The notes below the pieces were generated by a model. It was not told where the DNA came from and did not search any database. It saw only the letters and a list, made by a program, of their open reading frames with translations. Made by a program: the position numbers and the translations under genes. From an uncultured Arthrobacter sp. (GTDB lineage Bacteria; Actinomycetota; Actinomycetes; Actinomycetales; Micrococcaceae), in the NCBI RefSeq assembly GCF_947495145.1, contig NZ_CANLXP010000002.1:1-64000 (forward strand): a stretch of DNA of 64,000 nucleotides. Direction: 5' to 3'. Positions 1 to 64,000 of this stretch are shown here, one piece after another. Numbering within the stretch: position 1 is the first letter of the stretch; each line of letters opens with the position of its first letter.

Positions 1-223
1 AACACAAACCCCCCGGAAAAAGAAGGATCCATGCTGCACAAAATTCGAAACCAGCCAAAAAACCAGCCACCACACACGGAGGTGTGTAAATGACCAGCAA
101 ATCAACCAATCAAAAAACAATCGGTATCAACAAACATGGCACACTATTGAGTTCTCAAACAACAGAAGCAATTCACATACTCTGTAAATTTTCTATTTAC
201 ATTTCCGTGCTGCGGTGTTACTA
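1..223 (-). promoter_or_regulatory. rRNA operon leader with antitermination-like motif and small hairpin
   Basis: This A/T-rich stretch, reading leftwards from the rRNA promoter, contains GTTTGAGAACTCAATAGTG (minus, about 142-160), a motif that recurs in actinobacterial rRNA leaders and 16S-23S spacers and is linked to antitermination or processing. Further on is a perfect hairpin ACACAC-CTCC-GTGTGT (72-87) and a repeated TGGCTGGTTT near 47-70. No 16S sequence is reached by position 1, so the gene itself is not in the window. No coding sequence is supported in 1-462. Confidence 0.65.
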
Positions 224-253
224 AATCTATTTCATCCGAATTGTTTCTGTCAA
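224..253 (-). promoter_or_regulatory. Strong sigma-70-type promoter for an rRNA operon reading off the left edge
   Basis: On the minus strand a perfect TTGACA (248-253) is followed after 18 bp by TAGATT (224-229), which fits the actinobacterial TAnnnT -10. It lies downstream of tyrS and upstream of a leader motif typical of rRNA operons, so it most likely drives a 16S-23S-5S operon outside the window. Hexamers and spacing are seen directly; the rRNA target is inferred. Confidence 0.75.
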
Positions 254-433
254 ATCGGCTTATTTGCCGAAATTCGACCGAATCAATTCGATTCCGCCCA
301 CCACAAACTGCCTGGCTTTGGGCTTTTGCGCTCAGCGCACGCCCGAACCATTCGGTTTTAGGAGGGGGTTTGTCACCACTCAGCGGCGGCGACTCAGAAA
401 ACATTACACGGCCTTTCGGCCCCTTGCAAATCG

Positions 434-448
434 CCTTCTGACGGGCCG
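434..448 (-). terminator. Short GC hairpin just after tyrS, possible weak terminator
   Basis: A perfect 6-bp stem GGCCGG/CCGGCC with a 3-nt loop lies 15 nt after the tyrS stop on the minus strand, with a second small GGCC hairpin near 410-421. No T-run follows either one. Termination here is plausible because a new strong promoter starts about 180 bp further on, but the evidence is weak. Confidence 0.3.
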
Positions 449-462
449 GAAACCGGCCGGAA

Positions 463-1785
463 CTAGCTGACTTCGACGGTTGCGAGTGTCCGCTTTCCGC
501 GACGGAGCAGCAGGAACCGACCATGCAATAGCTGCTGCGGACCGACGGTGGCGTCAGGATCGGACACCTTTTCGTTGTTCACGTAGGCACCGCCTTCAGC
601 GACGGTTCGGCGGGCTGCGGAATTGCTGGGAGACAGCCCGCTGCTCACGAGGAGATCGATGATGCCAAGCTCGCCGCCGTCGACCTTTGCGGTTGGCAGC
701 TCAGCGGTGGCAGCGCGAAGAGTGACCTCGTCCAGCTCGGTCAGGTCACCCTGCCCGAACAGCGCGGCTGAGGCTGCGATCACCTTTTCCGTTGCGTCGA
801 CGCCGTGAACCAGTGAGGTGACGTCGAAGGCCAGTGCACGCTGCGCCTCGCGGAGGTGCGGCCGGCTCTCGACCGATTCAGCCAACCGGTCAATCTCGGC
901 GCGGCCCCTGAAGGTGAATACTTTCAAGCGATCGATCACATCCGCGTCGGAGGTGTTCAGCCAAAACTGGTACATGGCGTACGGCGTGGTCATGCTGGAA
1001 TCCAGCCAGACGGCGTTGCCCTCGCTCTTACCGAACTTGGTGCCGTCGGAGTTTGTGATCAACGGGGTACCGATGGCGTGAACGCTCTTGCCCTCGACCT
1101 TTCGGATCAGTTCCGTGCCGCTGGTCAGGTTGCCCCACTGATCGGATCCCCCGGTCTGCAGCACGCACTGATGGTCGCGGAAGAGGTGCAGGTAGTCCAT
1201 GCCCTGCAGCACCTGGTAACTGAACTCTGCGTAGCTGATTCCTTCGTCGGAATTAAGGCGCTTGGCAACGGTTTCCTTCTTGACCATGGTGCCGACACGG
1301 AAGTGCTTGCCGACGTCGCGCAGGAAATCGATGGCGCTCATCGGCGCCGTCCAGTCCAGATTGTTGACCATTCGCGCCGCGTTGTCGCCCTCGAAGCTCA
1401 GGAACCGCTGCACCTGTCCCTGAAGGTAACCGACCCACTCGGCAACGGTTTCCTTGGTGTTCATCGTGCGCTCAGCGGACGGCCGGGGATCGCCCACCAA
1501 CCCCGTGGATCCACCAACCAGGCCGATCGGCCTGTGACCGGCAAGCTGGAGCCGGCGCATTGTCAGCAACTGCACCAGGTTGCCCAGATGCAGGCTTGGT
1601 GCTGTCGGATCGAAGCCGCAGTAGTACGTGATCGGAGCACCGGCGAGCAGCTTCTCCAGCTCCGCCTCATCAGTGGAGACGTGAATCAGACCGCGCCATT
1701 TCAGCTCCTGCCAGAGATTCTCGAAGGAGGTGTCGTTCTGCTGCTGGTTCACGGCTGGATGCGCCGCTTCGGTAGGTTGTTGCAC
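463..1785 (-). CDS. tyrS: Tyrosyl-tRNA synthetase
   Basis: Charges tRNA-Tyr with tyrosine in the cytoplasm. The 440-residue product has the full class I layout: the HIGH-like HLGN motif at residues 66-69, the tyrosine-pocket signature GGSDQWGN at 212-219, the KMSKS-like KFGKS at 250-254 and a C-terminal S4 RNA-binding domain from about residue 372. The start is GTG, 12 bp after the helD stop; an in-frame GTG at codon 12 is an alternative, since the first dozen residues look dispensable. tyrS is last in a minus-strand run mpg-helD-tyrS and is followed by an rRNA promoter, a common arrangement in Arthrobacter relatives. Nothing suggests damage. Confidence 0.96.
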   Translation of the reverse strand: MQQPTEAAHPAVNQQQNDTSFENLWQELKWRGLIHVSTDEAELEKLLAGAPITYYCGFDPTAPSLHLGNLVQLLTMRRLQLAGHRPIGLVGGSTGLVGDPRPSAERTMNTKETVAEWVGYLQGQVQRFLSFEGDNAARMVNNLDWTAPMSAIDFLRDVGKHFRVGTMVKKETVAKRLNSDEGISYAEFSYQVLQGMDYLHLFRDHQCVLQTGGSDQWGNLTSGTELIRKVEGKSVHAIGTPLITNSDGTKFGKSEGNAVWLDSSMTTPYAMYQFWLNTSDADVIDRLKVFTFRGRAEIDRLAESVESRPHLREAQRALAFDVTSLVHGVDATEKVIAASAALFGQGDLTELDEVTLRAATAELPTAKVDGGELGIIDLLVSSGLSPSNSAARRTVAEGGAYVNNEKVSDPDATVGPQQLLHGRFLLLRRGKRTLATVEVS

Positions 1786-1797
1786 TGGTTCAAAATA

Positions 1798-4050
1798 TCA
1801 GCCCTCAATGCCCTCCGGAATTTCACCCGTCGAGATGAGGCGAAGGCGCTGGGTGGGACGTGTCATTGCGACATACAGATCCCCTACCCGGACTGCCTCC
1901 TGTTTCAGCATCTCGGCCGGCTCGAGCACCACCACGCCGTCGAATTCCAGGCCCTTGGCCTCCCTTGGCGTAGTGACCACGATGTCCTGGCCCAGCCCGC
2001 CGGCTCCGCGGCCGACCCGGTTGCCGTAGACCGATGTTACGGCTGCGCGTACCTGCTCGACGATGCGCGCAGGTGCGATGACGGCAAGGAGGCCGTCTGC
2101 TATTGCTTCGAGTTCCTCCGGCAGCGCCGACAGGAGAGCCGGCTCAAGCTCGGTAACCCGGTCGATCACCGGATCCCACCGCCCCTCACGCACCGCCTTG
2201 GGAGCAGAGACCACGAGGCCGGCCGCGTTGGCCATCCTTACCGCGGCCTCGGCAATCTGGGCGGGCGTGCGGTAGTTGACGGTCAGCTCCTCAAGCTGCC
2301 ACCGGTTCCCGACGAACGGCTCCAGGGCCTGCTGCCAGGAGTGGGAGCCGGCAATTGAACTGGTTTGGGCAATGTCACCCACGATCGTGAAGGACTTGAG
2401 GGGGCACTTCCGCATGAGCAGCCTCCACTGCATCGGCGAAAGCTCCTGCGCCTCATCGACCACGATGTGCCCGTACGCCCAGGTGCGGTCACCGGACGCA
2501 CGCTCTGCGGCCGTCATCCGCGATTCGGACACCGTATTGTGCTCGGCGAGGGCCTCGGCACTGAGCATCCCGTTGATGCCGGCGTCTTCCAGTGTGCCGC
2601 TGACGTTCTCGAGTGCGCGTTCAGCGTTGGCGAGGTCCCGGCGTCGTTCCTGTTCCCGCTCCGCAGCGTTGCGTCCCGCGGACGCGTCAAGCTCACCGAG
2701 CAGTTCCGCAGCCTCATCGAGCAGCGGGACATCTGCCTCCGTCCAGGGGGCGTCTTCCGTGCGGTACAGCAGTTGCCGCTGAGCATCACTGAGGTGCGGT
2801 GCGGCTGCTTCCAGCTGCGCCGGCTTGGCAAAGAGGTCGCGCAGCAGCTTCTCGGGCGTCATGGGCATCCATGCAAGATTGAGTGCAATCCGAACATCCC
2901 GCGAGGTCCGTACGTCCTCAGCGAGGTAGGAGCGGTCAGCCGTGTTTCCGGCGCCCGACGATTCTTCGAGCTGCTCGGTCAACTGTTCGGTGAGTTCGCG
3001 CAGCATGATTTTCACGAAGGTGGTTCGAGCCTCGTTATGCGGTTTGCCGGTCGCGCGGGCGCGATCACGCGCGCGGCGCACTTGCCGCGGCGTCAGGACC
3101 AGGATGGTGCCCTCGACGTTGAGCTTCCGGTTCTCGGCCGGTAGGCGCTGGCGGTTGGCGACCGCCTGCTTTACGACGTCCGCCATGTTCAGCCTGCCCT
3201 TGAGCTCGGCCGCCTCTTCGGAAGATTCCTGGACAGTTTGGATACCCGGCATCAGGCTGCCGATACTCGCCATCACAACTCCGGTTTCACCCAGCGAGGG
3301 CAGCACGCGCTCGATGTATTTCATGAAGGCGTTGGTGGGACCGACGAGCAGCACGCCCGCCGACTTCAGCCGCTCCCGGTGCGTGTAGAGGAGGTAGGCG
3401 GCACGGTGCAGTGCAACGGCGGTCTTGCCGGTTCCCGGACCGCCCTGAACGACGACGGCGCCCGGCAGCGGCGCGCGGATGATGCGGTCCTGCTCGGACT
3501 GGATGGTGCCCACAATGTCGGACATCTGGCCGGTGCGCCGGGAATTGAGTGCCGCCAGCAGTGCGCCCTCCCCCTGGAGGGAGTCGGCTTCGGTCAGCAT
3601 GGACGCGTCCAGCACATCGTCCTCGACGGCCGCAACATCGCGCCTGGAGAGGATCAGGTGGCGACGGCGCCGAACACCCATCCGTTCGAATGCGGTGGCC
3701 TGGTAGAAGGTGCCGGCTTCAGGCGCCCGCCAGTCCACCATGAGCTGCTGCAGATCCTCGGAGGAAAGGCCGATACGGCCGATGTAACGTTCCTCGCCGC
3801 TATCGAGGTCCAGGCGCCCGAAGACCAGCCGGTCGTCCACCGCGTTCAACTGCGCGAGGCGATCCTCGTACATGGTGGCGAATGCATCGCGCTCGGACCG
3901 GTTCTGATGCGAGCCGGCGGATATGGTCCGGCGCACCTGATCGAGCTGGCGCTGCTTTTCGGCGCGCAACTCATCAAGCCGCTGGTACAGGCCGGCCACA
4001 TAGCGGCGCTCGTGTTCCAGCTCGTTCCGTGCTACTGACATTTCAGGCAT
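1798..4050 (-). CDS. helD: HelD-like RNA-polymerase-associated UvrD-family ATPase
   Basis: Superfamily 1 helicase-like protein of 750 residues. It has a basic coiled-coil N-terminus (about 8-45), Walker A GGPGTGKT at 203-210, a DEAQ Walker B at 532-535, motif III GDIAQ at 558-562, motif IV NYRTP at 592-596 and C-terminal motifs ending in YVAMTRPTQRL. HelD proteins bind RNA polymerase and use ATP to free stalled or inactive enzyme from DNA; the N-terminal arm enters the secondary channel. Family membership rests on this architecture. The start at 4050 is chosen because GAGAGG lies about 8 nt upstream; the open frame runs a further 114 codons upstream, but that part overlaps mpg and is low-complexity. 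It begins 34 bp after the mpg stop. Confidence 0.85.
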   Translation of the reverse strand: MPEMSVARNELEHERRYVAGLYQRLDELRAEKQRQLDQVRRTISAGSHQNRSERDAFATMYEDRLAQLNAVDDRLVFGRLDLDSGEERYIGRIGLSSEDLQQLMVDWRAPEAGTFYQATAFERMGVRRRRHLILSRRDVAAVEDDVLDASMLTEADSLQGEGALLAALNSRRTGQMSDIVGTIQSEQDRIIRAPLPGAVVVQGGPGTGKTAVALHRAAYLLYTHRERLKSAGVLLVGPTNAFMKYIERVLPSLGETGVVMASIGSLMPGIQTVQESSEEAAELKGRLNMADVVKQAVANRQRLPAENRKLNVEGTILVLTPRQVRRARDRARATGKPHNEARTTFVKIMLRELTEQLTEQLEESSGAGNTADRSYLAEDVRTSRDVRIALNLAWMPMTPEKLLRDLFAKPAQLEAAAPHLSDAQRQLLYRTEDAPWTEADVPLLDEAAELLGELDASAGRNAAEREQERRRDLANAERALENVSGTLEDAGINGMLSAEALAEHNTVSESRMTAAERASGDRTWAYGHIVVDEAQELSPMQWRLLMRKCPLKSFTIVGDIAQTSSIAGSHSWQQALEPFVGNRWQLEELTVNYRTPAQIAEAAVRMANAAGLVVSAPKAVREGRWDPVIDRVTELEPALLSALPEELEAIADGLLAVIAPARIVEQVRAAVTSVYGNRVGRGAGGLGQDIVVTTPREAKGLEFDGVVVLEPAEMLKQEAVRVGDLYVAMTRPTQRLRLISTGEIPEGIEG

Positions 4051-4084
4051 ACGCGTTCCCTCTCGCCAAGGCGGACCGTCAATT

Positions 4085-4798
4085 CTATCCCGCTTCAGTG
4101 CGAATTTCCGCAGCGCTTGCTGATTTCGCTGGTACTTCACTACTGGCGGTACTGCTTGCCGGATCGGCTGCACGTCGTGCGCCGCGCGGCTTGGCGGCCG
4201 GCCGGTACACCGAGACGCTGGGTTCACCGGCCAGCCAGTAGCGCCAGGGGTAGGCGCTGGACCCGCCAGGCCCGCTGACCCCGACGCGCGGGCCGGTCTG
4301 CAGACGCAGAGGGTCGGCAGGATGTTCGGGAAGCACGAGGCGCAGCCGATCTGAGAACACGTCGGTTCCGTCCAGCTGCCGATCGATGCCAAGGGCCTGC
4401 GCCAACCGCGCGGGGCCGCGCGCCAGGTCCCGGTCCAGTCGCGGATTGTTCCGACGGTTCCGGGCTGCGTCCAGCCCCGCGATGATCTCCCCTGCCCTCA
4501 GCAGCAGTCCTGTGGCATTGCCCGGTGTACCGCAGACCACATTGGCGCAGTAGTGCATCCCATAGGTGAAGTACACATACAGATGACCAGCCTCACCGAA
4601 CATCGTTGCGTTCCGGGCGGTCTGTCCGCGAAAGGCGTGCGAGCCGGGATCTTCGGCGCCCATGTACGCTTCCACCTCGGTGATGCGTACCGTGACCGGC
4701 TGCTCGCCGTCGTCGTGCGTCAGCCGCGCGCCGAGCAGGAGAGGCGCAACCTCAATAGCCGGGTGCGCAAGCCGGGTGCGCTGCAGTGCTGGATCCAC
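4085..4798 (-). CDS. mpg: DNA-3-methyladenine glycosylase (AAG/MPG family)
   Basis: Excises alkylated purines from DNA to begin base-excision repair. The 237-residue protein carries the family core: EVEAYMGAEDPGSHA (41-55, containing the catalytic glutamate region), the FRGQTARNATMF stretch after it and YVYFTYGMHYC (74-84). The last ~35 residues are Ala/Ser/Arg-rich and probably disordered. The start is GTG; a TACGGT -10 (4806-4811) ends 7 nt before it, suggesting a leaderless mRNA. It is divergent from the Ada-AlkA/Ogt pair, which strengthens the repair assignment. Confidence 0.93.
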   Translation of the reverse strand: MDPALQRTRLAHPAIEVAPLLLGARLTHDDGEQPVTVRITEVEAYMGAEDPGSHAFRGQTARNATMFGEAGHLYVYFTYGMHYCANVVCGTPGNATGLLLRAGEIIAGLDAARNRRNNPRLDRDLARGPARLAQALGIDRQLDGTDVFSDRLRLVLPEHPADPLRLQTGPRVGVSGPGGSSAYPWRYWLAGEPSVSVYRPAAKPRGARRAADPASSTASSEVPAKSASAAEIRTEAG

Positions 4799-4890
4799 GA
4801 AAAGACCGTATCAAGACACACGGCCGCGCCCGGTACGGCCATGTCCGATTTCCGCTAGCAGCACACCTGTGCGCCTGCGAGGATGGACCC

Positions 4891-6402
4891 ATGGACTTTT
4901 GGCAGCGGTACCGGGCGATTGAGTCGCGGGACACCCGGTTCGACGGTCAATTCGTCACCGCGGTTGCAACGACGAAAATCTACTGCCGGCCGTCCTGCCC
5001 CGCCCGAACCCCCAAACCGGCTAACGTCACCTTCTATCCCACCTCCGCGGCGGCGCACGAGGCAGGTTACCGGGCCTGCAAGCGTTGCCTACCGGAAGCT
5101 GTGCCGGGCACCCCCGCCTGGAACTTGCGCTCGGACACCGCAGCCCGTGCGATGAGACTGATTTCCGACGGCGAAATCGACCGAAGCGGCGTTCCGGGGC
5201 TTGCGCTTCGGCTCGGCTATTCAACCCGCCAACTCGGGCGGATCCTTTCCTCCGAGCTGGGCGCCGGTCCGCTCGCCCTGGCACGTGCCTCCCGTGCGCA
5301 AACGGCCCGAACGCTGCTCACGGCCACCGACATGCCATCCGCGGATGTCGCCTTTGCCTCCGGTTTCAACAGCATTCGACAGTTTAACGAGACTATCCAG
5401 GAGGTCTATGACCTCTCCCCCTCACAGCTGCGGCACCGGAGCCGTACCATCTCCCACGCGTCCACATCTGCCGGTTCCCCCACGTCCCTGAGCCTGACGC
5501 TGCCCGCACGCACTCCGTACGACGACGGCGTCTTCGCCTTCCTGCGTGCACGCGCCGTTGAAGGAACCGAGCACGCAGATGCTGCCAGCTATGCCCGAGT
5601 GCTTCGCTTGCCCGGTGGGGAGGGCTGGTTCTGTGCGGAACCGGGAAATTTGGGACTGAATGTAGCCGTGATCGTCGAGCAGCTGAAGGACCTGCCTGTG
5701 CTGTTGTCCAGGATCCGCCGGCTGTTCGATCTCGACGCCGATCCCACGGCCATCGATGATGTTCTTCTCGAGGATCCGGCGCTGAGAGAACGGGTACTGC
5801 GGTATCCGGGGATCCGACTGCCGGGAGCCGTGGATCCACAGGAGATTCTGATCCGCGCGATGATCGGCCAACAGATCACGGTCGCTGCTGCAACGGGCAT
5901 CCTGAAGACCCTGAGCATCCTTGGCGAACCGTCGAAGCTCGGCCGTCCCGGGCACACCCGGTTGTTCCCCACCGCCGCGGCACTCGCACAGAACGCGGCT
6001 CCGCTGTTGAAGGGACCGGCGCGCCGTCGGACCAGCCTGCTGGGCGCTGCGGCTGCCCTCGCTGACGGAAGCCTGACGATCGGGGTCGCGGATACGGCCG
6101 ATGAGTTGGCGGAGAAGCTGCTGCCGCTGCCTGGGATCGGTCCATGGACTGTCCGCTACTCCGCGATGCGGATCCTCGGGGCAACAGATATTCATTTCGA
6201 CAACGACGCTGCAGTGCGGTCCGGTTTCACCCGGCTGCTCGGACGCGCCGCGGATGCCCGAACCGCAGCAGCGTGGTTTGGACAATTCAGCCCCTGGCGT
6301 TCCTACGCCACCATGCACCTCTGGCGGCTCGCCGCCGAAAAGTCGCCGGCATCTCCGTCCGCCGCAGCGACCGACTTCAAGAGAAAGGCCCTGGTTTCAT
6401 GA
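4891..6402 (+). CDS. alkA: Ada methyl-acceptor/regulator fused to AlkA-type DNA glycosylase
   Basis: A 503-residue two-function repair protein. Residues 1-70 form the Ada zinc-binding module with four cysteines (32, 36, 63, 66), used elsewhere to accept methyl groups from phosphotriesters. Residues about 85-185 look like an AraC-type helix-turn-helix. The rest is AlkA: an N-terminal domain and a HhH-GPD domain with LPGIGPWT followed by the IHFDNDAA segment that supplies the catalytic Asp. The start at 4891 follows a GAGGA ribosome site; the open frame begins earlier but there overlaps mpg. The stop overlaps the start of ogt (ATGA), so the two are co-translated. Such Ada-AlkA fusions are known in actinobacteria; self-induction by methylated Ada is expected but not shown here. 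Confidence 0.92.
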   Translation: MDFWQRYRAIESRDTRFDGQFVTAVATTKIYCRPSCPARTPKPANVTFYPTSAAAHEAGYRACKRCLPEAVPGTPAWNLRSDTAARAMRLISDGEIDRSGVPGLALRLGYSTRQLGRILSSELGAGPLALARASRAQTARTLLTATDMPSADVAFASGFNSIRQFNETIQEVYDLSPSQLRHRSRTISHASTSAGSPTSLSLTLPARTPYDDGVFAFLRARAVEGTEHADAASYARVLRLPGGEGWFCAEPGNLGLNVAVIVEQLKDLPVLLSRIRRLFDLDADPTAIDDVLLEDPALRERVLRYPGIRLPGAVDPQEILIRAMIGQQITVAAATGILKTLSILGEPSKLGRPGHTRLFPTAAALAQNAAPLLKGPARRRTSLLGAAAALADGSLTIGVADTADELAEKLLPLPGIGPWTVRYSAMRILGATDIHFDNDAAVRSGFTRLLGRAADARTAAAWFGQFSPWRSYATMHLWRLAAEKSPASPSAAATDFKRKALVS

Positions 6403-6929
6403 CAACCCAGACCACAACAGTTCCCACGCCCGACGGGCCGTTCACGGTGGTGGAACGGGACGGAGCGGTCCTCGCCTCCGGCTGGACCGCTGAACTTTCC
6501 GAGCTGACCGGCCAGATTCACCCGACGCTCAGGACGGAGGCTGTCCAGTTAGTATCGAGCCTTGCGTCCATCACGGACGCAGTATCTGCCTATTACGACG
6601 GCGACCTCGCCGCCATCGAGGCAGTCCCCGTGCATCAACTATCGGGGCCGTTCCGCAACCATGCCTGGGATGTGCTGCGCACAGTCGCCCCCGGCAGGCC
6701 CGTGACCTACTCGGAGTATGCCCGGCTGGCGGGCCGACCCGCCGCCATCCGCGCCGCTGCCGGAGCCTGCGCCTATAACGCGGCCGCGCTGTTCGTTCCG
6801 TGCCACCGGGTTATCCGCACGGATGGAAGCCTCGGTGGTTTCCGGTGGGGCCTTGACATCAAGACGAGCCTGCTCGCCCGCGAGAAAGCGGCAGGTCAGC
6901 CCGCCGAGCCGGTGACAGTTGCCCGGTAG
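6399..6929 (+). CDS. ogt: Methylated-DNA-[protein]-cysteine S-methyltransferase
   Basis: Suicide repair protein that moves alkyl groups from O6-alkylguanine to its own cysteine. The 176 residues include the hallmark VPCHRVI (active Cys135) and the C-terminal DGSLGGFRWG segment that helps hold the flipped base. The usual Asn-Pro before the active site is replaced by ACAYNAAALF, a modest variation. It begins inside the stop codon of the Ada-AlkA gene (ATGA overlap), so the products are made together. Its last 34 bp overlap the 3' end of the convergent SRPBCC gene. Confidence 0.94.
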   Translation: MTTQTTTVPTPDGPFTVVERDGAVLASGWTAELSELTGQIHPTLRTEAVQLVSSLASITDAVSAYYDGDLAAIEAVPVHQLSGPFRNHAWDVLRTVAPGRPVTYSEYARLAGRPAAIRAAAGACAYNAAALFVPCHRVIRTDGSLGGFRWGLDIKTSLLAREKAAGQPAEPVTVAR

Positions 6930-7762
6930 AAATCCTCGAGCGCGTGCAGCTTACGCATGCTGGTGTGCGGCTGGTCGCCGTCCACTGACACCGCCACGGC
7001 GTCAAGGTGGGCATGCCACCGGGCCATCAGCGCAGGAGCTTCCGCCGGATCCTCCACAACGTGGCGGACGGTCACCCGGGTGGTACCGCCGTCGGCGGTG
7101 AAGTCGGCTTCCGCCTGCTCGACCATCGGCTGTTGCTCAGGATCCGCAGTGAGGGCATCCTTCACGAGTTCCAGGGTGGAATTGAGGCGACGGTCGAAGT
7201 GGACCATGGGAACTCCGTCGTACGTTTCCACCCAGCCCATTGTGTTCGAGACGCCGAACTCCTCGGCGTAGGCGTCCCGCAGGGCCGCCCAATTCTCTGC
7301 CTGCACCGGTTCGCGGCCGGCGGCGACGTCGTCGAGCACGGAAAGAATCTGCTGCCACCCGGCGGCACCCTCGGTCAGAAAATCTGCCGTCTCCGACCGC
7401 GCCCGCAACTGCAGGAGTGCTCCGCCGTCGCTTTCCAGAACACGCCATTCGAGAATGGACTCGAGACCCAGGGCGTCATCCCAGGTGATCTGGAGACTGG
7501 TGGGCGGATTGAGTTGAAGCACGGTGCCTGTGCTGGCTCCACCACCCAGATCTAGGGAATATTCCTTACCCAGTTCCCACTCGCCGGTCAGTTCGCCGAG
7601 CCATAGCCGGACTTTTCCGGGGTCGGTCAACAGGTTCCAGATGTACGAGCGCGGGTAATCGAACTGCCGGTCGAAGGCGAGCACATAGCCGTCGCTCAAC
7701 CGTTCAATCCGGCCAAGCGGCACTACTGCCTGCGCAGCTGATTGTTCAACTTCCGACGTCAT
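6896..7762 (-). CDS. SRPBCC/AHSA1-like ligand-binding domain protein
   Basis: A 288-residue soluble protein whose first ~150 residues fit the activator-of-Hsp90-ATPase (AHSA1)-like START fold: YVLAFDRQFDYPRSYIWNLL, a WLGELTGEWELGKEY turn, the hydrophobic beta strand PTSLQITW, then a long C-terminal helix region with GWQQIL. The second half (about 160-288) is an extra region of unknown role. Members bind small hydrophobic ligands or act as toxin/antibiotic-binding proteins, but nothing here identifies a ligand. Start ATG at 7762. It stands alone between ogt and the arg operon, sharing 34 bp with ogt in antisense. Confidence 0.7.
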   Translation of the reverse strand: MTSEVEQSAAQAVVPLGRIERLSDGYVLAFDRQFDYPRSYIWNLLTDPGKVRLWLGELTGEWELGKEYSLDLGGGASTGTVLQLNPPTSLQITWDDALGLESILEWRVLESDGGALLQLRARSETADFLTEGAAGWQQILSVLDDVAAGREPVQAENWAALRDAYAEEFGVSNTMGWVETYDGVPMVHFDRRLNSTLELVKDALTADPEQQPMVEQAEADFTADGGTTRVTVRHVVEDPAEAPALMARWHAHLDAVAVSVDGDQPHTSMRKLHALEDFYRATVTGSAG

Positions 7763-7834
7763 GGCGTCTGCCTTCGATTCTCCGGTGGCGCGTGGGTGTC
7801 TCCCAACTTAGCGCAGTGCCGGAGCCCTGTTAAG

Positions 7835-7899
7835 GGGCGTGATCACGGATATCCTCGGGTCCGCAAGAAGTGGCTTGTCCCGAGAATATCCGTAACCCC
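7835..7899 (-). terminator. Long intergenic palindrome after argH, putative terminator
   Basis: A 15-bp inverted repeat, ACGGATATCCTCGGG (7845-7859) and CCCGAGAATATCCGT (7879-7893), has a single mismatch that is G-U in RNA, a 19-nt loop, and an outer AGGGG/CCCCT pairing. It directly follows the argH stop and precedes the SRPBCC gene start. No T-run follows, so it may be a U-less actinobacterial terminator, an RNA-stabilising end or a repeat element. Confidence 0.5.
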
Positions 7900-7910
7900 T
7901 CGCTGCGCTC

Positions 7911-9407
<1,497 letters not shown>

Positions 9408-10610
9408 CTAGCTTCCTGCCCGCTGGTCGCGGCCCGATGCCACTTTCGAGGACAGGCCGAAGATCTCGATGAAGCCGCGGGCCATCGACTGATCGAAGGT
9501 GTCCCCCGTGTCGTAGGTGGCGAGGTTGAAGTCGTAGAGGCCGACGTCGGACCGGCGTCCGGTTACGGTTGCCCGCCCGCCGTGCAGCTCCATTCGGACA
9601 TCTCCGGAGACGTAGCGCTGGGTGTCGTCGATGAAAGTTTCCAGCGAGCGCTTCAGCGGCGAGAACCACTGGCCGTCGTAGACCAGCTCGGTCCAGCGCT
9701 GGTCGACGGTCTTCTTGAACCGCGCCTGCTCGCGCTCGACTGTGACGTTCTCAAGTTCCCGGTGGGCGGTAATGAGGGCCATGGCGCCCGGGGCCTCGTA
9801 GATCTCGCGGCTCTTGATTCCCACCAGGCGGTCTTCGACGATGTCGATCCGGCCCACGCCCTGGGCACCGGCGCGGCGGTTCAGTTCCTCGATGGCCTGC
9901 AGCGGGGTGACGGTGTGCCCGTCGATCGCGACCGGAATGCCTTCCTTGAAGCTGATGACCACTTCATCCGGCGCCGGGGAGAATTCGGGCGAGTCGGTGT
10001 AGTCGTAGACGTCCTTGGTGGGACCGTTCCAGATGTCCTCGAGGAAACCGGTTTCGACGGCGCGTCCCCACACGTTCTGGTCGATTGAGAACGGGTTCTT
10101 CTTGGTGGTCTCGATGGGCAGGCCCTTCTCCTCGGCAAAGGCAATCGCCTTGTCGCGGGTGAGGGCGAGGTCGCGGACCGGAGCAATGCACTTCAGGTCC
10201 GGGCCGAGGGTCTGGATGCCCACCTCGAAGCGCACCTGGTCGTTGCCCTTGCCCGTGCAGCCGTGCGCCACCGTTGAGGCACCGAATTCGCGGGCGGCAG
10301 CGACGAGGTGCTTGACGATGACCGGCCGGGAGATAGCAGACACCAGCGGGTATGCATCCATGTACAGCGCATTGGCGCGCAGCGTGGGCATGCAGTACTC
10401 GTTGGCGAACTCGTCGCGGGCGTCAGCCACATAGGCTTCGACGGCGCCGCAGCCCAGCGCGCGCTGGCGGATGGTCTCGAGCGACTCGCCGCCCTGTCCG
10501 ACGTCGACGGCGACAGCCACCACTTCAGCTCCGGTTGCTTCGGCGATCCAGCCGATGGCCACCGATGTATCCAGTCCGCCTGAGTAGGCAAGGACAATGC
10601 GTTCAGTCAC
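9408..10610 (-). CDS. argG: Argininosuccinate synthase
   Basis: Joins citrulline and aspartate with ATP to give argininosuccinate. The 400-residue protein shows the N-type ATP pyrophosphatase P-loop AYSGGLDTS (8-16), the [18 protein letters not shown] segment and a C-terminal domain with the [16 protein letters not shown] signature. GTG start. The stop is 3 bp before the argH start and the gap to argR is 87 bp, so it sits within the arg operon. Length and motifs are normal. Confidence 0.97.
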
Positions 10611-10697
10611 TTGGGTAGCTCCTCTTGTTTCTTTGAATGATTGGGGATTGTCTTGTGGTCGGTCGGGATCGAGCTGGGCCGTTTGGCTGAAGCCGGT

Positions 10698-13511
<2,814 letters not shown>

Positions 13512-13515
<4 letters not shown>

Positions 13516-14423
13516 AGGATCACATCCTCATCCGGCACTACCTGGGTGCCTATGCCGGCCGCCGTGAAAATCTCGAGCAGCATCGAGTGGGCCAGCCGTC
13601 CGTCGACGATGTGGGCGCGCTCCACTCCCCCGTCGACGGCTTTGAGGCAGGCTGCCATTTTGGGAATCATGCCCGACTCCAAATCCGGCAGGAGGTTCCG
13701 CAGGTCCGCCGCGGTGAGCGAGGAGATGAGGCTGGATCGGTCGGGCCAGTTCGAGTAGAGGCCCTCCACGTCCGTCAGAATGACGAGCTTCGACGCGCCG
13801 AGTGCTTCGGCGAGCGCTGCGGCGGCGGTGTCGGCATTGACGTTGAGGACCTGTCCTGTTCCGCTGCCGGTGCTGTCGATCTCCGGTGCCACGGTGGAGA
13901 TGACCGGGATGCGGCCGGCTTCAAGGATGTCCAGGATTGCGGCGGGGTTCACTCCCACTACTTCGCCGACGAGCCCGAGGTCGATTTCCTCGCCGTTCAC
14001 CACGGTGCCGGTGCGGATGGCCCGGAGCAGGCCGCCGTCTTCACCGGATAGGCCCACTGCGTACGGTCCGTGGGAGTTGATCAGGCCGACCAGTTCCCGG
14101 CTCACCTGTCCCGTCAGCACCATGCGGACAACGTCCATGGCTTCCGGGGTGGTGACGCGTAATCCACCCTTGAACTCGGAGGTAATGCCGAGCCGGTCCA
14201 GCATGCCGTTGATCTGCGGTCCGCCGCCGTGCACCACGACCGGGCGTACCCCGGCGTGGTGAAGGAACACGATGTCCTCAGCGAAGGCGCGCCGCAGCTC
14301 ATCGTTGACCATGGCGTTGCCGCCGTACTTGATGACCATGGTGGTGCCGGCGAACCGCTGGATCCAGGGCAGCGCCTCGATCAGCGTTGCAGCCTTGTCC
14401 TGTGCGGCGTTCAGAGTGTTCAT
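13512..14423 (-). CDS. argB: Acetylglutamate kinase
   Basis: Phosphorylates N-acetylglutamate, usually the feedback-controlled step of the pathway. The 303-residue protein has the amino-acid kinase motifs [24 protein letters not shown] and [11 protein letters not shown] and a C-terminal [11 protein letters not shown] segment. The start at 14423 is preferred to an upstream in-frame ATG because AAGGAG stands just before it and the downstream protein matches the family N-terminus. A 61-bp gap containing short imperfect repeats of GTGTCTTC separates it from argJ. Confidence 0.95.
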
Positions 14424-14484
14424 GTTCTCCTTCGGACCCGGTGTCTTCAGCTTCACGTGTCTTCTGCTTCAGGTGTCTCGGGCG

Positions 14485-16732
<2,248 letters not shown>

Positions 16733-16770
16733 GCGCTTTTCGAATGAGAGGAATGGTCTCGCGCTGTGCT

Positions 16771-16834
16771 CGTTGAGTTGTCAGGACACACCCCTTTTGG
16801 CTCTTCTTAAGGGGCGTGTCCTGACAACTCAACG
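16771..16834 (-). terminator. Perfectly arranged 26-bp palindrome after pheT
   Basis: Left arm 16771-16796 and right arm 16809-16834 pair over 26 bp with one mismatch (G-U in the minus-strand RNA) and a 12-nt loop. It begins 6 bp after the pheT stop and precedes the arg promoter, so it probably ends the pheST transcript. It has no T-run and shares TTAAGGGGCGTG with the palindrome at 7835-7899. Confidence 0.55.
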
Positions 16835-16840
16835 CGGGGT

Positions 16841-19381
16841 TCAGCGGCGCTGGACGGCTCCGTGGCGCTCGGCTGCGAGGTCGACCGCCTGGTCGCGGGC
16901 GGCGCTCGCTTCATCAGCGGTGAGGGTGCGGTCGGTGGCGCGGAAGCGCAGCCCAAACGCGAGGGACTTTTTGCCCTCCTCGATCCCCTGCGCCGAGTAC
17001 ACGTCGAACAGGTGCACCTCCTCGAGCAGGACACCGGCACCTTCGCGCAGCGTGGCGAGCACCTCATCTGCCGGCAGATTGGCATCCACTATCAGGGCTA
17101 CGTCCTGAGTGGTGGCCGGGAAAGTCGAGAGATGCCTGGCCACGATGACGTCCGGGGCGGCATCGAACAACAGGTCCGCATTGATTTCCAGGGCGACCGT
17201 ACGCGGCGGAAGGTCCTGGGCGGCGACGAGCTTCGGGTGCAGTTCTCCCGCGTAACCGAGCACTTCACCGCTGCGCAGGCTGACGCGGGCGGTGCGGCCG
17301 GGGTGGAAGGCCTGATGCTCGCCCTGTTCGACCACGAGGTCGACACCGACGACGTCGGCCATCAGCCGGACGGTGTCGAGGGCGTCTGCCCAGTCCCAGG
17401 TGCGTGGAGTGTGGCCGGCTGCGGCTGGTGAGTCCTTGCCCAGGAACACGGCTGCGATGGTGAGCGGCTGCAGCGGCAGTCCGTTGTACAGGCCTTCGAG
17501 CGTCGCGTCGTCGGGCAGGGCGCCGAGCGGCGGGATCGTTGCCGTGCCTAGAGTGTCCTGCGGCAGGAACACCAGCCCGGCCTCGAAGAGCGCAAGGTCG
17601 CGGAAGCCGCGGGAGGAGTTCCGCTTGGCGATCTCGATCAGGCCGGGAAGGATGGAGCGCCGCAGGTAGCCGAACTCCGCACTCAGCGGGTTGGCCAGCT
17701 TGACGGCCGGCCCGGTTCCCTCGGCAGCACCGAAGGTGTCGTTGGCCTCCGTTGACACGAAGGGGTAGGACAGCACCTCGGTGAGACCGGAGCCGGCGAG
17801 CGCAGCCAGAACCCGCCGCCGCTGCTGCTGTGCGCGCGTGAGGCCGCGGCCCGGAGGAGCCACCGGCAGCCGCGACGGGATCTGGTCGTAGCCCACCAGC
17901 CGCGCAATCTCCTCGGCAAGATCGTCCTTGATGATCAGGTCGTGGCGCCAGCTTGGGGCGGTAACGCGCCAGCCGCCGTCGTACTCATTGACGTCCGCAC
18001 CGAGGTCGGTGAGTGCGCCGACCACCTGTTCCGGCGCGAAATCGATGCCGATACGCTCCGAGGCGTAGCCGGCGGGCAGGTCGATCAATACCGGCTGAGG
18101 GGCTTCTCCGACGTCGGTGGCTGCTGGGTCGGCGACGCCTCCCGCCAGCTTCACGAGCAGGTCGACGACACGCTGCGCAGCGACGTCGGCCACGTGCCAG
18201 TCAACGCCCCGCTCGAAGCGCTTGGACGCCTCCGAGGGCAGCTTGTGGCGGCGGCGGGAGCGTGCGATCGACACCGCGTCGAAGTGCGCGGACTCAACCA
18301 GGACGTCTGTCGTCGTGTCTGAGACCTCGGTGGCCGCGCCGCCCATCACGCCGGCGATGCCGACAGCGCCGGACCCATCGGTGATGAGCAAATCCTCGGC
18401 GTGCAGTTCACGCTTGCGGTCATCGAGGGTAACAATGGTCTCGCCCGCGTTTGCCCGGCGCACCACAATGTCACCCGTGAGCCTTGCAACGTCGTAACAG
18501 TGCGTTGGCTGGCCGAGCTCGAGCATGACGTAGTTCGAGATGTCGACCGGCAGCGAGATGGAGCGGATCCCCGCCAGGCGCAGCCGGGAAACCATCCACT
18601 GCGGCGTCGGCCGGGTGGCATCCACGCCACGCACCACGCGGGCGACGAAGCGGTCGCAGCCGGCATTCCCGTAAATGGGAGCCTGGTCTTCCAGCCGCAC
18701 CGGGTAGCCTGCGCCGTCGGCCTTGGCGACGACGACGGCGGCAGCCGGGTCGGTGAAAGCGGAACCGGTGGCGTGGGCGTACTCACGAGCAATCCCGCGG
18801 ATCGAGAAGCAGTAGCTGCGGTCTGGCGTCACATTGATTTCGGCCGCCTGGTCGTAAAGCCCCAACAGCTCCATGGCATCCGTTCCCACCTCCGGGTCCA
18901 GCCCGAGGGTGGACAGCACAAGGATGCCGTCGTGATCTTCCCCGATACCGAGTTCGCGGACGGAGGCGATCATGCCGGCGGATACGTGGCCGTAGGTCTT
19001 GCGTGCGGCGATGCGGAAGTTCCCGGGAAGGACGGCTCCGGGCAGCGTGACCACCACCTTGTCGCCCTCGACGAAGTTGTGCGCGCCGCAGACGATGCCC
19101 TGCACGCCGGACGGGTCGATGCCGTCCGCGGTCAGGGTCTGCTCAGCACCTTCGGGCACCACGCGGACCTGGCACCAGTTGATGGTCTTGCCGTTGGTCT
19201 GGGGCTCTTTTTCAATCGAGAGCACCTGGCCCACGACGATCGGCCCGGAAAGCGTATCGGTGGGACGGTGGACGGCCTCTTCCTCCAGGCCGACCTTGAC
19301 CAGTTCGGCCATGACATCTTCGGCGGTTGCCTCGGCTGGAACCTGCGCGTACTCACGCAGCCAGGACAGTGGAATTCGCAT
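16841..19381 (-). CDS. pheT: Phenylalanyl-tRNA synthetase beta subunit
   Basis: Beta chain of the (alpha-beta)2 enzyme that charges tRNA-Phe. The 846-residue protein has the expected order: a tRNA-binding OB fold (about 40-155), B3/B4 editing domain, B5 domain, a catalytic-like core and a C-terminal FDX-ACB anticodon-binding domain containing VARHLSTFPATTQDVALIVD. The ATG at 19381 is 2 bp after the pheS stop and begins with the family sequence MRIPLSWLREYA; the longer open frame is antisense-free but lies inside pheS. Confidence 0.97.
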   Translation of the reverse strand: MRIPLSWLREYAQVPAEATAEDVMAELVKVGLEEEAVHRPTDTLSGPIVVGQVLSIEKEPQTNGKTINWCQVRVVPEGAEQTLTADGIDPSGVQGIVCGAHNFVEGDKVVVTLPGAVLPGNFRIAARKTYGHVSAGMIASVRELGIGEDHDGILVLSTLGLDPEVGTDAMELLGLYDQAAEINVTPDRSYCFSIRGIAREYAHATGSAFTDPAAAVVVAKADGAGYPVRLEDQAPIYGNAGCDRFVARVVRGVDATRPTPQWMVSRLRLAGIRSISLPVDISNYVMLELGQPTHCYDVARLTGDIVVRRANAGETIVTLDDRKRELHAEDLLITDGSGAVGIAGVMGGAATEVSDTTTDVLVESAHFDAVSIARSRRRHKLPSEASKRFERGVDWHVADVAAQRVVDLLVKLAGGVADPAATDVGEAPQPVLIDLPAGYASERIGIDFAPEQVVGALTDLGADVNEYDGGWRVTAPSWRHDLIIKDDLAEEIARLVGYDQIPSRLPVAPPGRGLTRAQQQRRRVLAALAGSGLTEVLSYPFVSTEANDTFGAAEGTGPAVKLANPLSAEFGYLRRSILPGLIEIAKRNSSRGFRDLALFEAGLVFLPQDTLGTATIPPLGALPDDATLEGLYNGLPLQPLTIAAVFLGKDSPAAAGHTPRTWDWADALDTVRLMADVVGVDLVVEQGEHQAFHPGRTARVSLRSGEVLGYAGELHPKLVAAQDLPPRTVALEINADLLFDAAPDVIVARHLSTFPATTQDVALIVDANLPADEVLATLREGAGVLLEEVHLFDVYSAQGIEEGKKSLAFGLRFRATDRTLTADEASAARDQAVDLAAERHGAVQRR

Positions 19382-19383
19382 GG

Positions 19384-20484
19384 TTAGATCTCCATCCCGA
19401 AGTGCTCGCTGAAACGTACGTCGCCCTCGATCATGTCCCGCATGTCGCCGACCTCGTTGCGGAACATGAGGGTGCGCTCGATGCCCATTCCGAACGCGAA
19501 TCCCGAGTACACGTCGGGGTCGATGCCGGCAGCCCGGAGCACATTGGGGTGCACCATGCCGCAGCCACCCCACTCGATCCACTGCGGGCCCCCCTTCGCG
19601 CCGGGGTGCCAGATATCCAGCTCCGCGGAGGGTTCCGTGAAGGGGAAGTAGTTGGGTCGGAGCCGGATACCGGCGTCGTCGCCGAACATGAGCCGGGCAA
19701 AGTGTTCGAGGGTGCCGCGCAGGTCCGCCATGCTCAGACCCTTGTCGATGGCCAGGCCCTCGAACTGGTGGAACACGGGCGTGTGGGTGGCGTCCAGCTC
19801 ATCGGTGCGGAACACCTTACCGGGACACAGCACGTAGATCGGGACGTCATGCTCGAGCATGGCGCGCACCTGCACCGGCGAGGTGTGGGTGCGCATCACC
19901 AGATGGGCCTCGGGCGGTTCCACGAAGAAAGTGTCCTGCATTTCACGCGCGGGGTGATCGGGTTTGAAATTCAACGCATCGAAGTTGAACCATTCAGATT
20001 CAACCTCGGGTCCCTCAGCAATCTCCCAACCCATACCCACGAAGATGTCGCTGACCCGCTCCTGCAGGATGGACAACGGATGCCGGGCACCTGCACGACG
20101 ACGGCGCGGAGCAGCCGTCACGTCGACGGCCTCCTCCACGAGGATTCGGGCGTCGCGCTCGGCCTCAAGTTCAGTGGCGCGGGCGGCGAGGGCCTGGTTG
20201 ATGCGTCCACGGGCGGGACCGATGTTCTTGCCCGCAGCAGCCTTCTGGTCCTTGGCGAGCGAACCGATCTGCCGGTTCGCGAGGCTCATCGGTGACTTCT
20301 CGCCGGTGTGCGCGAGCCGCACGGCCTTGAGCTGGTCAAGGTCAGCGGCGGCCGCGATGTCACCGAGGGCGCGGTCGACGGCGGCGGCGATCGCGCCAAC
20401 GTCCAGGGGATTGGGGGCGGCAACGTTGGTGGACACAGCCGGGTTTGCCTCCGGGGCGCCCGCAGGCTTGGTGGGTTCAGACAT
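19384..20484 (-). CDS. pheS: Phenylalanyl-tRNA synthetase alpha subunit
   Basis: Catalytic alpha chain, 366 residues, with an N-terminal coiled coil (about 30-100) and class II motifs: motif 1 HPLSILQERVSDIFVGMGW, motif 2 around YVLCPGKVFRTDELDATHTP, motif 3 GFAFGMGIERTLMF. The start at 20484 gives MSEPTKPAG and is preferred over an ATG 11 codons upstream, though no strong ribosome site stands before either. A TAGACT -10 lies about 75 bp upstream. pheS and pheT form an operon. Confidence 0.96.
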   Translation of the reverse strand: MSEPTKPAGAPEANPAVSTNVAAPNPLDVGAIAAAVDRALGDIAAAADLDQLKAVRLAHTGEKSPMSLANRQIGSLAKDQKAAAGKNIGPARGRINQALAARATELEAERDARILVEEAVDVTAAPRRRRAGARHPLSILQERVSDIFVGMGWEIAEGPEVESEWFNFDALNFKPDHPAREMQDTFFVEPPEAHLVMRTHTSPVQVRAMLEHDVPIYVLCPGKVFRTDELDATHTPVFHQFEGLAIDKGLSMADLRGTLEHFARLMFGDDAGIRLRPNYFPFTEPSAELDIWHPGAKGGPQWIEWGGCGMVHPNVLRAAGIDPDVYSGFAFGMGIERTLMFRNEVGDMRDMIEGDVRFSEHFGMEI

Positions 20485-20646
20485 GAGTGTGCTTTTACCT
20501 TGGTGTCGTGAGCGCAATGGGTGCCGTAGCGGAAGTCGATCACCGGTTCCGGCGGCCTTGCCAGTCTAGAGGACCACGGGCGGGCGGCCCGAATGCCTCC
20601 AGTCGCATGCAGGGATCAATTGCAATATTTCCATAGACTTACGTTC

Positions 20647-21096
20647 ATGGACCGCCGCGACCGCCTTCGCTCGGTGCTCAACTGGCTGAACGGATCGACG
20701 CTGCTCGGGGTTGCCGCGGCGAAGCTGGTCGGCTGTGAGCTTCGCCCCGCTCCGCGCGGCCTTATCTTCGCTCACCACTACTCCCCCGGGTTACCGAAAG
20801 CATCGGCTTTCACTGTAGGCAATGTGGTGCTCTTCCGCGCCGGACCGGAGGACGTGGCGGCACGCCCGCACCTTGTGGCGCACGAGGCGCGTCACTGCAC
20901 GCAGTACGCGTTGTGCCTCGGCCTGCCGTTCCTGCCCGCCTACTTCGTTGCTGCCGGCGTCTCATGGCTCCTCACGGGTGATCCGGCGTCGCGCAATGTC
21001 TTCGAACGCGCCGCCGGCCTGCGCGAGGGCGGATACCTGTTGCGGCCCTTACGACCGGCCCTGCAGCGCCGGCTGGGGAATCTGCGCAGGAACTAG
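20647..21096 (+). CDS. Conserved small protein with an HEARH motif, function unknown
   Basis: A 149-residue protein that I do not recognise as a named family. It has a central VAHEARHCTQYALCLGLP stretch, which matches the HExxH metal-binding pattern of zinc peptidases, followed by a hydrophobic segment LPFLPAYFVAAGVSWLL that could cross the membrane, then a DPASRNVFERAAGLREGG tail. HExxH followed by a hydrophobic helix and a downstream acidic residue resembles small membrane-associated metallopeptidase-like domains, but the third ligand is not clear. A TAGACT -10 ends 7 nt before the ATG, suggesting a leaderless mRNA. Divergent from pheS. Confidence 0.75.
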   Translation: MDRRDRLRSVLNWLNGSTLLGVAAAKLVGCELRPAPRGLIFAHHYSPGLPKASAFTVGNVVLFRAGPEDVAARPHLVAHEARHCTQYALCLGLPFLPAYFVAAGVSWLLTGDPASRNVFERAAGLREGGYLLRPLRPALQRRLGNLRRN

Positions 21097-21120
21097 GTTT
21101 CAGCTTCCAGTTCCACTGAG

Positions 21121-21762
21121 TCAGTGCTCTGCGCCGGCCGCGATCCGCAAATCCGCACCGGCGTCGGCGCTGGTACGCGCAATTACCACCAGGGCTGCCG
21201 CCATCTCGTCAATCGATAGCCCGGGCGCGCCGTGGGCTTCGGCCTGCTCCGTCGAATACGGCACATGGATGAAGCCGCCCCGCGCGGTCACCTGATCGCC
21301 GGCCAGCAGATCCATGAGCCCATAGAAGACGTGATTACAGACGTACGTTCCGGCGGTCTGCGACACCGCGGCCGGCAGGTTTTCGTGTCTCAGCGCTCGC
21401 AGGCTTCGCTTTAGCGCCAGAGTGCTGAAGTACGCGGCCGGGCCGCCTGCGCGCACAGGCTCATCCACCGGCTGGTTTCCTGCGTTGTCAGGGATGCGGG
21501 CATCATCAACGTTGATTGCAACACGCTCCAGGGAGATTTCGGTCCGTCCCCCGGCCTGGCCGACACAGAGCACAAGCTGCGGCCGGTGAATCCGGAAGGC
21601 ATTGCCCAGCGCCTCGATACTTGCACCGAAAACGCACGGCAGTTCAACCGCAACGGCTGTGATGCCGTCGTCAGCCAGGATCGCCGCCGCCCGCTGCGCC
21701 GCCTGCCACGAAGGATTGATGGTTTCGCCGCCGAAAGGCTCGAAGCCGGTGAGCAGAATCAT
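21121..21762 (-). CDS. pcp: Pyroglutamyl-peptidase I (pyrrolidone-carboxylate peptidase)
   Basis: Cytosolic cysteine peptidase (family C15) that removes N-terminal pyroglutamate from peptides. The 213 residues contain the opening LLTGFEPFGGETINPS, the glutamate-bearing GQAGGRTEISLERVAIN, the catalytic cysteine in TYVCNHVFYG and the catalytic histidine in GFIHVPY. All three catalytic positions are present and the length is typical. ATG at 21762. It is a single gene, convergent with the HEARH-protein gene and divergent from the radical SAM gene. Confidence 0.93.
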   Translation of the reverse strand: MILLTGFEPFGGETINPSWQAAQRAAAILADDGITAVAVELPCVFGASIEALGNAFRIHRPQLVLCVGQAGGRTEISLERVAINVDDARIPDNAGNQPVDEPVRAGGPAAYFSTLALKRSLRALRHENLPAAVSQTAGTYVCNHVFYGLMDLLAGDQVTARGGFIHVPYSTEQAEAHGAPGLSIDEMAAALVVIARTSADAGADLRIAAGAEH

Positions 21763-21801
21763 TCCACCAGACTAGCGCGAGCGTGCAGCACCATTGAGTA
21801 G

Positions 21802-21813
21802 GAACATATGTTC
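21802..21813 (+). promoter_or_regulatory. Perfect SOS (LexA) palindrome at the radical SAM gene promoter
   Basis: GAACATATGTTC is an exact GAAC-N4-GTTC palindrome, the core of the actinobacterial LexA operator. It abuts TAATAA (21814-21819), a good -10, only 11 bp upstream of the downstream gene's ATG, so bound LexA would cover the promoter. No other gene in the window has so exact a site. Confidence 0.75.
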
Positions 21814-21823
21814 TAATAAAAGA

Positions 21824-22879
21824 ATGCGATGGGATCCGCAAAAGATGACGACGACGGCGGTTGCCTCCGGAACGCCGGAGCCCCTGGTGCCGCTCGCCGG
21901 GCTGGTTCGTTCTGTCCGAACTCCCGAATTCGCCGGCATCACCTTTCACGAAGTGCTGGCAAAATCGGCCCTCAACCGTGTTCCGGAGAGCTCCGGCATG
22001 CCGTTTTCCTGGACCGTCAACCCCTACCGCGGATGTTCGCATGCGTGCGTGTACTGCTTCGCACGGAAGACCCACAGCTACCTCAACCTGGATACGGGAC
22101 TCGACTTCGATTCCCAGGTGGTGGTCAAGACGAACGTCGGCGAGGTACTCCGGCGCGAGGTAGCCAAAGTCTCCTGGGCCCCGGAGCACGTGGCGATGGG
22201 AACCAACACCGACCCGTACCAGCGGGCTGAAGGGCGGTACCGGTTGATGCCGGGCATTATCCGCGCCCTCGCTGAGAGCGGCACGCCCTTCTCCATCCTG
22301 ACCAAGGGAACACTGCTCAGCCGGGACATCCCGCTGTTGAAGGAAGCCGGCACCCAGGTGAGTCTGGGCATGGGCATCTCCCTGGCCGTACTCGACCCTG
22401 AGCTTGCCCATGCGGTTGAGCCGGGAACGCCTACGCCGCGCGCACGCCTTGACCTCATCAGCCGGTTGCGGGACGCCGGGCTGCCCTGCGGCGTCATGGC
22501 AATGCCGATCCTGCCCTGGCTCACCGACAGTGATGAGGCGCTGGACGCCCTGTTCGGCGCTCTGGCCGCCGCAGGAGCCACAGGGGTGTCTGCCGGGGCG
22601 CTGCACCTGCGTCCGGGCGCGCGGGAGTGGTACATGGAATGGCTGGCGAAGACCCACCCTGAACTCGTTGGGCGTTACCGGCGGCTGTATCGCGGCGGCA
22701 GCTATGCCTCAGGTGAGTACCGCACATGGCTGTCCAAACGCGTGCAGGTGCACCGGCGTCGTCATGGGTTGCCTGCCGGCGCGCGCTTCTTCCGTGAGGA
22801 AGCGGGTGCGGGCGGCTCCGCCCCGTCGTCGGGCATTCCCGGAAAGCAGGAGCCGGCCGTCGAGCCGACGCTTTTCTAG
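21824..22879 (+). CDS. Rv2578c-family radical SAM protein (SplB-like), SOS-controlled
   Basis: A 351-residue radical SAM enzyme of the COG1533 type, distantly related to spore photoproduct lyase. The cluster motif is CSHACVYC (Cys 71, 75, 78), preceded by NPYRG and followed by ARKTHSYLN. The start at 21824 gives MRWDPQ, matching the MRWxGQ opening of this family; an open frame 30 nt longer exists but would begin before the operator. The -10 TAATAA ends 4 nt before the ATG, so the mRNA is probably leaderless. A perfect SOS box overlaps the promoter. A DNA-repair role is inferred from SOS control and homology; the substrate is unknown. Confidence 0.9.
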   Translation: MRWDPQKMTTTAVASGTPEPLVPLAGLVRSVRTPEFAGITFHEVLAKSALNRVPESSGMPFSWTVNPYRGCSHACVYCFARKTHSYLNLDTGLDFDSQVVVKTNVGEVLRREVAKVSWAPEHVAMGTNTDPYQRAEGRYRLMPGIIRALAESGTPFSILTKGTLLSRDIPLLKEAGTQVSLGMGISLAVLDPELAHAVEPGTPTPRARLDLISRLRDAGLPCGVMAMPILPWLTDSDEALDALFGALAAAGATGVSAGALHLRPGAREWYMEWLAKTHPELVGRYRRLYRGGSYASGEYRTWLSKRVQVHRRRHGLPAGARFFREEAGAGGSAPSSGIPGKQEPAVEPTLF

Positions 22880-22911
22880 ACCGGCTGGGCGCTCCCGCTG
22901 CCCGCGGGTTG

Positions 22912-23361
22912 CTACGCGAGGTCCTCGACCGGGACCACCCTGTCAAGCAGAGCATCGACGATCGGACGGTCGGCGGGTATCCACGGCAGGTCCATCAGTT
23001 CGCCGGTGTCCCTCAGATCAACCCAGCGGAGCTCGTCGTGATCCTGAAGCGCCGCCGGTACGCCTGCGGTGATGACCGTCAGCCAGACCCGCATCACAGC
23101 CGCGTCGCTAAGCGGCCAGCCATCGGGTCCGGGGCCAACGAGTTCGGCTCCTATCTGCACGTCTACGCCCAACTCTTCCCGCACTTCGCGCTGCAGCGCC
23201 TCCACGCCGTCCTCGTCAGGCTCGACCTTCCCGCCGGGGAACTCCCACTGGCCGGCGAATTGTTCGGGGGCACTGCGGCGGGCCGCGAGCAACCTGGACG
23301 GCGCAGCGAGCGAGTCCACAATCGCGGCGCCCACAACATGGATGCGGGGGGTATCGATCAT
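22912..23361 (-). CDS. Nudix hydrolase, MutT/8-oxo-dGTP diphosphatase type
   Basis: A 149-residue Nudix protein, complete with the box GX5EX7REUXEEXGU, read here as GGKVEPDEDGVEALQREVREELG (positions about 43-65; key residues G43, E48, R57-E58, E60-E61). The FAGQWEFPGGK lead-in is typical of MutT enzymes that clean oxidised nucleotides (8-oxo-dGTP) from the pool; other Nudix substrates remain possible. ATG at 23361. It is convergent with the SOS-linked radical SAM gene, 32 bp apart. Confidence 0.88.
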   Translation of the reverse strand: MIDTPRIHVVGAAIVDSLAAPSRLLAARRSAPEQFAGQWEFPGGKVEPDEDGVEALQREVREELGVDVQIGAELVGPGPDGWPLSDAAVMRVWLTVITAGVPAALQDHDELRWVDLRDTGELMDLPWIPADRPIVDALLDRVVPVEDLA

Positions 23362-23392
23362 TGAGCCAGTTTAGGGCCCAATGAAGCGCCGG

Positions 23393-25069
23393 TCAGAAGA
23401 TCGCGTTGATGCCGTTCCAGCCGGAGCCGAGCGCCGTGCGCGGGAGCCAGCCCGACCGGCCGTTGCCCGCATACAACCAGAGCGCACCGCTTGCGTCCCT
23501 CGCAGCTATGTCGGCGATGCGGTCACCGTTGAGGTCGCCCACGCCCATAATCGCGGTCATGGAGTTCCAGCCGTGTCCGACACGAACGCGTGGAAGCCAC
23601 CCGCCCGAGCCGTTCCCCGGGTACAGCCACAGGATGCCCGCACCATCCCGGGCGAGAAGATCGCTTGTCCGGTCGCCGTTGAGGTCGCCCGGGGCCACGA
23701 TCGCGGTCATGGAGTTCCAGCCGCTTCCCACCCGCACCCGCGGAAGCCACCCGCCTGAGCCGTTCCCCGGGTACAGCCACAATGCACCGGTCGCTCGTTC
23801 GCGGGCCAGCAGATCCACCCGCTGGTCGCCGTTGAAGTCGCCGGGAGCGACGATGCTGCTGAAACCGTTCCAGCCGTGCCCAACCCGTAGGCGGGGCAGC
23901 CAGCCGCCGGTGCCGTTCCCGCGGTAGAGCCACAACACCCCGGTCGCTGTTTCCCGGCCGATGACGTCGGAAGGGCCATCGCCGTTGAAGTCGCCGACTG
24001 TTTCCAGGGCGTTGAAGATACCCCAGCCGTTGCCGATCTGGATTCCGGAATTCAAACGCCCGGCACCGTTCCCTGCGTACAGCCTGAGAGCGCCGGTTGC
24101 GCCGACGCGGGCCAGGATGTCGTTGCGCCAGTCCCCGTTGAACTCAGCGGTTGAGCCGGTCAATGTCGAGGCAGGAATGCGCAGCGGCGTGAAGTTGTAT
24201 GGTTCGCACGTCCGGTCATAGTCGCGGACATCGTCATACCACTGGGAGATATAGACGCGTCCGGCTGAGAAGCTGGGCTGGAAGCACCGGTCGAGCGCCT
24301 CTGTCGGATAATCAAGTCTGCCTGCCGTCGCCCAGACGGGCACGCCCGTCAACCGCCATGGGCCAACGATCTCCTGCCACCCGGCGGTGTAGGAGTAGAA
24401 GCCGTAGGCGAAGCCGGCGTCACGGAGCCCGCGCATGAGCCCCTCGATGATGTACCTGTTGTCCAACCGCTGGGTGAGAGTTGCCGCCGGCCAGGGCTGC
24501 GCGGGACGGGGCTCGACGTCAATCCATACCACCGGCGGCCGGAACCCGGTCCGGTTCAGGCTTTGAACAGCAAACCGGGCCTCGGAATACCCCACATTCG
24601 AGAGGCGGCCGGCCTGCGTTGCAGCCGACCAGGGGCCCTGTCCGCCATAGGTGGCAAGCTGCGCGGCGGTCGGGTACGTGGCCATGGCATAGCCGTGCGC
24701 CGGTTTGGCGTTGGTGCGTGCCCAGGTGACCTGCGCGGCGAGGCAAGGATTCTCGGTGAAGGCAAGCCCGCGGGTCAGCCCGATAATGACGAACTGGGAT
24801 TCGGGCGGCGGCAGCGGAAGGCCGAAACCGCCCTGCGCGGTGGAGCATTGCGGCCAGGAAACGTCATGGCCGAACAGGGGTGCTGCATGAGCGGCAGGAA
24901 CACTAGTGCCCAGCATGCCCAGGATCAGGCTCACCATCAGCAGGCACGTGATCGCGGTCCGGCGGACGAGGGACGGCGGTGCAGGCGACCCGGCGCGGTC
25001 GTACGGTCTACGGGATAAATCTCGAGACGTTCCGGACGAATTCAGTGATGTGGGGGAAATCTCATCCAT
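23393..25069 (-). CDS. Secreted DUF1906 (glycoside-hydrolase-like) protein with FG-GAP/VCBS repeats
   Basis: A 558-residue exported protein. After a signal peptide (about 35-63: twin Arg, a hydrophobic run, then AAHAAP) comes a ~220-residue domain opening GHDVSWPQCSTAQGG and containing VWIDVEPRP, typical of the DUF1906/Rv2525c-like TIM-barrel group related to GH25. The C-terminal ~260 residues hold five repeats of about 50 residues, each with an (E/D)-x-NGD-x3-D calcium-type loop and GWLPRxRVGxGWN. These FG-GAP/VCBS repeats build a beta-propeller-like surface. The start at 25069 has AGGAG 9 nt upstream. A cell-wall or carbohydrate role is inferred; substrate unknown. Confidence 0.85.
   Translation of the reverse strand: MDEISPTSLNSSGTSRDLSRRPYDRAGSPAPPSLVRRTAITCLLMVSLILGMLGTSVPAAHAAPLFGHDVSWPQCSTAQGGFGLPLPPPESQFVIIGLTRGLAFTENPCLAAQVTWARTNAKPAHGYAMATYPTAAQLATYGGQGPWSAATQAGRLSNVGYSEARFAVQSLNRTGFRPPVVWIDVEPRPAQPWPAATLTQRLDNRYIIEGLMRGLRDAGFAYGFYSYTAGWQEIVGPWRLTGVPVWATAGRLDYPTEALDRCFQPSFSAGRVYISQWYDDVRDYDRTCEPYNFTPLRIPASTLTGSTAEFNGDWRNDILARVGATGALRLYAGNGAGRLNSGIQIGNGWGIFNALETVGDFNGDGPSDVIGRETATGVLWLYRGNGTGGWLPRLRVGHGWNGFSSIVAPGDFNGDQRVDLLARERATGALWLYPGNGSGGWLPRVRVGSGWNSMTAIVAPGDLNGDRTSDLLARDGAGILWLYPGNGSGGWLPRVRVGHGWNSMTAIMGVGDLNGDRIADIAARDASGALWLYAGNGRSGWLPRTALGSGWNGINAIF
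23400..24060 (-). repeat. ~150-bp tandem repeats encoding FG-GAP units
   Basis: Within the secreted protein gene, GGAGTTCCAG recurs at 23561 and 23711, and similar blocks occur at about 150-bp intervals on either side. Adjacent units are highly similar at the DNA level, so they arose by recent duplication and could recombine. Confidence 0.7.
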
Positions 25070-25262
25070 GGCTCCGCACTCCTCGTGCCGGTCCAAGTTT
25101 AGAGCTGTTGGAATCAAAGCGCAGGGCTCGAAATGGGATCATTTTGGCATCGATCCGGTCTCGGACCCGTAAAGTGGAGAGCAAAGGAAATTCCTGCTCA
25201 ACGATGCGCGGCCAGGAAGCCCGGCGCCGGACAGGCGCCGTCCCGACGTCGAAAAGAGCCCC

Positions 25263-26483
25263 GTGTCTGCAATGCCCACCGAACGGCCAACCCACAACCT
25301 TGTCCTGGCCATCACCGCGCTGGCCGTGGGCGGTTTCGGCATCGGCACTACCGAGTTCGCCATCATGGGGCTGCTGCCCAATATGGTGGCCGACCTCGGC
25401 GTTGATATCCCCGCCGGCGGGCACGTCATCTCCGCTTACGCGCTCGGCGTCGTCGTCGGTGCTCCCCTGCTTTCCACCCTCGGTGCGCGACTTCCACACA
25501 AGCGCGTGGCACTGGCACTGATGGCACTGTTCACAGCGGGAAACCTTTCCTCCTACGTGGCTGATGATTACGGCTGGCTGTTGGTTTCCCGCTTTATTTC
25601 GGGTCTGCCGCATGGCGCGTTCTTCGGCGTTGCGGCTGTCATTGCCGCGTCGCTGTCCGCACCCACCCGGCGGGCGCATGCCGTAGCCATGGTGATGATG
25701 GGCCTGAGCGTGGCCAACGTCGTCGGAGTGCCTTTCGCTACCTGGCTTGGGCAGCAATACGGCTGGCGGACCATGTTCATCCTCGTGGGGCTTATCGGTA
25801 TCCTCACGCTGCTGCTGATCATCCGCTTCGTACCGCATCAGAACGTGCGCGACGGTGCGAGCATCACCCGCGAACTCGGCGCACTGAAACGCGGGCAGGT
25901 CTGGATGACCCTGCTCATCGGCACAGTCGGCTTCGGCGGGTTCTTCGCGGTCTACACCTACATCGCGCCGACCATGACCGAGGTTGCAGGTGTCTCCGAA
26001 GCCCTGCTGCCGATCGTCGTTGCGCTTTACGGACTGGGAATGATTGCCGGCAACATGGTGGGCGGCCGGCTTGCCGATATCTCGGTGATGGGAACCATCT
26101 ACTGGGTCATGGGCAGTATCTCGGTGTGTCTGTTGGTTTTCACCCTGGCGGTCCAGTGGGCCCCGACGGCGCTGCTGTTCGTCTTCCTTGTGGGTGCAAT
26201 CGGATCGTCGCTGATCCCTTCACTGCAGGTGCGCCTGATGGACGTCTCCCCAGACGCGCCCTCCCTTGCGTCATCCATGAACCATGCCGCGCTCAACACG
26301 GCAAACGCACTGGGCGCGTTCCTCGGCGGTGCGGTCATCGCTCTGGGTTGGGGATACACGGCGCCTGCTCTGGTGGGCGCGGTGCTTGCCGCCTTTGGCC
26401 TCGGCGTGGCGCTGCTCAGCGGTCGGATGGACAGACGCGCTGCTCCGGCGAAGTCCGCGCCGGCAGCAGTTCCTTCCCGCTGA
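25263..26483 (+). CDS. MFS transporter, DHA1 drug/sugar efflux type
   Basis: A 406-residue, 12-helix inner-membrane protein. The N-terminal GGFGIGTTEFAIMGLLPNM and the first-loop GARLPHKRV are typical of AraJ/NepI/Cml-type DHA1 exporters; helix 5 motif C is seen near SVANVVGVPFATWLGQ. Substrates of this branch include sugars, nucleosides or drugs, none of which can be picked here. Start GTG at 25263, with an ATG three codons later possible. The 193-bp upstream region contains a TAAAGT -10 (near 25169) and a perfect 7-bp hairpin CGGCGCC/GGCGCCG in the leader, which could affect expression. Confidence 0.88.
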   Translation: MSAMPTERPTHNLVLAITALAVGGFGIGTTEFAIMGLLPNMVADLGVDIPAGGHVISAYALGVVVGAPLLSTLGARLPHKRVALALMALFTAGNLSSYVADDYGWLLVSRFISGLPHGAFFGVAAVIAASLSAPTRRAHAVAMVMMGLSVANVVGVPFATWLGQQYGWRTMFILVGLIGILTLLLIIRFVPHQNVRDGASITRELGALKRGQVWMTLLIGTVGFGGFFAVYTYIAPTMTEVAGVSEALLPIVVALYGLGMIAGNMVGGRLADISVMGTIYWVMGSISVCLLVFTLAVQWAPTALLFVFLVGAIGSSLIPSLQVRLMDVSPDAPSLASSMNHAALNTANALGAFLGGAVIALGWGYTAPALVGAVLAAFGLGVALLSGRMDRRAAPAKSAPAAVPSR

Positions 26484-26504
26484 CGGGTGGAGGCGGCCCT
26501 CCTC

Positions 26505-27407
26505 CTAGCCGCGCTGGGCGCGCGCAGATGCGTACAGGCACACCGTCGCTGCCGTGCCGACATTCAGGCTCTCGGCGCTGCCGTAAATGGGAACTGACAC
26601 CCGGTAGTCTGCTGAATCCAGCACTTCCTGCGTCAACCCCTGCGCCTCGTTGCCGAAGAGCCAGGCGGTGGGTGCCTCCAGCAGGGGCTTGCGGCTCTCC
26701 TGATCCTTCGCGCCCGACGACGACGGCGCGAGCCGGCGAGCGGCGCTCGCGTCCTGGAGCTCGTCGAGGTTCCAGTCGCCGTACCCGTCAGCTGCCAGTA
26801 CCGTGACGGAGCGGCCCGCAAGCTCTGTAAGGAGATCCCGGATGTCGGCATTGACCACCACGGGCAGGTGAAAAAGCGAACCGACCGTCGACCGCACGGT
26901 CTTCGGATTGTAGACGTCCACGCTTCCGCTCGTGAAGACCACAACATCAGCGCCGGCGGAGTCGGCGGCACGCAGGATAGTGCCGGCGTTACCGGGATCC
27001 CGGACCTCGGCGAGGACGGCGATCAGGCTGGGGCGTCGCTCAAGTACCGAGGCCAGCGGGGAGTCAATGAAACGGCAGACCGCCAAGGCGCCCTGCGGTG
27101 TGACGGTTGAGCTCATCGCGGCCAGGACCTCGGCTGTCACCATCCGCGGCGGAACCACCGCGCCAAACTCAGGGTAGCGTTCGAGGGTTTCAGCGGTCAG
27201 GTATACCTCGTCGACGACGCCGGCCGCCCCGGCATTGATTCGCTCATCATGAAGTCGCAGTGCTTCGCGCACTGCTTGCGGGCCTTCGGCGAGGAAGCGT
27301 TCCTGCTTCAGACGCGCCGAACGCCCCGCAAGCTTTGCTACGTCCCGGACCCGATCGGCTCGGGGGTTGGTCAGTAGCGGTGCCTGGGGGCGTTCGGATG
27401 CGTTCAT
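26505..27407 (-). CDS. TrmH/SpoU-family RNA 2'-O-methyltransferase
   Basis: A 300-residue SPOUT methyltransferase, likely acting on 23S rRNA or tRNA ribose. The N-terminal substrate-binding domain contains RFLAEGPQAVREAL; the knotted C-terminal domain has the three motifs VRDPGNAGTILRAADSAGAD, WLFGNEAQGLTQEVL and SVPIYGSAESLNVGTAATV. It follows rplT by about 40 bp in the infC-rpmI-rplT run, a standard position in Micrococcaceae. The start at 27407 (MNASERPQAP) is chosen from the family N-terminus; an ATG six codons upstream is also possible. Confidence 0.9.
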   Translation of the reverse strand: MNASERPQAPLLTNPRADRVRDVAKLAGRSARLKQERFLAEGPQAVREALRLHDERINAGAAGVVDEVYLTAETLERYPEFGAVVPPRMVTAEVLAAMSSTVTPQGALAVCRFIDSPLASVLERRPSLIAVLAEVRDPGNAGTILRAADSAGADVVVFTSGSVDVYNPKTVRSTVGSLFHLPVVVNADIRDLLTELAGRSVTVLAADGYGDWNLDELQDASAARRLAPSSSGAKDQESRKPLLEAPTAWLFGNEAQGLTQEVLDSADYRVSVPIYGSAESLNVGTAATVCLYASARAQRG

Positions 27408-27447
27408 GAATTGTTCAACCGGCATGTGGGCCGGTCGGGTGCGTGGG

Positions 27448-27831
27448 CTATGCCTGCACCGGCGCAGACGTGTCGGACGGCAGGGCGTCCTTCGCGATCT
27501 GGACGAGGGCAGCAAACGCGTTGGCGTCAGTCACGGCGAGATCTGCCAGCATGCGGCGGTCAACCTCAACGCCAGCGGCCTTCAGGCCCTGGATGAGGCG
27601 GTTGTAGGTGAGGCCGTTGGCGCGGGATGCAGCGTTGATGCGCTGGATCCAAAGCCGACGGAAGTCGCCCTTGCGCTTGCGGCGATCGCCGTAGCTGTAA
27701 ACGAACGAGTGGAGCAGCTGCTCCTTTGCCTTGCGGTACAGGCGCGAACGCTGTCCGCGGTAGCCTTTGGCGCGCTCAAGGATAACTCGACGCTTCTTGT
27801 GGGCATTGACCGCCCGCTTCACACGTGCCAC
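27448..27831 (-). CDS. rplT: 50S ribosomal protein L20
   Basis: A 127-residue basic protein that helps assemble the large subunit by binding 23S rRNA. It starts [18 protein letters not shown] and has the family core [20 protein letters not shown] and [18 protein letters not shown] start with AAGGAG 7 nt upstream. Third gene of infC-rpmI-rplT. Typical length with a short acidic C-terminal extension. Confidence 0.98.
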
Positions 27832-27929
27832 GTGCGTACTCCTTAGTTAGATCGTCCGGACGCGTTGTCCCTCCAGCGGCTGTGCAGCCGCATCTTCGAG
27901 GGTGTCCGGAAGTGGTAGGGGGTGCTGTG

Positions 27930-28124
27930 TTAGACGCCGAGCATCTTTTTGATGACCTTGGTGTCAGCCTTGGACACAATCTGGTCGCTGGCCAGACGGC
28001 GCGTCAGGGTGGAGGGCTTGTGCTCCAGGTAGTGACGGCGGTTGGCCTGCTGGCGCTTGAGCTTTCCGCTACCGGTCAGCTTGAAGCGCTTCTTGGCGCC
28101 ACTGTGTGTCTTCATCTTCGGCAT
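27930..28124 (-). CDS. rpmI: 50S ribosomal protein L35
   Basis: A 64-residue basic large-subunit protein beginning [18 protein letters not shown], diagnostic for L35. AAAGGAG stands upstream of the ATG. It lies 110 bp after infC and 98 bp before rplT, in the conserved translation operon. Confidence 0.98.
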
Positions 28125-28146
28125 GGAAACCGATCTCCTTTGGTTT

Positions 28147-28167
28147 CCGCCGGCACTTTGCCGGCGG
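28147..28167 (-). other. GC hairpin between infC and rpmI
   Basis: A perfect 8-bp stem CCGCCGGC/GCCGGCGG with loop ACTTT lies between the infC stop and the rpmI ribosome site. Without a T-run it looks more like an RNA-processing or pausing element than a terminator. Confidence 0.35.
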
Positions 28168-28234
28168 CTCTTGCGGTATCCGCAGCTGGCTGCGGTGCTT
28201 ACGTGTTGCCTCGCTGCCTAACGGCAGCCGGCTC

Positions 28235-29410
28235 CTAGTTGGAGCCGGACGGCTTCGGACGGCTTGGCGTGCCCTTGGGCGCCGCCTTGCCGGTTGGCTT
28301 TGGTGCTGCCGCGGGCCGTGGCTTCGGCGTTGCCGCCGGTTTCGGCGCTGCTGCGGGCTTGGGTGCAGCGGACGCAGCAGGCTTGGGAGCCGCTGCCGGC
28401 GCTGCCGCCTCCTTGGGAGCAGCAGCCTTCGGTGCTGCTGCCTTCGGTGCTGCTGCCTTGGGAGCCGCCGCCTTCGGTGCTGCTGCCTTCGGCGCCGCTG
28501 CCTTGGGTTCCCCCGCCTTCGGTGCAGCCGTTTCCTTGGGTTCCCCCGCCTTCGGTGCAGCCGTTTCCTTCGGCGCAGCTACCTCGGACGTGACGTGCGA
28601 AGACTGGCTCTTGGACTCAGCTGCCTCCGGCGCATCAGCAACCGGCGCTGCCACTGCTGACTCCGCCACTGCTGACTCCGTCGCCGCTGCGTCCGTCGCT
28701 GCATTCTCAGTATCAGCAGCAGGTGCTGTGGGCTCAGGAGCGGAAGCCGACGCCGACCGCAATTCCTCGGGAAGCAGGTCCCCGATGCTCTGGGTCATAG
28801 GCGCCTGGGCAGAGGTGTCAACCTTGTCTCTCGCCGACTCATTTGATGCCTTCGCCTCGGCACGCTGGGCAGCGCGGCGAGCTTCAGCCTTCGCCTCAGC
28901 CTTGTTCTTCACCGGCCCGATCACCATCACCATGTTGCGACCGTCAATGCGCGGCGTCGATTCAACAACGCCCACCTCGGCTACATCCTCGGCGAAACGC
29001 TGGAGGAGCCGGATTCCCATTTCGGGACGCTGCTGCTCGCGACCACGGAACTGGATCATCGCCTTGACCTTGTCCCCGGCTCCGAGGAAACGGATCGCGT
29101 GGCCGCGCTTGGTCTCGTAGTCATGGGTATCGATCTTCAGCCGGAAACGGATTTCCTTCAGCACGGTGTTCGTCTGGTTCTTGCGCGCTTCGCGCGCCTT
29201 TACCGCGGCTTCGTACTTGTACTTACCAAAATCCATGAGCTTGGCTACCGGAGGCTTCGCCTGAGGTGCCACCTCAACAAGATCAAGGTCGGACTCAGCG
29301 GCGAGTCGGAGGGCGTCTTCAATGCGGACGATTCCAACCTGTTCGCCTGCAGGGCCTACCAACCGCACCTCTGGGACGCGGATACGATCATTGATTCTTG
29401 GCTCGCTAAT
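28235..29410 (-). CDS. infC: Translation initiation factor IF-3 with long repetitive C-terminal tail; AUU start
   Basis: Keeps ribosomal subunits apart and checks start-codon pairing. Residues 1-170 are complete IF3: an N-terminal domain with [17 protein letters not shown], the linker region [18 protein letters not shown] and a C-terminal domain to VMVIGPVKN. Residues about 170-391 are an unusual tail, charged at first and then made of AAPKA and [11 protein letters not shown] repeats; ordinary IF3 is near 180 residues. Start: no ATG or GTG fits, but ATT at 29410 has AGGAG 6 nt upstream and gives the family opening. AUU is the classic IF3 start used for self-regulation. First gene of infC-rpmI-rplT. 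Confidence 0.95.
28411..28566 (-). repeat. Tandem repeats inside the infC tail (6 x 15 bp, then 2 x 33 bp)
   Basis: Six 15-bp units starting with CCTT run from 28411 to 28500 and encode AAPKA. They are followed by two identical 33-bp units (28501-28533, 28534-28566) encoding an 11-residue [11 protein letters not shown] block. All are multiples of three. Confidence 0.9.
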
Positions 29411-29450
29411 GTGCTGCTCCTGATGTCCGTCGAAAACCTGGACCGCCTGC

Positions 29451-29492
29451 AAAAAGAGAAGGCCTCCAATTGCATGCGCAATCGAAGGCCTC
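29451..29492 (-). terminator. Intrinsic terminator in the infC leader (attenuator)
   Basis: On the minus strand AGGCCTTCGATTGC and GCAATTGGAGGCCT form a continuous 14-bp stem (two G-U pairs) with a 4-nt loop, followed by TCTCTTTTTGC. This is a good Rho-independent terminator placed about 40 nt before the infC start codon and inside its 5' leader, so it most likely acts as an attenuator for infC-rpmI-rplT. Confidence 0.75.
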
Positions 29493-29564
29493 GGGCATCA
29501 GTGCGTGGCGGACAATCTACTGAGGAATGCCCTTGCACCGACCTGAACCCGGCTGCCTGTAATT

Positions 29565-29630
29565 GCCTCAGGGGCAACGGCGGCAATCGCGGGTGGGAGA
29601 GGACTCCGCTTGCATACTGGTGATCCTTTT
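29565..29630 (-). CDS. Possible 21-residue leader peptide upstream of the infC attenuator
   Basis: A short minus-strand frame reads MKRITSMQAESSPTRDCRRCP and stops about 75 nt before the leader terminator. It contains CRRC just before the stop, the kind of codon cluster seen in sensing peptides. There is only a weak ribosome site (CGGGAACGG). It could be chance; listed because of its place in the leader. Confidence 0.25.
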
Positions 29631-29650
29631 CATGCCGTTCCCGGTCACAA

Positions 29651-29681
29651 AAAATAACGACCCCCAGTCGGTCTGTGACAA
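29651..29681 (-). promoter_or_regulatory. infC: Putative promoter of infC-rpmI-rplT
   Basis: TTGTCA (29676-29681) and TATTTT (29651-29656) are 19 bp apart on the minus strand, placing transcription start about 240 nt before infC and thus creating the long leader with the attenuator. Spacing is longer than ideal. Confidence 0.45.
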
Positions 29682-29691
29682 GCTTACCAGC

Positions 29692-30102
29692 ATGAGCACA
29701 GCAGACAGTAATCCCGATGCCACCCGCCATACCTTTCAGTCTCCCGAGGAGACGCGGGCCGCTTCCGGCCACGCCCAGAATCCCGTTCGGGACATCGCGG
29801 AAGTCGCAGCCGTAGAAGTTATAACAACGTCGGCCGTTCACCTGATGAGTGCGGCCGCCGTCAAATGCGGCCTGGCCGAGGGCGAAGATGCGGAAACCTA
29901 CAAGGATCTCGATGAGGCGCGGAAGCTGATCACCGCACTTGCAGGGTTCATTACCGCTGCGGCACCGGAGATCGGGAGTCAGCATGCCGGCCCGTTGCGG
30001 GACGGGTTGCGCTCCCTGCAGCTCGCCTTCCGCGAGGCGTCGCTCATCCCTGACGCGCCGGGCCAGGGGCCGGGTGAGAAGTTCACCGGTCCCGTGAACT
30101 GA
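29692..30102 (+). CDS. DUF1844 domain protein
   Basis: A 136-residue acidic soluble protein of the actinobacterial DUF1844 family: the core VRDIAEVAAVEVITTSAVHLMSAAAVKCGL followed by DLDEARKLITALAGFITAAAPEIG is the signature. No function is established. The start at 29692 (MSTADSNPDA) is chosen over a longer open frame because the upstream part covers the infC promoter. Divergent from infC, which is its usual neighbour in this lineage. Confidence 0.85.
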   Translation: MSTADSNPDATRHTFQSPEETRAASGHAQNPVRDIAEVAAVEVITTSAVHLMSAAAVKCGLAEGEDAETYKDLDEARKLITALAGFITAAAPEIGSQHAGPLRDGLRSLQLAFREASLIPDAPGQGPGEKFTGPVN

Positions 30103-30145
30103 GCCTCTGAACTGAGCCTTCCGGCAGCGAACGGTTCTACCGGGA

Positions 30146-31450
30146 TCAGGCGGAGCGCCGCCGTCGTACCTGCTGCGCGCCAAGGGCCAGCAGGCTGAGA
30201 GCGGCGGCAGCTGCCCCTACTGCAACGAAGCCGCCCCATGGCCCCACGGAGTCGATCATTACGCCTGCCAGGGGCGCACCCAGCGCCACGCCCGAGGTGA
30301 GTGCCGACCCGTACCAGCCCATGGCCTCGCCCCTGCGTTCCTCGCTGACCAGATGCGCAATCCGTTCCGACGCCGCAGAAAGTACCGGAGCGCACAACAG
30401 GCCCGGCGCGATCGAGAGCAGCGCGAGCATCAGAGTGCTGTCAGCGAAGCCCATCGGAATGGTGAGCACGCTCATCAGAAGCAGGAGCATCAGGGGCGAA
30501 ACCGGCCGGTGCATCGCGCCGTAAATGAGTCCGCCGACAACAGATGCCGAGCACCAGGCGAGGAAGACCCAGCCCAGTTCGAACGCCCGCTTGTTGTCTT
30601 CGAGTACGGCGATGATGCCGACGTCGGTGCCGGCAAGAACGAGGCCTGCCCCTGCCGCCACAATCAGCACCACTGCCACCGGCAGCGTGAGCCACGCGAT
30701 GCTGTGTGCAACACGTGCGCGGGCCCTCACGGATCTGGCCGGCCGCGCTCCCGGTACAAGCTCCGCAGACGCTTCGTTCACGTGGGCCGGCGCGGAAGCC
30801 ACCAGCACTTTCACGGCAGCGGCGTCGTCCTGCGTTGCGGTCGGTGTTCGGCCGACGGCGCCGGGCTGGGCACTTCGGGTGGGCGGGTTGAACCACATGA
30901 GGAACAATCCGGCGACGGCGGTGGAGAGTCCGACGACGGTCAACCCCAGTACCGAGGAAACCTGCGTTGCGAGCACCGCGCCGAGCGCCGGTCCACCCAT
31001 GAAGATCACTTCTGTCGCCACAGCGTCGAGGGTGAAGGCGGTTCGACGAGAGTTCCCACTTACGAGGACGCCCAGGGACTGCCGGACAACGGAGAACACC
31101 GGAAGTGTGAAAAGGCCGCCGATGAGAGCGGCGAGCAGTAGCCACTCGTAGGACAGGTGTGGGGCCACCGACCAGATGACGGCCTCGGCAATCACCGACG
31201 GGATCAGCGCCACCCGCAGGCCGGCTGTATCCACACGCCGGCCACGCCACGGTGCTCCGACGGCGATGCCGATCGTCATCACCGCTGCAACCGCGCCGGC
31301 TTCGGCATAGCCGCGGTCAAGGGTTTGTACCACATGGAGCGTCAGCAGCACCCCTGCGGCCGAATGGGGGAAGCGTGCAATCATGCCCACAAACAGCAGG
31401 CGGCGGACCGGGACAATTCTCAACAGCTCCCGGTAAACGGCAAAGTTCAA
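30146..31450 (-). CDS. MFS transporter of unknown substrate
   Basis: A 434-residue membrane protein with about 12 predicted helices, a first half of six helices ending near LFLMWFNPPT, a charged central loop of ~60 residues (about 195-255), and a second half beginning IAWLTLPVAVVLIVAA. It has the GRRVDTAG-type loop 2-3 motif and belongs with actinobacterial MFS exporters that follow sseB. Start is TTG at 31450 with a weak GAAAGA ribosome site, so the first residues are uncertain. It is the last gene of the his-sseB run. Confidence 0.82.
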   Translation of the reverse strand: MNFAVYRELLRIVPVRRLLFVGMIARFPHSAAGVLLTLHVVQTLDRGYAEAGAVAAVMTIGIAVGAPWRGRRVDTAGLRVALIPSVIAEAVIWSVAPHLSYEWLLLAALIGGLFTLPVFSVVRQSLGVLVSGNSRRTAFTLDAVATEVIFMGGPALGAVLATQVSSVLGLTVVGLSTAVAGLFLMWFNPPTRSAQPGAVGRTPTATQDDAAAVKVLVASAPAHVNEASAELVPGARPARSVRARARVAHSIAWLTLPVAVVLIVAAGAGLVLAGTDVGIIAVLEDNKRAFELGWVFLAWCSASVVGGLIYGAMHRPVSPLMLLLLMSVLTIPMGFADSTLMLALLSIAPGLLCAPVLSAASERIAHLVSEERRGEAMGWYGSALTSGVALGAPLAGVMIDSVGPWGGFVAVGAAAAALSLLALGAQQVRRRRSA

Positions 31451-31487
31451 CGTTCTTCATCTTTCACGCGGGCTCAGCCGCGTGAGT

Positions 31488-32357
31488 TCAACGCGTGAGC
31501 CGGATTTCGAGCGAGTCCACCCGCTCGACAAACTCCTGCAGATTCTGGAGGCGGTCCTGGAACGCCGCCGTCGTGGAGCGGACGTCCTCCTGGGAAAGGC
31601 CTGCCTCAAGCACGAGGGTTAGGCGCAGTTCCGGGCCGGCACCGCCGCCTCCGACAACTTTACCGCCAGCAGTGCGGCTCGGGATGCCACCTCCGGGACC
31701 AAGTTCAACCCTGCGGATGCGCCCTCCGGGAGGGAGAACCTCCCCGACCAGGCGGGCCAGGTCCGGATCAGCGTACGACGGCGCCCATTCCCGCTGCTGA
31801 GCTAACGCCCAGAGAGCGGGACGGCGGACCACGAAGGTCACTTCCGCCCCTGGATCCACCACCATGAGCTCGGCATTCTCCGCTACCGCTGCCAGTGCTG
31901 CACGGGCTGCGAAAACCGCCACAGGGCGGGCTTCGGAATGCCAACGCTCAAGCTGTGCCGTGGAAGTGAAGACCGGCAGGGCTCTCCGCCCGTCCGGAGC
32001 GGTGATGGTGACGAGAGCCATATCGGCCTCCTTGTCACCTTCATGGTGCGTGTGTCCGGCGCCGTCAGCATGCTCGGCGCTGGCAGCATGGTCGCCGCCG
32101 AGCTGGGCGACTACGGGCACGAAGACACGGAGTTCAGCCAACGCCCGCACAACCGCGGTCTCGTCAGCGGCCCCGCTCACCAGAGCGCGAACAGCAGCCG
32201 AGTACGCGGGCGGAACCTCGCCGTCGTCTTTGTCGAAAGCGTGCAGCGGGTTTCCGCCCCCGGATAGGTCCCTGCCTTCCCAGGCCCGGCCGGCCGAGTC
32301 AGCGACATTTCCGGTGAGCGCCGCCTCGATGTGGGCCGGAAGCCTCCGCTCCGTCAT
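31488..32357 (-). CDS. SseB-domain protein with His-rich loop
   Basis: A 289-residue soluble protein. The N-terminal half fits SseB: ALAELRVFVPVVAQLG, then DMALVTITAPDGRRALPVFTS and a following hydrophobic strand with WHSEARPVAVFAARAAL. Between the first two segments a histidine-rich insert (His 90, 96, 102, 104, 105) might bind metal. A C-terminal region (about 215-289) is a second conserved block. Function is unknown; the family is associated with enhanced serine sensitivity in E. coli. ATG at 32357, 2 bp after hisA, so translationally linked to the his genes. Confidence 0.82.
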   Translation of the reverse strand: MTERRLPAHIEAALTGNVADSAGRAWEGRDLSGGGNPLHAFDKDDGEVPPAYSAAVRALVSGAADETAVVRALAELRVFVPVVAQLGGDHAASAEHADGAGHTHHEGDKEADMALVTITAPDGRRALPVFTSTAQLERWHSEARPVAVFAARAALAAVAENAELMVVDPGAEVTFVVRRPALWALAQQREWAPSYADPDLARLVGEVLPPGGRIRRVELGPGGGIPSRTAGGKVVGGGGAGPELRLTLVLEAGLSQEDVRSTTAAFQDRLQNLQEFVERVDSLEIRLTR

Positions 32358-32359
32358 GC

Positions 32360-33112
32360 CTAGCGTTCCGGGAGTCCTGCGACGTCCAGCGCTTGCGGCA
32401 GTGTGAAGGCCCCCGCATACAGTGCCTTCCCGACAATGGCTCCTTCCAGCCCATCCGGAACCAGCTGCCGAAGCGCGGCAAGATCCTCGAGGCTGGAGAT
32501 GCCGCCGGACGCCACCACGGGACGCTCCGTCTTTTCAAGCACGTCGCGCAGGAGCTGCAGGTTCGGTCCCCGGAGGGTGCCGTCCTTGGTCACATCCGTC
32601 ACGACATAGCGTGCGCAGCCCGCGTCGTCGAGGCGGGCGAGTACCTCCCAAAGGTCGCCGCCCTCCTCGGTCCAGCCGCGGGCAGCCAGCGTGGTTCCCC
32701 GGACATCGAGGCCGACGGCGATGGCGTCGCCGTAGCGGGCAATGGCGCTTGCGGTCCATTCCGGGTTTTCCAGTGCAGCAGTACCCAGATTGACTCGTTC
32801 GGCACCCAGCTCAAGAGCCTGATCGAGCGACTCGTCATCCCGGATCCCGCCGGACAGCTCCACCTTGATATTGAGCTCGCTGACGACGCGCGCAAGCAGT
32901 CCGCGGTTCGATCCGCGACCGAAGGCCGCATCAAGATCCACCAGATGGACCCACTGGGCGCCGTCGTTCTGCCATTGCAGAGCCGCATCGAGAGGGTCGC
33001 CGTAGCTGGTCTCACTGCCGGCGGCACCCTGGACCAGCCGGACGGCCTGGCCGTCGGCCACGTCCACAGCGGGGAGCAGCTCAAGAATGGGAGATTCCGT
33101 GAAGGGGCTCAT
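32360..33112 (-). CDS. hisA: PriA: phosphoribosyl isomerase HisA (dual HisA/TrpF type)
   Basis: A (beta/alpha)8 barrel isomerase of 250 residues. It carries the catalytic aspartates in [18 protein letters not shown] and [13 protein letters not shown], and the phosphate-binding loops SGGIRD and ASGGISS. In actinobacteria the same protein (PriA) usually also performs the TrpF step of tryptophan synthesis; whether a separate trpF exists cannot be told from the window. ATG at 33112, following the small membrane protein gene. Confidence 0.95.
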
Positions 33113-33154
33113 TCACTTCCTTTGTTCAAGCGTTGATGCCGGCACAGTGGACGG

Positions 33155-33310
33155 CTAAGGGGTCAGGGTCAGCAGATATGCGGCGAGCAGGGCCAGTACC
33201 GCGAGCACACCAAAACTGATGGTGAGTGCACGGGGCATTTGCTGCCGGTGGAACGAGACGACGCCGCCGATCAGCAGCCCCGCCAGTCCCATGAGGATCA
33301 GGCTCCACAT
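33155..33310 (-). CDS. Small two-helix membrane protein within the his cluster
   Basis: A 51-residue frame encodes two hydrophobic helices: MWSLILMGLAGLLIGGVVSF and, after the basic turn HRQQMPRALT, ISFGVLAVLALLAAYLLTL. It begins 2 bp after the hisH stop and lies before hisA, so it is expressed with histidine genes. The tight spacing and uniformly hydrophobic content argue that it is real. I do not recognise a named family; a role in histidine synthesis is not implied by sequence. Confidence 0.72.
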   Translation of the reverse strand: MWSLILMGLAGLLIGGVVSFHRQQMPRALTISFGVLAVLALLAAYLLTLTP

Positions 33311-33312
33311 TG

Positions 33313-33951
33313 TCAGCCGAGGCTGCCGGTCCAGTTACGCAGCAGCTGCGCTCCGGCGTCCCCAGACTTCTCGGGGTGGAACTGGGTTGCGGAAAGCGGT
33401 CCGTTTTCGACCGCGGCGATGAAGGGTCCGCCGTGGGTTGACCACGTGACAAGCGGTGGGCGCATGGCGGGCTGGTTCACGTCGAAGTTCCATTCCTGGA
33501 CGCCGTATGAATGCACGAAGTAGAAACGTTCGTCGGCGATACCTTCGAAAAGCACCGATCCGGCGGGCGCCTCGACGGTATTCCATCCCATGTGCGGGAC
33601 AACCTCGGCCCTGAGTCGCTCGACCGTGCCTGGCCACTCCCCCATGCCCTGCGTGCGCACGCCGTGCTCCACGCCCTCCTCAAACAGGACCTGCAGTCCG
33701 ACGCAGATACCGAGAACCGGACGGTTGCCGGCGACTCTGCGCCCGATCATGCGCAGCGCATCGACGTCTTTCAAGCCCTGCATGACGGCCGCGAACGCGC
33801 CCACCCCCGGCACGACGAGCCCGTCCGCGTTGAGGACGTCATCGGCAGCCGCGCTCAGCGTCACCTCGGCACCGACGTGCTCGAGCGCGCGCACCGCGGA
33901 ACGGATGTTGCCCGACCCGTAGTCGAGGACTGTGACTTTCGGCGCGCTCAT
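33313..33951 (-). CDS. hisH: Imidazole glycerol phosphate synthase glutaminase subunit
   Basis: Class I glutamine amidotransferase that supplies ammonia to HisF. The 212-residue protein has the nucleophile cysteine in [14 protein letters not shown], the catalytic His/Glu pair in [11 protein letters not shown], and DYGSGNIRS at the start. ATG at 33951 overlaps the hisB stop (ATGA). The open frame extends upstream, but that part is a shadow of hisB. HisF is not in the window. Confidence 0.95.
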
Positions 33952-34565
33952 AGCGCACCCTTTGTGGATGGAATCCCACTGACGCGGGGATCCGGTTCGA
34001 CAGCGGCGCGAAGGGCGCGGGCGAAGGCCTTGAACTGTGCTTCGACGATGTGGTGCGGGTCCCGCCCGCCGAGGACGCTCATGTGCAGGCAAATCTGCGC
34101 ATGGAGCGTGATCGCTTCGAATACATGGCGTGTCAGTGAACCGGTGAAGTGTCCGCCGATGAGGTGGTACTCCTGGCCCGAAGGCTCGCCGGAGTGAACG
34201 AGGTAGGGACGACCGGAGATGTCGACGACGGCGTTGGCGAGAGCCTCGTCGAGGGGCACGGTCGCTTCGCCGAAACGCCGGATACCCGCCTTGTTCCCAA
34301 GCGCCTCCCGCAGCACCTCCCCGAGGGTGATCGCCACGTCCTCAACGGTGTGGTGAACGTCGATATGCGTGTCTCCGGTGGCCCTGACCGTGAGATCGAT
34401 GAGTGAGTGCTTTGCCAGCGCAGTCAGCATGTGGTCGTAGAACGGCACCGACGTGCTGATTTCGGAGCGGCCTGTGCCGTCGAGGTTGAGTTCGACGAAC
34501 ACCGACGATTCACTTGTGGTCCGCTCCCGTCGGGCAGCGCGATTGGCAGTAGCTTCCGCGGTCAT
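33948..34565 (-). CDS. hisB: Imidazoleglycerol-phosphate dehydratase
   Basis: Sixth step of histidine synthesis. The 205-residue monofunctional enzyme contains the two metal-binding histidine motifs [15 protein letters not shown] and [17 protein letters not shown], plus [17 protein letters not shown] at 34565, 66 bp after hisC. Overlaps hisH by four bases. Confidence 0.97.
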
Positions 34566-34631
34566 GGGTGGTCCTTACGGTTGTATCGGCAATAGACGGG
34601 CAGCTGGCCCGCGCATGCATCCCGGTCCAGT

Positions 34632-35744
34632 TTAGGAGACGGCGGGCCGGATCAGGGACTTGAGGGTCTCCAGGAAGACTGTTGTTTCCTGTTGCGTACC
34701 GGCTGTGACGCGCAGATGGTGCGGTATGCCGACGTCGCGGATGAGCACCCCGGCGTCGAGAAGCTTCTGCCAGACCGCGCGTGGGTCCTCGAGCCCACCG
34801 AACAGCACGAAGTTCGAATCCGATGGCGCGACGGGCAGACCCAGATCGACCAGCCCGGATACGATACGGTCCCTCTGGCGCTTGATTTCATCGACATTGG
34901 CAAGCAGCTTGGCCGAATGGGTCAGCGCGGCCACGGCGGTGGCCTGTGTGATGGCGGAGAGGTGGTAAGGAAGGCGGACGAGGCGGAGCGCGTCCGCGAT
35001 CTCTGGTGCCGCCGCAAGATAGCCCACACGTGCGCCGGCCAGGGCGAAGGCCTTACTCATGGTCCGCGAGACAATGAGTCGTTCCCTGCCGGGAAGGAGC
35101 TCGAGTGCACTCGGCGTGCCTGCGTGGGCGAACTCCGCGTATGCCTCATCGACGATGACGATCGCCTGGGCGGCAGCACCGGCCTCATAGACGTCGGCGA
35201 CAACGTCCAGCGACAGTGCGGTGCCGGTTGGGTTGTTGGGACTGCAAAGGAAAACGATATTTGCCCCCGTGGCGGCTACCTGGTCAGCCGTTGCCCGGGC
35301 TTCGAGGACAAAGTCATCCTGTCTTGAGCCCGAGAGGTACTCGGTCCCTGTGGATCCGGCGAGCAGCGGATACATCGAGTAAGTGGGCGGGAAACCGATA
35401 GCAGTCCTGCCAGGTCCGCCGAAGGCAAGGAGGATGTGCTGAAGGACCTCGTTCGATCCATTCGCTGCCCAGATATTCTCTGCAGAGAGCCCGTGACCAA
35501 GATAACCGGCGAGGTGTTCGCGAAGCATAGCGAACTCCCGGTCGGGATAGCGGTTGAGGCCTGCTACGGCGTTTTCGACCGCCGTCACTATTGCAGTGCG
35601 GACGTCTTCTGGAACGCCATGCGTGTTCTCGTTGACGTTCAGCAGGATCGGTACGTCGATCTGGGGGGCTCCATATGGGCGGAGCCCGCGCAGATTCTCT
35701 CGAATCGGCAGGCGGCTGAGACGTTCTAACTGATCGGTCACCAC
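34632..35744 (-). CDS. hisC: Histidinol-phosphate aminotransferase
   Basis: PLP-dependent transaminase, 370 residues. Visible are NENTHGVPEDV, the CSPNNPTGTALSL substrate motif, IVDEAYAEFAH and the PLP-binding lysine region SRTMSKAFALAGARVGYLAA. The protein begins with two GTG codons; a TAAACT -10 at 35748-35753 places the likely start of transcription at the second, giving a leaderless transcript. First gene of hisC-hisB-hisH-(membrane protein)-hisA-sseB-MFS. Confidence 0.94.
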   Translation of the reverse strand: MVTDQLERLSRLPIRENLRGLRPYGAPQIDVPILLNVNENTHGVPEDVRTAIVTAVENAVAGLNRYPDREFAMLREHLAGYLGHGLSAENIWAANGSNEVLQHILLAFGGPGRTAIGFPPTYSMYPLLAGSTGTEYLSGSRQDDFVLEARATADQVAATGANIVFLCSPNNPTGTALSLDVVADVYEAGAAAQAIVIVDEAYAEFAHAGTPSALELLPGRERLIVSRTMSKAFALAGARVGYLAAAPEIADALRLVRLPYHLSAITQATAVAALTHSAKLLANVDEIKRQRDRIVSGLVDLGLPVAPSDSNFVLFGGLEDPRAVWQKLLDAGVLIRDVGIPHHLRVTAGTQQETTVFLETLKSLIRPAVS

Positions 35745-35891
35745 CAGAGTTTAAGGCCCGTCGATCCCGGTTGAAGAATTCCGTTGCGTTAGGGGAACAC
35801 TATTAAGCTGTAGGCTCATCCGCCCGCCCGCGCAGGATTCCTCTCCCTGGATTACCGACTGGTGGTTCTTCATCAGCGACTGGGGATTCCC

Positions 35892-36281
35892 TTACGGATT
35901 AGCGACCGGGATGTGAAGTGACTGCCCGGCCTGCACCGTGGAAGAGGCCAGCGCATTCAGCTCCACTATCTCCTCGACAACTGCACGCGGATCACGTTCC
36001 GGCGCATATTCGGCAGCAAGTGCCCACAGAGTTTCCCCCGACGCGACGTGCACCTGCGCGGTGTTGGTAACCTCCCCGCCGCTTCCTGCAGCCAGTGCCG
36101 GCGACGTGAAGAAAGAACCGGCAATGAGCAGCACGCCCGCAAGCAGCGCGAGCGGCAGTGCCACCAGGACAACCCAGCCCCGGCGTGTGAGATGCAGAGC
36201 GGGTGCCGTACGGTCTTTCCGGCCGGCATGCATATTTACAGGTGATACCGGAGCTGATCCTGCAAAATGGAGCGTCGACAT
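35892..36281 (-). CDS. LysM membrane protein divergent from lexA, likely SOS division inhibitor
   Basis: A 129-residue protein with a short basic N-terminus, one transmembrane helix (about 36-57, WVVLVALPLALLAGVLLIAG) and a C-terminal LysM domain (about 75-127, VHVASGETLWALAAEYA to SLHIPVANP). The arrangement, divergent from lexA with nearby SOS boxes, matches YneA/Rv2719c-type proteins that delay division after DNA damage. The role is inferred from context and architecture. ATG at 36281 is preferred: AAAGGTGG lies 5 nt upstream; an earlier GTG three codons back is possible. Confidence 0.82.
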   Translation of the reverse strand: MSTLHFAGSAPVSPVNMHAGRKDRTAPALHLTRRGWVVLVALPLALLAGVLLIAGSFFTSPALAAGSGGEVTNTAQVHVASGETLWALAAEYAPERDPRAVVEEIVELNALASSTVQAGQSLHIPVANP

Positions 36282-36336
36282 GGCGTCCACCTTTCTGGTT
36301 GTGTGGATGTCCCACCTGCTTCGTTCGGAGATCGTT

Positions 36337-36350
36337 CGAAGCTATGTTCT
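36337..36350 (-). promoter_or_regulatory. SOS box before the LysM gene (one mismatch)
   Basis: CGAAG-CTAT-GTTCT differs from GAAC-N4-GTTC by a single base in the core. It lies about 55 bp upstream of the LysM start in the divergent lexA-LysM intergenic region. Confidence 0.55.
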
Positions 36351-36402
36351 ATTCCTCTGGGTTTATTCTTAGCATCTGTGAACTAATATTGTCGAGACTC
36401 GC

Positions 36403-36418
36403 TCGAACAGATGTTTGA
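36403..36418 (+). promoter_or_regulatory. lexA: SOS box before lexA (one mismatch)
   Basis: TCGAAC-AGAT-GTTTGA is a near-perfect palindrome of the CGAAC-N4-GTTCG consensus, about 130 bp upstream of the lexA start. LexA autorepression through such a site is established in related genera. Confidence 0.65.
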
Positions 36419-36548
36419 AAAGGCGTCCGCTCTCCCCTAGCGTTGCTGGGGAGGGTGACGGTCCGGCCGCTTCGAAATCCAGCTCATCACCCACCACTGA
36501 CAAAACAGGTTGGCGAGCCGGCAGTAAGGGTTCCGCCGGAGGAAAGGG

Positions 36549-37310
36549 ATGCATCTCGTGGCAGATCTCAGTGCGGCAGAGGATCTAGAAGTACCCGCGT
36601 CCGAGGCCAAGCGCGGACGCGGGCGTCCTCGGGGCCGAACCATCCCGAAGGGCATGACTCCGCGCCAGAAGATGATCCTCGAGACCATCCAGCGCAGCGT
36701 GGCTGCCCACGGCTATCCGCCGTCAATGCGCGAGATCGGCGACACTGTCGGCCTCGCCAGCCTGTCCAGCGTGACGCACCAGCTCTCGCAACTGGAGCGC
36801 ATGGGCTACATCAGACGTGACCCCAAGCGCCCACGGGCGATGGAAATCTTGCTTCCGCTAACGCTCGGAGACGACACACCGCGTATCCCGCATCCTTCGA
36901 CCGAGAATGAAGAACCGGCACAAACCCTGGCGGTCGACGCCGCCATGGTTCCGCTCGTTGGCCGTATTGCCGCCGGCGGCCCCATCCTGGCGGACCAGGT
37001 TGTTGAAGACGTCATGCCGCTTCCCCGCCAGCTTGTGGGCCATGGGGATCTCTTCATGCTGCGGGTGTCCGGTGACTCAATGATCGATGCAGCTATCTGC
37101 GACGGAGACTGGGTAGTGGTGCGAAGGCAGAGCAACGCGGAGAACGGCGACGTCGTAGCGGCTCTGCTGGATGACGAGGCCACAGTGAAGACGTTCCGCC
37201 AGCGGGACAGCCATACCTGGTTGCTACCCCAGAACTCCAGTTACGAGCCGATCCTGGGCGATCACGCAGTGATCATGGGGAAAGTCGTATCGGTGATGCG
37301 CGCGCTCTAA
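36549..37310 (+). CDS. lexA: LexA repressor
   Basis: SOS master repressor that self-cleaves when RecA is activated. The 253-residue protein has an N-terminal winged helix ([34 protein letters not shown]), the Ala142-Gly143 cleavage site in GRIAAGGPI, the serine nucleophile Ser177 (SGDSMID) and the general base Lys214 (ATVKTF). A GAGGAAAGGG ribosome site precedes ATG 36549. A basic, Arg/Lys-rich N-terminal extension of about 35 residues is longer than in E. coli but common in actinobacteria. Confidence 0.96.
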
Positions 37311-37356
37311 GTGGACAGGGTACGCATCCGCGAGTGCCCAAGCCAGCGGGCGCCAG

Positions 37357-39378
37357 TCAGGCAGTCTGTGCGTCGGCCAGGCGCGAGAGAACCGCTAGCG
37401 CGGTCCCTCGGTCTGCTGTTGTCCAGAAGGGCGGCAGAGCGGCTCTCAGGAAGCCTCCGTAGCCGGCGGTTGCCAGCCGGGAGTCCAGCACGGCCACCAT
37501 TCCCCGATCGTCGTGGGCGCGGATGAGGCGCCCGGCACCCTGCGCAAGACGGACGGCAGCATGGGTGGCAGAGACGTTCATGAAGCCGTTGCCCCCGGCC
37601 TTCGCCACAGCCCGGGTCCGCGCCGTCATAAGCGGATCATCAGGCCGCGGGAAAGGTATCCGATCGATGGTGACAAGCCGGCACGAGCTTCCCGGCACAT
37701 CGACTCCCTGCCACAGGGACATGGTTCCGAACAGGCAAGTGTCCGGTTCCTCAGAAAACTGCTTCACCAGCGCAGACATGGACGACTCGCCCTGACAGAG
37801 GATCTCGACGCCAACCCGTCCCCGCAGGGCATCGGCAGCTTCTTCCGCCGCTCGGCGGGATGAAAACAATCCCAGCGCCCCTCCGCGGGAGGCCTTGATC
37901 AGGGCCTCCAGCTCGTCCAACTGCTCCTGGGACGTTCCCCGTCCCGGTTTCGGAAGGTCCTTGGCGACATAAAGGACACCCTGGCGCGGATAGTCGAAGG
38001 GACTTCCGACGTCAACCCCGGTCCATGACGGCGCCCCGTCGCCGGTCAGACCGAGCGAGCCCGCGACTGGACCGAATTCGGAACCGATCGCGAGGGTAGC
38101 TGAGGTGAGCACAACAGTATGGTCCTCGAACAGTCCCCGCCTTAATCGTCCTGCGACCGACAAAGGCGCAATGCTGATCGTTGCGGGCGATGTATCGTCC
38201 GCCGCTGAGTACCCTGAGCCGGGTGTGAACGTGCTGGGCCGGCTGGTCCACAAGACCTCCCCGGCACCAGCGGCACCCGCCATGCGCTCGGACAACTCGA
38301 GCAGCACAAGGAGACGCGAGCGGGCCATCTGGCGACCGCCGTCCACGGACTGAGCTGATCCGTCCGTGCTCGACTCGGACAACGCCAGCCGGCACGCTTC
38401 CCGAAGCTGCACAAGCGCCAACTCCTGCTGCTCGTTCAGCCCGCCTGCCATCAGACCGTTGGGCTGTGAATCGAACGCATCCTCGAACGCACGTTGCGCG
38501 TCCTGCAGAGTGTCGGTATCCGCTCCGAGATGGCGCCTCGCTGCAGCTGATGCAGCGGCGATCAACGCTCCGGAAAGCTGCCCGGACACCGCGGAGGTAA
38601 CCCGGTCGTTCAGTTCATGCGCTTCGTCGATGACCACGACATCGTGCTCCGGCAGCACGGCGAGTCCCTCGAACGCGTTGATGGCCAGCAGCGCGTGGTT
38701 GGTAATGACGATGTCGGCCTGACCGGCCTTCTCCCGGGCACGCTCGCTGAAGCATTCCTCGGCGACTGGGCACTTCTGTGCGCCGAGGCACTCCATGCTG
38801 GAGACGGACACCTGGCGCCAGGCGCGGTCGCTGACACCGGGAAGGAGTTCGTCACGGTCGCCGGTCTCGGTGTCCTCCGCCCACTCCCGCAGCCGGACGA
38901 TCTCCCTTCCTAGCGGGGTGGACGGTCCGGCGGCCGGATGCGGTGAAGCGGAATCACCGTCCAGTGCGAAGAGCGCTCCCGAGTCATCCTCGTCCGGGAA
39001 CCCGCCGCCTGTCTTATGCCGGCACACATAATTGCCCCTGCCCTTCAGCAGCGCTACGTCCACCGGGCGGGGCAGAGAGCCACGCAGGGTATCCAGAAGC
39101 CGCGGCAAATCACGATTGACGATTTGCGCCTGTAGCGCCAGGGTGGCGGTGGAGACGACCGAGGTGGTGTCGCTCTTCACCGCATGGGCGATGAGCGGAA
39201 GCAGGTACGCCAGCGACTTCCCGGTGCCGGTGCCTGCCTGCACCAGCAGATGGGTACCGCTGTCAATCGCCTCCTCCACCTGGCGCACCATTTCGTGCTG
39301 CCCGCTGCGCTGCTGACCGCCCATCGCTTCCACAACGTGGTCGAGCAGTTGAAGGGGACTTACGCTCCCCTCAGCCAT
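37357..39378 (-). CDS. DinG-family ATP-dependent helicase
   Basis: Superfamily 2 XPD-like DNA helicase of 673 residues. Walker A AGTGTGKS (48-55), DEAH box (251-254) and helicase motifs SLWQGVDVPG and GRLIRAHDDRG are visible. Four cysteines at 119, 197, 203 and 209 are placed as in the iron-sulphur domain. It starts 8 bp inside the end of hflX. DinG is an SOS gene in E. coli, but here it sits downstream of hflX without its own SOS box; it is convergent with lexA. Confidence 0.9.
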   Translation of the reverse strand: MAEGSVSPLQLLDHVVEAMGGQQRSGQHEMVRQVEEAIDSGTHLLVQAGTGTGKSLAYLLPLIAHAVKSDTTSVVSTATLALQAQIVNRDLPRLLDTLRGSLPRPVDVALLKGRGNYVCRHKTGGGFPDEDDSGALFALDGDSASPHPAAGPSTPLGREIVRLREWAEDTETGDRDELLPGVSDRAWRQVSVSSMECLGAQKCPVAEECFSERAREKAGQADIVITNHALLAINAFEGLAVLPEHDVVVIDEAHELNDRVTSAVSGQLSGALIAAASAAARRHLGADTDTLQDAQRAFEDAFDSQPNGLMAGGLNEQQELALVQLREACRLALSESSTDGSAQSVDGGRQMARSRLLVLLELSERMAGAAGAGEVLWTSRPSTFTPGSGYSAADDTSPATISIAPLSVAGRLRRGLFEDHTVVLTSATLAIGSEFGPVAGSLGLTGDGAPSWTGVDVGSPFDYPRQGVLYVAKDLPKPGRGTSQEQLDELEALIKASRGGALGLFSSRRAAEEAADALRGRVGVEILCQGESSMSALVKQFSEEPDTCLFGTMSLWQGVDVPGSSCRLVTIDRIPFPRPDDPLMTARTRAVAKAGGNGFMNVSATHAAVRLAQGAGRLIRAHDDRGMVAVLDSRLATAGYGGFLRAALPPFWTTADRGTALAVLSRLADAQTA

Positions 39379-40933
39379 CGGTGACGAATGGCTCCAGTTC
39401 TGCGGCCAGGCCTTCCCGGACCATCACCTCAACCTGTGTACCGTCTTCCACATGCTCAAGGCGGAGGATTTCCGCATCCGGCTGGTGCAGGCGGCTGACG
39501 ACGTCGCCGCGCTGATACGGCACGAGCAGGGTGAGTTTTACGCTGGGGCGCGGTATGGACTGGCTGATAAGGTCCAGCAGCTCTTTGATGCCCTGACCTG
39601 TGCGGGCGGACACGATCGCGTGCCGAGGTTCCCGTTGCCTGAGACGTTCGAGCACAAATGGATCAGCCGCATCGGCCTTGTTGAGGACAACGATCTCCGG
39701 CACCTTCCGCGCATCCACCTCTGTCAGCACTTCCCGAACCGCAGCGATCTGGCCTTCAGGATCAGGGTGCGATGCGTCAACGACATGGAGAATCAAATCC
39801 GCGTCGGCAACTTCCTCGAGCGTTGATCGGAACGCCTCAACGAGCTGTGTGGGAAGCGACCGGACAAATCCGACGGTGTCGGCGAGCGTGAACTCGAGCC
39901 CGTCCGGTGTCTGAGCCCGGCGGACGGTGGGATCCAGGGTGGCGAAAAGTGCGTTCTCCACCAACACGCCGGCATCGGTCAGGCGATTGAGCAGAGAGGA
40001 TTTTCCGGCATTGGTGTACCCGGCGATCGCTACGGATGGAACCTCCCGACGACGGCGGTTTGCCCGCTTGGTCTCGCGTGCAGGTTTCATCCCGGCGATC
40101 TCCCGACGGAGCTTCGCCATCCGCGTACGGATCTTCCGCCTGTCGAGTTCGATCTTCGTTTCACCCGGTCCGCGCGAACCCATCCCTGCGCCGGCACCGC
40201 CGACCTGACCGCCCGCCTGGCGGGACATCGATTCACCCCAGCCGCGCAAACGCGGCAGGAGGTATTCGAGTTGCGCGAGCTCGACCTGTGCCTTGCCTTC
40301 GCGGGACTTGGCGTGCTGCGCGAAGATATCCAGGATGAGCGCCGTGCGGTCGATGACCTTGACCTTCACAATGTCCTCGAGTCCACGGCGCTGGGACGGT
40401 GCGAGTTCGCTGTCGACGATCACGGTGTCAGCGCCGGTCGCGACCACAATGTTCTTGAGTTCCTCGGCCTTACCTGCTCCGAGAAAGGTTCCAGGGTCCG
40501 GTTTCAGACGCCGCTGAATGATTCCGTCAAGCACTTCGGATCCGGCGGTTTCGGCAAGGGCAGCGAGCTCCCGCAGGGAGTTTTCCGCCTCCCCGATGGT
40601 GCCTTCACCCCAGATGCCCGCAAGTACCACCCGCTCAAGGCGAAGCTGCCGGTACTCAACTTCGGTGACGTCCTCGAGTTCCGTGGACAACCCTGCGACA
40701 CGCCTCAGCGCGCGCCGTTCCGCGAGGTCCTGCTGTTCGCCGTCGTACTCGGTGTGCTCATCATCTACACCCGACAGCGCCTGTGCCCGACCGCTGGGCC
40801 CGCTGCCGAAACGGCGAGGAGCCGCGGTGGCGGATGCGGGGTCTTTGGCAAGTATCCGGTCGATGACGGCCTGAATCTCATCCGGGCCCATCTCCGGCTC
40901 GGGCGTTGCCGACGCTCCGTTATGTGTGGTCAT
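39371..40933 (-). CDS. hflX: GTPase HflX
   Basis: Ribosome-associated GTPase that splits stalled or hibernating ribosomes. The 520-residue protein has the HflX N-terminal domain (about 90-250), a glycine-rich linker containing SRQAGGQVGGAGAGMGSRGP, and a G domain with GYTNAGKSSLLNRL, DTVGFVRSLP and LNKAD, then a C-terminal beta domain. Start ATG at 40933, after GGGAG; the ORF extends 9 codons earlier without better support. It overlaps dinG by 8 bp. Confidence 0.94.
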   Translation of the reverse strand: MTTHNGASATPEPEMGPDEIQAVIDRILAKDPASATAAPRRFGSGPSGRAQALSGVDDEHTEYDGEQQDLAERRALRRVAGLSTELEDVTEVEYRQLRLERVVLAGIWGEGTIGEAENSLRELAALAETAGSEVLDGIIQRRLKPDPGTFLGAGKAEELKNIVVATGADTVIVDSELAPSQRRGLEDIVKVKVIDRTALILDIFAQHAKSREGKAQVELAQLEYLLPRLRGWGESMSRQAGGQVGGAGAGMGSRGPGETKIELDRRKIRTRMAKLRREIAGMKPARETKRANRRRREVPSVAIAGYTNAGKSSLLNRLTDAGVLVENALFATLDPTVRRAQTPDGLEFTLADTVGFVRSLPTQLVEAFRSTLEEVADADLILHVVDASHPDPEGQIAAVREVLTEVDARKVPEIVVLNKADAADPFVLERLRQREPRHAIVSARTGQGIKELLDLISQSIPRPSVKLTLLVPYQRGDVVSRLHQPDAEILRLEHVEDGTQVEVMVREGLAAELEPFVTDG

Positions 40934-41087
40934 GCTCTCCCTTGGTGATTGTCTTCCCATGGTAGTCCGTTGCTGTCGCGGGATGGGGTAGATTCACTCA
41001 GCGCGAAGACCATCTAGGGTGGCGCAGGAGGCGCAGGGAACTCCTTTCGGCCCGGCGGTCTCATTCGGAGCACTAGGCTGGAACATT

Positions 41088-41696
41088 ATGGATTCGCAGC
41101 ATTACTTCAGCGCCTCCCCGTCCGGGCCGGACCGCCGCCGTCCGCTTTCCGTCAGCCTTGGCGGACGGAATCGGGAACTTGTAACCTCGGGCGGTATCTT
41201 CAGCCCCGACGGCGTCGACAAGGGGACGGCGATCCTGCTCTCGGAGGTCCCGCCGCCCAGTGGGTCGAACCTCCTCGATATTGGCTGCGGCTGGGGACCG
41301 CTCGCTTTGACCATGGCGATGCAGGCGCCGCAGGCGAACGTCACCGCGATTGATGTCAATGAACGATCGCTGGAACTGACGAGGGAAAACGCAAGGCGGC
41401 TGGGCCTGACCAACGTGACGGCTGTCCTGCCCGATGATGTCAGCGCGGACATCTCCTTCGATACCATCTGGTCCAACCCGCCCATCCGGATCGGCAAAGA
41501 GGCGCTCCACGAACTCCTCCTGCGTTGGCTTCCGCGTCTGGCACCGGGCGGAACGGCCTGGCTGGTGGTGCAGAAGAACCTTGGCGCCGATTCGCTGCAG
41601 CGATGGCTGGCGGATCAGCTTCCATCCGATTACGACGTCGACCGCGCTGCTACGTCAAAGTCCTTCCGCATCCTCCGCGTCATCCGCGGTGCCTGA
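41088..41696 (+). CDS. RsmC-like class I SAM methyltransferase
   Basis: A 202-residue methyltransferase of the small MTS (RsmC C-terminal) group, probably acting on guanine in 16S rRNA. Motif I is LLDIGCGWGPLALTMA, motif II has the acidic residue in VTAIDVNERSLE, and the catalytic NPPIR motif is present. The N-terminal domain of RsmC is absent, as is normal for actinobacterial forms. The start at 41088 (MDSQHYFSA) has a TAGGCT -10 at 41074-41079, 8 nt upstream, so the mRNA is probably leaderless; a longer frame upstream is not supported. Confidence 0.85.
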   Translation: MDSQHYFSASPSGPDRRRPLSVSLGGRNRELVTSGGIFSPDGVDKGTAILLSEVPPPSGSNLLDIGCGWGPLALTMAMQAPQANVTAIDVNERSLELTRENARRLGLTNVTAVLPDDVSADISFDTIWSNPPIRIGKEALHELLLRWLPRLAPGGTAWLVVQKNLGADSLQRWLADQLPSDYDVDRAATSKSFRILRVIRGA

Positions 41697-41710
41697 GTAC
41701 CGCGCGGGCT

Positions 41711-42652
41711 TTAGCTGAACGTACCGCTTGCCACCAGCACTGCCGGCCCGCTGAGATGGACATGCTCGGCTCCCTGCCCGCTGATTGCGAAGCGGACGCC
41801 AACGGTGCCCCCGGGCACCGTGACGCTCCAGGCGTCAGGGGCGTCAGCTCCTGCCCAGAAGCGAGTCGCCACGGCGGCCGCACACGCCCCGGTACCGCAC
41901 GAGAGAGTTTCTCCGACTCCGCGCTCATGGACACGCATGCTCACCTGCCCGACGCCGTCGTGCATCAGTGGATCATGCGGAACGACGAATTCCACGTTGG
42001 TTCCGTTGGGTGGCAGCGGGTCCACGGAAGGTGCGTCGAAGAGCCGTGTGGCGCGCAATTCGGCAATCTCCGCCAGTGCGACAACCGTGTGCGGGTTGCC
42101 CATGCTGACGGAAAGGCCCGGGCGGGCAACCTGCAACCCGTCTGCCTCAACCAATGAATCCATTGCCCGCGTAGCGGCGGCGTCCGGGTAGATGAACTCC
42201 CAGGGACCCATGTCCACCGAATACCCGTCAACGGACCGCTCGACCAGCTTTACACCGCCACGGGTTCCGACGGCGAGCACCGCTCCCTCCTCCAGCTCGA
42301 TCAGTCCGCAACTGATCAGGAAGTGGACAAAAACGCGGACACCGTTACCGCACATCTCCGACACGGAGCCGTCACCATTGCGGTAATCCATGAACCAGTG
42401 CGCTTGCGGGACGTGCTCAAGCAGCGCCCTGCCCTCGGGAAGGAGCGACGACGGCACCGCGCGGATCAATCCATCAGCGCCGATACCGCGGTGGCGGTCG
42501 CATGCAGCGGCAACGTCAGCAGCTGACAGGTCAATTGAGCCGTCGGGGTCCGCCACGAGGATGAAGTCATTTCCGGTGCCGTGACCCTTGGTGAACGGCA
42601 GGCCGGAGAGTCTCGTGCGCGATGGCGATACTGCCTGGATGTTTGAACTCAC
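41711..42652 (-). CDS. dapF: Diaminopimelate epimerase
   Basis: Converts LL- to meso-diaminopimelate for lysine and peptidoglycan. The 313-residue enzyme is a two-fold repeat with catalytic cysteines in [12 protein letters not shown] and [13 protein letters not shown]. Also visible is [11 protein letters not shown] start; four bases separate the miaA stop from it, so it is cotranscribed in miaB-miaA-dapF. Confidence 0.96.
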
Positions 42653-42656
42653 GGTT

Positions 42657-43589
42657 CTAGGATAGGGGTCCTGAGCTGCGTAGGGCGTTCACAGCTTTCG
42701 CAACAAGCTCCCGATCGCACCAGTTGAGCCACCGCACCCGCTCATCAGCCCGGAACCACGTCAACTGCCGTCGGGCGAAGCGGCGCGTGGCGGCAATAGT
42801 GTCCTCGGCTGCCTCCGCAGCGGACCATTCGCCGTCGAGCACGCGCAGGAACTGGCTATAACCCAAGGCGCGTGAGGCTGTACGTCCGTTCCTCAATCCC
42901 TGCTCATCAAGCGCGCGGACCTCCTCGAGAAGCCCCCGCTCAACCATGGCGTGTACGCGATCAGCCAGCCGGCCCTTGAGGACCTCCCGGTCGACCTCGA
43001 GGCCGATCTGGACGGCGGGCTGATGGTAAAGACGTTGGGGCATGTAGGAGCTGAAGGGCCGCCCGGTGATTTCATGCACTTCGAGCGCACGGATGACCCG
43101 CCGCTCGTCCCCTATCCTCTCCGCGGACACGGGGTCGACGGCGGCAAGCCGCTCCCGCAGAGCAGCGGCGCCCAGCCTGTCATTCTCCGATTCAAGACGA
43201 GCGCGCACTTCGGAATCGGTCGGCGGAAATTCCAGTTCATCCAGCGCCGCACGGATGTACAGGCCTGACCCGCCGACGAGGATGGGAACGTTGCCGCGTG
43301 AACGAACCTCGGCCATCGTTCCGCGGCTGCGCTGCTGGAAGGCGGCGACGCTGGCTTCGTCCCGTACGTCGAGGATGTCCAACAGATGATGGCGAACGCC
43401 CCTGCGCTCGACGACCGGCAGCTTGGCGGTGCCGATGTCCATGCCCCGGTAGAACTGCATGGCGTCGGCGTTGATCACTTCACCGCCGAGTTCCTCGGCC
43501 AGGGCGATACCCAGCTCCGATTTTCCTGAACCGGTGGGTCCGACGACGGCGATGACGGGCAGCGTTTCCGCGGCTTCCGTCCGGTTCAC
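42657..43589 (-). CDS. miaA: tRNA dimethylallyltransferase
   Basis: Adds dimethylallyl to A37 of tRNAs reading U-starting codons. The 310-residue form has the P-loop [15 protein letters not shown], the DIGTAKLP substrate motif, [10 protein letters not shown] and the tRNA-binding C-terminal ALGYSQF and RRQLTWFR. Start GTG at 43589 lies 1 bp after the miaB stop; TTG at 43598 is an alternative. The much longer open frame overlaps miaB and lacks family similarity. The partner methylthiotransferase miaB lies upstream. Confidence 0.93.
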
Positions 43590-43590
43590 C

Positions 43591-45123
43591 TCAGCCAAGA
43601 CGGACAGGAAGGGAAGGCATGCCGAGTGAGACCCCCTTGCCGCCGGCGCCCGGCGTAGGAGCTCCGCACGACTCTGCCTGCGATCGATCCCAGGCGTCGC
43701 CGGCGCGGGATCGCCGAAGGCGGTAGTCCTCCGGCGACGGATCAGCGACGAGGTGGAAGGCGGCAGCCCCGGTGATTGTAACGGTGACGAGGTCACCGGG
43801 CCGCGGCGTATCCGCGCCCTCAGGGACCGAGAAGTGCACCAGCCTCTGATCACGCGCCCGACCACTCACGCGATGGGTCTCGTGCGCTTTGCGGCCCTGT
43901 TGCGCAGTGACGAGCACCTCCACCTGCCTGCCCACCTGTGCGGCGTTCTCTTCCCCCGAGATGCGGTCCTGGAGTGCCGTCAGTCGCTCGTACCGCTCCT
44001 GGACTACAGCCTTCGGGAGTTGGTCCGGAAGGTCCGCAGCGGGGGTACCCGGCCGCTTGGAATACTGGAACGTGAAGGCGGTGGCGAAGCGCGCCTGCTC
44101 CACAACCTGGAGCGTCTCCTGGAAGTCCTCCTCGGTTTCTCCGGGGAACCCGACGATGATGTCGGTGGAAATTGAGGCGTGCGGCATGCGCGCGCGGACC
44201 CTGTCGAGGATCCCGAGGAATTTCTCCGACCGGTAGGACCGTCGCATGGCTTTCAGGATCCGGTCGGAGCCGGACTGCAGCGGCATATGGAGCTGCGGGG
44301 CAACGTTGGGCGTCTCCGCCATGGCGTCGATGACGTCGTCGGTGAATGCCGCGGGGTGCGGGCTGGTGAAGCGCACCCTCTCAAGCCCGGGAATGTCTCC
44401 GCAGGCCCGAAGGAGCTTCGCGAAGGCCCCGCGGTCTCCGAATTCGACGCCGTAGGAATTCACGTTCTGGCCAAGCAGCGTGACTTCGATTGCTCCGTCG
44501 GCCACGAGGGCCTCAATCTCGGCGAGGATATCTCCAGGGCGCCGGTCCTTCTCTTTGCCGCGCAAAGCCGGCACGATGCAAAAGGTGCAGGTGTTATTGC
44601 AACCGACGGAAATGGATACCCACCCGGAGTACACCGCATCGCGTTTGGTCGGGAGGGTGGACGGGAATACGTCCAGGGATTCAAGGATCTCAAGCTGTGC
44701 TTCGTCATTGTGGCGCGCGCGCTCGAGCAGCGCCGGCAACGCGCCGATGTTGTGCGTGCCGAAGACTGCGTCCACCCATGGCGCTTTGCGGAGGATCGTC
44801 TCCCGGTCTTTTTGGGCGAGGCATCCGCCCACAGCGATCTGCATTCCGGGCCGCGACTTTTTCACGGAAGCGAGCTGACCGAGATTGCCATAGAGCTTGT
44901 TGTCAGCGTTCTCACGCACGGCACAGGTATTGAAGACCACGACGTCGGCCTGGTTCCCTTCAGCGGTCGCATAACCGGCGTCTTCCAGGAGCCCTGCGAT
45001 CCGCTCGGAGTCGTGCACGTTCATCTGGCACCCGAACGTGCGCACTTCGTATGTGCGCTGCTGGGACGAGGTCTGCTCCGTCTGCTGGACTGGAGGGAAA
45101 GGGAGGGCGGCTGTGGAACTCAC
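43591..45123 (-). CDS. miaB: tRNA-2-methylthio-N6-dimethylallyladenosine synthase
   Basis: Radical SAM enzyme that methylthiolates i6A37 after MiaA acts. The 510-residue protein has the N-terminal cluster cysteines 32, 67 and 101 and the radical [11 protein letters not shown] (Cys 175, 179, 182), followed by a TRAM domain about 415-480. The last ~30 residues are low-complexity and unlike the family, and end where miaA begins. GTG start. Confidence 0.95.
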
Positions 45124-45219
45124 CTGTTAAGGGTACGGCCCGCCGCGCTCAGTCCCAATCCGGGCAGGCACGCAGTCGCTGGCGCGCCGGCTGGAACGTC
45201 ACCAGCATGCTGGCGTGCC

Positions 45220-45819
45220 CTACTCCTGTGAATCGAGAACATCCTTGACGATGGAGAACGCCAACGACGGCGCGTAGCCTTTCCGGGCGAGCATCGCAAC
45301 CAGCCGGCGCACCTGCTTGTCACGGGATGCACGGTCTGCAGGATCGGCGATCGGCCTCATCTTCCGACGCACCAGATCCTCGGCCGCCGAGCGCTCATCC
45401 TCATCTGTCCGCTGTGACAGCGCTTCTTCGGCCAACTCGCCGGTTATGCCCTTGTCTGCGAGCTCACGCTTGATGGCCGATCGCGCAAGCGATCGCGTTT
45501 GCGCCCTGCTCCGCACCCACATGCGGGCGAACTCCGCATCATCAATCAGCTGGACTTCCTCGTAGCGGTCCAGGATTTCGACCGCTACCTGCTCCGGGAT
45601 ATCCCGCTCAAGGAGCTTGGTAAGGAGCTGGAAACGACTCCGCGGGGCCATCGAGAGTTGACGCAAAACGATAGCGCGCGCCGCTTCGCGGGGGTCTGCC
45701 TCGGCCGTGACGTCAGCCGGCGAGCTTGAACTGGTTGCCTGATGTCCGGTTGCCCTGGCGGAACGCCGGGACCCGCGCTGAGTCGCGGCGCCCGACCTTC
45801 CCGAAAACCCGCTTTTCAA
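45220..45819 (-). CDS. recX: RecX, regulator of RecA
   Basis: Binds and restrains RecA filaments. The 199-residue protein contains three RecX three-helix repeats, with LLTKLLERDIPEQVAVEILDRY, LVRRKMRP and VAMLARKGYAPSLAFSIVKDVL. Start is TTG, 3 bp after the recA stop. The first ~40 residues are low-complexity, so a later start is conceivable. Coexpression with recA is expected. Confidence 0.92.
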   Translation of the reverse strand: MKSGFSGRSGAATQRGSRRSARATGHQATSSSSPADVTAEADPREAARAIVLRQLSMAPRSRFQLLTKLLERDIPEQVAVEILDRYEEVQLIDDAEFARMWVRSRAQTRSLARSAIKRELADKGITGELAEEALSQRTDEDERSAAEDLVRRKMRPIADPADRASRDKQVRRLVAMLARKGYAPSLAFSIVKDVLDSQE

Positions 45820-45822
45820 CAG

Positions 45823-46881
<1,059 letters not shown>

Positions 46882-47100
46882 CATTCACCTCGGTTTACTC
46901 ATGGCCACAGGGCCGGTTTCTCGTTTCCTCTTGACCGTAACGCCCGCCTCCGACAGTTTGCCCGGCAGGGCACCTGATGTGGACATCCCGCGCAATTCAG
47001 CGGGACTGTGGAGGACGTGTGGCTCAGGAAGCTTCTGCATCCCAGCATAGTCCGGTCCGAACACATATTCGATTGATTCGTCCGGCGTGTTTACCGATCG
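46882..47100 (-). promoter_or_regulatory. recA: recA promoter region
   Basis: A 219-bp non-coding stretch. It holds an SOS-like box at 47058-47071 and TATGCT (47044-47049) as a possible -10, which together place the SOS box over the -35. The rest is a long leader with no clear structure or gene. Confidence 0.5.
47058..47071 (-). promoter_or_regulatory. recA: SOS box before recA (one mismatch)
   Basis: CGAAC-ACAT-ATTCG matches CGAAC-N4-GTTCG except for one base. It is the only such site in the recA upstream region, and recA is a LexA target in all close relatives. Confidence 0.6.
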
Positions 47101-47319
47101 CTACCGCGGCTTCACGTCGCGGCCGAGCCTGCGGTACTCGGGCACGTCCTGCATCTCACACACCGCAAGCCAGACCGCTTTCGGATCAATCCCTGCCTTC
47201 ACTGCACTGGCCGGCGTACGGTCTCCCAGTCCGGACAAATGCAAAGTCTGGGCGAGCGTCCGCGAATAGGCCGGCCCGAATTCATCATCCATCAGCCGCC
47301 AGAAGTCACTTGTGCGCAT
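47101..47319 (-). CDS. DUF3046 protein
   Basis: A 72-residue protein of the DUF3046 family, found next to recA in most actinobacteria. Signature pieces are SDFWRLMDDEFGPAYSRTLA and GIDPKAVWLAVCEMQDVPE. Function is unknown; synteny with recA-recX suggests a tie to DNA metabolism. ATG at 47319. Confidence 0.88.
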   Translation of the reverse strand: MRTSDFWRLMDDEFGPAYSRTLAQTLHLSGLGDRTPASAVKAGIDPKAVWLAVCEMQDVPEYRRLGRDVKPR

Positions 47320-47360
47320 GCTGCATCCTCCTTCTCCCGATAAACCCTAGAATGAGATTC

Positions 47361-47834
47361 ATGACTGTAGAACGCCAGGAACCCGATGCTTCCGTCGATG
47401 CTGCCGTTCAGGCGTTGGAACAACAGCTCAGTATGCTGTGGCGGCGTGCGCGGTCAAACTCCTACAAGGTAGCGCGGCGGGTCCACCCCGATATGGAACC
47501 GGCTGCCTACGGACTGCTGGTCATCCTACAGCGGGAGGGCTCAATGCGCCTGACCGAGCTGGCGGCCAGTATCGGTGTCGGCAAGCCGTCTGTCAGCCGG
47601 CAGATCGCCATGCTCGAACAGCTCGGCCTGGTCAGGAAAACCGCTGACCCGCTCGACGGCCGCGCTCAATCCATCAGCCTCACCGAAGATGGCCTGCGGC
47701 AGCTTTCCACTGCGCAGGAGGCTCGCAAGGAAGCGTTCCATGAGCTAATGGAAGACTGGAGCCTGTCCGACCTCACCACGCTCGGAACCCTAATCTCTCA
47801 GCTGAACCAGACCTACACCAAGGACAACTGGTAG
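47361..47834 (+). CDS. MarR-family transcriptional regulator
   Basis: A 157-residue winged-helix regulator. The HTH lies in LTELAASIGVGKPSVSRQIAML, followed by the wing VRKTADPLDGRAQSISLTEDG. No cysteine sensor motif is obvious, so the ligand is unknown. TAGAAT (47348-47353) ends 7 nt before ATG 47361, suggesting a leaderless mRNA that starts there rather than at an ATG 9 nt upstream. Convergent with clgR across a bidirectional terminator. Confidence 0.88.
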   Translation: MTVERQEPDASVDAAVQALEQQLSMLWRRARSNSYKVARRVHPDMEPAAYGLLVILQREGSMRLTELAASIGVGKPSVSRQIAMLEQLGLVRKTADPLDGRAQSISLTEDGLRQLSTAQEARKEAFHELMEDWSLSDLTTLGTLISQLNQTYTKDNW

Positions 47835-47859
47835 CCGCACGCACAAAAACGGCAGAACA

Positions 47860-47892
47860 AAAAAGAGGCCCGCCGCATTCGGCGAGCCTCTA
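47860..47892 (-). terminator. Strong Rho-independent terminator for clgR (bidirectional with marR)
   Basis: AGAGGC-c-CGCCG and CGGCG-a-GCCTCT form a GC-rich stem with a 4-nt loop (47865-47892). On the minus strand it is followed by six T residues, the best terminator in the window. On the plus strand it can also end the marR transcript, though without a T-run. Confidence 0.85.
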
Positions 47893-47915
47893 CTTGGATG
47901 TGGGTTGTACCGGCA

Positions 47916-48263
47916 TCAGTTCTTGGTGACTGCCAGTCCCCTGCTGAAACCGTCGGTGAAATCCTCGGGCATGTCCCCGCCGAACTGCTGAGCGAACTCC
48001 TGCGGAACCGTGTCGGGAACGGCTACTCCTTCTGCTTCTGCCAGGCGATCGCTCACCTCTCGAAGCATCAATGAAAGCGGCACATCAAGTGCCGAGCAGA
48101 TCGAGGACAGCAATTCCGAGGATGCTTCCTTCTGACCCCGCTCTACCTCACTGAGGTAACCAAGGGAGACCCGGGCACTGTGCGACACTTCCCTGAGCGT
48201 TCGGCCCTGGCGCTGGCGGACGTCCCGCAGGACGTCTCCGATCTCGTGGCGTAAAACGACCAT
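47916..48263 (-). CDS. clgR: ClgR-like XRE-family regulator of proteolysis
   Basis: A 115-residue DNA-binding protein with an XRE helix-turn-helix ([28 protein letters not shown]). It matches ClgR, the actinobacterial activator of clp protease genes, in size, HTH and position near cinA and recA. The start at 48263 is fixed by AAGGAG 6 nt upstream; the frame stays open for 59 more codons, but that stretch has no family similarity and is most likely the 5' leader. ClgR usually activates its own gene. Confidence 0.88.
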
Positions 48264-48449
48264 CTTGCGCTCCTTCGGCTTACGTTGCGGATCTTCTGCC
48301 AACCCCACATCCCGCCAACGGATAACACCGTTCACGGATACGGGTTGCTTTACCATGTGTATCGCCTTACTCCCTTGTGCGTGCTGCTTTGCAGCCGTCT
48401 GTTTTAAGCCTAGCCCGTTCTGGTTCTCCGTGCTGGACACTATTGATAA

Positions 48450-48965
48450 CTATTGCGGAACTCCGTTTGTTCCCTCACGCTCGCGTTCAAGGGCCTCCGT
48501 GAGCAGCTTCACTGCTGCTTCGCAGGAGGCTTCCCGGATCTGCGCCCGGGTACCTTCGAACCGGTATTCCCGGACCAGGCGGACAGACAGCGCAACCACA
48601 GCGACGACGACGGTTCCTACGTCCTTCCCCTCATGCGGCTCCGGTCCGGCCACACCGGTGGTGGCAACGCCTACATCCGCGCCGCAGGCGTCTCTTGCAC
48701 CCTGGGCCATCTGCCCCGCCACTTCGGGATCGACAGCGCCGACCCGTCGGATAAGTTCCGGGTCAACGCCAAGAAGGGACGTCTTCACATCACCGTGGTA
48801 GGACACGACGCCGCCGCGCAGAACTGCGGAAGCCCCGGGAACCGAGGCAAGCGTTGCAGCAACCATCCCGGCAGTCAGTGACTCTCCAGTGGCAACAGTT
48901 AGCCCCTGCTCGCGGGCGAGGGCGATGGCTTTCCCGTTCGCGGTGGCGCAGTCGCAGTCCGGCAT
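48450..48965 (-). CDS. CinA C-terminal domain protein (nicotinamide-nucleotide amidohydrolase)
   Basis: A 171-residue stand-alone C-terminal CinA domain (PncC-like), which deamidates nicotinamide mononucleotide. Motifs TVATGESLTAGMVAATL, GGVVSYHGDVKTSLLGV and VGVATTGVAGP are complete. The N-terminal MoCF-like domain of full CinA is absent, as in many actinobacteria. ATG at 48965 shares one base with the pgsA stop (TGATG). Confidence 0.9.
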   Translation of the reverse strand: MPDCDCATANGKAIALAREQGLTVATGESLTAGMVAATLASVPGASAVLRGGVVSYHGDVKTSLLGVDPELIRRVGAVDPEVAGQMAQGARDACGADVGVATTGVAGPEPHEGKDVGTVVVAVVALSVRLVREYRFEGTRAQIREASCEAAVKLLTEALEREREGTNGVPQ

Positions 48966-49555
48966 CACCGTGAGGGATTGCCCGCGGATCGCTTCAGGCG
49001 CATGGCCTGCACCACGTAGTCGACGCCGGTCACCACGGTGATGGCCAGTGCTGCCATCATGACGACGACGGCGGGCCACCAGGACCAGTCGCCGAGTGCT
49101 GGAACCAGCAGATAGAGGAAGATCGCGAGAGTCTGGACAACTGTTTTCAGTTTTCCACCGCGCGAAGCAGGCATGACCCCATAGCGGATGACCGCGAATC
49201 GGAGCAGCGTGATACCAAGCTCACGGACAAGGATCACTATGGTCACCCACCACCACAGCTCGCCCAGCGTGGAAAGCAGGATCAGCGCGGCGCCAATAAG
49301 CAGCTTGTCCGCGATCGGGTCGGCGATCTTCCCGAAGTTCGTGATGAGGCCACGACTGCGGGCGATGTCGCCGTCGAGCTTGTCGGTGTAAATTGCGACC
49401 GCGAAGGTACCCACGGCGAACCAGCGGAAGAGTCCGCCGTCGCCGTCGTCAGCCAGAAGGAACCAGACGAAGAACGGCACCAGCACAATCCGTACGACCG
49501 TCAGCACGTTCGCTACGTTGAGGACGGGAACCGCTCCGGCGTCAGAATTACTCAC
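48965..49555 (-). CDS. pgsA: CDP-diacylglycerol-glycerol-3-phosphate 3-phosphatidyltransferase
   Basis: Membrane CDP-alcohol phosphotransferase that makes phosphatidylglycerol phosphate. The catalytic motif D-G-x2-A-R-x8-G-x3-D-x3-D is intact (Asp61, Gly62, Ala65, Arg66, Gly75, Asp79, Asp83). Several hydrophobic helices follow, and the length of 196 is typical. GTG start, 9 bp after ftsK. The ftsK-pgsA-cinA order is conserved in actinobacteria. Confidence 0.93.
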   Translation of the reverse strand: MSNSDAGAVPVLNVANVLTVVRIVLVPFFVWFLLADDGDGGLFRWFAVGTFAVAIYTDKLDGDIARSRGLITNFGKIADPIADKLLIGAALILLSTLGELWWWVTIVILVRELGITLLRFAVIRYGVMPASRGGKLKTVVQTLAIFLYLLVPALGDWSWWPAVVVMMAALAITVVTGVDYVVQAMRLKRSAGNPSR

Positions 49556-49564
49556 GGGTCAAGG

Positions 49565-52432
49565 CTACCTGTCCGTCAAGGACCAGGCGTCTTCGGAACC
49601 GTCACCGTCATCGTCATGGTAGTCCTCGGCCTGAGGTCGGGAATCGAGGTCCTCGGCAACCAGGTCCGGAACGCCGCCGGCCCGGTAGGGCGAGGGGTCG
49701 GATGCCTGCTCGGCAACCGGTGCGGGCGGGTCATCGCCGCGCATCGCGGCAAGAACGGGACCGAGATCGTCAGGCTTGACCAGGACGTCGCGTGCCTTCG
49801 AACCTTCCGAGGGTCCAACCACTCCCCTGGATTCCAGCAGGTCCATCAGCCGCCCTGCCTTCGCGAAACCGACGCGCAGCTTCCGCTGGAGCATCGACGT
49901 GGAACCGAACTGGGTGGTGACCACCAGCTCGGTGGCCTGCAGCAGGACGTCGAGGTCGTCACCGATGTCGTCATCGATCTGCTTCTTCGGCGCCTCCACC
50001 GCGACGTCATCCCGGTAGACGGCCTTCAGCTGTTCCTTGACGTGCTCCACCACGCGGTGGATCTCGGACTCGGTTACCCAGGCACCCTGGACACGCATGG
50101 GCTTGGACGCCCCCATCGGCAGGAAGAGCGCGTCGCCCTGCCCGATCAGTTTCTCCGCACCCGGCTGGTCCAGGACCACCCGGGAATCAGTCACCGACGA
50201 GGTGGCAAACGCCATCCGGGACGGCACGTTGGCCTTGATTAGACCGGTCACGACGTCGACCGACGGCCGCTGGGTAGCGAGCACCAGATGGATACCCGCT
50301 GCCCGTGCCAGCTGGGTGATGCGGACGATCGAGTCCTCGACATCACGCGGGGCGACCATCATGAGGTCGGCGAGCTCGTCCACCATGACCAATAGGTACG
50401 GGTACGGCCGCACGACGCGCTTGGAGTCCGGCGGAGGCACTACTTTTCCGTTGCGCACCGCCTTGTTGAAGTCATCAATGTGCTTGTAGCCGTAGTTGGC
50501 GAGGTCGTCGTAGCGGGTGTCCATCTCGCGGACCACCCACTGCAGCGCCTCCGCCGCTTTCTTGGCGTTGGTGATGATCGGGGTGATCAGGTGCGGGACG
50601 CCCTCGTAGGCCGTCAGTTCCACACGCTTGGGGTCGATCATGATCATGCGCACCTCATCCGGGGTGGCGCGCATCAGGATCGAGGTGATCATCGAGTTCA
50701 CGAAGGAGGACTTACCCGCACCGGTGGCACCGGCCACCAGCAGGTGCGGCATCTTGGCGAGGTTCGCAACAACGAACCCGCCCTCGACGTCCTTGCCGAC
50801 CCCCATGACCATCGGGTGGTCCGTCTTGCGGGCATTCCCCGATCGCAGGACGTCGCCCAGGGACACGGTCTCGCGGTCTGTATTCGGAATTTCGATGCCG
50901 ATGGCGGACTTGCCCGGGATGGGCGAGAGGATCCGCACGTCGGAGCTGGCGACCGCGTAGGAGATGTTCTTGGAGAGGGCGGTCACCCGCTCCACCTTGG
51001 TGCCCGAGGCCAGCTCGATCTCGTAGCGGGTGACGGTGGGCCCGCGTGAGAAGCCAGTGACCTTCGCATCAACGTTGAACTGCTCAAGGGTATGGGTGAG
51101 CGCGGCGACGACCGCGTCGTTAGCTTCCGAGCGTTCCTTGGGCGGCGTGCCGGCCGGCAGGTAGTCCGAGGGCGGCAGCGTGTACGTTACGTCCCCGGCG
51201 AGGGAGAGCTGCTCCGTCCGCTGTGGGATTGGCGTCGCAGGGGCCTGCGGCTGGACCGGGTTGGACGGTACGGGAGCGGGTTGCGCGGTCGGCGCGCTCG
51301 CTGACGGGAGTACCGACATGGCCTCCGTAGCCGGTTCCGACTCCCCGAGCCCCTGGGAGCGCTTGATCTTTTCAGTGGCCAGTTCCTGCTGCGTAGGACG
51401 CCGGACGCCGGGAGGAATGGACGTCGACGCCTGAACACTTTCACCGCCAGCGTGTTCGTCACCGTCGTCGTCGAGCACAGCACGCTCAAAGGCCTCGTCG
51501 CCTACGTAGCCGTCCTGGTCTTCTTCCTGGGTCTGGTTTTTCTTCTTCCCGCCGAACAGACGGGATTTCTTCTTCGGCTTTGCTTCCGCGCGCTCGCGAT
51601 CGGACAGGTAGCTCTGGTCATGTTCATCGCTGTCCCGGCTGCCGTCATGGAGGTCCTGTCCCATGAGGTGCTCATAAAGCCGGCGCAGGCGGGAAGGAAT
51701 ATGACGGAACGGTGTGGCTGTCACAATCAGGATGCTCAAAAAGACCAGGAAGGCGAGAACTGCGGCAACCGGCCAGACAGAGAGTACGGCGGCGGCCGGT
51801 CCGGCAACGAGATAGCCGACGACACCGCCCGCCTGCCACAGCGGATCCAGCCCTGCGGCCAGTTCAGGTTGGCCGCCCACCAGATGGGCGATGCCCGCTC
51901 CCGCGAACGTCAAAACCGTGAGTCCAATGCCGATACGGTTGTTGGCGCGCGGGTTCTCAGGGTAGCGGAACAGGCGGACTGCGCCGATCAGCAGAATGAA
52001 GGGCAGCAGCAGCGCCATCCAGCCCACCGATCCTCCGGCGACAGCATGGATAACGCCGGCTACCGGGCCCGGAAGCGCCCACCACTCGACGGTGGCCACG
52101 GCGACTGCACACAGGAAAAGGAAGAACCCCGTGCCATCCCTGCGGAGATCCTTCTGCGGCTGCACATCATGGCCGAATTTACGGACGGCACCGGCAACCA
52201 GGTGGGCAAGAGCCATCCAGAAGCCTCGGACAGCGCGCAGCGGCAGCGGAAGTTTTTCTTCAGTGGCAGGTAGGGGTTGGGTCTTGTTTGTGCCTCGCGC
52301 GGTTGAGCCACGCCCTGCCGCGGGAGTGCCGCCGGTGCGCGACTGCTGGGAGCCTCGCGACTTCGGAGCCCGCTGCTGTGAACCCCGCGGCTGCTGACCC
52401 CGCGAAGAAGGAGGGGAAGTACGAGTCGCCAT
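49565..52432 (-). CDS. ftsK: DNA translocase FtsK/SpoIIIE
   Basis: Septum-anchored ATPase that pumps chromosome ends during division. The 955-residue protein has a basic low-complexity N-terminus, four transmembrane helices (about 100-245), a charged linker (about 270-420), an alpha/beta motor with Walker A VAGATGAGKSSFVN and Walker B LVMVDELADLMM, and a C-terminal gamma winged helix (about 845-905). All expected parts are present; the linker is rich in Asp/Glu and Lys tracts. Confidence 0.96.
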   Translation of the reverse strand: MATRTSPPSSRGQQPRGSQQRAPKSRGSQQSRTGGTPAAGRGSTARGTNKTQPLPATEEKLPLPLRAVRGFWMALAHLVAGAVRKFGHDVQPQKDLRRDGTGFFLFLCAVAVATVEWWALPGPVAGVIHAVAGGSVGWMALLLPFILLIGAVRLFRYPENPRANNRIGIGLTVLTFAGAGIAHLVGGQPELAAGLDPLWQAGGVVGYLVAGPAAAVLSVWPVAAVLAFLVFLSILIVTATPFRHIPSRLRRLYEHLMGQDLHDGSRDSDEHDQSYLSDRERAEAKPKKKSRLFGGKKKNQTQEEDQDGYVGDEAFERAVLDDDGDEHAGGESVQASTSIPPGVRRPTQQELATEKIKRSQGLGESEPATEAMSVLPSASAPTAQPAPVPSNPVQPQAPATPIPQRTEQLSLAGDVTYTLPPSDYLPAGTPPKERSEANDAVVAALTHTLEQFNVDAKVTGFSRGPTVTRYEIELASGTKVERVTALSKNISYAVASSDVRILSPIPGKSAIGIEIPNTDRETVSLGDVLRSGNARKTDHPMVMGVGKDVEGGFVVANLAKMPHLLVAGATGAGKSSFVNSMITSILMRATPDEVRMIMIDPKRVELTAYEGVPHLITPIITNAKKAAEALQWVVREMDTRYDDLANYGYKHIDDFNKAVRNGKVVPPPDSKRVVRPYPYLLVMVDELADLMMVAPRDVEDSIVRITQLARAAGIHLVLATQRPSVDVVTGLIKANVPSRMAFATSSVTDSRVVLDQPGAEKLIGQGDALFLPMGASKPMRVQGAWVTESEIHRVVEHVKEQLKAVYRDDVAVEAPKKQIDDDIGDDLDVLLQATELVVTTQFGSTSMLQRKLRVGFAKAGRLMDLLESRGVVGPSEGSKARDVLVKPDDLGPVLAAMRGDDPPAPVAEQASDPSPYRAGGVPDLVAEDLDSRPQAEDYHDDDGDGSEDAWSLTDR

Positions 52433-52483
52433 ACTTGCTACGCTACCGGACGGTGCCCCCGATCTCCGGGATTAGCGCGCCCG

Positions 52484-54175
52484 CTAGGCCTCCAGGACAA
52501 CCGGAATGATCATCGGACGACGCCGGTAACGACGGTTCACCCAGGTACCCACCACCCGCCGGACCACTTGCTGAAGCTGGTGCGTGGTGTGGTCCCTGTT
52601 GCTCATGACCGCTTCCGCCAGGGCGGTACTGATCTTAGGCTTGATGTCGTCGAACACGGAGTCATCCTCGGCGAAACCACGGGCATGAATGTCCGGTCCG
52701 GAGACAATCGTTCCGGTGGTGCGATTGACCACCGTGATGATCGAGATGAAGCCTTCCTCACCGAGAATGCGGCGGTCCTTCAGATCGGCATCGGTAATTT
52801 CGCCGATACTTGAGCCGTCCACGTAAACGTAGCCGCACTCGATCGCGCCCACGATGGTGGCCACGCCGTCCAACAGGTCCACGACCGAGCCGTCATCGGT
52901 CTGCAAAACATTCCCTGCCGGTATCCCGGTCTGGATCGCCAGATTTCCATTGGCAATCAGGTGCCGGGTCTCGCCATGGACCGGCATGACGTTCTTCGGC
53001 TTGAGGATGTTGTAGCAGTAGAGCAGCTCACCGGCGGCCGCGTGACCGGACACGTGCACCCGCGCATTCCCCTTGTGGATGACATCCGCTCCCAACTTGA
53101 GGAGCCCGTTGATGACCCTGAAAACGGCATTCTCATTACCCGGGATGAGCGAGGAGGCAAGGATGACCGTGTCTCCCTTCCCGACGGTGATCGGGTGGTC
53201 GCCGTTGGCCATCCGCGACAGCGCAGCCATCGGCTCGCCCTGCGAGCCGGTCGACATCAGGACCACCCGGTCATCGGGAAGGTTGTCGACGTTCTTCACA
53301 TCAACCAGGATGCCGTCCGGTACGTGCAGGTACCCCAGCTTTGCGGCGATCGACATGTTCCGAACCATTGAACGACCCGCGAAACAGACAAACCGGCCAT
53401 GGGCAGCCGCGGCGTCGAGAACCTGCTGGACCCGGTGGATGTGGGAAGAGAAGGAAGCAACGATCACTCGCTTCTTCACCTGGCCGAAGAGGCGGTCGAG
53501 CTCGGGGCCGATTTCACGCTCGGACGTCGTGAAGCCGGGAACATCCGCGTTGGTGGAGTCAACCATGAACAGGTCGACGCCTTCTTCCCCGAGGCGTGAG
53601 AATGCGCGCAGGTCTGTGATGCGGCCGTCAAGGGGAAGCTGGTCCATCTTGAAGTCACCCGTATGCAGCACCGTGCCGGCCCCGGTTCGGATGAAAACGG
53701 CCAGCGCATCCGGAATGGAGTGGTTGACGGCGACGAACTCGCACTCAAACGGTCCGAACTGTTCAATCTGGCCTTCTGCGACGGTGAGCGAGTACGGCCG
53801 GATGCGGTGTTCCTGGAGCTTCGCCTCGATCAGCGCAAGCGTCAGCTGCGATCCGATCAGCGGGAGATCGTTCTTGAGGCGCAGGAGGTATGGCACCGCG
53901 CCGATATGGTCCTCGTGGCCGTGGGTGAGCACCACGCCCACGACGTCGTCCAGCCGGTCCTCGATGTAGGAGAAATCGGGCAGGATCAGGTCCACACCGG
54001 GCTGCGTTTCCTCGGGAAACAGCACTCCGCAGTCCACAATCAGCAGCTTCCCGCCGATCTCGAAAACAGCCATGTTCCGGCCGATTTCGCCGAGGCCGCC
54101 GAGCGGAACAATCCTGAGCGTTCCTTCGGCAAGCGGCGGAGGCGGAATGAGTGCGGTTCCTGCGGATTCTGTCAT
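52484..54175 (-). CDS. rnj: Ribonuclease J
   Basis: Metallo-beta-lactamase/beta-CASP RNase with endo- and 5'-exonuclease activity. The 563-residue protein has the zinc motif THGHEDH (84-90), the beta-CASP signature SSHIHRVQQ and a later AAGELL. It follows dapA by 18 bp, the typical actinobacterial order dapA-rnj-ftsK. Processing of rRNA and mRNA is expected. Confidence 0.95.
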   Translation of the reverse strand: MTESAGTALIPPPPLAEGTLRIVPLGGLGEIGRNMAVFEIGGKLLIVDCGVLFPEETQPGVDLILPDFSYIEDRLDDVVGVVLTHGHEDHIGAVPYLLRLKNDLPLIGSQLTLALIEAKLQEHRIRPYSLTVAEGQIEQFGPFECEFVAVNHSIPDALAVFIRTGAGTVLHTGDFKMDQLPLDGRITDLRAFSRLGEEGVDLFMVDSTNADVPGFTTSEREIGPELDRLFGQVKKRVIVASFSSHIHRVQQVLDAAAAHGRFVCFAGRSMVRNMSIAAKLGYLHVPDGILVDVKNVDNLPDDRVVLMSTGSQGEPMAALSRMANGDHPITVGKGDTVILASSLIPGNENAVFRVINGLLKLGADVIHKGNARVHVSGHAAAGELLYCYNILKPKNVMPVHGETRHLIANGNLAIQTGIPAGNVLQTDDGSVVDLLDGVATIVGAIECGYVYVDGSSIGEITDADLKDRRILGEEGFISIITVVNRTTGTIVSGPDIHARGFAEDDSVFDDIKPKISTALAEAVMSNRDHTTHQLQQVVRRVVGTWVNRRYRRRPMIIPVVLEA

Positions 54176-54193
54176 GTGTAGGCCTTTCGGATG

Positions 54194-55117
54194 CTAGCGG
54201 GCTGTGCCCGCAGAAAAGTCCCAGCCCGCTTCGGCAAGATCTGCCAGCACCGGTTCCATTTCGACGGCGGTGGGCTCTACCAGCGGCAGCCTGACCACGG
54301 AGTTCTTGAGCACACCCTGCATCCGCAGGATCTGCTTGGCGGAAACGGCACCCGGGATGTGCGTCATGACGGCGCGCACAACGGGATCCAGTTCGAAGTG
54401 GATTCGCCGCGCCGTGGTGAAGTCTCCGGTGGCAGCGGCGTCGACGAGGGCGCGGAAGCGGGCGGTCGCCACGTGGGCACTGACGCTGACAACGCCGACG
54501 GCGCCGGCTGCCATCCACGGAAGCGTCAGTCCGTCGTCGCCCGCGTAGACATCGAGCGCAGTATTGGCCAGCACCCGGGTCACTGCGGCGTAGTCCGCCT
54601 TCGCATCCTTAAGCGCCAGGATCTTCGGATTGTCGGCCAGACGGATCATCGTTTCGGTGCTGATCGGAATCCCGGCCCTGCCCGGAATGTCGTAGATCAT
54701 GATGGGCAACCCGGATGCGCCGGCCACTGCGTCGAAGTGCGCCAGGACGCCGCCCTGCGTGGGCTTGTTGTAGTACGGGGTGACGACCAGCTGGGCGTCC
54801 GCGCCGGCACGTTCGGCGCGGCGCGCCATCTCGATGGAGTGCGAGGTGTGGTTGGTTCCGGTGCCGGCGATGACCTTGGCACGCCCGCCGACCGCTTCTG
54901 CGACAACCCGGAACAGGTCTTCCTTCTCCTGGTCTTCCAGCGTGGACGTTTCACCGGTTGTGCCGGAGACAACCAGGCCGTCGCATCCATCCTCGACGAG
55001 CCGGTCAGCCAGCTCTGCGGTGGCGTCGAAGTCCACGGCACCATCGGCGGTGAACGGCGTCACCATGGCGGTGACGAGGGAACCGAATGGGAGCGGGCGA
55101 ATGTCGGAGGCAGCCAT
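54194..55117 (-). CDS. dapA: 4-hydroxy-tetrahydrodipicolinate synthase
   Basis: First committed step of lysine/diaminopimelate synthesis: condenses pyruvate with aspartate semialdehyde. The 307 residues contain the GTTGETSTL motif (52-60), tyrosine in the YDIPGR loop (142-147) and the Schiff-base lysine Lys170 (ALKDAK). ATG at 55117. Feedback by lysine is family-typical and not read here. Confidence 0.96.
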   Translation of the reverse strand: MAASDIRPLPFGSLVTAMVTPFTADGAVDFDATAELADRLVEDGCDGLVVSGTTGETSTLEDQEKEDLFRVVAEAVGGRAKVIAGTGTNHTSHSIEMARRAERAGADAQLVVTPYYNKPTQGGVLAHFDAVAGASGLPIMIYDIPGRAGIPISTETMIRLADNPKILALKDAKADYAAVTRVLANTALDVYAGDDGLTLPWMAAGAVGVVSVSAHVATARFRALVDAAATGDFTTARRIHFELDPVVRAVMTHIPGAVSAKQILRMQGVLKNSVVRLPLVEPTAVEMEPVLADLAEAGWDFSAGTAR

Positions 55118-55160
55118 AGGTCAAACTTACCCGCTGCCGCGGGCGTGAGAACATTCCATC

Positions 55161-56342
55161 ATGTCCATCACGCAATCCCCGGGCCGGCTGAGCGGTATCG
55201 ATGCGGCTAGGGGCATCGCCCTCTTCGGGATGATGTCCACCCACGTCTTTCCGCTCTATGTGGAGGGCACGGCAGAGGCTTCGTGGATCGGGGCAACCTT
55301 CTCCGGACGGTCATCGGCCCTGTTCGCGCTCGTCGCAGGGATTGGACTGGCGCTGCTTACCGGCGGCAGCAGGATGCACGACCGACCCGGAATCTCCCGC
55401 GACCGCCGCGGGATCGCTGCCCGCGCCGTCGTCATCGCGATGGTCGGCCTCATGCTGGGCGGACTCGAAACCAACATCGCCGTAATCCTCTTTCATTACG
55501 GGATTCTGTTCCTGATGGCCCTGCCGTTTGTTGGAATGCCGCTGCGCCGGCTTTGCTGGTGGGCAGCCGGGTGGACCCTGCTGTCGCCGGTCGCCGCTTT
55601 CCTCCTGCGGCCCTGGGTGGAAGCTTCGGTCAACCCGTCGGACCTGGATGGAAACCCCGCGCTTGAGCACTTCGCACAACCGCTGAGCCTGCTCGCTGAC
55701 ATTCTCGTGACCGGCTACTACCCGGCCCTGCAGTGGCTGAGCTATCTACTCCTGGGCATGCTGATCGGCCGCCTCAACCTCAGGTCGCTCACGGTGCAGG
55801 CCGGACTGCTTTTCGCCGGAGTCGGCCTTGCAGGCCTGGCGAAATTCATCAGCGCCTTCCTCCTCGGACCACTCGGCGGGTTGGCAGTGCTGCTTGAGAC
55901 CCCTCAGGGGCAGCGATTTGATCTCGAAGCAATGCTGCCGGTGAGCCTCACCGGGATCGACCAGACCGGAACCTGGTGGTGGCTGGCAGTCAGCGCACCG
56001 CATTCGGGGACGCCCCTGGACCTGATGCACACCGCGGGAACTGCCGCCGCCGTCGTCGGGCTCTGCCTCCTGGCAACCAGGAAGCTACAGTGGCTGCTGC
56101 TGCCGCTTTCCGCTGCCGGCGCCATGACGCTGACGCTGTATTCACTGCATATCTGGATCATGAGCATCGTCGATCAGCAGGACGTTCCGCTGGATCCGGC
56201 ACCGGTGTATTGGGCCCAGGTTACCGTCTTCGTTGCAGTCGGGTTGTTGCTTCGGAAGCTGAACGCCCGTGGTCCGCTGGAGTATGTGGCAGCCGGCGCA
56301 AGCGACGTTGCGCGGTCGGCGGGAACGGTGCGGAAGCGTTAG
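55161..56342 (+). CDS. Multi-pass membrane protein, heparan-acetyltransferase-like/DUF418 group
   Basis: A 393-residue protein with about 10 hydrophobic helices. The opening RLSGIDAARGIALFGMMSTH is the hallmark of YeiB/DUF1624-like proteins, which are related to acyltransferases that carry acyl groups across the membrane. C-terminal SLHIWIMSIVD resembles the DUF418 end. Substrate is unknown. ATG at 55161, divergent from dapA. Its stop is directly adjacent to the stop of the next, opposite gene. Confidence 0.82.
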   Translation: MSITQSPGRLSGIDAARGIALFGMMSTHVFPLYVEGTAEASWIGATFSGRSSALFALVAGIGLALLTGGSRMHDRPGISRDRRGIAARAVVIAMVGLMLGGLETNIAVILFHYGILFLMALPFVGMPLRRLCWWAAGWTLLSPVAAFLLRPWVEASVNPSDLDGNPALEHFAQPLSLLADILVTGYYPALQWLSYLLLGMLIGRLNLRSLTVQAGLLFAGVGLAGLAKFISAFLLGPLGGLAVLLETPQGQRFDLEAMLPVSLTGIDQTGTWWWLAVSAPHSGTPLDLMHTAGTAAAVVGLCLLATRKLQWLLLPLSAAGAMTLTLYSLHIWIMSIVDQQDVPLDPAPVYWAQVTVFVAVGLLLRKLNARGPLEYVAAGASDVARSAGTVRKR

Positions 56343-56819
56343 CTAGTCCCTTCGTGCTCCGAACAGCTTCGCTGCGTGCCGCATGGATCGGCGGGCACGC
56401 GTGCGGTCTCCCGCGGCGTCATACGCACACGAAAGCCGGAACCAGGAACGCCAGTCCCCGGGATTGGCCTCCGTTTCCGCCTGGTAGGCGGGGAACCGGG
56501 CGTCCGCCGCCTCACGCACGATTCGTCCGGCGGGCGTGCGCGGCAGGTCATCGACCGGCAGTCCACCCTCCGCGTGCAGCCTGGACGCCATCCGTTCAGT
56601 CTGGGCGCCGAACAACAGTTCGCGAACCAGAGCCCATGCGCCGATCAGCGGAAGCAGCAGGTACGCGGCGCCGAGCGCTTTGGCCACCGGGTTCGGGTCG
56701 GTCAGCAGGAGGACGCTGCGCTGCAGCGCGACGACGAGCCAAAAGGCGAGGAGGACAGTGACGAAAACCACGCCGATTTTGACGCGATGTTGCTTCACTG
56801 TCTCCACAAAATTCCTCAC
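56343..56819 (-). CDS. Small membrane protein with helical-repeat C-terminus
   Basis: A 158-residue protein with two hydrophobic helices (about 12-34, VGVV-FVTVLLAFWLVVALQ, and 46-68, KALGAAYLLLPLIGAWALVREL) and a soluble C-terminal half with WRSWFRLSCAYDAAGDRTRAR, which resembles a tetratricopeptide unit. Function unknown. GTG start overlaps the dapB stop (GTGA), so it is translated with dapB; the pairing is common in Micrococcaceae. Confidence 0.78.
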   Translation of the reverse strand: MRNFVETVKQHRVKIGVVFVTVLLAFWLVVALQRSVLLLTDPNPVAKALGAAYLLLPLIGAWALVRELLFGAQTERMASRLHAEGGLPVDDLPRTPAGRIVREAADARFPAYQAETEANPGDWRSWFRLSCAYDAAGDRTRARRSMRHAAKLFGARRD

Positions 56820-57598
56820 GCCTGCAGGTCCAGGTAGCCGTCAAGACCAACGGTCAGGCCGGGATGGGAACCCACCTCACGGATTCCGAGAAGTACGCCG
56901 GGCATGAAGGACTCACGGTGAAATGAGTCGTGGCGGATGGTCAGTTGCTCTCCGGGCCCGCCGAACAGTACCTCCTGGTGCGCCACCAGACCGCGGAGGC
57001 GGACGGAGTGCACCCGGACGCCGTCGATGTCGCAGCCGCGGGCGCCGTCGCGTGCAGTCCGGGTTGCGTCAGGGCTGGCGGGGAGACCGGCATTCTTGCG
57101 GCCCTCGGCTATCAGCGCCGCCGTTCGCTCGGCCGTGCCGGACGGAGCGTCCACCTTGTCCGGGTGATGCAGCTCGATCAGCTCAACCGATTCGAAGTAC
57201 CTGGCAGCGCGTGCGGCGAAAGCCGTTGCGAGTACGGACCCGAGCGCGAAGTTCGGCGCGATCAGAACGCCCACGTCCGGATTCTGCCCAAGCAGGTCCT
57301 GTAACCGGCCGAGCCGCTCCCCGTCCCATCCGGTGGTGCCCACAACAGTATGAATGCCGTGTCCGACGGCGAAGGCAACGTTCTGCTCGGTGCTGTCCGG
57401 CACCGTGAGGTCCACGACGACCTGTGCTCCGGCCGCCAGCAGGTTGTCGAGGGGGTCGTTTCTGCCCAGCGCGGCGACAAGTTGAAGATCAGCGGCGGCG
57501 TCGATGGCCTTGACGGCCTCGGATCCCATGCGTCCGGAGGCGCCAAGTACCGCAACAGGTATCGGTTGTGTCATGCGGTCAAGATTAGTGTCAGCCAT
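56816..57598 (-). CDS. dapB: 4-hydroxy-tetrahydrodipicolinate reductase
   Basis: NAD(P)H reductase of the diaminopimelate pathway. The 260-residue protein has the nucleotide motif VLGASGRMGSEAV, GTTGWD, and the substrate site ELHHPDKVDAPSGTA with the catalytic His and Lys. It starts 8 bp inside the end of moaE; a second ATG at codon 9 (57574) matches the usual N-terminus and may be the true start. The link with moa genes puts an essential lysine gene in a cofactor operon. Confidence 0.94.
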   Translation of the reverse strand: MADTNLDRMTQPIPVAVLGASGRMGSEAVKAIDAAADLQLVAALGRNDPLDNLLAAGAQVVVDLTVPDSTEQNVAFAVGHGIHTVVGTTGWDGERLGRLQDLLGQNPDVGVLIAPNFALGSVLATAFAARAARYFESVELIELHHPDKVDAPSGTAERTAALIAEGRKNAGLPASPDATRTARDGARGCDIDGVRVHSVRLRGLVAHQEVLFGGPGEQLTIRHDSFHRESFMPGVLLGIREVGSHPGLTVGLDGYLDLQA

Positions 57599-58022
57599 CG
57601 ACGCCGACCCATTCCACTGTGCCGTCGGTGAAGAACTGCTCCTTCCAGATGGGAGCGCGCGCTTTCACCGTGTCCACCAGCTCGGTGCAGGCGGCGAAGG
57701 CTTCCCCACGGTGTCCGGACGCAACCGCCGCGACGAGCGCGGGGTCGCCGATCTGCAGCGGACCGGTGCGATGAGCCACCCAGATCCGTACGCCGTCGTA
57801 CTTTTCAGCGATCTCCGTCGCGATCTCGGCGATCACACCGCCGGCTGAGGGGTGGGCGCTGTAGCCCAGGCGGTCGACCTGCCGCCCGCCGTCGTGGTTG
57901 CGTACCACTCCCCCGAAGCCGACCACCGCACCGCAGTCGGCGGATCCAACCACTGCGAGGGCATGGTTGAGATCGAGGGGATCAGTGGAAACTCCTGCGT
58001 GGAGAACGGTGCTAGTGCTCAT
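57591..58022 (-). CDS. moaE: Molybdopterin synthase catalytic subunit MoaE
   Basis: Large subunit of molybdopterin synthase; with MoaD it adds sulphur to precursor Z. The 143-residue protein has GAVVGFGGVVRNHDGGR, IWVAHRTGPLQIGD and the substrate lysine region PIWKEQFFTDGTVEWV. The start at 58022 (MSTSTVL) is preferred; the extra upstream frame is the tail of mog. Overlaps mog by 11 bp and dapB by 8 bp. Confidence 0.93.
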   Translation of the reverse strand: MSTSTVLHAGVSTDPLDLNHALAVVGSADCGAVVGFGGVVRNHDGGRQVDRLGYSAHPSAGGVIAEIATEIAEKYDGVRIWVAHRTGPLQIGDPALVAAVASGHRGEAFAACTELVDTVKARAPIWKEQFFTDGTVEWVGVDG

Positions 58023-58494
58023 GGCTTCCCTCCAGTTGCGCGCAAATGTGGTCGAGAATGGGCTCCAGGACGTCCAGTCCGTCCTGGACAGCTTTGGGAG
58101 AGCCGGGAAGATTGATGACGAAGGTCTCTCCGGAGACACCGGCATGACCGCGGCTCAGGGCAGCCATGGGTGTTTTGACGGCTCCTGCCCTGCGTACGGC
58201 CTCCATCACGCCGGGCAGGGAGCGGGCGAGGAAGGGTTCGGTGAGTTCAGGGGTGACGTCGTCGGCGTTGAGGCCGGTGCCGCCGCTTGTGATGAGCACG
58301 GAGGGCTTGCCGGCGAGGCACTGCGCCAGCGCCTCCCCTACCGCTTCGCCGTCCGGAACCACTTCGGCCCGCTGTACCGCATAGCTTTTGGCAACCAGCC
58401 ACCGCTGGATCAGGGGCCCGCACTCGTCCTGGTACACACCGGCTGCCGCGCGGGTAGAGGCAATGATCAGCGCCGCGGTCCGTTGTTTGCTCAC
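58012..58494 (-). CDS. mog: Molybdopterin adenylyltransferase (Mog/MoaB type)
   Basis: Activates molybdopterin by adenylation before Mo insertion. The 160-residue single-domain protein carries [15 protein letters not shown] and [14 protein letters not shown], both MoCF_biosynth signatures. GTG start overlaps the moaC stop (GTGA). MoaB and MogA are hard to separate by sequence alone, so the symbol is approximate. Confidence 0.88.
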
Positions 58495-58970
58495 GCGACC
58501 CAGTCCCCGCTCTTGCCGCCCGATTTTGCGAGCACCCGGATGTCCGTGACCACTGCATGCTTGTCCGCCGCTTTGATCATGTCGTACAGCGTCAAGGCAG
58601 CAACCGATGCAGCAGTCAGGGCTTCCATCTCCACGCCGGTCACCGCCGTCGTCTTCACCGTCGCCAACACGACGACGGCGTTATCACCCAGTTCAAAATC
58701 AATCGTTACCTTGCTCAACGGCAGCGGATGGCAGAGCGGGATCAGCGACGATGTCTGCTTCGCCGCCATGATCCCCGCGACCCGGGCCACTGCCAGTGCG
58801 TCACCTTTGGGCAGGTCCCCTTCCGCGATGAGCGCAAGTACCTCCGGCGTTGTCCGCAGCACGCTTTGCGCAGTGGCCTCCCGCGCCGTTACCGCCTTCT
58901 GCGACACATCCACCATGTGGGCTGAGCCGTCCTCCCGCACGTGGGTGAGCCGGACGTCCGGTTCCGTCAT
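58491..58970 (-). CDS. moaC: Cyclic pyranopterin monophosphate synthase
   Basis: Converts the MoaA product to cyclic pyranopterin monophosphate (precursor Z). The 159-residue protein has [18 protein letters not shown] and [21 protein letters not shown], which hold the active-site residues. ATG at 58970 overlaps the moeA stop (ATGA). Works with MoaA, encoded divergently 1.5 kb away. Confidence 0.95.
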
Positions 58971-60280
58971 GTCAGGGCCTCTCGATTGGGGTTACTGGGA
59001 TGAAGAGGTTGCACGCCGCCGCGCAGTTCACTGAGCAGCCACACGGAAACCGGCGTGCCGGCCTCGAGGGCGCCCGTTCCGACCGGCAGGTGCACCAGTG
59101 CGTTCGAAGCGGCGAGGGAGTGCAGCAGATGCGAGCCCGGCCCGCCGAGCAGCGTCACGTCGCCGATTCCCTCCCCCTGGCCGGACCGGTCGGTGTAAAG
59201 GCCGCGCCGGACCTGATGCTTGTTCTCGGGTGACTGCACGTCCTCTGTGAGCCTCGCGGGAAGGCAGACGCGGTTGCCGGGTATGCCGGTGACCGCGCCA
59301 AGGGCCGGCCGGAGGAACATCTCGAAGGAAACCAGGGCGCTCACCGGGTTACCGGGGAAGCCAAGGAACGGCACACCGTTGATGGTGCCGATCGCCTGAG
59401 GCCCGCCAGGCTGCATTGACACCGAAAGGAACTCCACGCTGCTGTCTGCCAGTGCCTGCTTCACCACCTCGTATGCACCCTGGCTGATGCCGCCCGTACT
59501 GAGAATCAGGTTGACCGGTCGGCCGATATCCTGAAGGGCACGCCGCAGCTCCTGGGGGTCATCAGCCACCACCCGGTGCCGCTGGACCTCCACACCGGCC
59601 TCCTCCAGCGCCGTGGTGAGCAGGGTCGTGTTGGCGTCGAAGATGCGTCCGGGCGCGAGGATGCCGCCGGGCTCCTGTACCTCATCTCCCGTGCTGAGCA
59701 GCAAGACCAGGAACCGCGGGCGCACCGGCACGGCTTCCAGTCCGCAAGCAGCGATGAGGCCCAGCTGCCCAGGTCCCAGCAGGCTGCCTGCTTCAAGGGC
59801 GAGGCTTCCCTCCGACAGGTCACTTCCCGCGGAGCGGATGAACAGGCCCTCCTCCACGACAGGCAACTCGACCGTGAGGAGCTCCCCATCGCGGTATTGG
59901 GCGGCCGAGGGAAACTGTGAGGGCACCGCCCGCTCAATGGGTACGACGGCGGCGGCCCCCTCCGGAATCATGGCCCCCGTCATGATCGGAGCAGCGTAGC
60001 CCGGCTCGAGGCCGGCAGGCTCAGCGCCGGCCGGCACCGGCGGCGCGACAGTGAGCCGGAGGAGCTCGGCGCCGGCGAGGTCATCGCGATGCACGGCATA
60101 GCCGTCCATCTGCGAGTTGTCGAACGGCGGCAGGCTGACGGGACTGTGCAGGTCCTCGGCGAGCACCCGGCCCCTGGCAAGCGGCAACGGCAGCGACTCG
60201 GCCGGCCGGTCGGTGAAGGCGCTGCTGTAGCGCAGCAGCCCGAGCACGGCCTGCTGGTGTTCCTCGACTGTTCGTTTCAT
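58967..60280 (-). CDS. moeA: Molybdopterin molybdotransferase
   Basis: Inserts molybdenum into adenylated molybdopterin. The 437-residue protein has [50 protein letters not shown] and [14 protein letters not shown], the full MoeA set. The start at 60280 (MKRTVEEH) matches the family; a further ATG 15 codons upstream is weaker. First gene of moeA-moaC-mog-moaE-dapB. Confidence 0.93.
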
Positions 60281-60426
60281 TGTGCCCCGTTGTATCAGCC
60301 CGCGCGGACATTCGTGTTGCTGCATCGAGTGCTGCAGCTACCAGCCTAGCCGCGCCACGCCCGCCGGACCCGCCCGCATAGTGGCGGCCGATAGAGGCAC
60401 CGCTGCAAAGGGCGTAACCTCTCACT
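60281..60426. promoter_or_regulatory. Divergent promoter region between moeA and moaA
   Basis: 146 bp. On plus, TAACCT (60415-60420) lies 6 nt before the moaA ATG, the arrangement of a leaderless promoter. On minus, no -10 is convincing. I see no molybdenum-cofactor riboswitch; the region is too short and lacks a conserved helix. Confidence 0.5.
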
Positions 60427-61497
60427 ATGGGAATCCGACTTGGCACACCAGGCGTGGGCGCACCCGTGCCGGCAGCGGGGCTGCTCGACTCCTACGGCCG
60501 CCGCGCCACGGACATGCGGCTCTCGCTGACGGACAAGTGCAATCTACGCTGCACCTACTGTATGCCTGCAGAGGGTCTCCAGTGGCTGCAGAAGGACCAG
60601 GTGCTCTCCCGCGAAGAGATCGTCAGGCTGGTGGCCATCGGCGTGAATCTTCTCGGCATCCGCGAACTTCGCCTCACTGGAGGTGAGCCGCTGGTGAGGG
60701 CAGACCTCGTCGACATCATCGCGGATATCCGGTCACAGCACCCTGACCTACCGGTATCCCTGACGACGAACGGCCTGGGGCTGGACAAGAAAGCACAGCG
60801 GCTCAAGGACGCCGGCCTGACCCGGATCAATGTCTCAATGGATTCGCTCCACTCGGATACTTTCGCGCAGCTGACGCGGCGCCCGTTCCTGGATCGGGTT
60901 CTTCGCGGCATCGAAGCTGCTGCCGCCGTCGGGCTCGGGCTGGTGAAGATCAACGCCGTGCTGATGCGCGGCATCAATGATCACGAGGCGCCGGAGCTGC
61001 TGGAATGGGCAGTGACCCACGGTTTCGAGCTGCGCTTCATCGAGCAGATGCCTCTCGACGCTGACCACGGGTGGACGCGCGAGGGGATGATCACGGCTTC
61101 GGAGATACGTGAGCGCCTGACCGAACGGTTCGTGCTGACTCCTGATCCGCGGAACCGCGACGGTGCCCCTGCTGAGCGGTGGGAGGTGCGCCGGGCGGAG
61201 GCGCCCGACGTCGTCGTAGGCACTGTAGGCATCATTGCCTCAGTGACGGAGCCCTTCTGTGCCGACTGCAGGCGGACACGCGTGACTGCGGAGGGAAAGA
61301 TCATGAGCTGTCTTTTCTCCCGGGAGGAGACCGATCTGAGGGACCTTCTCCGGTCAGGCGCCGACGACGCCGCGATAGCGCTGCGCTGGCAGGAGGCCAT
61401 GTGGGCCAAGCCCAAGGCCCACGGCATGGACCACACCGGCCTCGGAGCTGCCGACTTTGTGCAGCCGGACCGCTCCATGAGCGCGATCGGCGGCTGA
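60427..61497 (+). CDS. moaA: GTP 3',8-cyclase
   Basis: Radical SAM enzyme that starts molybdopterin synthesis from GTP. The 356-residue protein has the N-terminal cluster CNLRCTYC (Cys 38, 42, 45) and the second cluster in CADCRRTRVTAEGKIMSC. It ends in GG (SAIGG), the di-glycine tail needed for activity. ATG at 60427 with a -10 immediately upstream. moaD starts 1 bp after its stop. Confidence 0.96.
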   Translation: MGIRLGTPGVGAPVPAAGLLDSYGRRATDMRLSLTDKCNLRCTYCMPAEGLQWLQKDQVLSREEIVRLVAIGVNLLGIRELRLTGGEPLVRADLVDIIADIRSQHPDLPVSLTTNGLGLDKKAQRLKDAGLTRINVSMDSLHSDTFAQLTRRPFLDRVLRGIEAAAAVGLGLVKINAVLMRGINDHEAPELLEWAVTHGFELRFIEQMPLDADHGWTREGMITASEIRERLTERFVLTPDPRNRDGAPAERWEVRRAEAPDVVVGTVGIIASVTEPFCADCRRTRVTAEGKIMSCLFSREETDLRDLLRSGADDAAIALRWQEAMWAKPKAHGMDHTGLGAADFVQPDRSMSAIGG

Positions 61498-61498
61498 C

Positions 61499-61750
61499 GT
61501 GCTGGTTCGGTATTTCGGCGCGGCCCAGGCTGCCGCGGGCGTCCCTGAAGAACGCCTGGAACTGGACGGCGCGGCTCTGGTAGAGGTTCTCGCTGCAATC
61601 CGCGGGCTGCATCCGGACGGCGATCCGTCCATGGCCCGGGTGCTGGAGCGAAGCAGCTTTCTGCTCAATGAGGTTGCCCTGCGGGACCGGAGCGGATCGA
61701 TCAGCCGGGATGACGTGCTGGACATCCTGCCGCCCTTCGCCGGCGGCTAG
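61499..61750 (+). CDS. moaD: Molybdopterin synthase sulphur carrier MoaD
   Basis: An 83-residue ubiquitin-like protein whose C-terminal Gly-Gly (PPFAGG) becomes a thiocarboxylate. It begins MLVRYFGAAQAAAG, typical of actinobacterial MoaD. GTG at 61499, 1 bp after the moaA stop. Partner of MoaE, encoded on the opposite strand. Confidence 0.9.
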   Translation: MLVRYFGAAQAAAGVPEERLELDGAALVEVLAAIRGLHPDGDPSMARVLERSSFLLNEVALRDRSGSISRDDVLDILPPFAGG

Positions 61751-61761
61751 CTTCGGCGGCA

Positions 61762-61809
61762 GGACCGGAGACTGTGGCCTCAGGCCCCGGGCGGCAGGAT
61801 ATCCGGTCC
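61762..61809. terminator. Hairpin between convergent moaD and the M16 protease gene
   Basis: GGACCGGA (61762-61769) pairs with TCCGGTCC (61802-61809), and an inner GGCC-TCA-GGCC also folds. Loop is long and no T-run is seen, but the place between two gene ends suits a bidirectional terminator. Confidence 0.35.
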
Positions 61810-61812
61810 GGT

Positions 61813-63180
61813 CTACAGTCCCAGCTCGGCCTCGCTGTCGAACGGCCCGACGACGGTGATGGTTCGCGGCGCGTCCGCCAACTCACGCGCGAGGTGCTGC
61901 ACCTGCTCGGCAGTCACTGACCTCACCCGCTCAAGGGTCAGGTCCAGCCCGAGGAATTCGCCGCTGACCAGCTCTGCCCGGCCGAGCCGCGTCATCCGTG
62001 ATCCGCTGTCTTCGAGGGAGAGCACCATGCCTCCGGACAGCTGTCCGACGGCGCGCCGAAGTTCCTCGTCGCTCACCGGGTCCGAAGCCAGCCGCTCCAG
62101 CTCGTCGGTGAGCAGGCCGATGACCTGGCCTGTTTTGGCCGGGCTGCACCCCGCGTACATGGCAAAGTAGCCGGCGTCGGCGTACGACGCCGAAAATGAG
62201 TAGGTGGAGTAGGCAAGCCCGCGCTTCTCACGGATTTCCTGAAACAGCCGGGAGGACATTCCACCTCCGAGCACCGCGTTGAGGACACTCATCACAAACC
62301 GGCGGTCATCGGTTGCAGTCAGCGCAGGGCAACCGACCAGGACATTGGCCTGCTCGACGGCCCGGCGGATGACCTGCACTGCCCCTGTGCCCTTGAGCAC
62401 AGCCGGAACCGGTGCCCGCCTCGGCACGGGTGCCGCTTCTTCCGCAAGATCCCACCCCGCCCGCTGCAGCGCCTGAACGACGAGTGAGCATACGACGTCG
62501 TGATCGAGTCCGCCCGCAGCGGTGACCACCAGCTCCTCAGGCCGGTAGTAGCGGTGATAGTGCTGCAGCACCGCTTCCCTCGAGACGGCCTTGATGGCCT
62601 CCGGCGTTCCGCCGATGGGACGGCCCAGCGGATGAGAGCCGAGAACCGCCTCGACGAAGTTCTCATGCGCCACATCTGATGGATCGTCGCTGTCCATGGC
62701 GATCTCTTCAAGGATGACGTGGCGCTCCTGCTCCAGTTCCTCCGGGTCGATAACCGGAGAGGTCACCATGTCGGCGATAACGTCGATCGCCATGGGCAGA
62801 TCGGTGTCGAGGACCCTTGCGTAGTAGCAGGTGTTCTCCTTCGCCGTTGCAGCGTTCGACTCGCCGCCTACCTCGTCGAAGGCAGCCGCGATATCCAGCG
62901 CGGTTCGACGCTGGGTGCCCTTGAACAGCAGGTGTTCGAGGAAGTGCGTGGAGCCGTGCTCGCCGTCCGCCTCATCCCGCGATCCCACACCCACCCAGAA
63001 GCCGATGCTGGCCGAGCGCTGTCCCGGCATGGCCTCGGTGAGCACGCGGACGCCTCCGGGCAGTACGGAGCGCCGGACCACTGCGCCCCCGGATGTGCCT
63101 GCAACAAGCATGGACTTGCTCTCGGGGCCGCTCGGCGTGAGCGGCAGCAGCACGGGGCTGCCCTGTCCTGTGTCAGTCAT
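61813..63180 (-). CDS. M16 family zinc metallopeptidase
   Basis: Pitrilysin-type protease of 455 residues, single-chain mitochondrial-processing-like. The inverted zinc motif is HFLEH (79-83), with the second zinc glutamate in NAATAKENTCYYARV. A C-terminal half-barrel follows (about 230-455). It follows pnp on the same strand, the usual actinobacterial context. GAGGAG stands before the ATG. Physiological substrate unknown. Confidence 0.92.
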   Translation of the reverse strand: MTDTGQGSPVLLPLTPSGPESKSMLVAGTSGGAVVRRSVLPGGVRVLTEAMPGQRSASIGFWVGVGSRDEADGEHGSTHFLEHLLFKGTQRRTALDIAAAFDEVGGESNAATAKENTCYYARVLDTDLPMAIDVIADMVTSPVIDPEELEQERHVILEEIAMDSDDPSDVAHENFVEAVLGSHPLGRPIGGTPEAIKAVSREAVLQHYHRYYRPEELVVTAAGGLDHDVVCSLVVQALQRAGWDLAEEAAPVPRRAPVPAVLKGTGAVQVIRRAVEQANVLVGCPALTATDDRRFVMSVLNAVLGGGMSSRLFQEIREKRGLAYSTYSFSASYADAGYFAMYAGCSPAKTGQVIGLLTDELERLASDPVSDEELRRAVGQLSGGMVLSLEDSGSRMTRLGRAELVSGEFLGLDLTLERVRSVTAEQVQHLARELADAPRTITVVGPFDSEAELGL

Positions 63181-63198
63181 TTATTCTCCTCAACGCCA

Positions 63199-63238
63199 GC
63201 GGCTCCGCGGCGAAAATCAGTTTTCGCCGCGGAGCCGC
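63199..63238 (-). terminator. Perfect 18-bp hairpin between pnp and the M16 protease gene
   Basis: Arms 63199-63216 and 63221-63238 are exact reverse complements with a 4-nt loop; the stem includes a TTTT/AAAA core. It begins 26 nt after the pnp stop and ends just before the protease ribosome site. It could partly end pnp transcripts or protect their 3' ends. Confidence 0.6.
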
Positions 63239-63263
63239 CGGTTTGTTCTTTGAGCGTGAGTGC

Positions 63264-64000
63264 TTACAGCGAGTTGTCGTCGCCGCCCTCAGCGGGATCC
63301 TGCGCGTGTGCGCGGGGAGCATCGTCAGCGGCCGCTTCCGGTGCTTCCTCTGCTACGACCGGAGACAGCGAAAGCTTTCCGCGGTCGTCGATCTTGGTGA
63401 TCTCAACCTGGACCTTCTGGCCTACGGAGACGACGTCGTCGACGTTATCCACCCGCTTGCCGCCGGCCAGCTTGCGCAGCTCCGAGATGTGGAGGAGCCC
63501 GTCCTTGCCCGGCGTCAGCGAGACGAACGCACCGAAGGTGGTGGTCTTCACAACCGTGCCCACGTAGCGCTCACCGATCTCAGGAACCTGCGGGTTGGCG
63601 ATGGCGTTCACCGCTGCCCGTGCGGCTTCCGCGGACGAACCGTCCGTAGCGCCGATCAGGACCGTGCCGTCATCTTCGATCGAGATGTCAGCGCCGGTGT
63701 CTTCCTGGATCTGGTTGATCATCTTGCCCTTGGGGCCGATGACCTCGCCGATCTTGTCGACGGGGATCTTCACGGAGATGATGCGCGGAGCGAACTCCGA
63801 CAGCTCATCCGGAGTGTCGATCGCTGCCTCGAGCACACCGAGGATGTGCAGGCGGGCTTCGCGTGCCTGCTTCAGCGCTGCGGCGAGCACCGATGCGGGG
63901 ATCCCGTCAAGCTTGGTGTCCAACTGGATGGCAGTGACGAATTCCGAGGTACCTGCGACCTTGAAGTCCATGTCGCCGAAGGCGTCTTCGGCACCCAGGA
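63264..64000 (-). CDS. pnp: Polyribonucleotide nucleotidyltransferase (3' part only)
   Basis: The last ~245 codons of PNPase; the gene continues past the right edge. Seen are the end of the second RNase PH core ([17 protein letters not shown]), a KH domain about [19 protein letters not shown], and an S1 domain with [26 protein letters not shown]-terminal acidic, Ala-rich tail ends in DNSL. PNPase degrades RNA from the 3' end; here it would be cotranscribed with the M16 protease gene. Confidence 0.96.

Follow-up and report, generated by a model that had tools for sequence, protein, structure and literature searches.

A radical SAM gene of the Rv2578c family in Arthrobacter with a conserved LexA-type box and a clamp-type C-terminal peptide

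The radical SAM gene and its family

The stretch of DNA analyzed here, 64,000 nucleotides from an uncultured Arthrobacter sp. and referred to below as the window, carries a radical SAM gene on the + strand (21824..22879) with an in-frame ATG at 21824, a stop at 22879 and a product of 351 amino acids that starts with MRW. This product matches PF04055 and, at 520.6 bits against a cut-off of 430, the model NF038135 ("Rv2578c family radical SAM protein") over model positions 1-316 of 317; together with the sequence CSHACVYC at residues 71-78 (22034..22057, + strand), this bears out the original prediction of a COG1533/Rv2578c-type radical SAM protein. The octapeptide holds the [4Fe-4S] cysteines 71, 75 and 78 along with Tyr77, and is followed by Phe79. 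As the CxxxCxxC radical SAM cluster, C71, C75 and C78 are invariant in 61/61 aligned sequences. Against the PA0069 family (NF033668) the window protein scores 217.3 bits, under the curated cut-off of 360; that family is probably the "splB" of the proteobacterial SOS papers.

Members of the Rv2578c family score above the cut-off in 33/38 genomes of the genus and in 119/296 genomes of the class sample. The best named plasmid match of the window protein comes from Arthrobacter sp. StoSoilB13 (70% identity), and a search of phage records returned distant relatives only, in 9 records, none spanning >80% of the query. The flanking genes, a divergent pyroglutamyl peptidase and a convergent NUDIX protein, have no obvious tie to the radical SAM gene, and a small ORF at 20593-21096 gives a weak match to eCIS_core (PF13699, 25.4 bits, cut-off 22). 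Many orthologues (L036, L045, L050, L054-L056, L059, L060) are interrupted by an insert of about 150-350 residues. In split matches (G392, G482, G511, G521 and others) the inserts adjoin the cysteine motif, and NCBIfam already holds an intein-containing model, NF038136.

The LexA-type box and the promoter layout

The LexA/SOS box GAACATATGTTC (21802..21813, given without strand) is an exact GAAC-N4-GTTC that ends 10 nt before the ATG, and the exact LexA palindrome originally predicted in front of the gene is indeed present. It had also been described as the only exact site in the window, which does not hold, as a second GAAC-N4-GTTC lies at 56610-56621, inside the ORF 56343-56819. Two such sites compare with 0.86 expected in the window, where 21/100 shuffles reach 2, and across the 3.55-Mb genome there are 87 per strand vs 66 for a control pattern read backward; on these counts the palindrome was rejected as stand-alone evidence. 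Under the fuller pattern CGAACRNNYGTTCG, the radical SAM box has 2 mismatches (in the flanks), while the lexA, recA and 56609 sites have 1 each; at ≤2 mismatches the window contains 23 sites vs 14.57 expected, a number that 4/100 shuffles reach. The core pattern alone is at chance level, and what stands above chance is the position of the box and its conservation.

The window also contains lexA (36549..37310, + strand; TIGR00498, 221.8 bits; Pfam LexA_DNA_bind and Peptidase_S24), with the SOS-like box CGAACAGATGTTTG upstream (36404..36417), and recA (profile-match extent 45904..46866, - strand; TIGR02012, 559.7 bits), whose upstream SOS-like box reads CGAACACATATTCG on the + strand (47058..47071). 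Each of these boxes, again given without strand, has 1 mismatch to CGAACRNNYGTTCG, and the operator type therefore fits this species. With lexA, recA and the radical SAM gene, three SOS genes lie within about 25 kb.

Conservation was assessed in 124 loci (L016-L139), which include the window copy (L020) and six lower-identity copies (L133-L135, L137-L139). A scan of orthologue promoters for GAAC-N4-GTTC had been set beforehand as the refuting test for the predicted LexA control, and it found the palindrome kept: a box with ≤1 mismatch lies ≤60 nt from the start in 119/124 loci, against 3/178 upstream regions of neighboring ORFs and 1.7% of shuffled upstreams. By mismatch class, 78 loci are perfect, 41 have one mismatch, 2 have two and 3 have three; leaving aside the window copy and the six low-identity copies, the count at ≤1 mismatch is 114/117. 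Within the genus, ≤1 mismatch is seen in 33/34 loci, and in 34/34 the distance from the best site to the start is 9-11 nt; outside the genus 86/90 loci have ≤1 mismatch. The 3/178 control used an ORF minimum of 150 aa and excluded 24 upstreams of divergent ORFs. An alternative control that kept divergent ORFs (20/136, ORF minimum 200 aa) was rejected because the box-bearing intergenic region is common to both genes.

Two promoter layouts are found at ≤2 mismatches. The short layout comprises 100 loci in which 7-13 nt separate the end of the box from the start, and an SD-like hexamer (5-of-6 match to AGGAGG at -18 to -5) is found in 0/100; in the long layout, represented by family f25, which may be Streptomyces-like, the gap is 16-45 nt in 21 loci and the hexamer is found in 20/21, the exception being L118. 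This absence of the hexamer where the box adjoins the start, vs its presence where the box is further off, supports a leaderless SOS promoter, and the comparison of orthologues lends strong support to the LexA control, and support to the leaderless start, that had been predicted from the window alone. Among short-spaced loci, the hexamer at box+10, which resembles TC(T/G)A(A/C)T, agrees with TATAAT at ≥4 of 6 positions in 75/98, and a TTG-type -35 (five pentamers) lies 13-14 nt before the box in 42/98, where ten other offsets yield 4 in all, equivalent to 0.8 expected for two. This placement leaves a 17/18-nt spacer to the -10 at box+10, and by the usual sigma-70 geometry such spacing would set the transcription start at the A of the ATG. 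In the window copy, the -10-like hexamer is TCTAAT (21812..21817, + strand), which overlaps the box, would put the start near the A of the ATG, and fits better than the TAATAA first proposed as the -10. This copy has no canonical -35, and a sigma-70 consensus scan found no promoter at the gene.

For PA0069-type genes, upstream regions were taken from the best 80 of 597 relatives, all from named genomes, and sorted by record title into a beta/gamma set of 17 loci and a mainly alpha-proteobacterial set of 63, the latter also taking in records titled Marinimicrobia (L201) and Mycobacterium (L218). Among these best 80 of 597, a perfect GTTCN7GTTC lies within 250 nt upstream in 59/63 of the mainly alpha-proteobacterial loci (control 0/268); at ≤1 mismatch the motif is found in 63/63 loci but also in 38/268 controls, and only perfect sites were therefore used. 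The beta/gamma loci in the same best 80 carry CTGTN8ACAG, perfect in 13/17 and with ≤1 mismatch in 14/17, the control being 0/63 even with one mismatch. We take GTTCN7GTTC and CTGTN8ACAG to be the LexA operators of the alpha and beta/gamma classes, respectively. Since an operator is present in each set despite its changed sequence, the gene appears to have stayed under LexA-type operators through operator changes, a persistence of LexA control already argued for the alpha and beta classes in the available part of PMC3323433.

SOS control of such radical SAM genes is already published, and as an SOS gene the window copy is ordinary. In the parts of the sources that were available, SOS control is predicted for splB in alpha- and beta-Proteobacteria (PMC3323433), the Gram-positive core SOS regulon includes "a radical SAM protein" (PMC7739468), SplB/COG1533 is described in Bacteroidetes and stated to be SOS regulated in several species (PMC8565304), and in Streptomyces venezuelae a radical SAM gene is placed in the LexA regulon by ChIP-seq and RNA-seq (PMC9380542). 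Table 1 of this last source, in the same available part, gives vnz_31145 with values of 19.97 (RNA-seq) and 1.31 (ChIP-seq) in a mitomycin C experiment; its reported box, TCGACCGTTCGCTC at -61, does not fit the GAAC-N4-GTTC layout seen in family f25, whose loci are long-spaced. In the Samy-phage paper (PMC12924846), the Streptomyces member serves as the attachment site of a phage, a DNA-repair role is called speculative, and the gene is noted to be inactivated in an environmental strain. SplB-like genes have further been tied to ImuB-C by gene neighborhood in PMC3765255, the available text of which does not contain the word "clamp".

The C-terminal tail

Residues 326-351 (22799..22876, + strand) form a C-terminal tail that is predicted to be disordered, with pLDDT below 50, and that ends in EPTLF (22862..22876, + strand), the E variant of a clamp-binding-type peptide. 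We counted the tail motif as Q..[LM][FLIMVY] with ≤1 residue after it. It stands at the C-terminus of 82/87 PA0069-type and 84/126 Rv2578c-type proteins against 0/601 neighboring ORFs, which were called mechanically and some of which may be spurious; anywhere in the last 15 residues, the counts are 83/87, 88/126 and 3/601. Loci of the same phylum outside the class have the motif in 30/40 cases. With the window copy (L020) and a distant paralogue (L139) dropped, 98/124 Rv2578c-type tails match when E or K is allowed first. The published revised clamp consensus is found in 47/124 of these tails and in 64/87 PA0069-type tails, the latter rising to 75/87 with Met allowed second (control 1/601).

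In the family proteins, the peptide follows a diverged linker. Its forms include DQLSLF (Paracoccus), VQLSLL (Sinorhizobium), PQLDLF (Paraburkholderia), TQLTLL (f25), and both QATLF and EPTLF in the genus of the window. Across 34 loci of this genus, 15 tails are of the E type (EPTLF/EPALF), 17 are of the Q type and 2 have no motif in the reading used (L027, L078), L078 ending in EPTLF in another reading; the E-type tails share 97% mean identity over the last 5 residues and only 15% over the preceding 15. Further afield, the Sphingomonas tail (L141) is QGELF, and that of Gemmatirosa (L144), the single Gemmatimonadota sequence seen, is QLSLGI, a near match scored as a non-match. Paenibacillus (L150) and Runella (L151) are without it, and Monoglobus (L149) ends in QLGF only. 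The idea that distant relatives have the tail too gained no support, as among viral-contig relatives that include a stop codon the motif is found in 1/55.

Certain SOS proteins are controlled through C-terminal tags that direct their proteolysis. The protein could accordingly be an SOS-induced DNA- or nucleotide-modifying radical SAM enzyme whose C-terminal pentapeptide is, for example, a protease degron or a dimer contact and not a clamp hook, and the location of the motif, mostly at the very end of the protein, would suit such a tag. We consider this unlikely: the frequent forms, QLSLF, QLDLF and QLTLL among them, are those of the clamp motif itself, the distant viral-contig relatives are almost all without it, and the motif need not sit at a free C-terminus, as several members carry residues after it (L084, QLSLFDQHPR; L211, QLDLFAA).

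The clamp motif has been given as QL[S/D]LF or QxxLF, with PolC carrying QLSLF at its C-terminus (PMC12309361), and as Q-phi-x-[L/M]-[F/L] (PMC13254535). The window copy is a weaker match, its first two positions being Glu and Pro instead of the Gln and aliphatic residue of the consensus. In the available part of PMC11139829, replacing Gln by Glu in QLDLF greatly reduces affinity, and the delta subunit is the only natural clamp ligand without Gln that is named. For actinobacterial NucS, the accessible text of PMC8228993 gives [E/K][L/Y][T/R]LF as a clamp motif at the C-terminus and reports that in C. glutamicum the protein requires its C-terminal region to interact with the clamp; the NucS of the window's own genome ends in DSRLF. 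Judging from the tails, it is very likely that the Q-type family proteins would bind the clamp, and quite probable that the window protein, with EPTLF, would do so as well.

The literature searched, which leaves out most subscription papers, yielded, among the matches listed, no tie of bacterial family members to the clamp. Among these matches, "radical SAM" and "sliding clamp" occur together in PMC2853527, the available part of which concerns phage gene lists only, and in PMC10817943, by its title on antibiotic biosynthesis; PMC13280913 and PMC3314630 likewise contain terms from both fields. A word search for "radical" in the available text of the clamp reviews PMC9690074 and PMC11139829 returned nothing.

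Three further observations concern individual relatives. Genomes of family f23 have a lower-identity Rv2578c-like gene (L133-L135, L137, L138), which in G124, G168 and G312 occurs beside a standard copy; 4/5 of these lower-identity copies have a box near the start and 5/5 end in QLxL(V/I). The record titled Mycobacterium sp. KBS0706 (L218), a title that may be wrong, contains a PA0069-type gene whose product shares 53% identity with the Paracoccus protein and has a QMSLF tail. On the Sphingomonas parapaucimobilis plasmid (L141, 3808-5546), a dnaE-annotated gene lies convergent to and shortly downstream of the PA0069-type gene.

Predicted fold, active site and proposed mechanism

The AlphaFold2 model of the window protein, built with an alignment of 61 sequences, has a mean pLDDT of 85.9 and a pTM of 0.83, with residues 1-17 as well as the tail below 50. 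Compared with solved structures, it finds six spore photoproduct lyase (SPL) entries ranked first both by Foldseek (E 1.2e-8 to 9.6e-8, TM 0.57-0.60) and by VIA-align 2 (Z 19.9-20.4 over model residues 15-321), in which the next family, pyruvate formate-lyase activase, reaches Z 16.1 over 49-319. The SPL entry 4fhc aligns at Z 20.4 with an rmsd of 3.9 over 273 residues, the model being a prediction and a common fold showing no function. By sequence, the similarity of SPL to the window protein is marginal (E 0.003-0.011 by HMMER; 13-15% identity in structural alignments), and a phmmer search of solved structures with the Paenibacillus relative gave nothing useful.

The HMMER alignment places SPL Tyr96 opposite Tyr77, which is invariant in the family. 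The relay Tyr98 of SPL, read from a Y98F chain, faces Phe79. Position 140 of SPL, taken from the C140A and C140S chains, is paired with Asn128 of the GTNTDPYQ motif (22199..22222, + strand), this last pairing coming from a low-scoring, low-confidence alignment. Phe79 and Asn128 are each found in at least 90% of family alignment A3; the reference list for alignments A2 and A3 left out proteins that contain an intein or are very short or very long, as well as loci whose start does not read M/V-R-(W/Y/F), and about half of that list was used. There is no fourth invariant cysteine in the alignment, the best candidate being Cys222 in 36/44 Rv2578c-type and 0/17 PA0069-type rows. In SPL, Cys140 Gt/Cys141 Bs and Tyr98 Gt/Tyr99 Bs return the hydrogen atom (available part of PMC5368176), and with Asn128 and Phe79 in their place the chemistry should therefore differ.

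A true SPL, as the "SplB" annotation says, would reverse 5-thyminyl-5,6-dihydrothymine by a Cys/Tyr hydrogen relay, in keeping with a shared predicted fold over nearly the whole folded part and with an invariant cysteine cluster and Tyr96 equivalent. This function is very doubtful for the window protein, in which both relay residues are replaced and no other invariant cysteine stands in. Actinomycetota and Pseudomonadota are not known to form endospores. SPL, in the available part of PMC5368176, repairs endospore DNA; the same part reports that the Clostridium acetobutylicum SPL has its cysteine elsewhere, so that loss of the cysteine is not absolute proof against SPL activity.

We favor, with moderate confidence, a LexA-repressed leaderless gene for an SPL-fold radical SAM enzyme that is tethered to the clamp and acts on a blocking DNA lesion. 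RecA-driven LexA cleavage is the established SOS pathway. In this species, LexA would occupy the box between the -35 and -10 regions, and upon its cleavage transcription would begin at or near the A of the ATG, giving an mRNA translated without a leader. The terminal peptide of the flexible tail would then bind the beta-clamp (DnaN) and hold the enzyme at a replication fork or gap, and there a 5'-deoxyadenosyl radical may act on a blocking DNA lesion, perhaps a crosslink. With Asn and Phe for Cys140 and Tyr98 of SPL, quenching of the radical probably takes another route, and spore photoproduct is probably not what the enzyme acts on. A clamp-like tag on an SOS-induced SPL-like enzyme suggests action on damaged DNA at the replication fork, and we infer, in line with the original prediction, an undescribed DNA-lesion repair activity of this radical SAM protein. 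A target other than DNA (tRNA, protein), with SOS control and tail coincidental or serving another role, is very unlikely, for although RNA or peptides are the targets of many radical SAM enzymes and the lower structural matches include RlmN, MiaB and lipoyl synthase, the operator is kept across three different LexA-type motifs, the best structural match is a DNA-repair enzyme and the tail is of the clamp type.

Whether the clamp-tethered mechanism extends to the whole class is an evenly balanced judgment: in at least Actinomycetota and Pseudomonadota, these radical SAM proteins may be SOS-induced clamp clients that reverse or process a fork-blocking lesion, perhaps a crosslink, by a non-SPL radical route. 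As far as searched, the family is new as a probable client of the clamp whose SPL-type active site is altered. If the conserved tail binds the clamp, the enzyme would be located at replication forks, its substrate could be sought among the lesions that the replisome encounters, and a deletion of five residues would separate recruitment from catalysis. The Asn and Phe replacements are the first residues to test and a caution against the name "SplB".

The window protein shares its MRW start, promoter layout and tail type with orthologues of the NF038135 family in Actinomycetota, with no core difference seen; its EPTLF differs from the QxxLF of many relatives, and the NF038135 model, at 317 positions, stops before the tail. 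With the PA0069 family (NF033668) it shares ~30-35% identity, a LexA-type operator and a clamp-type C-terminus, whereas the operator sequence and the N-terminus differ. SPL (4fhc and mutants) has in common with it the predicted fold along 20-320, the cluster motif and the Tyr96 equivalent, whereas Cys140 and Tyr98 of SPL are Asn and Phe in the window protein, which also carries a clamp-type tail. Actinobacterial NucS/EndoMS, as described in the available part of its source (PMC8228993), is likewise a DNA-repair enzyme with a C-terminal clamp motif, but it is an unrelated protein with nuclease chemistry, and the window tail has Pro in second position. Bacillus PolC has at its C-terminus the same pentapeptide, QLSLF, as many relatives of the window protein (PMC12309361), but it is a polymerase with no homology to them.

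The comparison with archaea concerns the clamp link itself. In the available part of PMC4929162, splB-like genes adjoin nreB in a number of genomes, NreB has a less clear-cut, possible PCNA motif, the related NreA has a C-terminal PCNA motif needed to repair mitomycin C damage, and archaeal SplB-like enzymes are speculated to act on DNA crosslinks; that part places no clamp motif on SplB and does not treat bacterial members. This neighborhood independently supports the clamp link, which it also makes slightly less surprising; here too an SplB-like protein is tied to a sliding-clamp partner. On the archaeal evidence in that part of the source, the possible clamp motif lies on the neighbor protein, whereas in bacteria it lies on the radical SAM protein itself, and taken together the two arrangements would extend clamp-linked radical repair across two domains of life.
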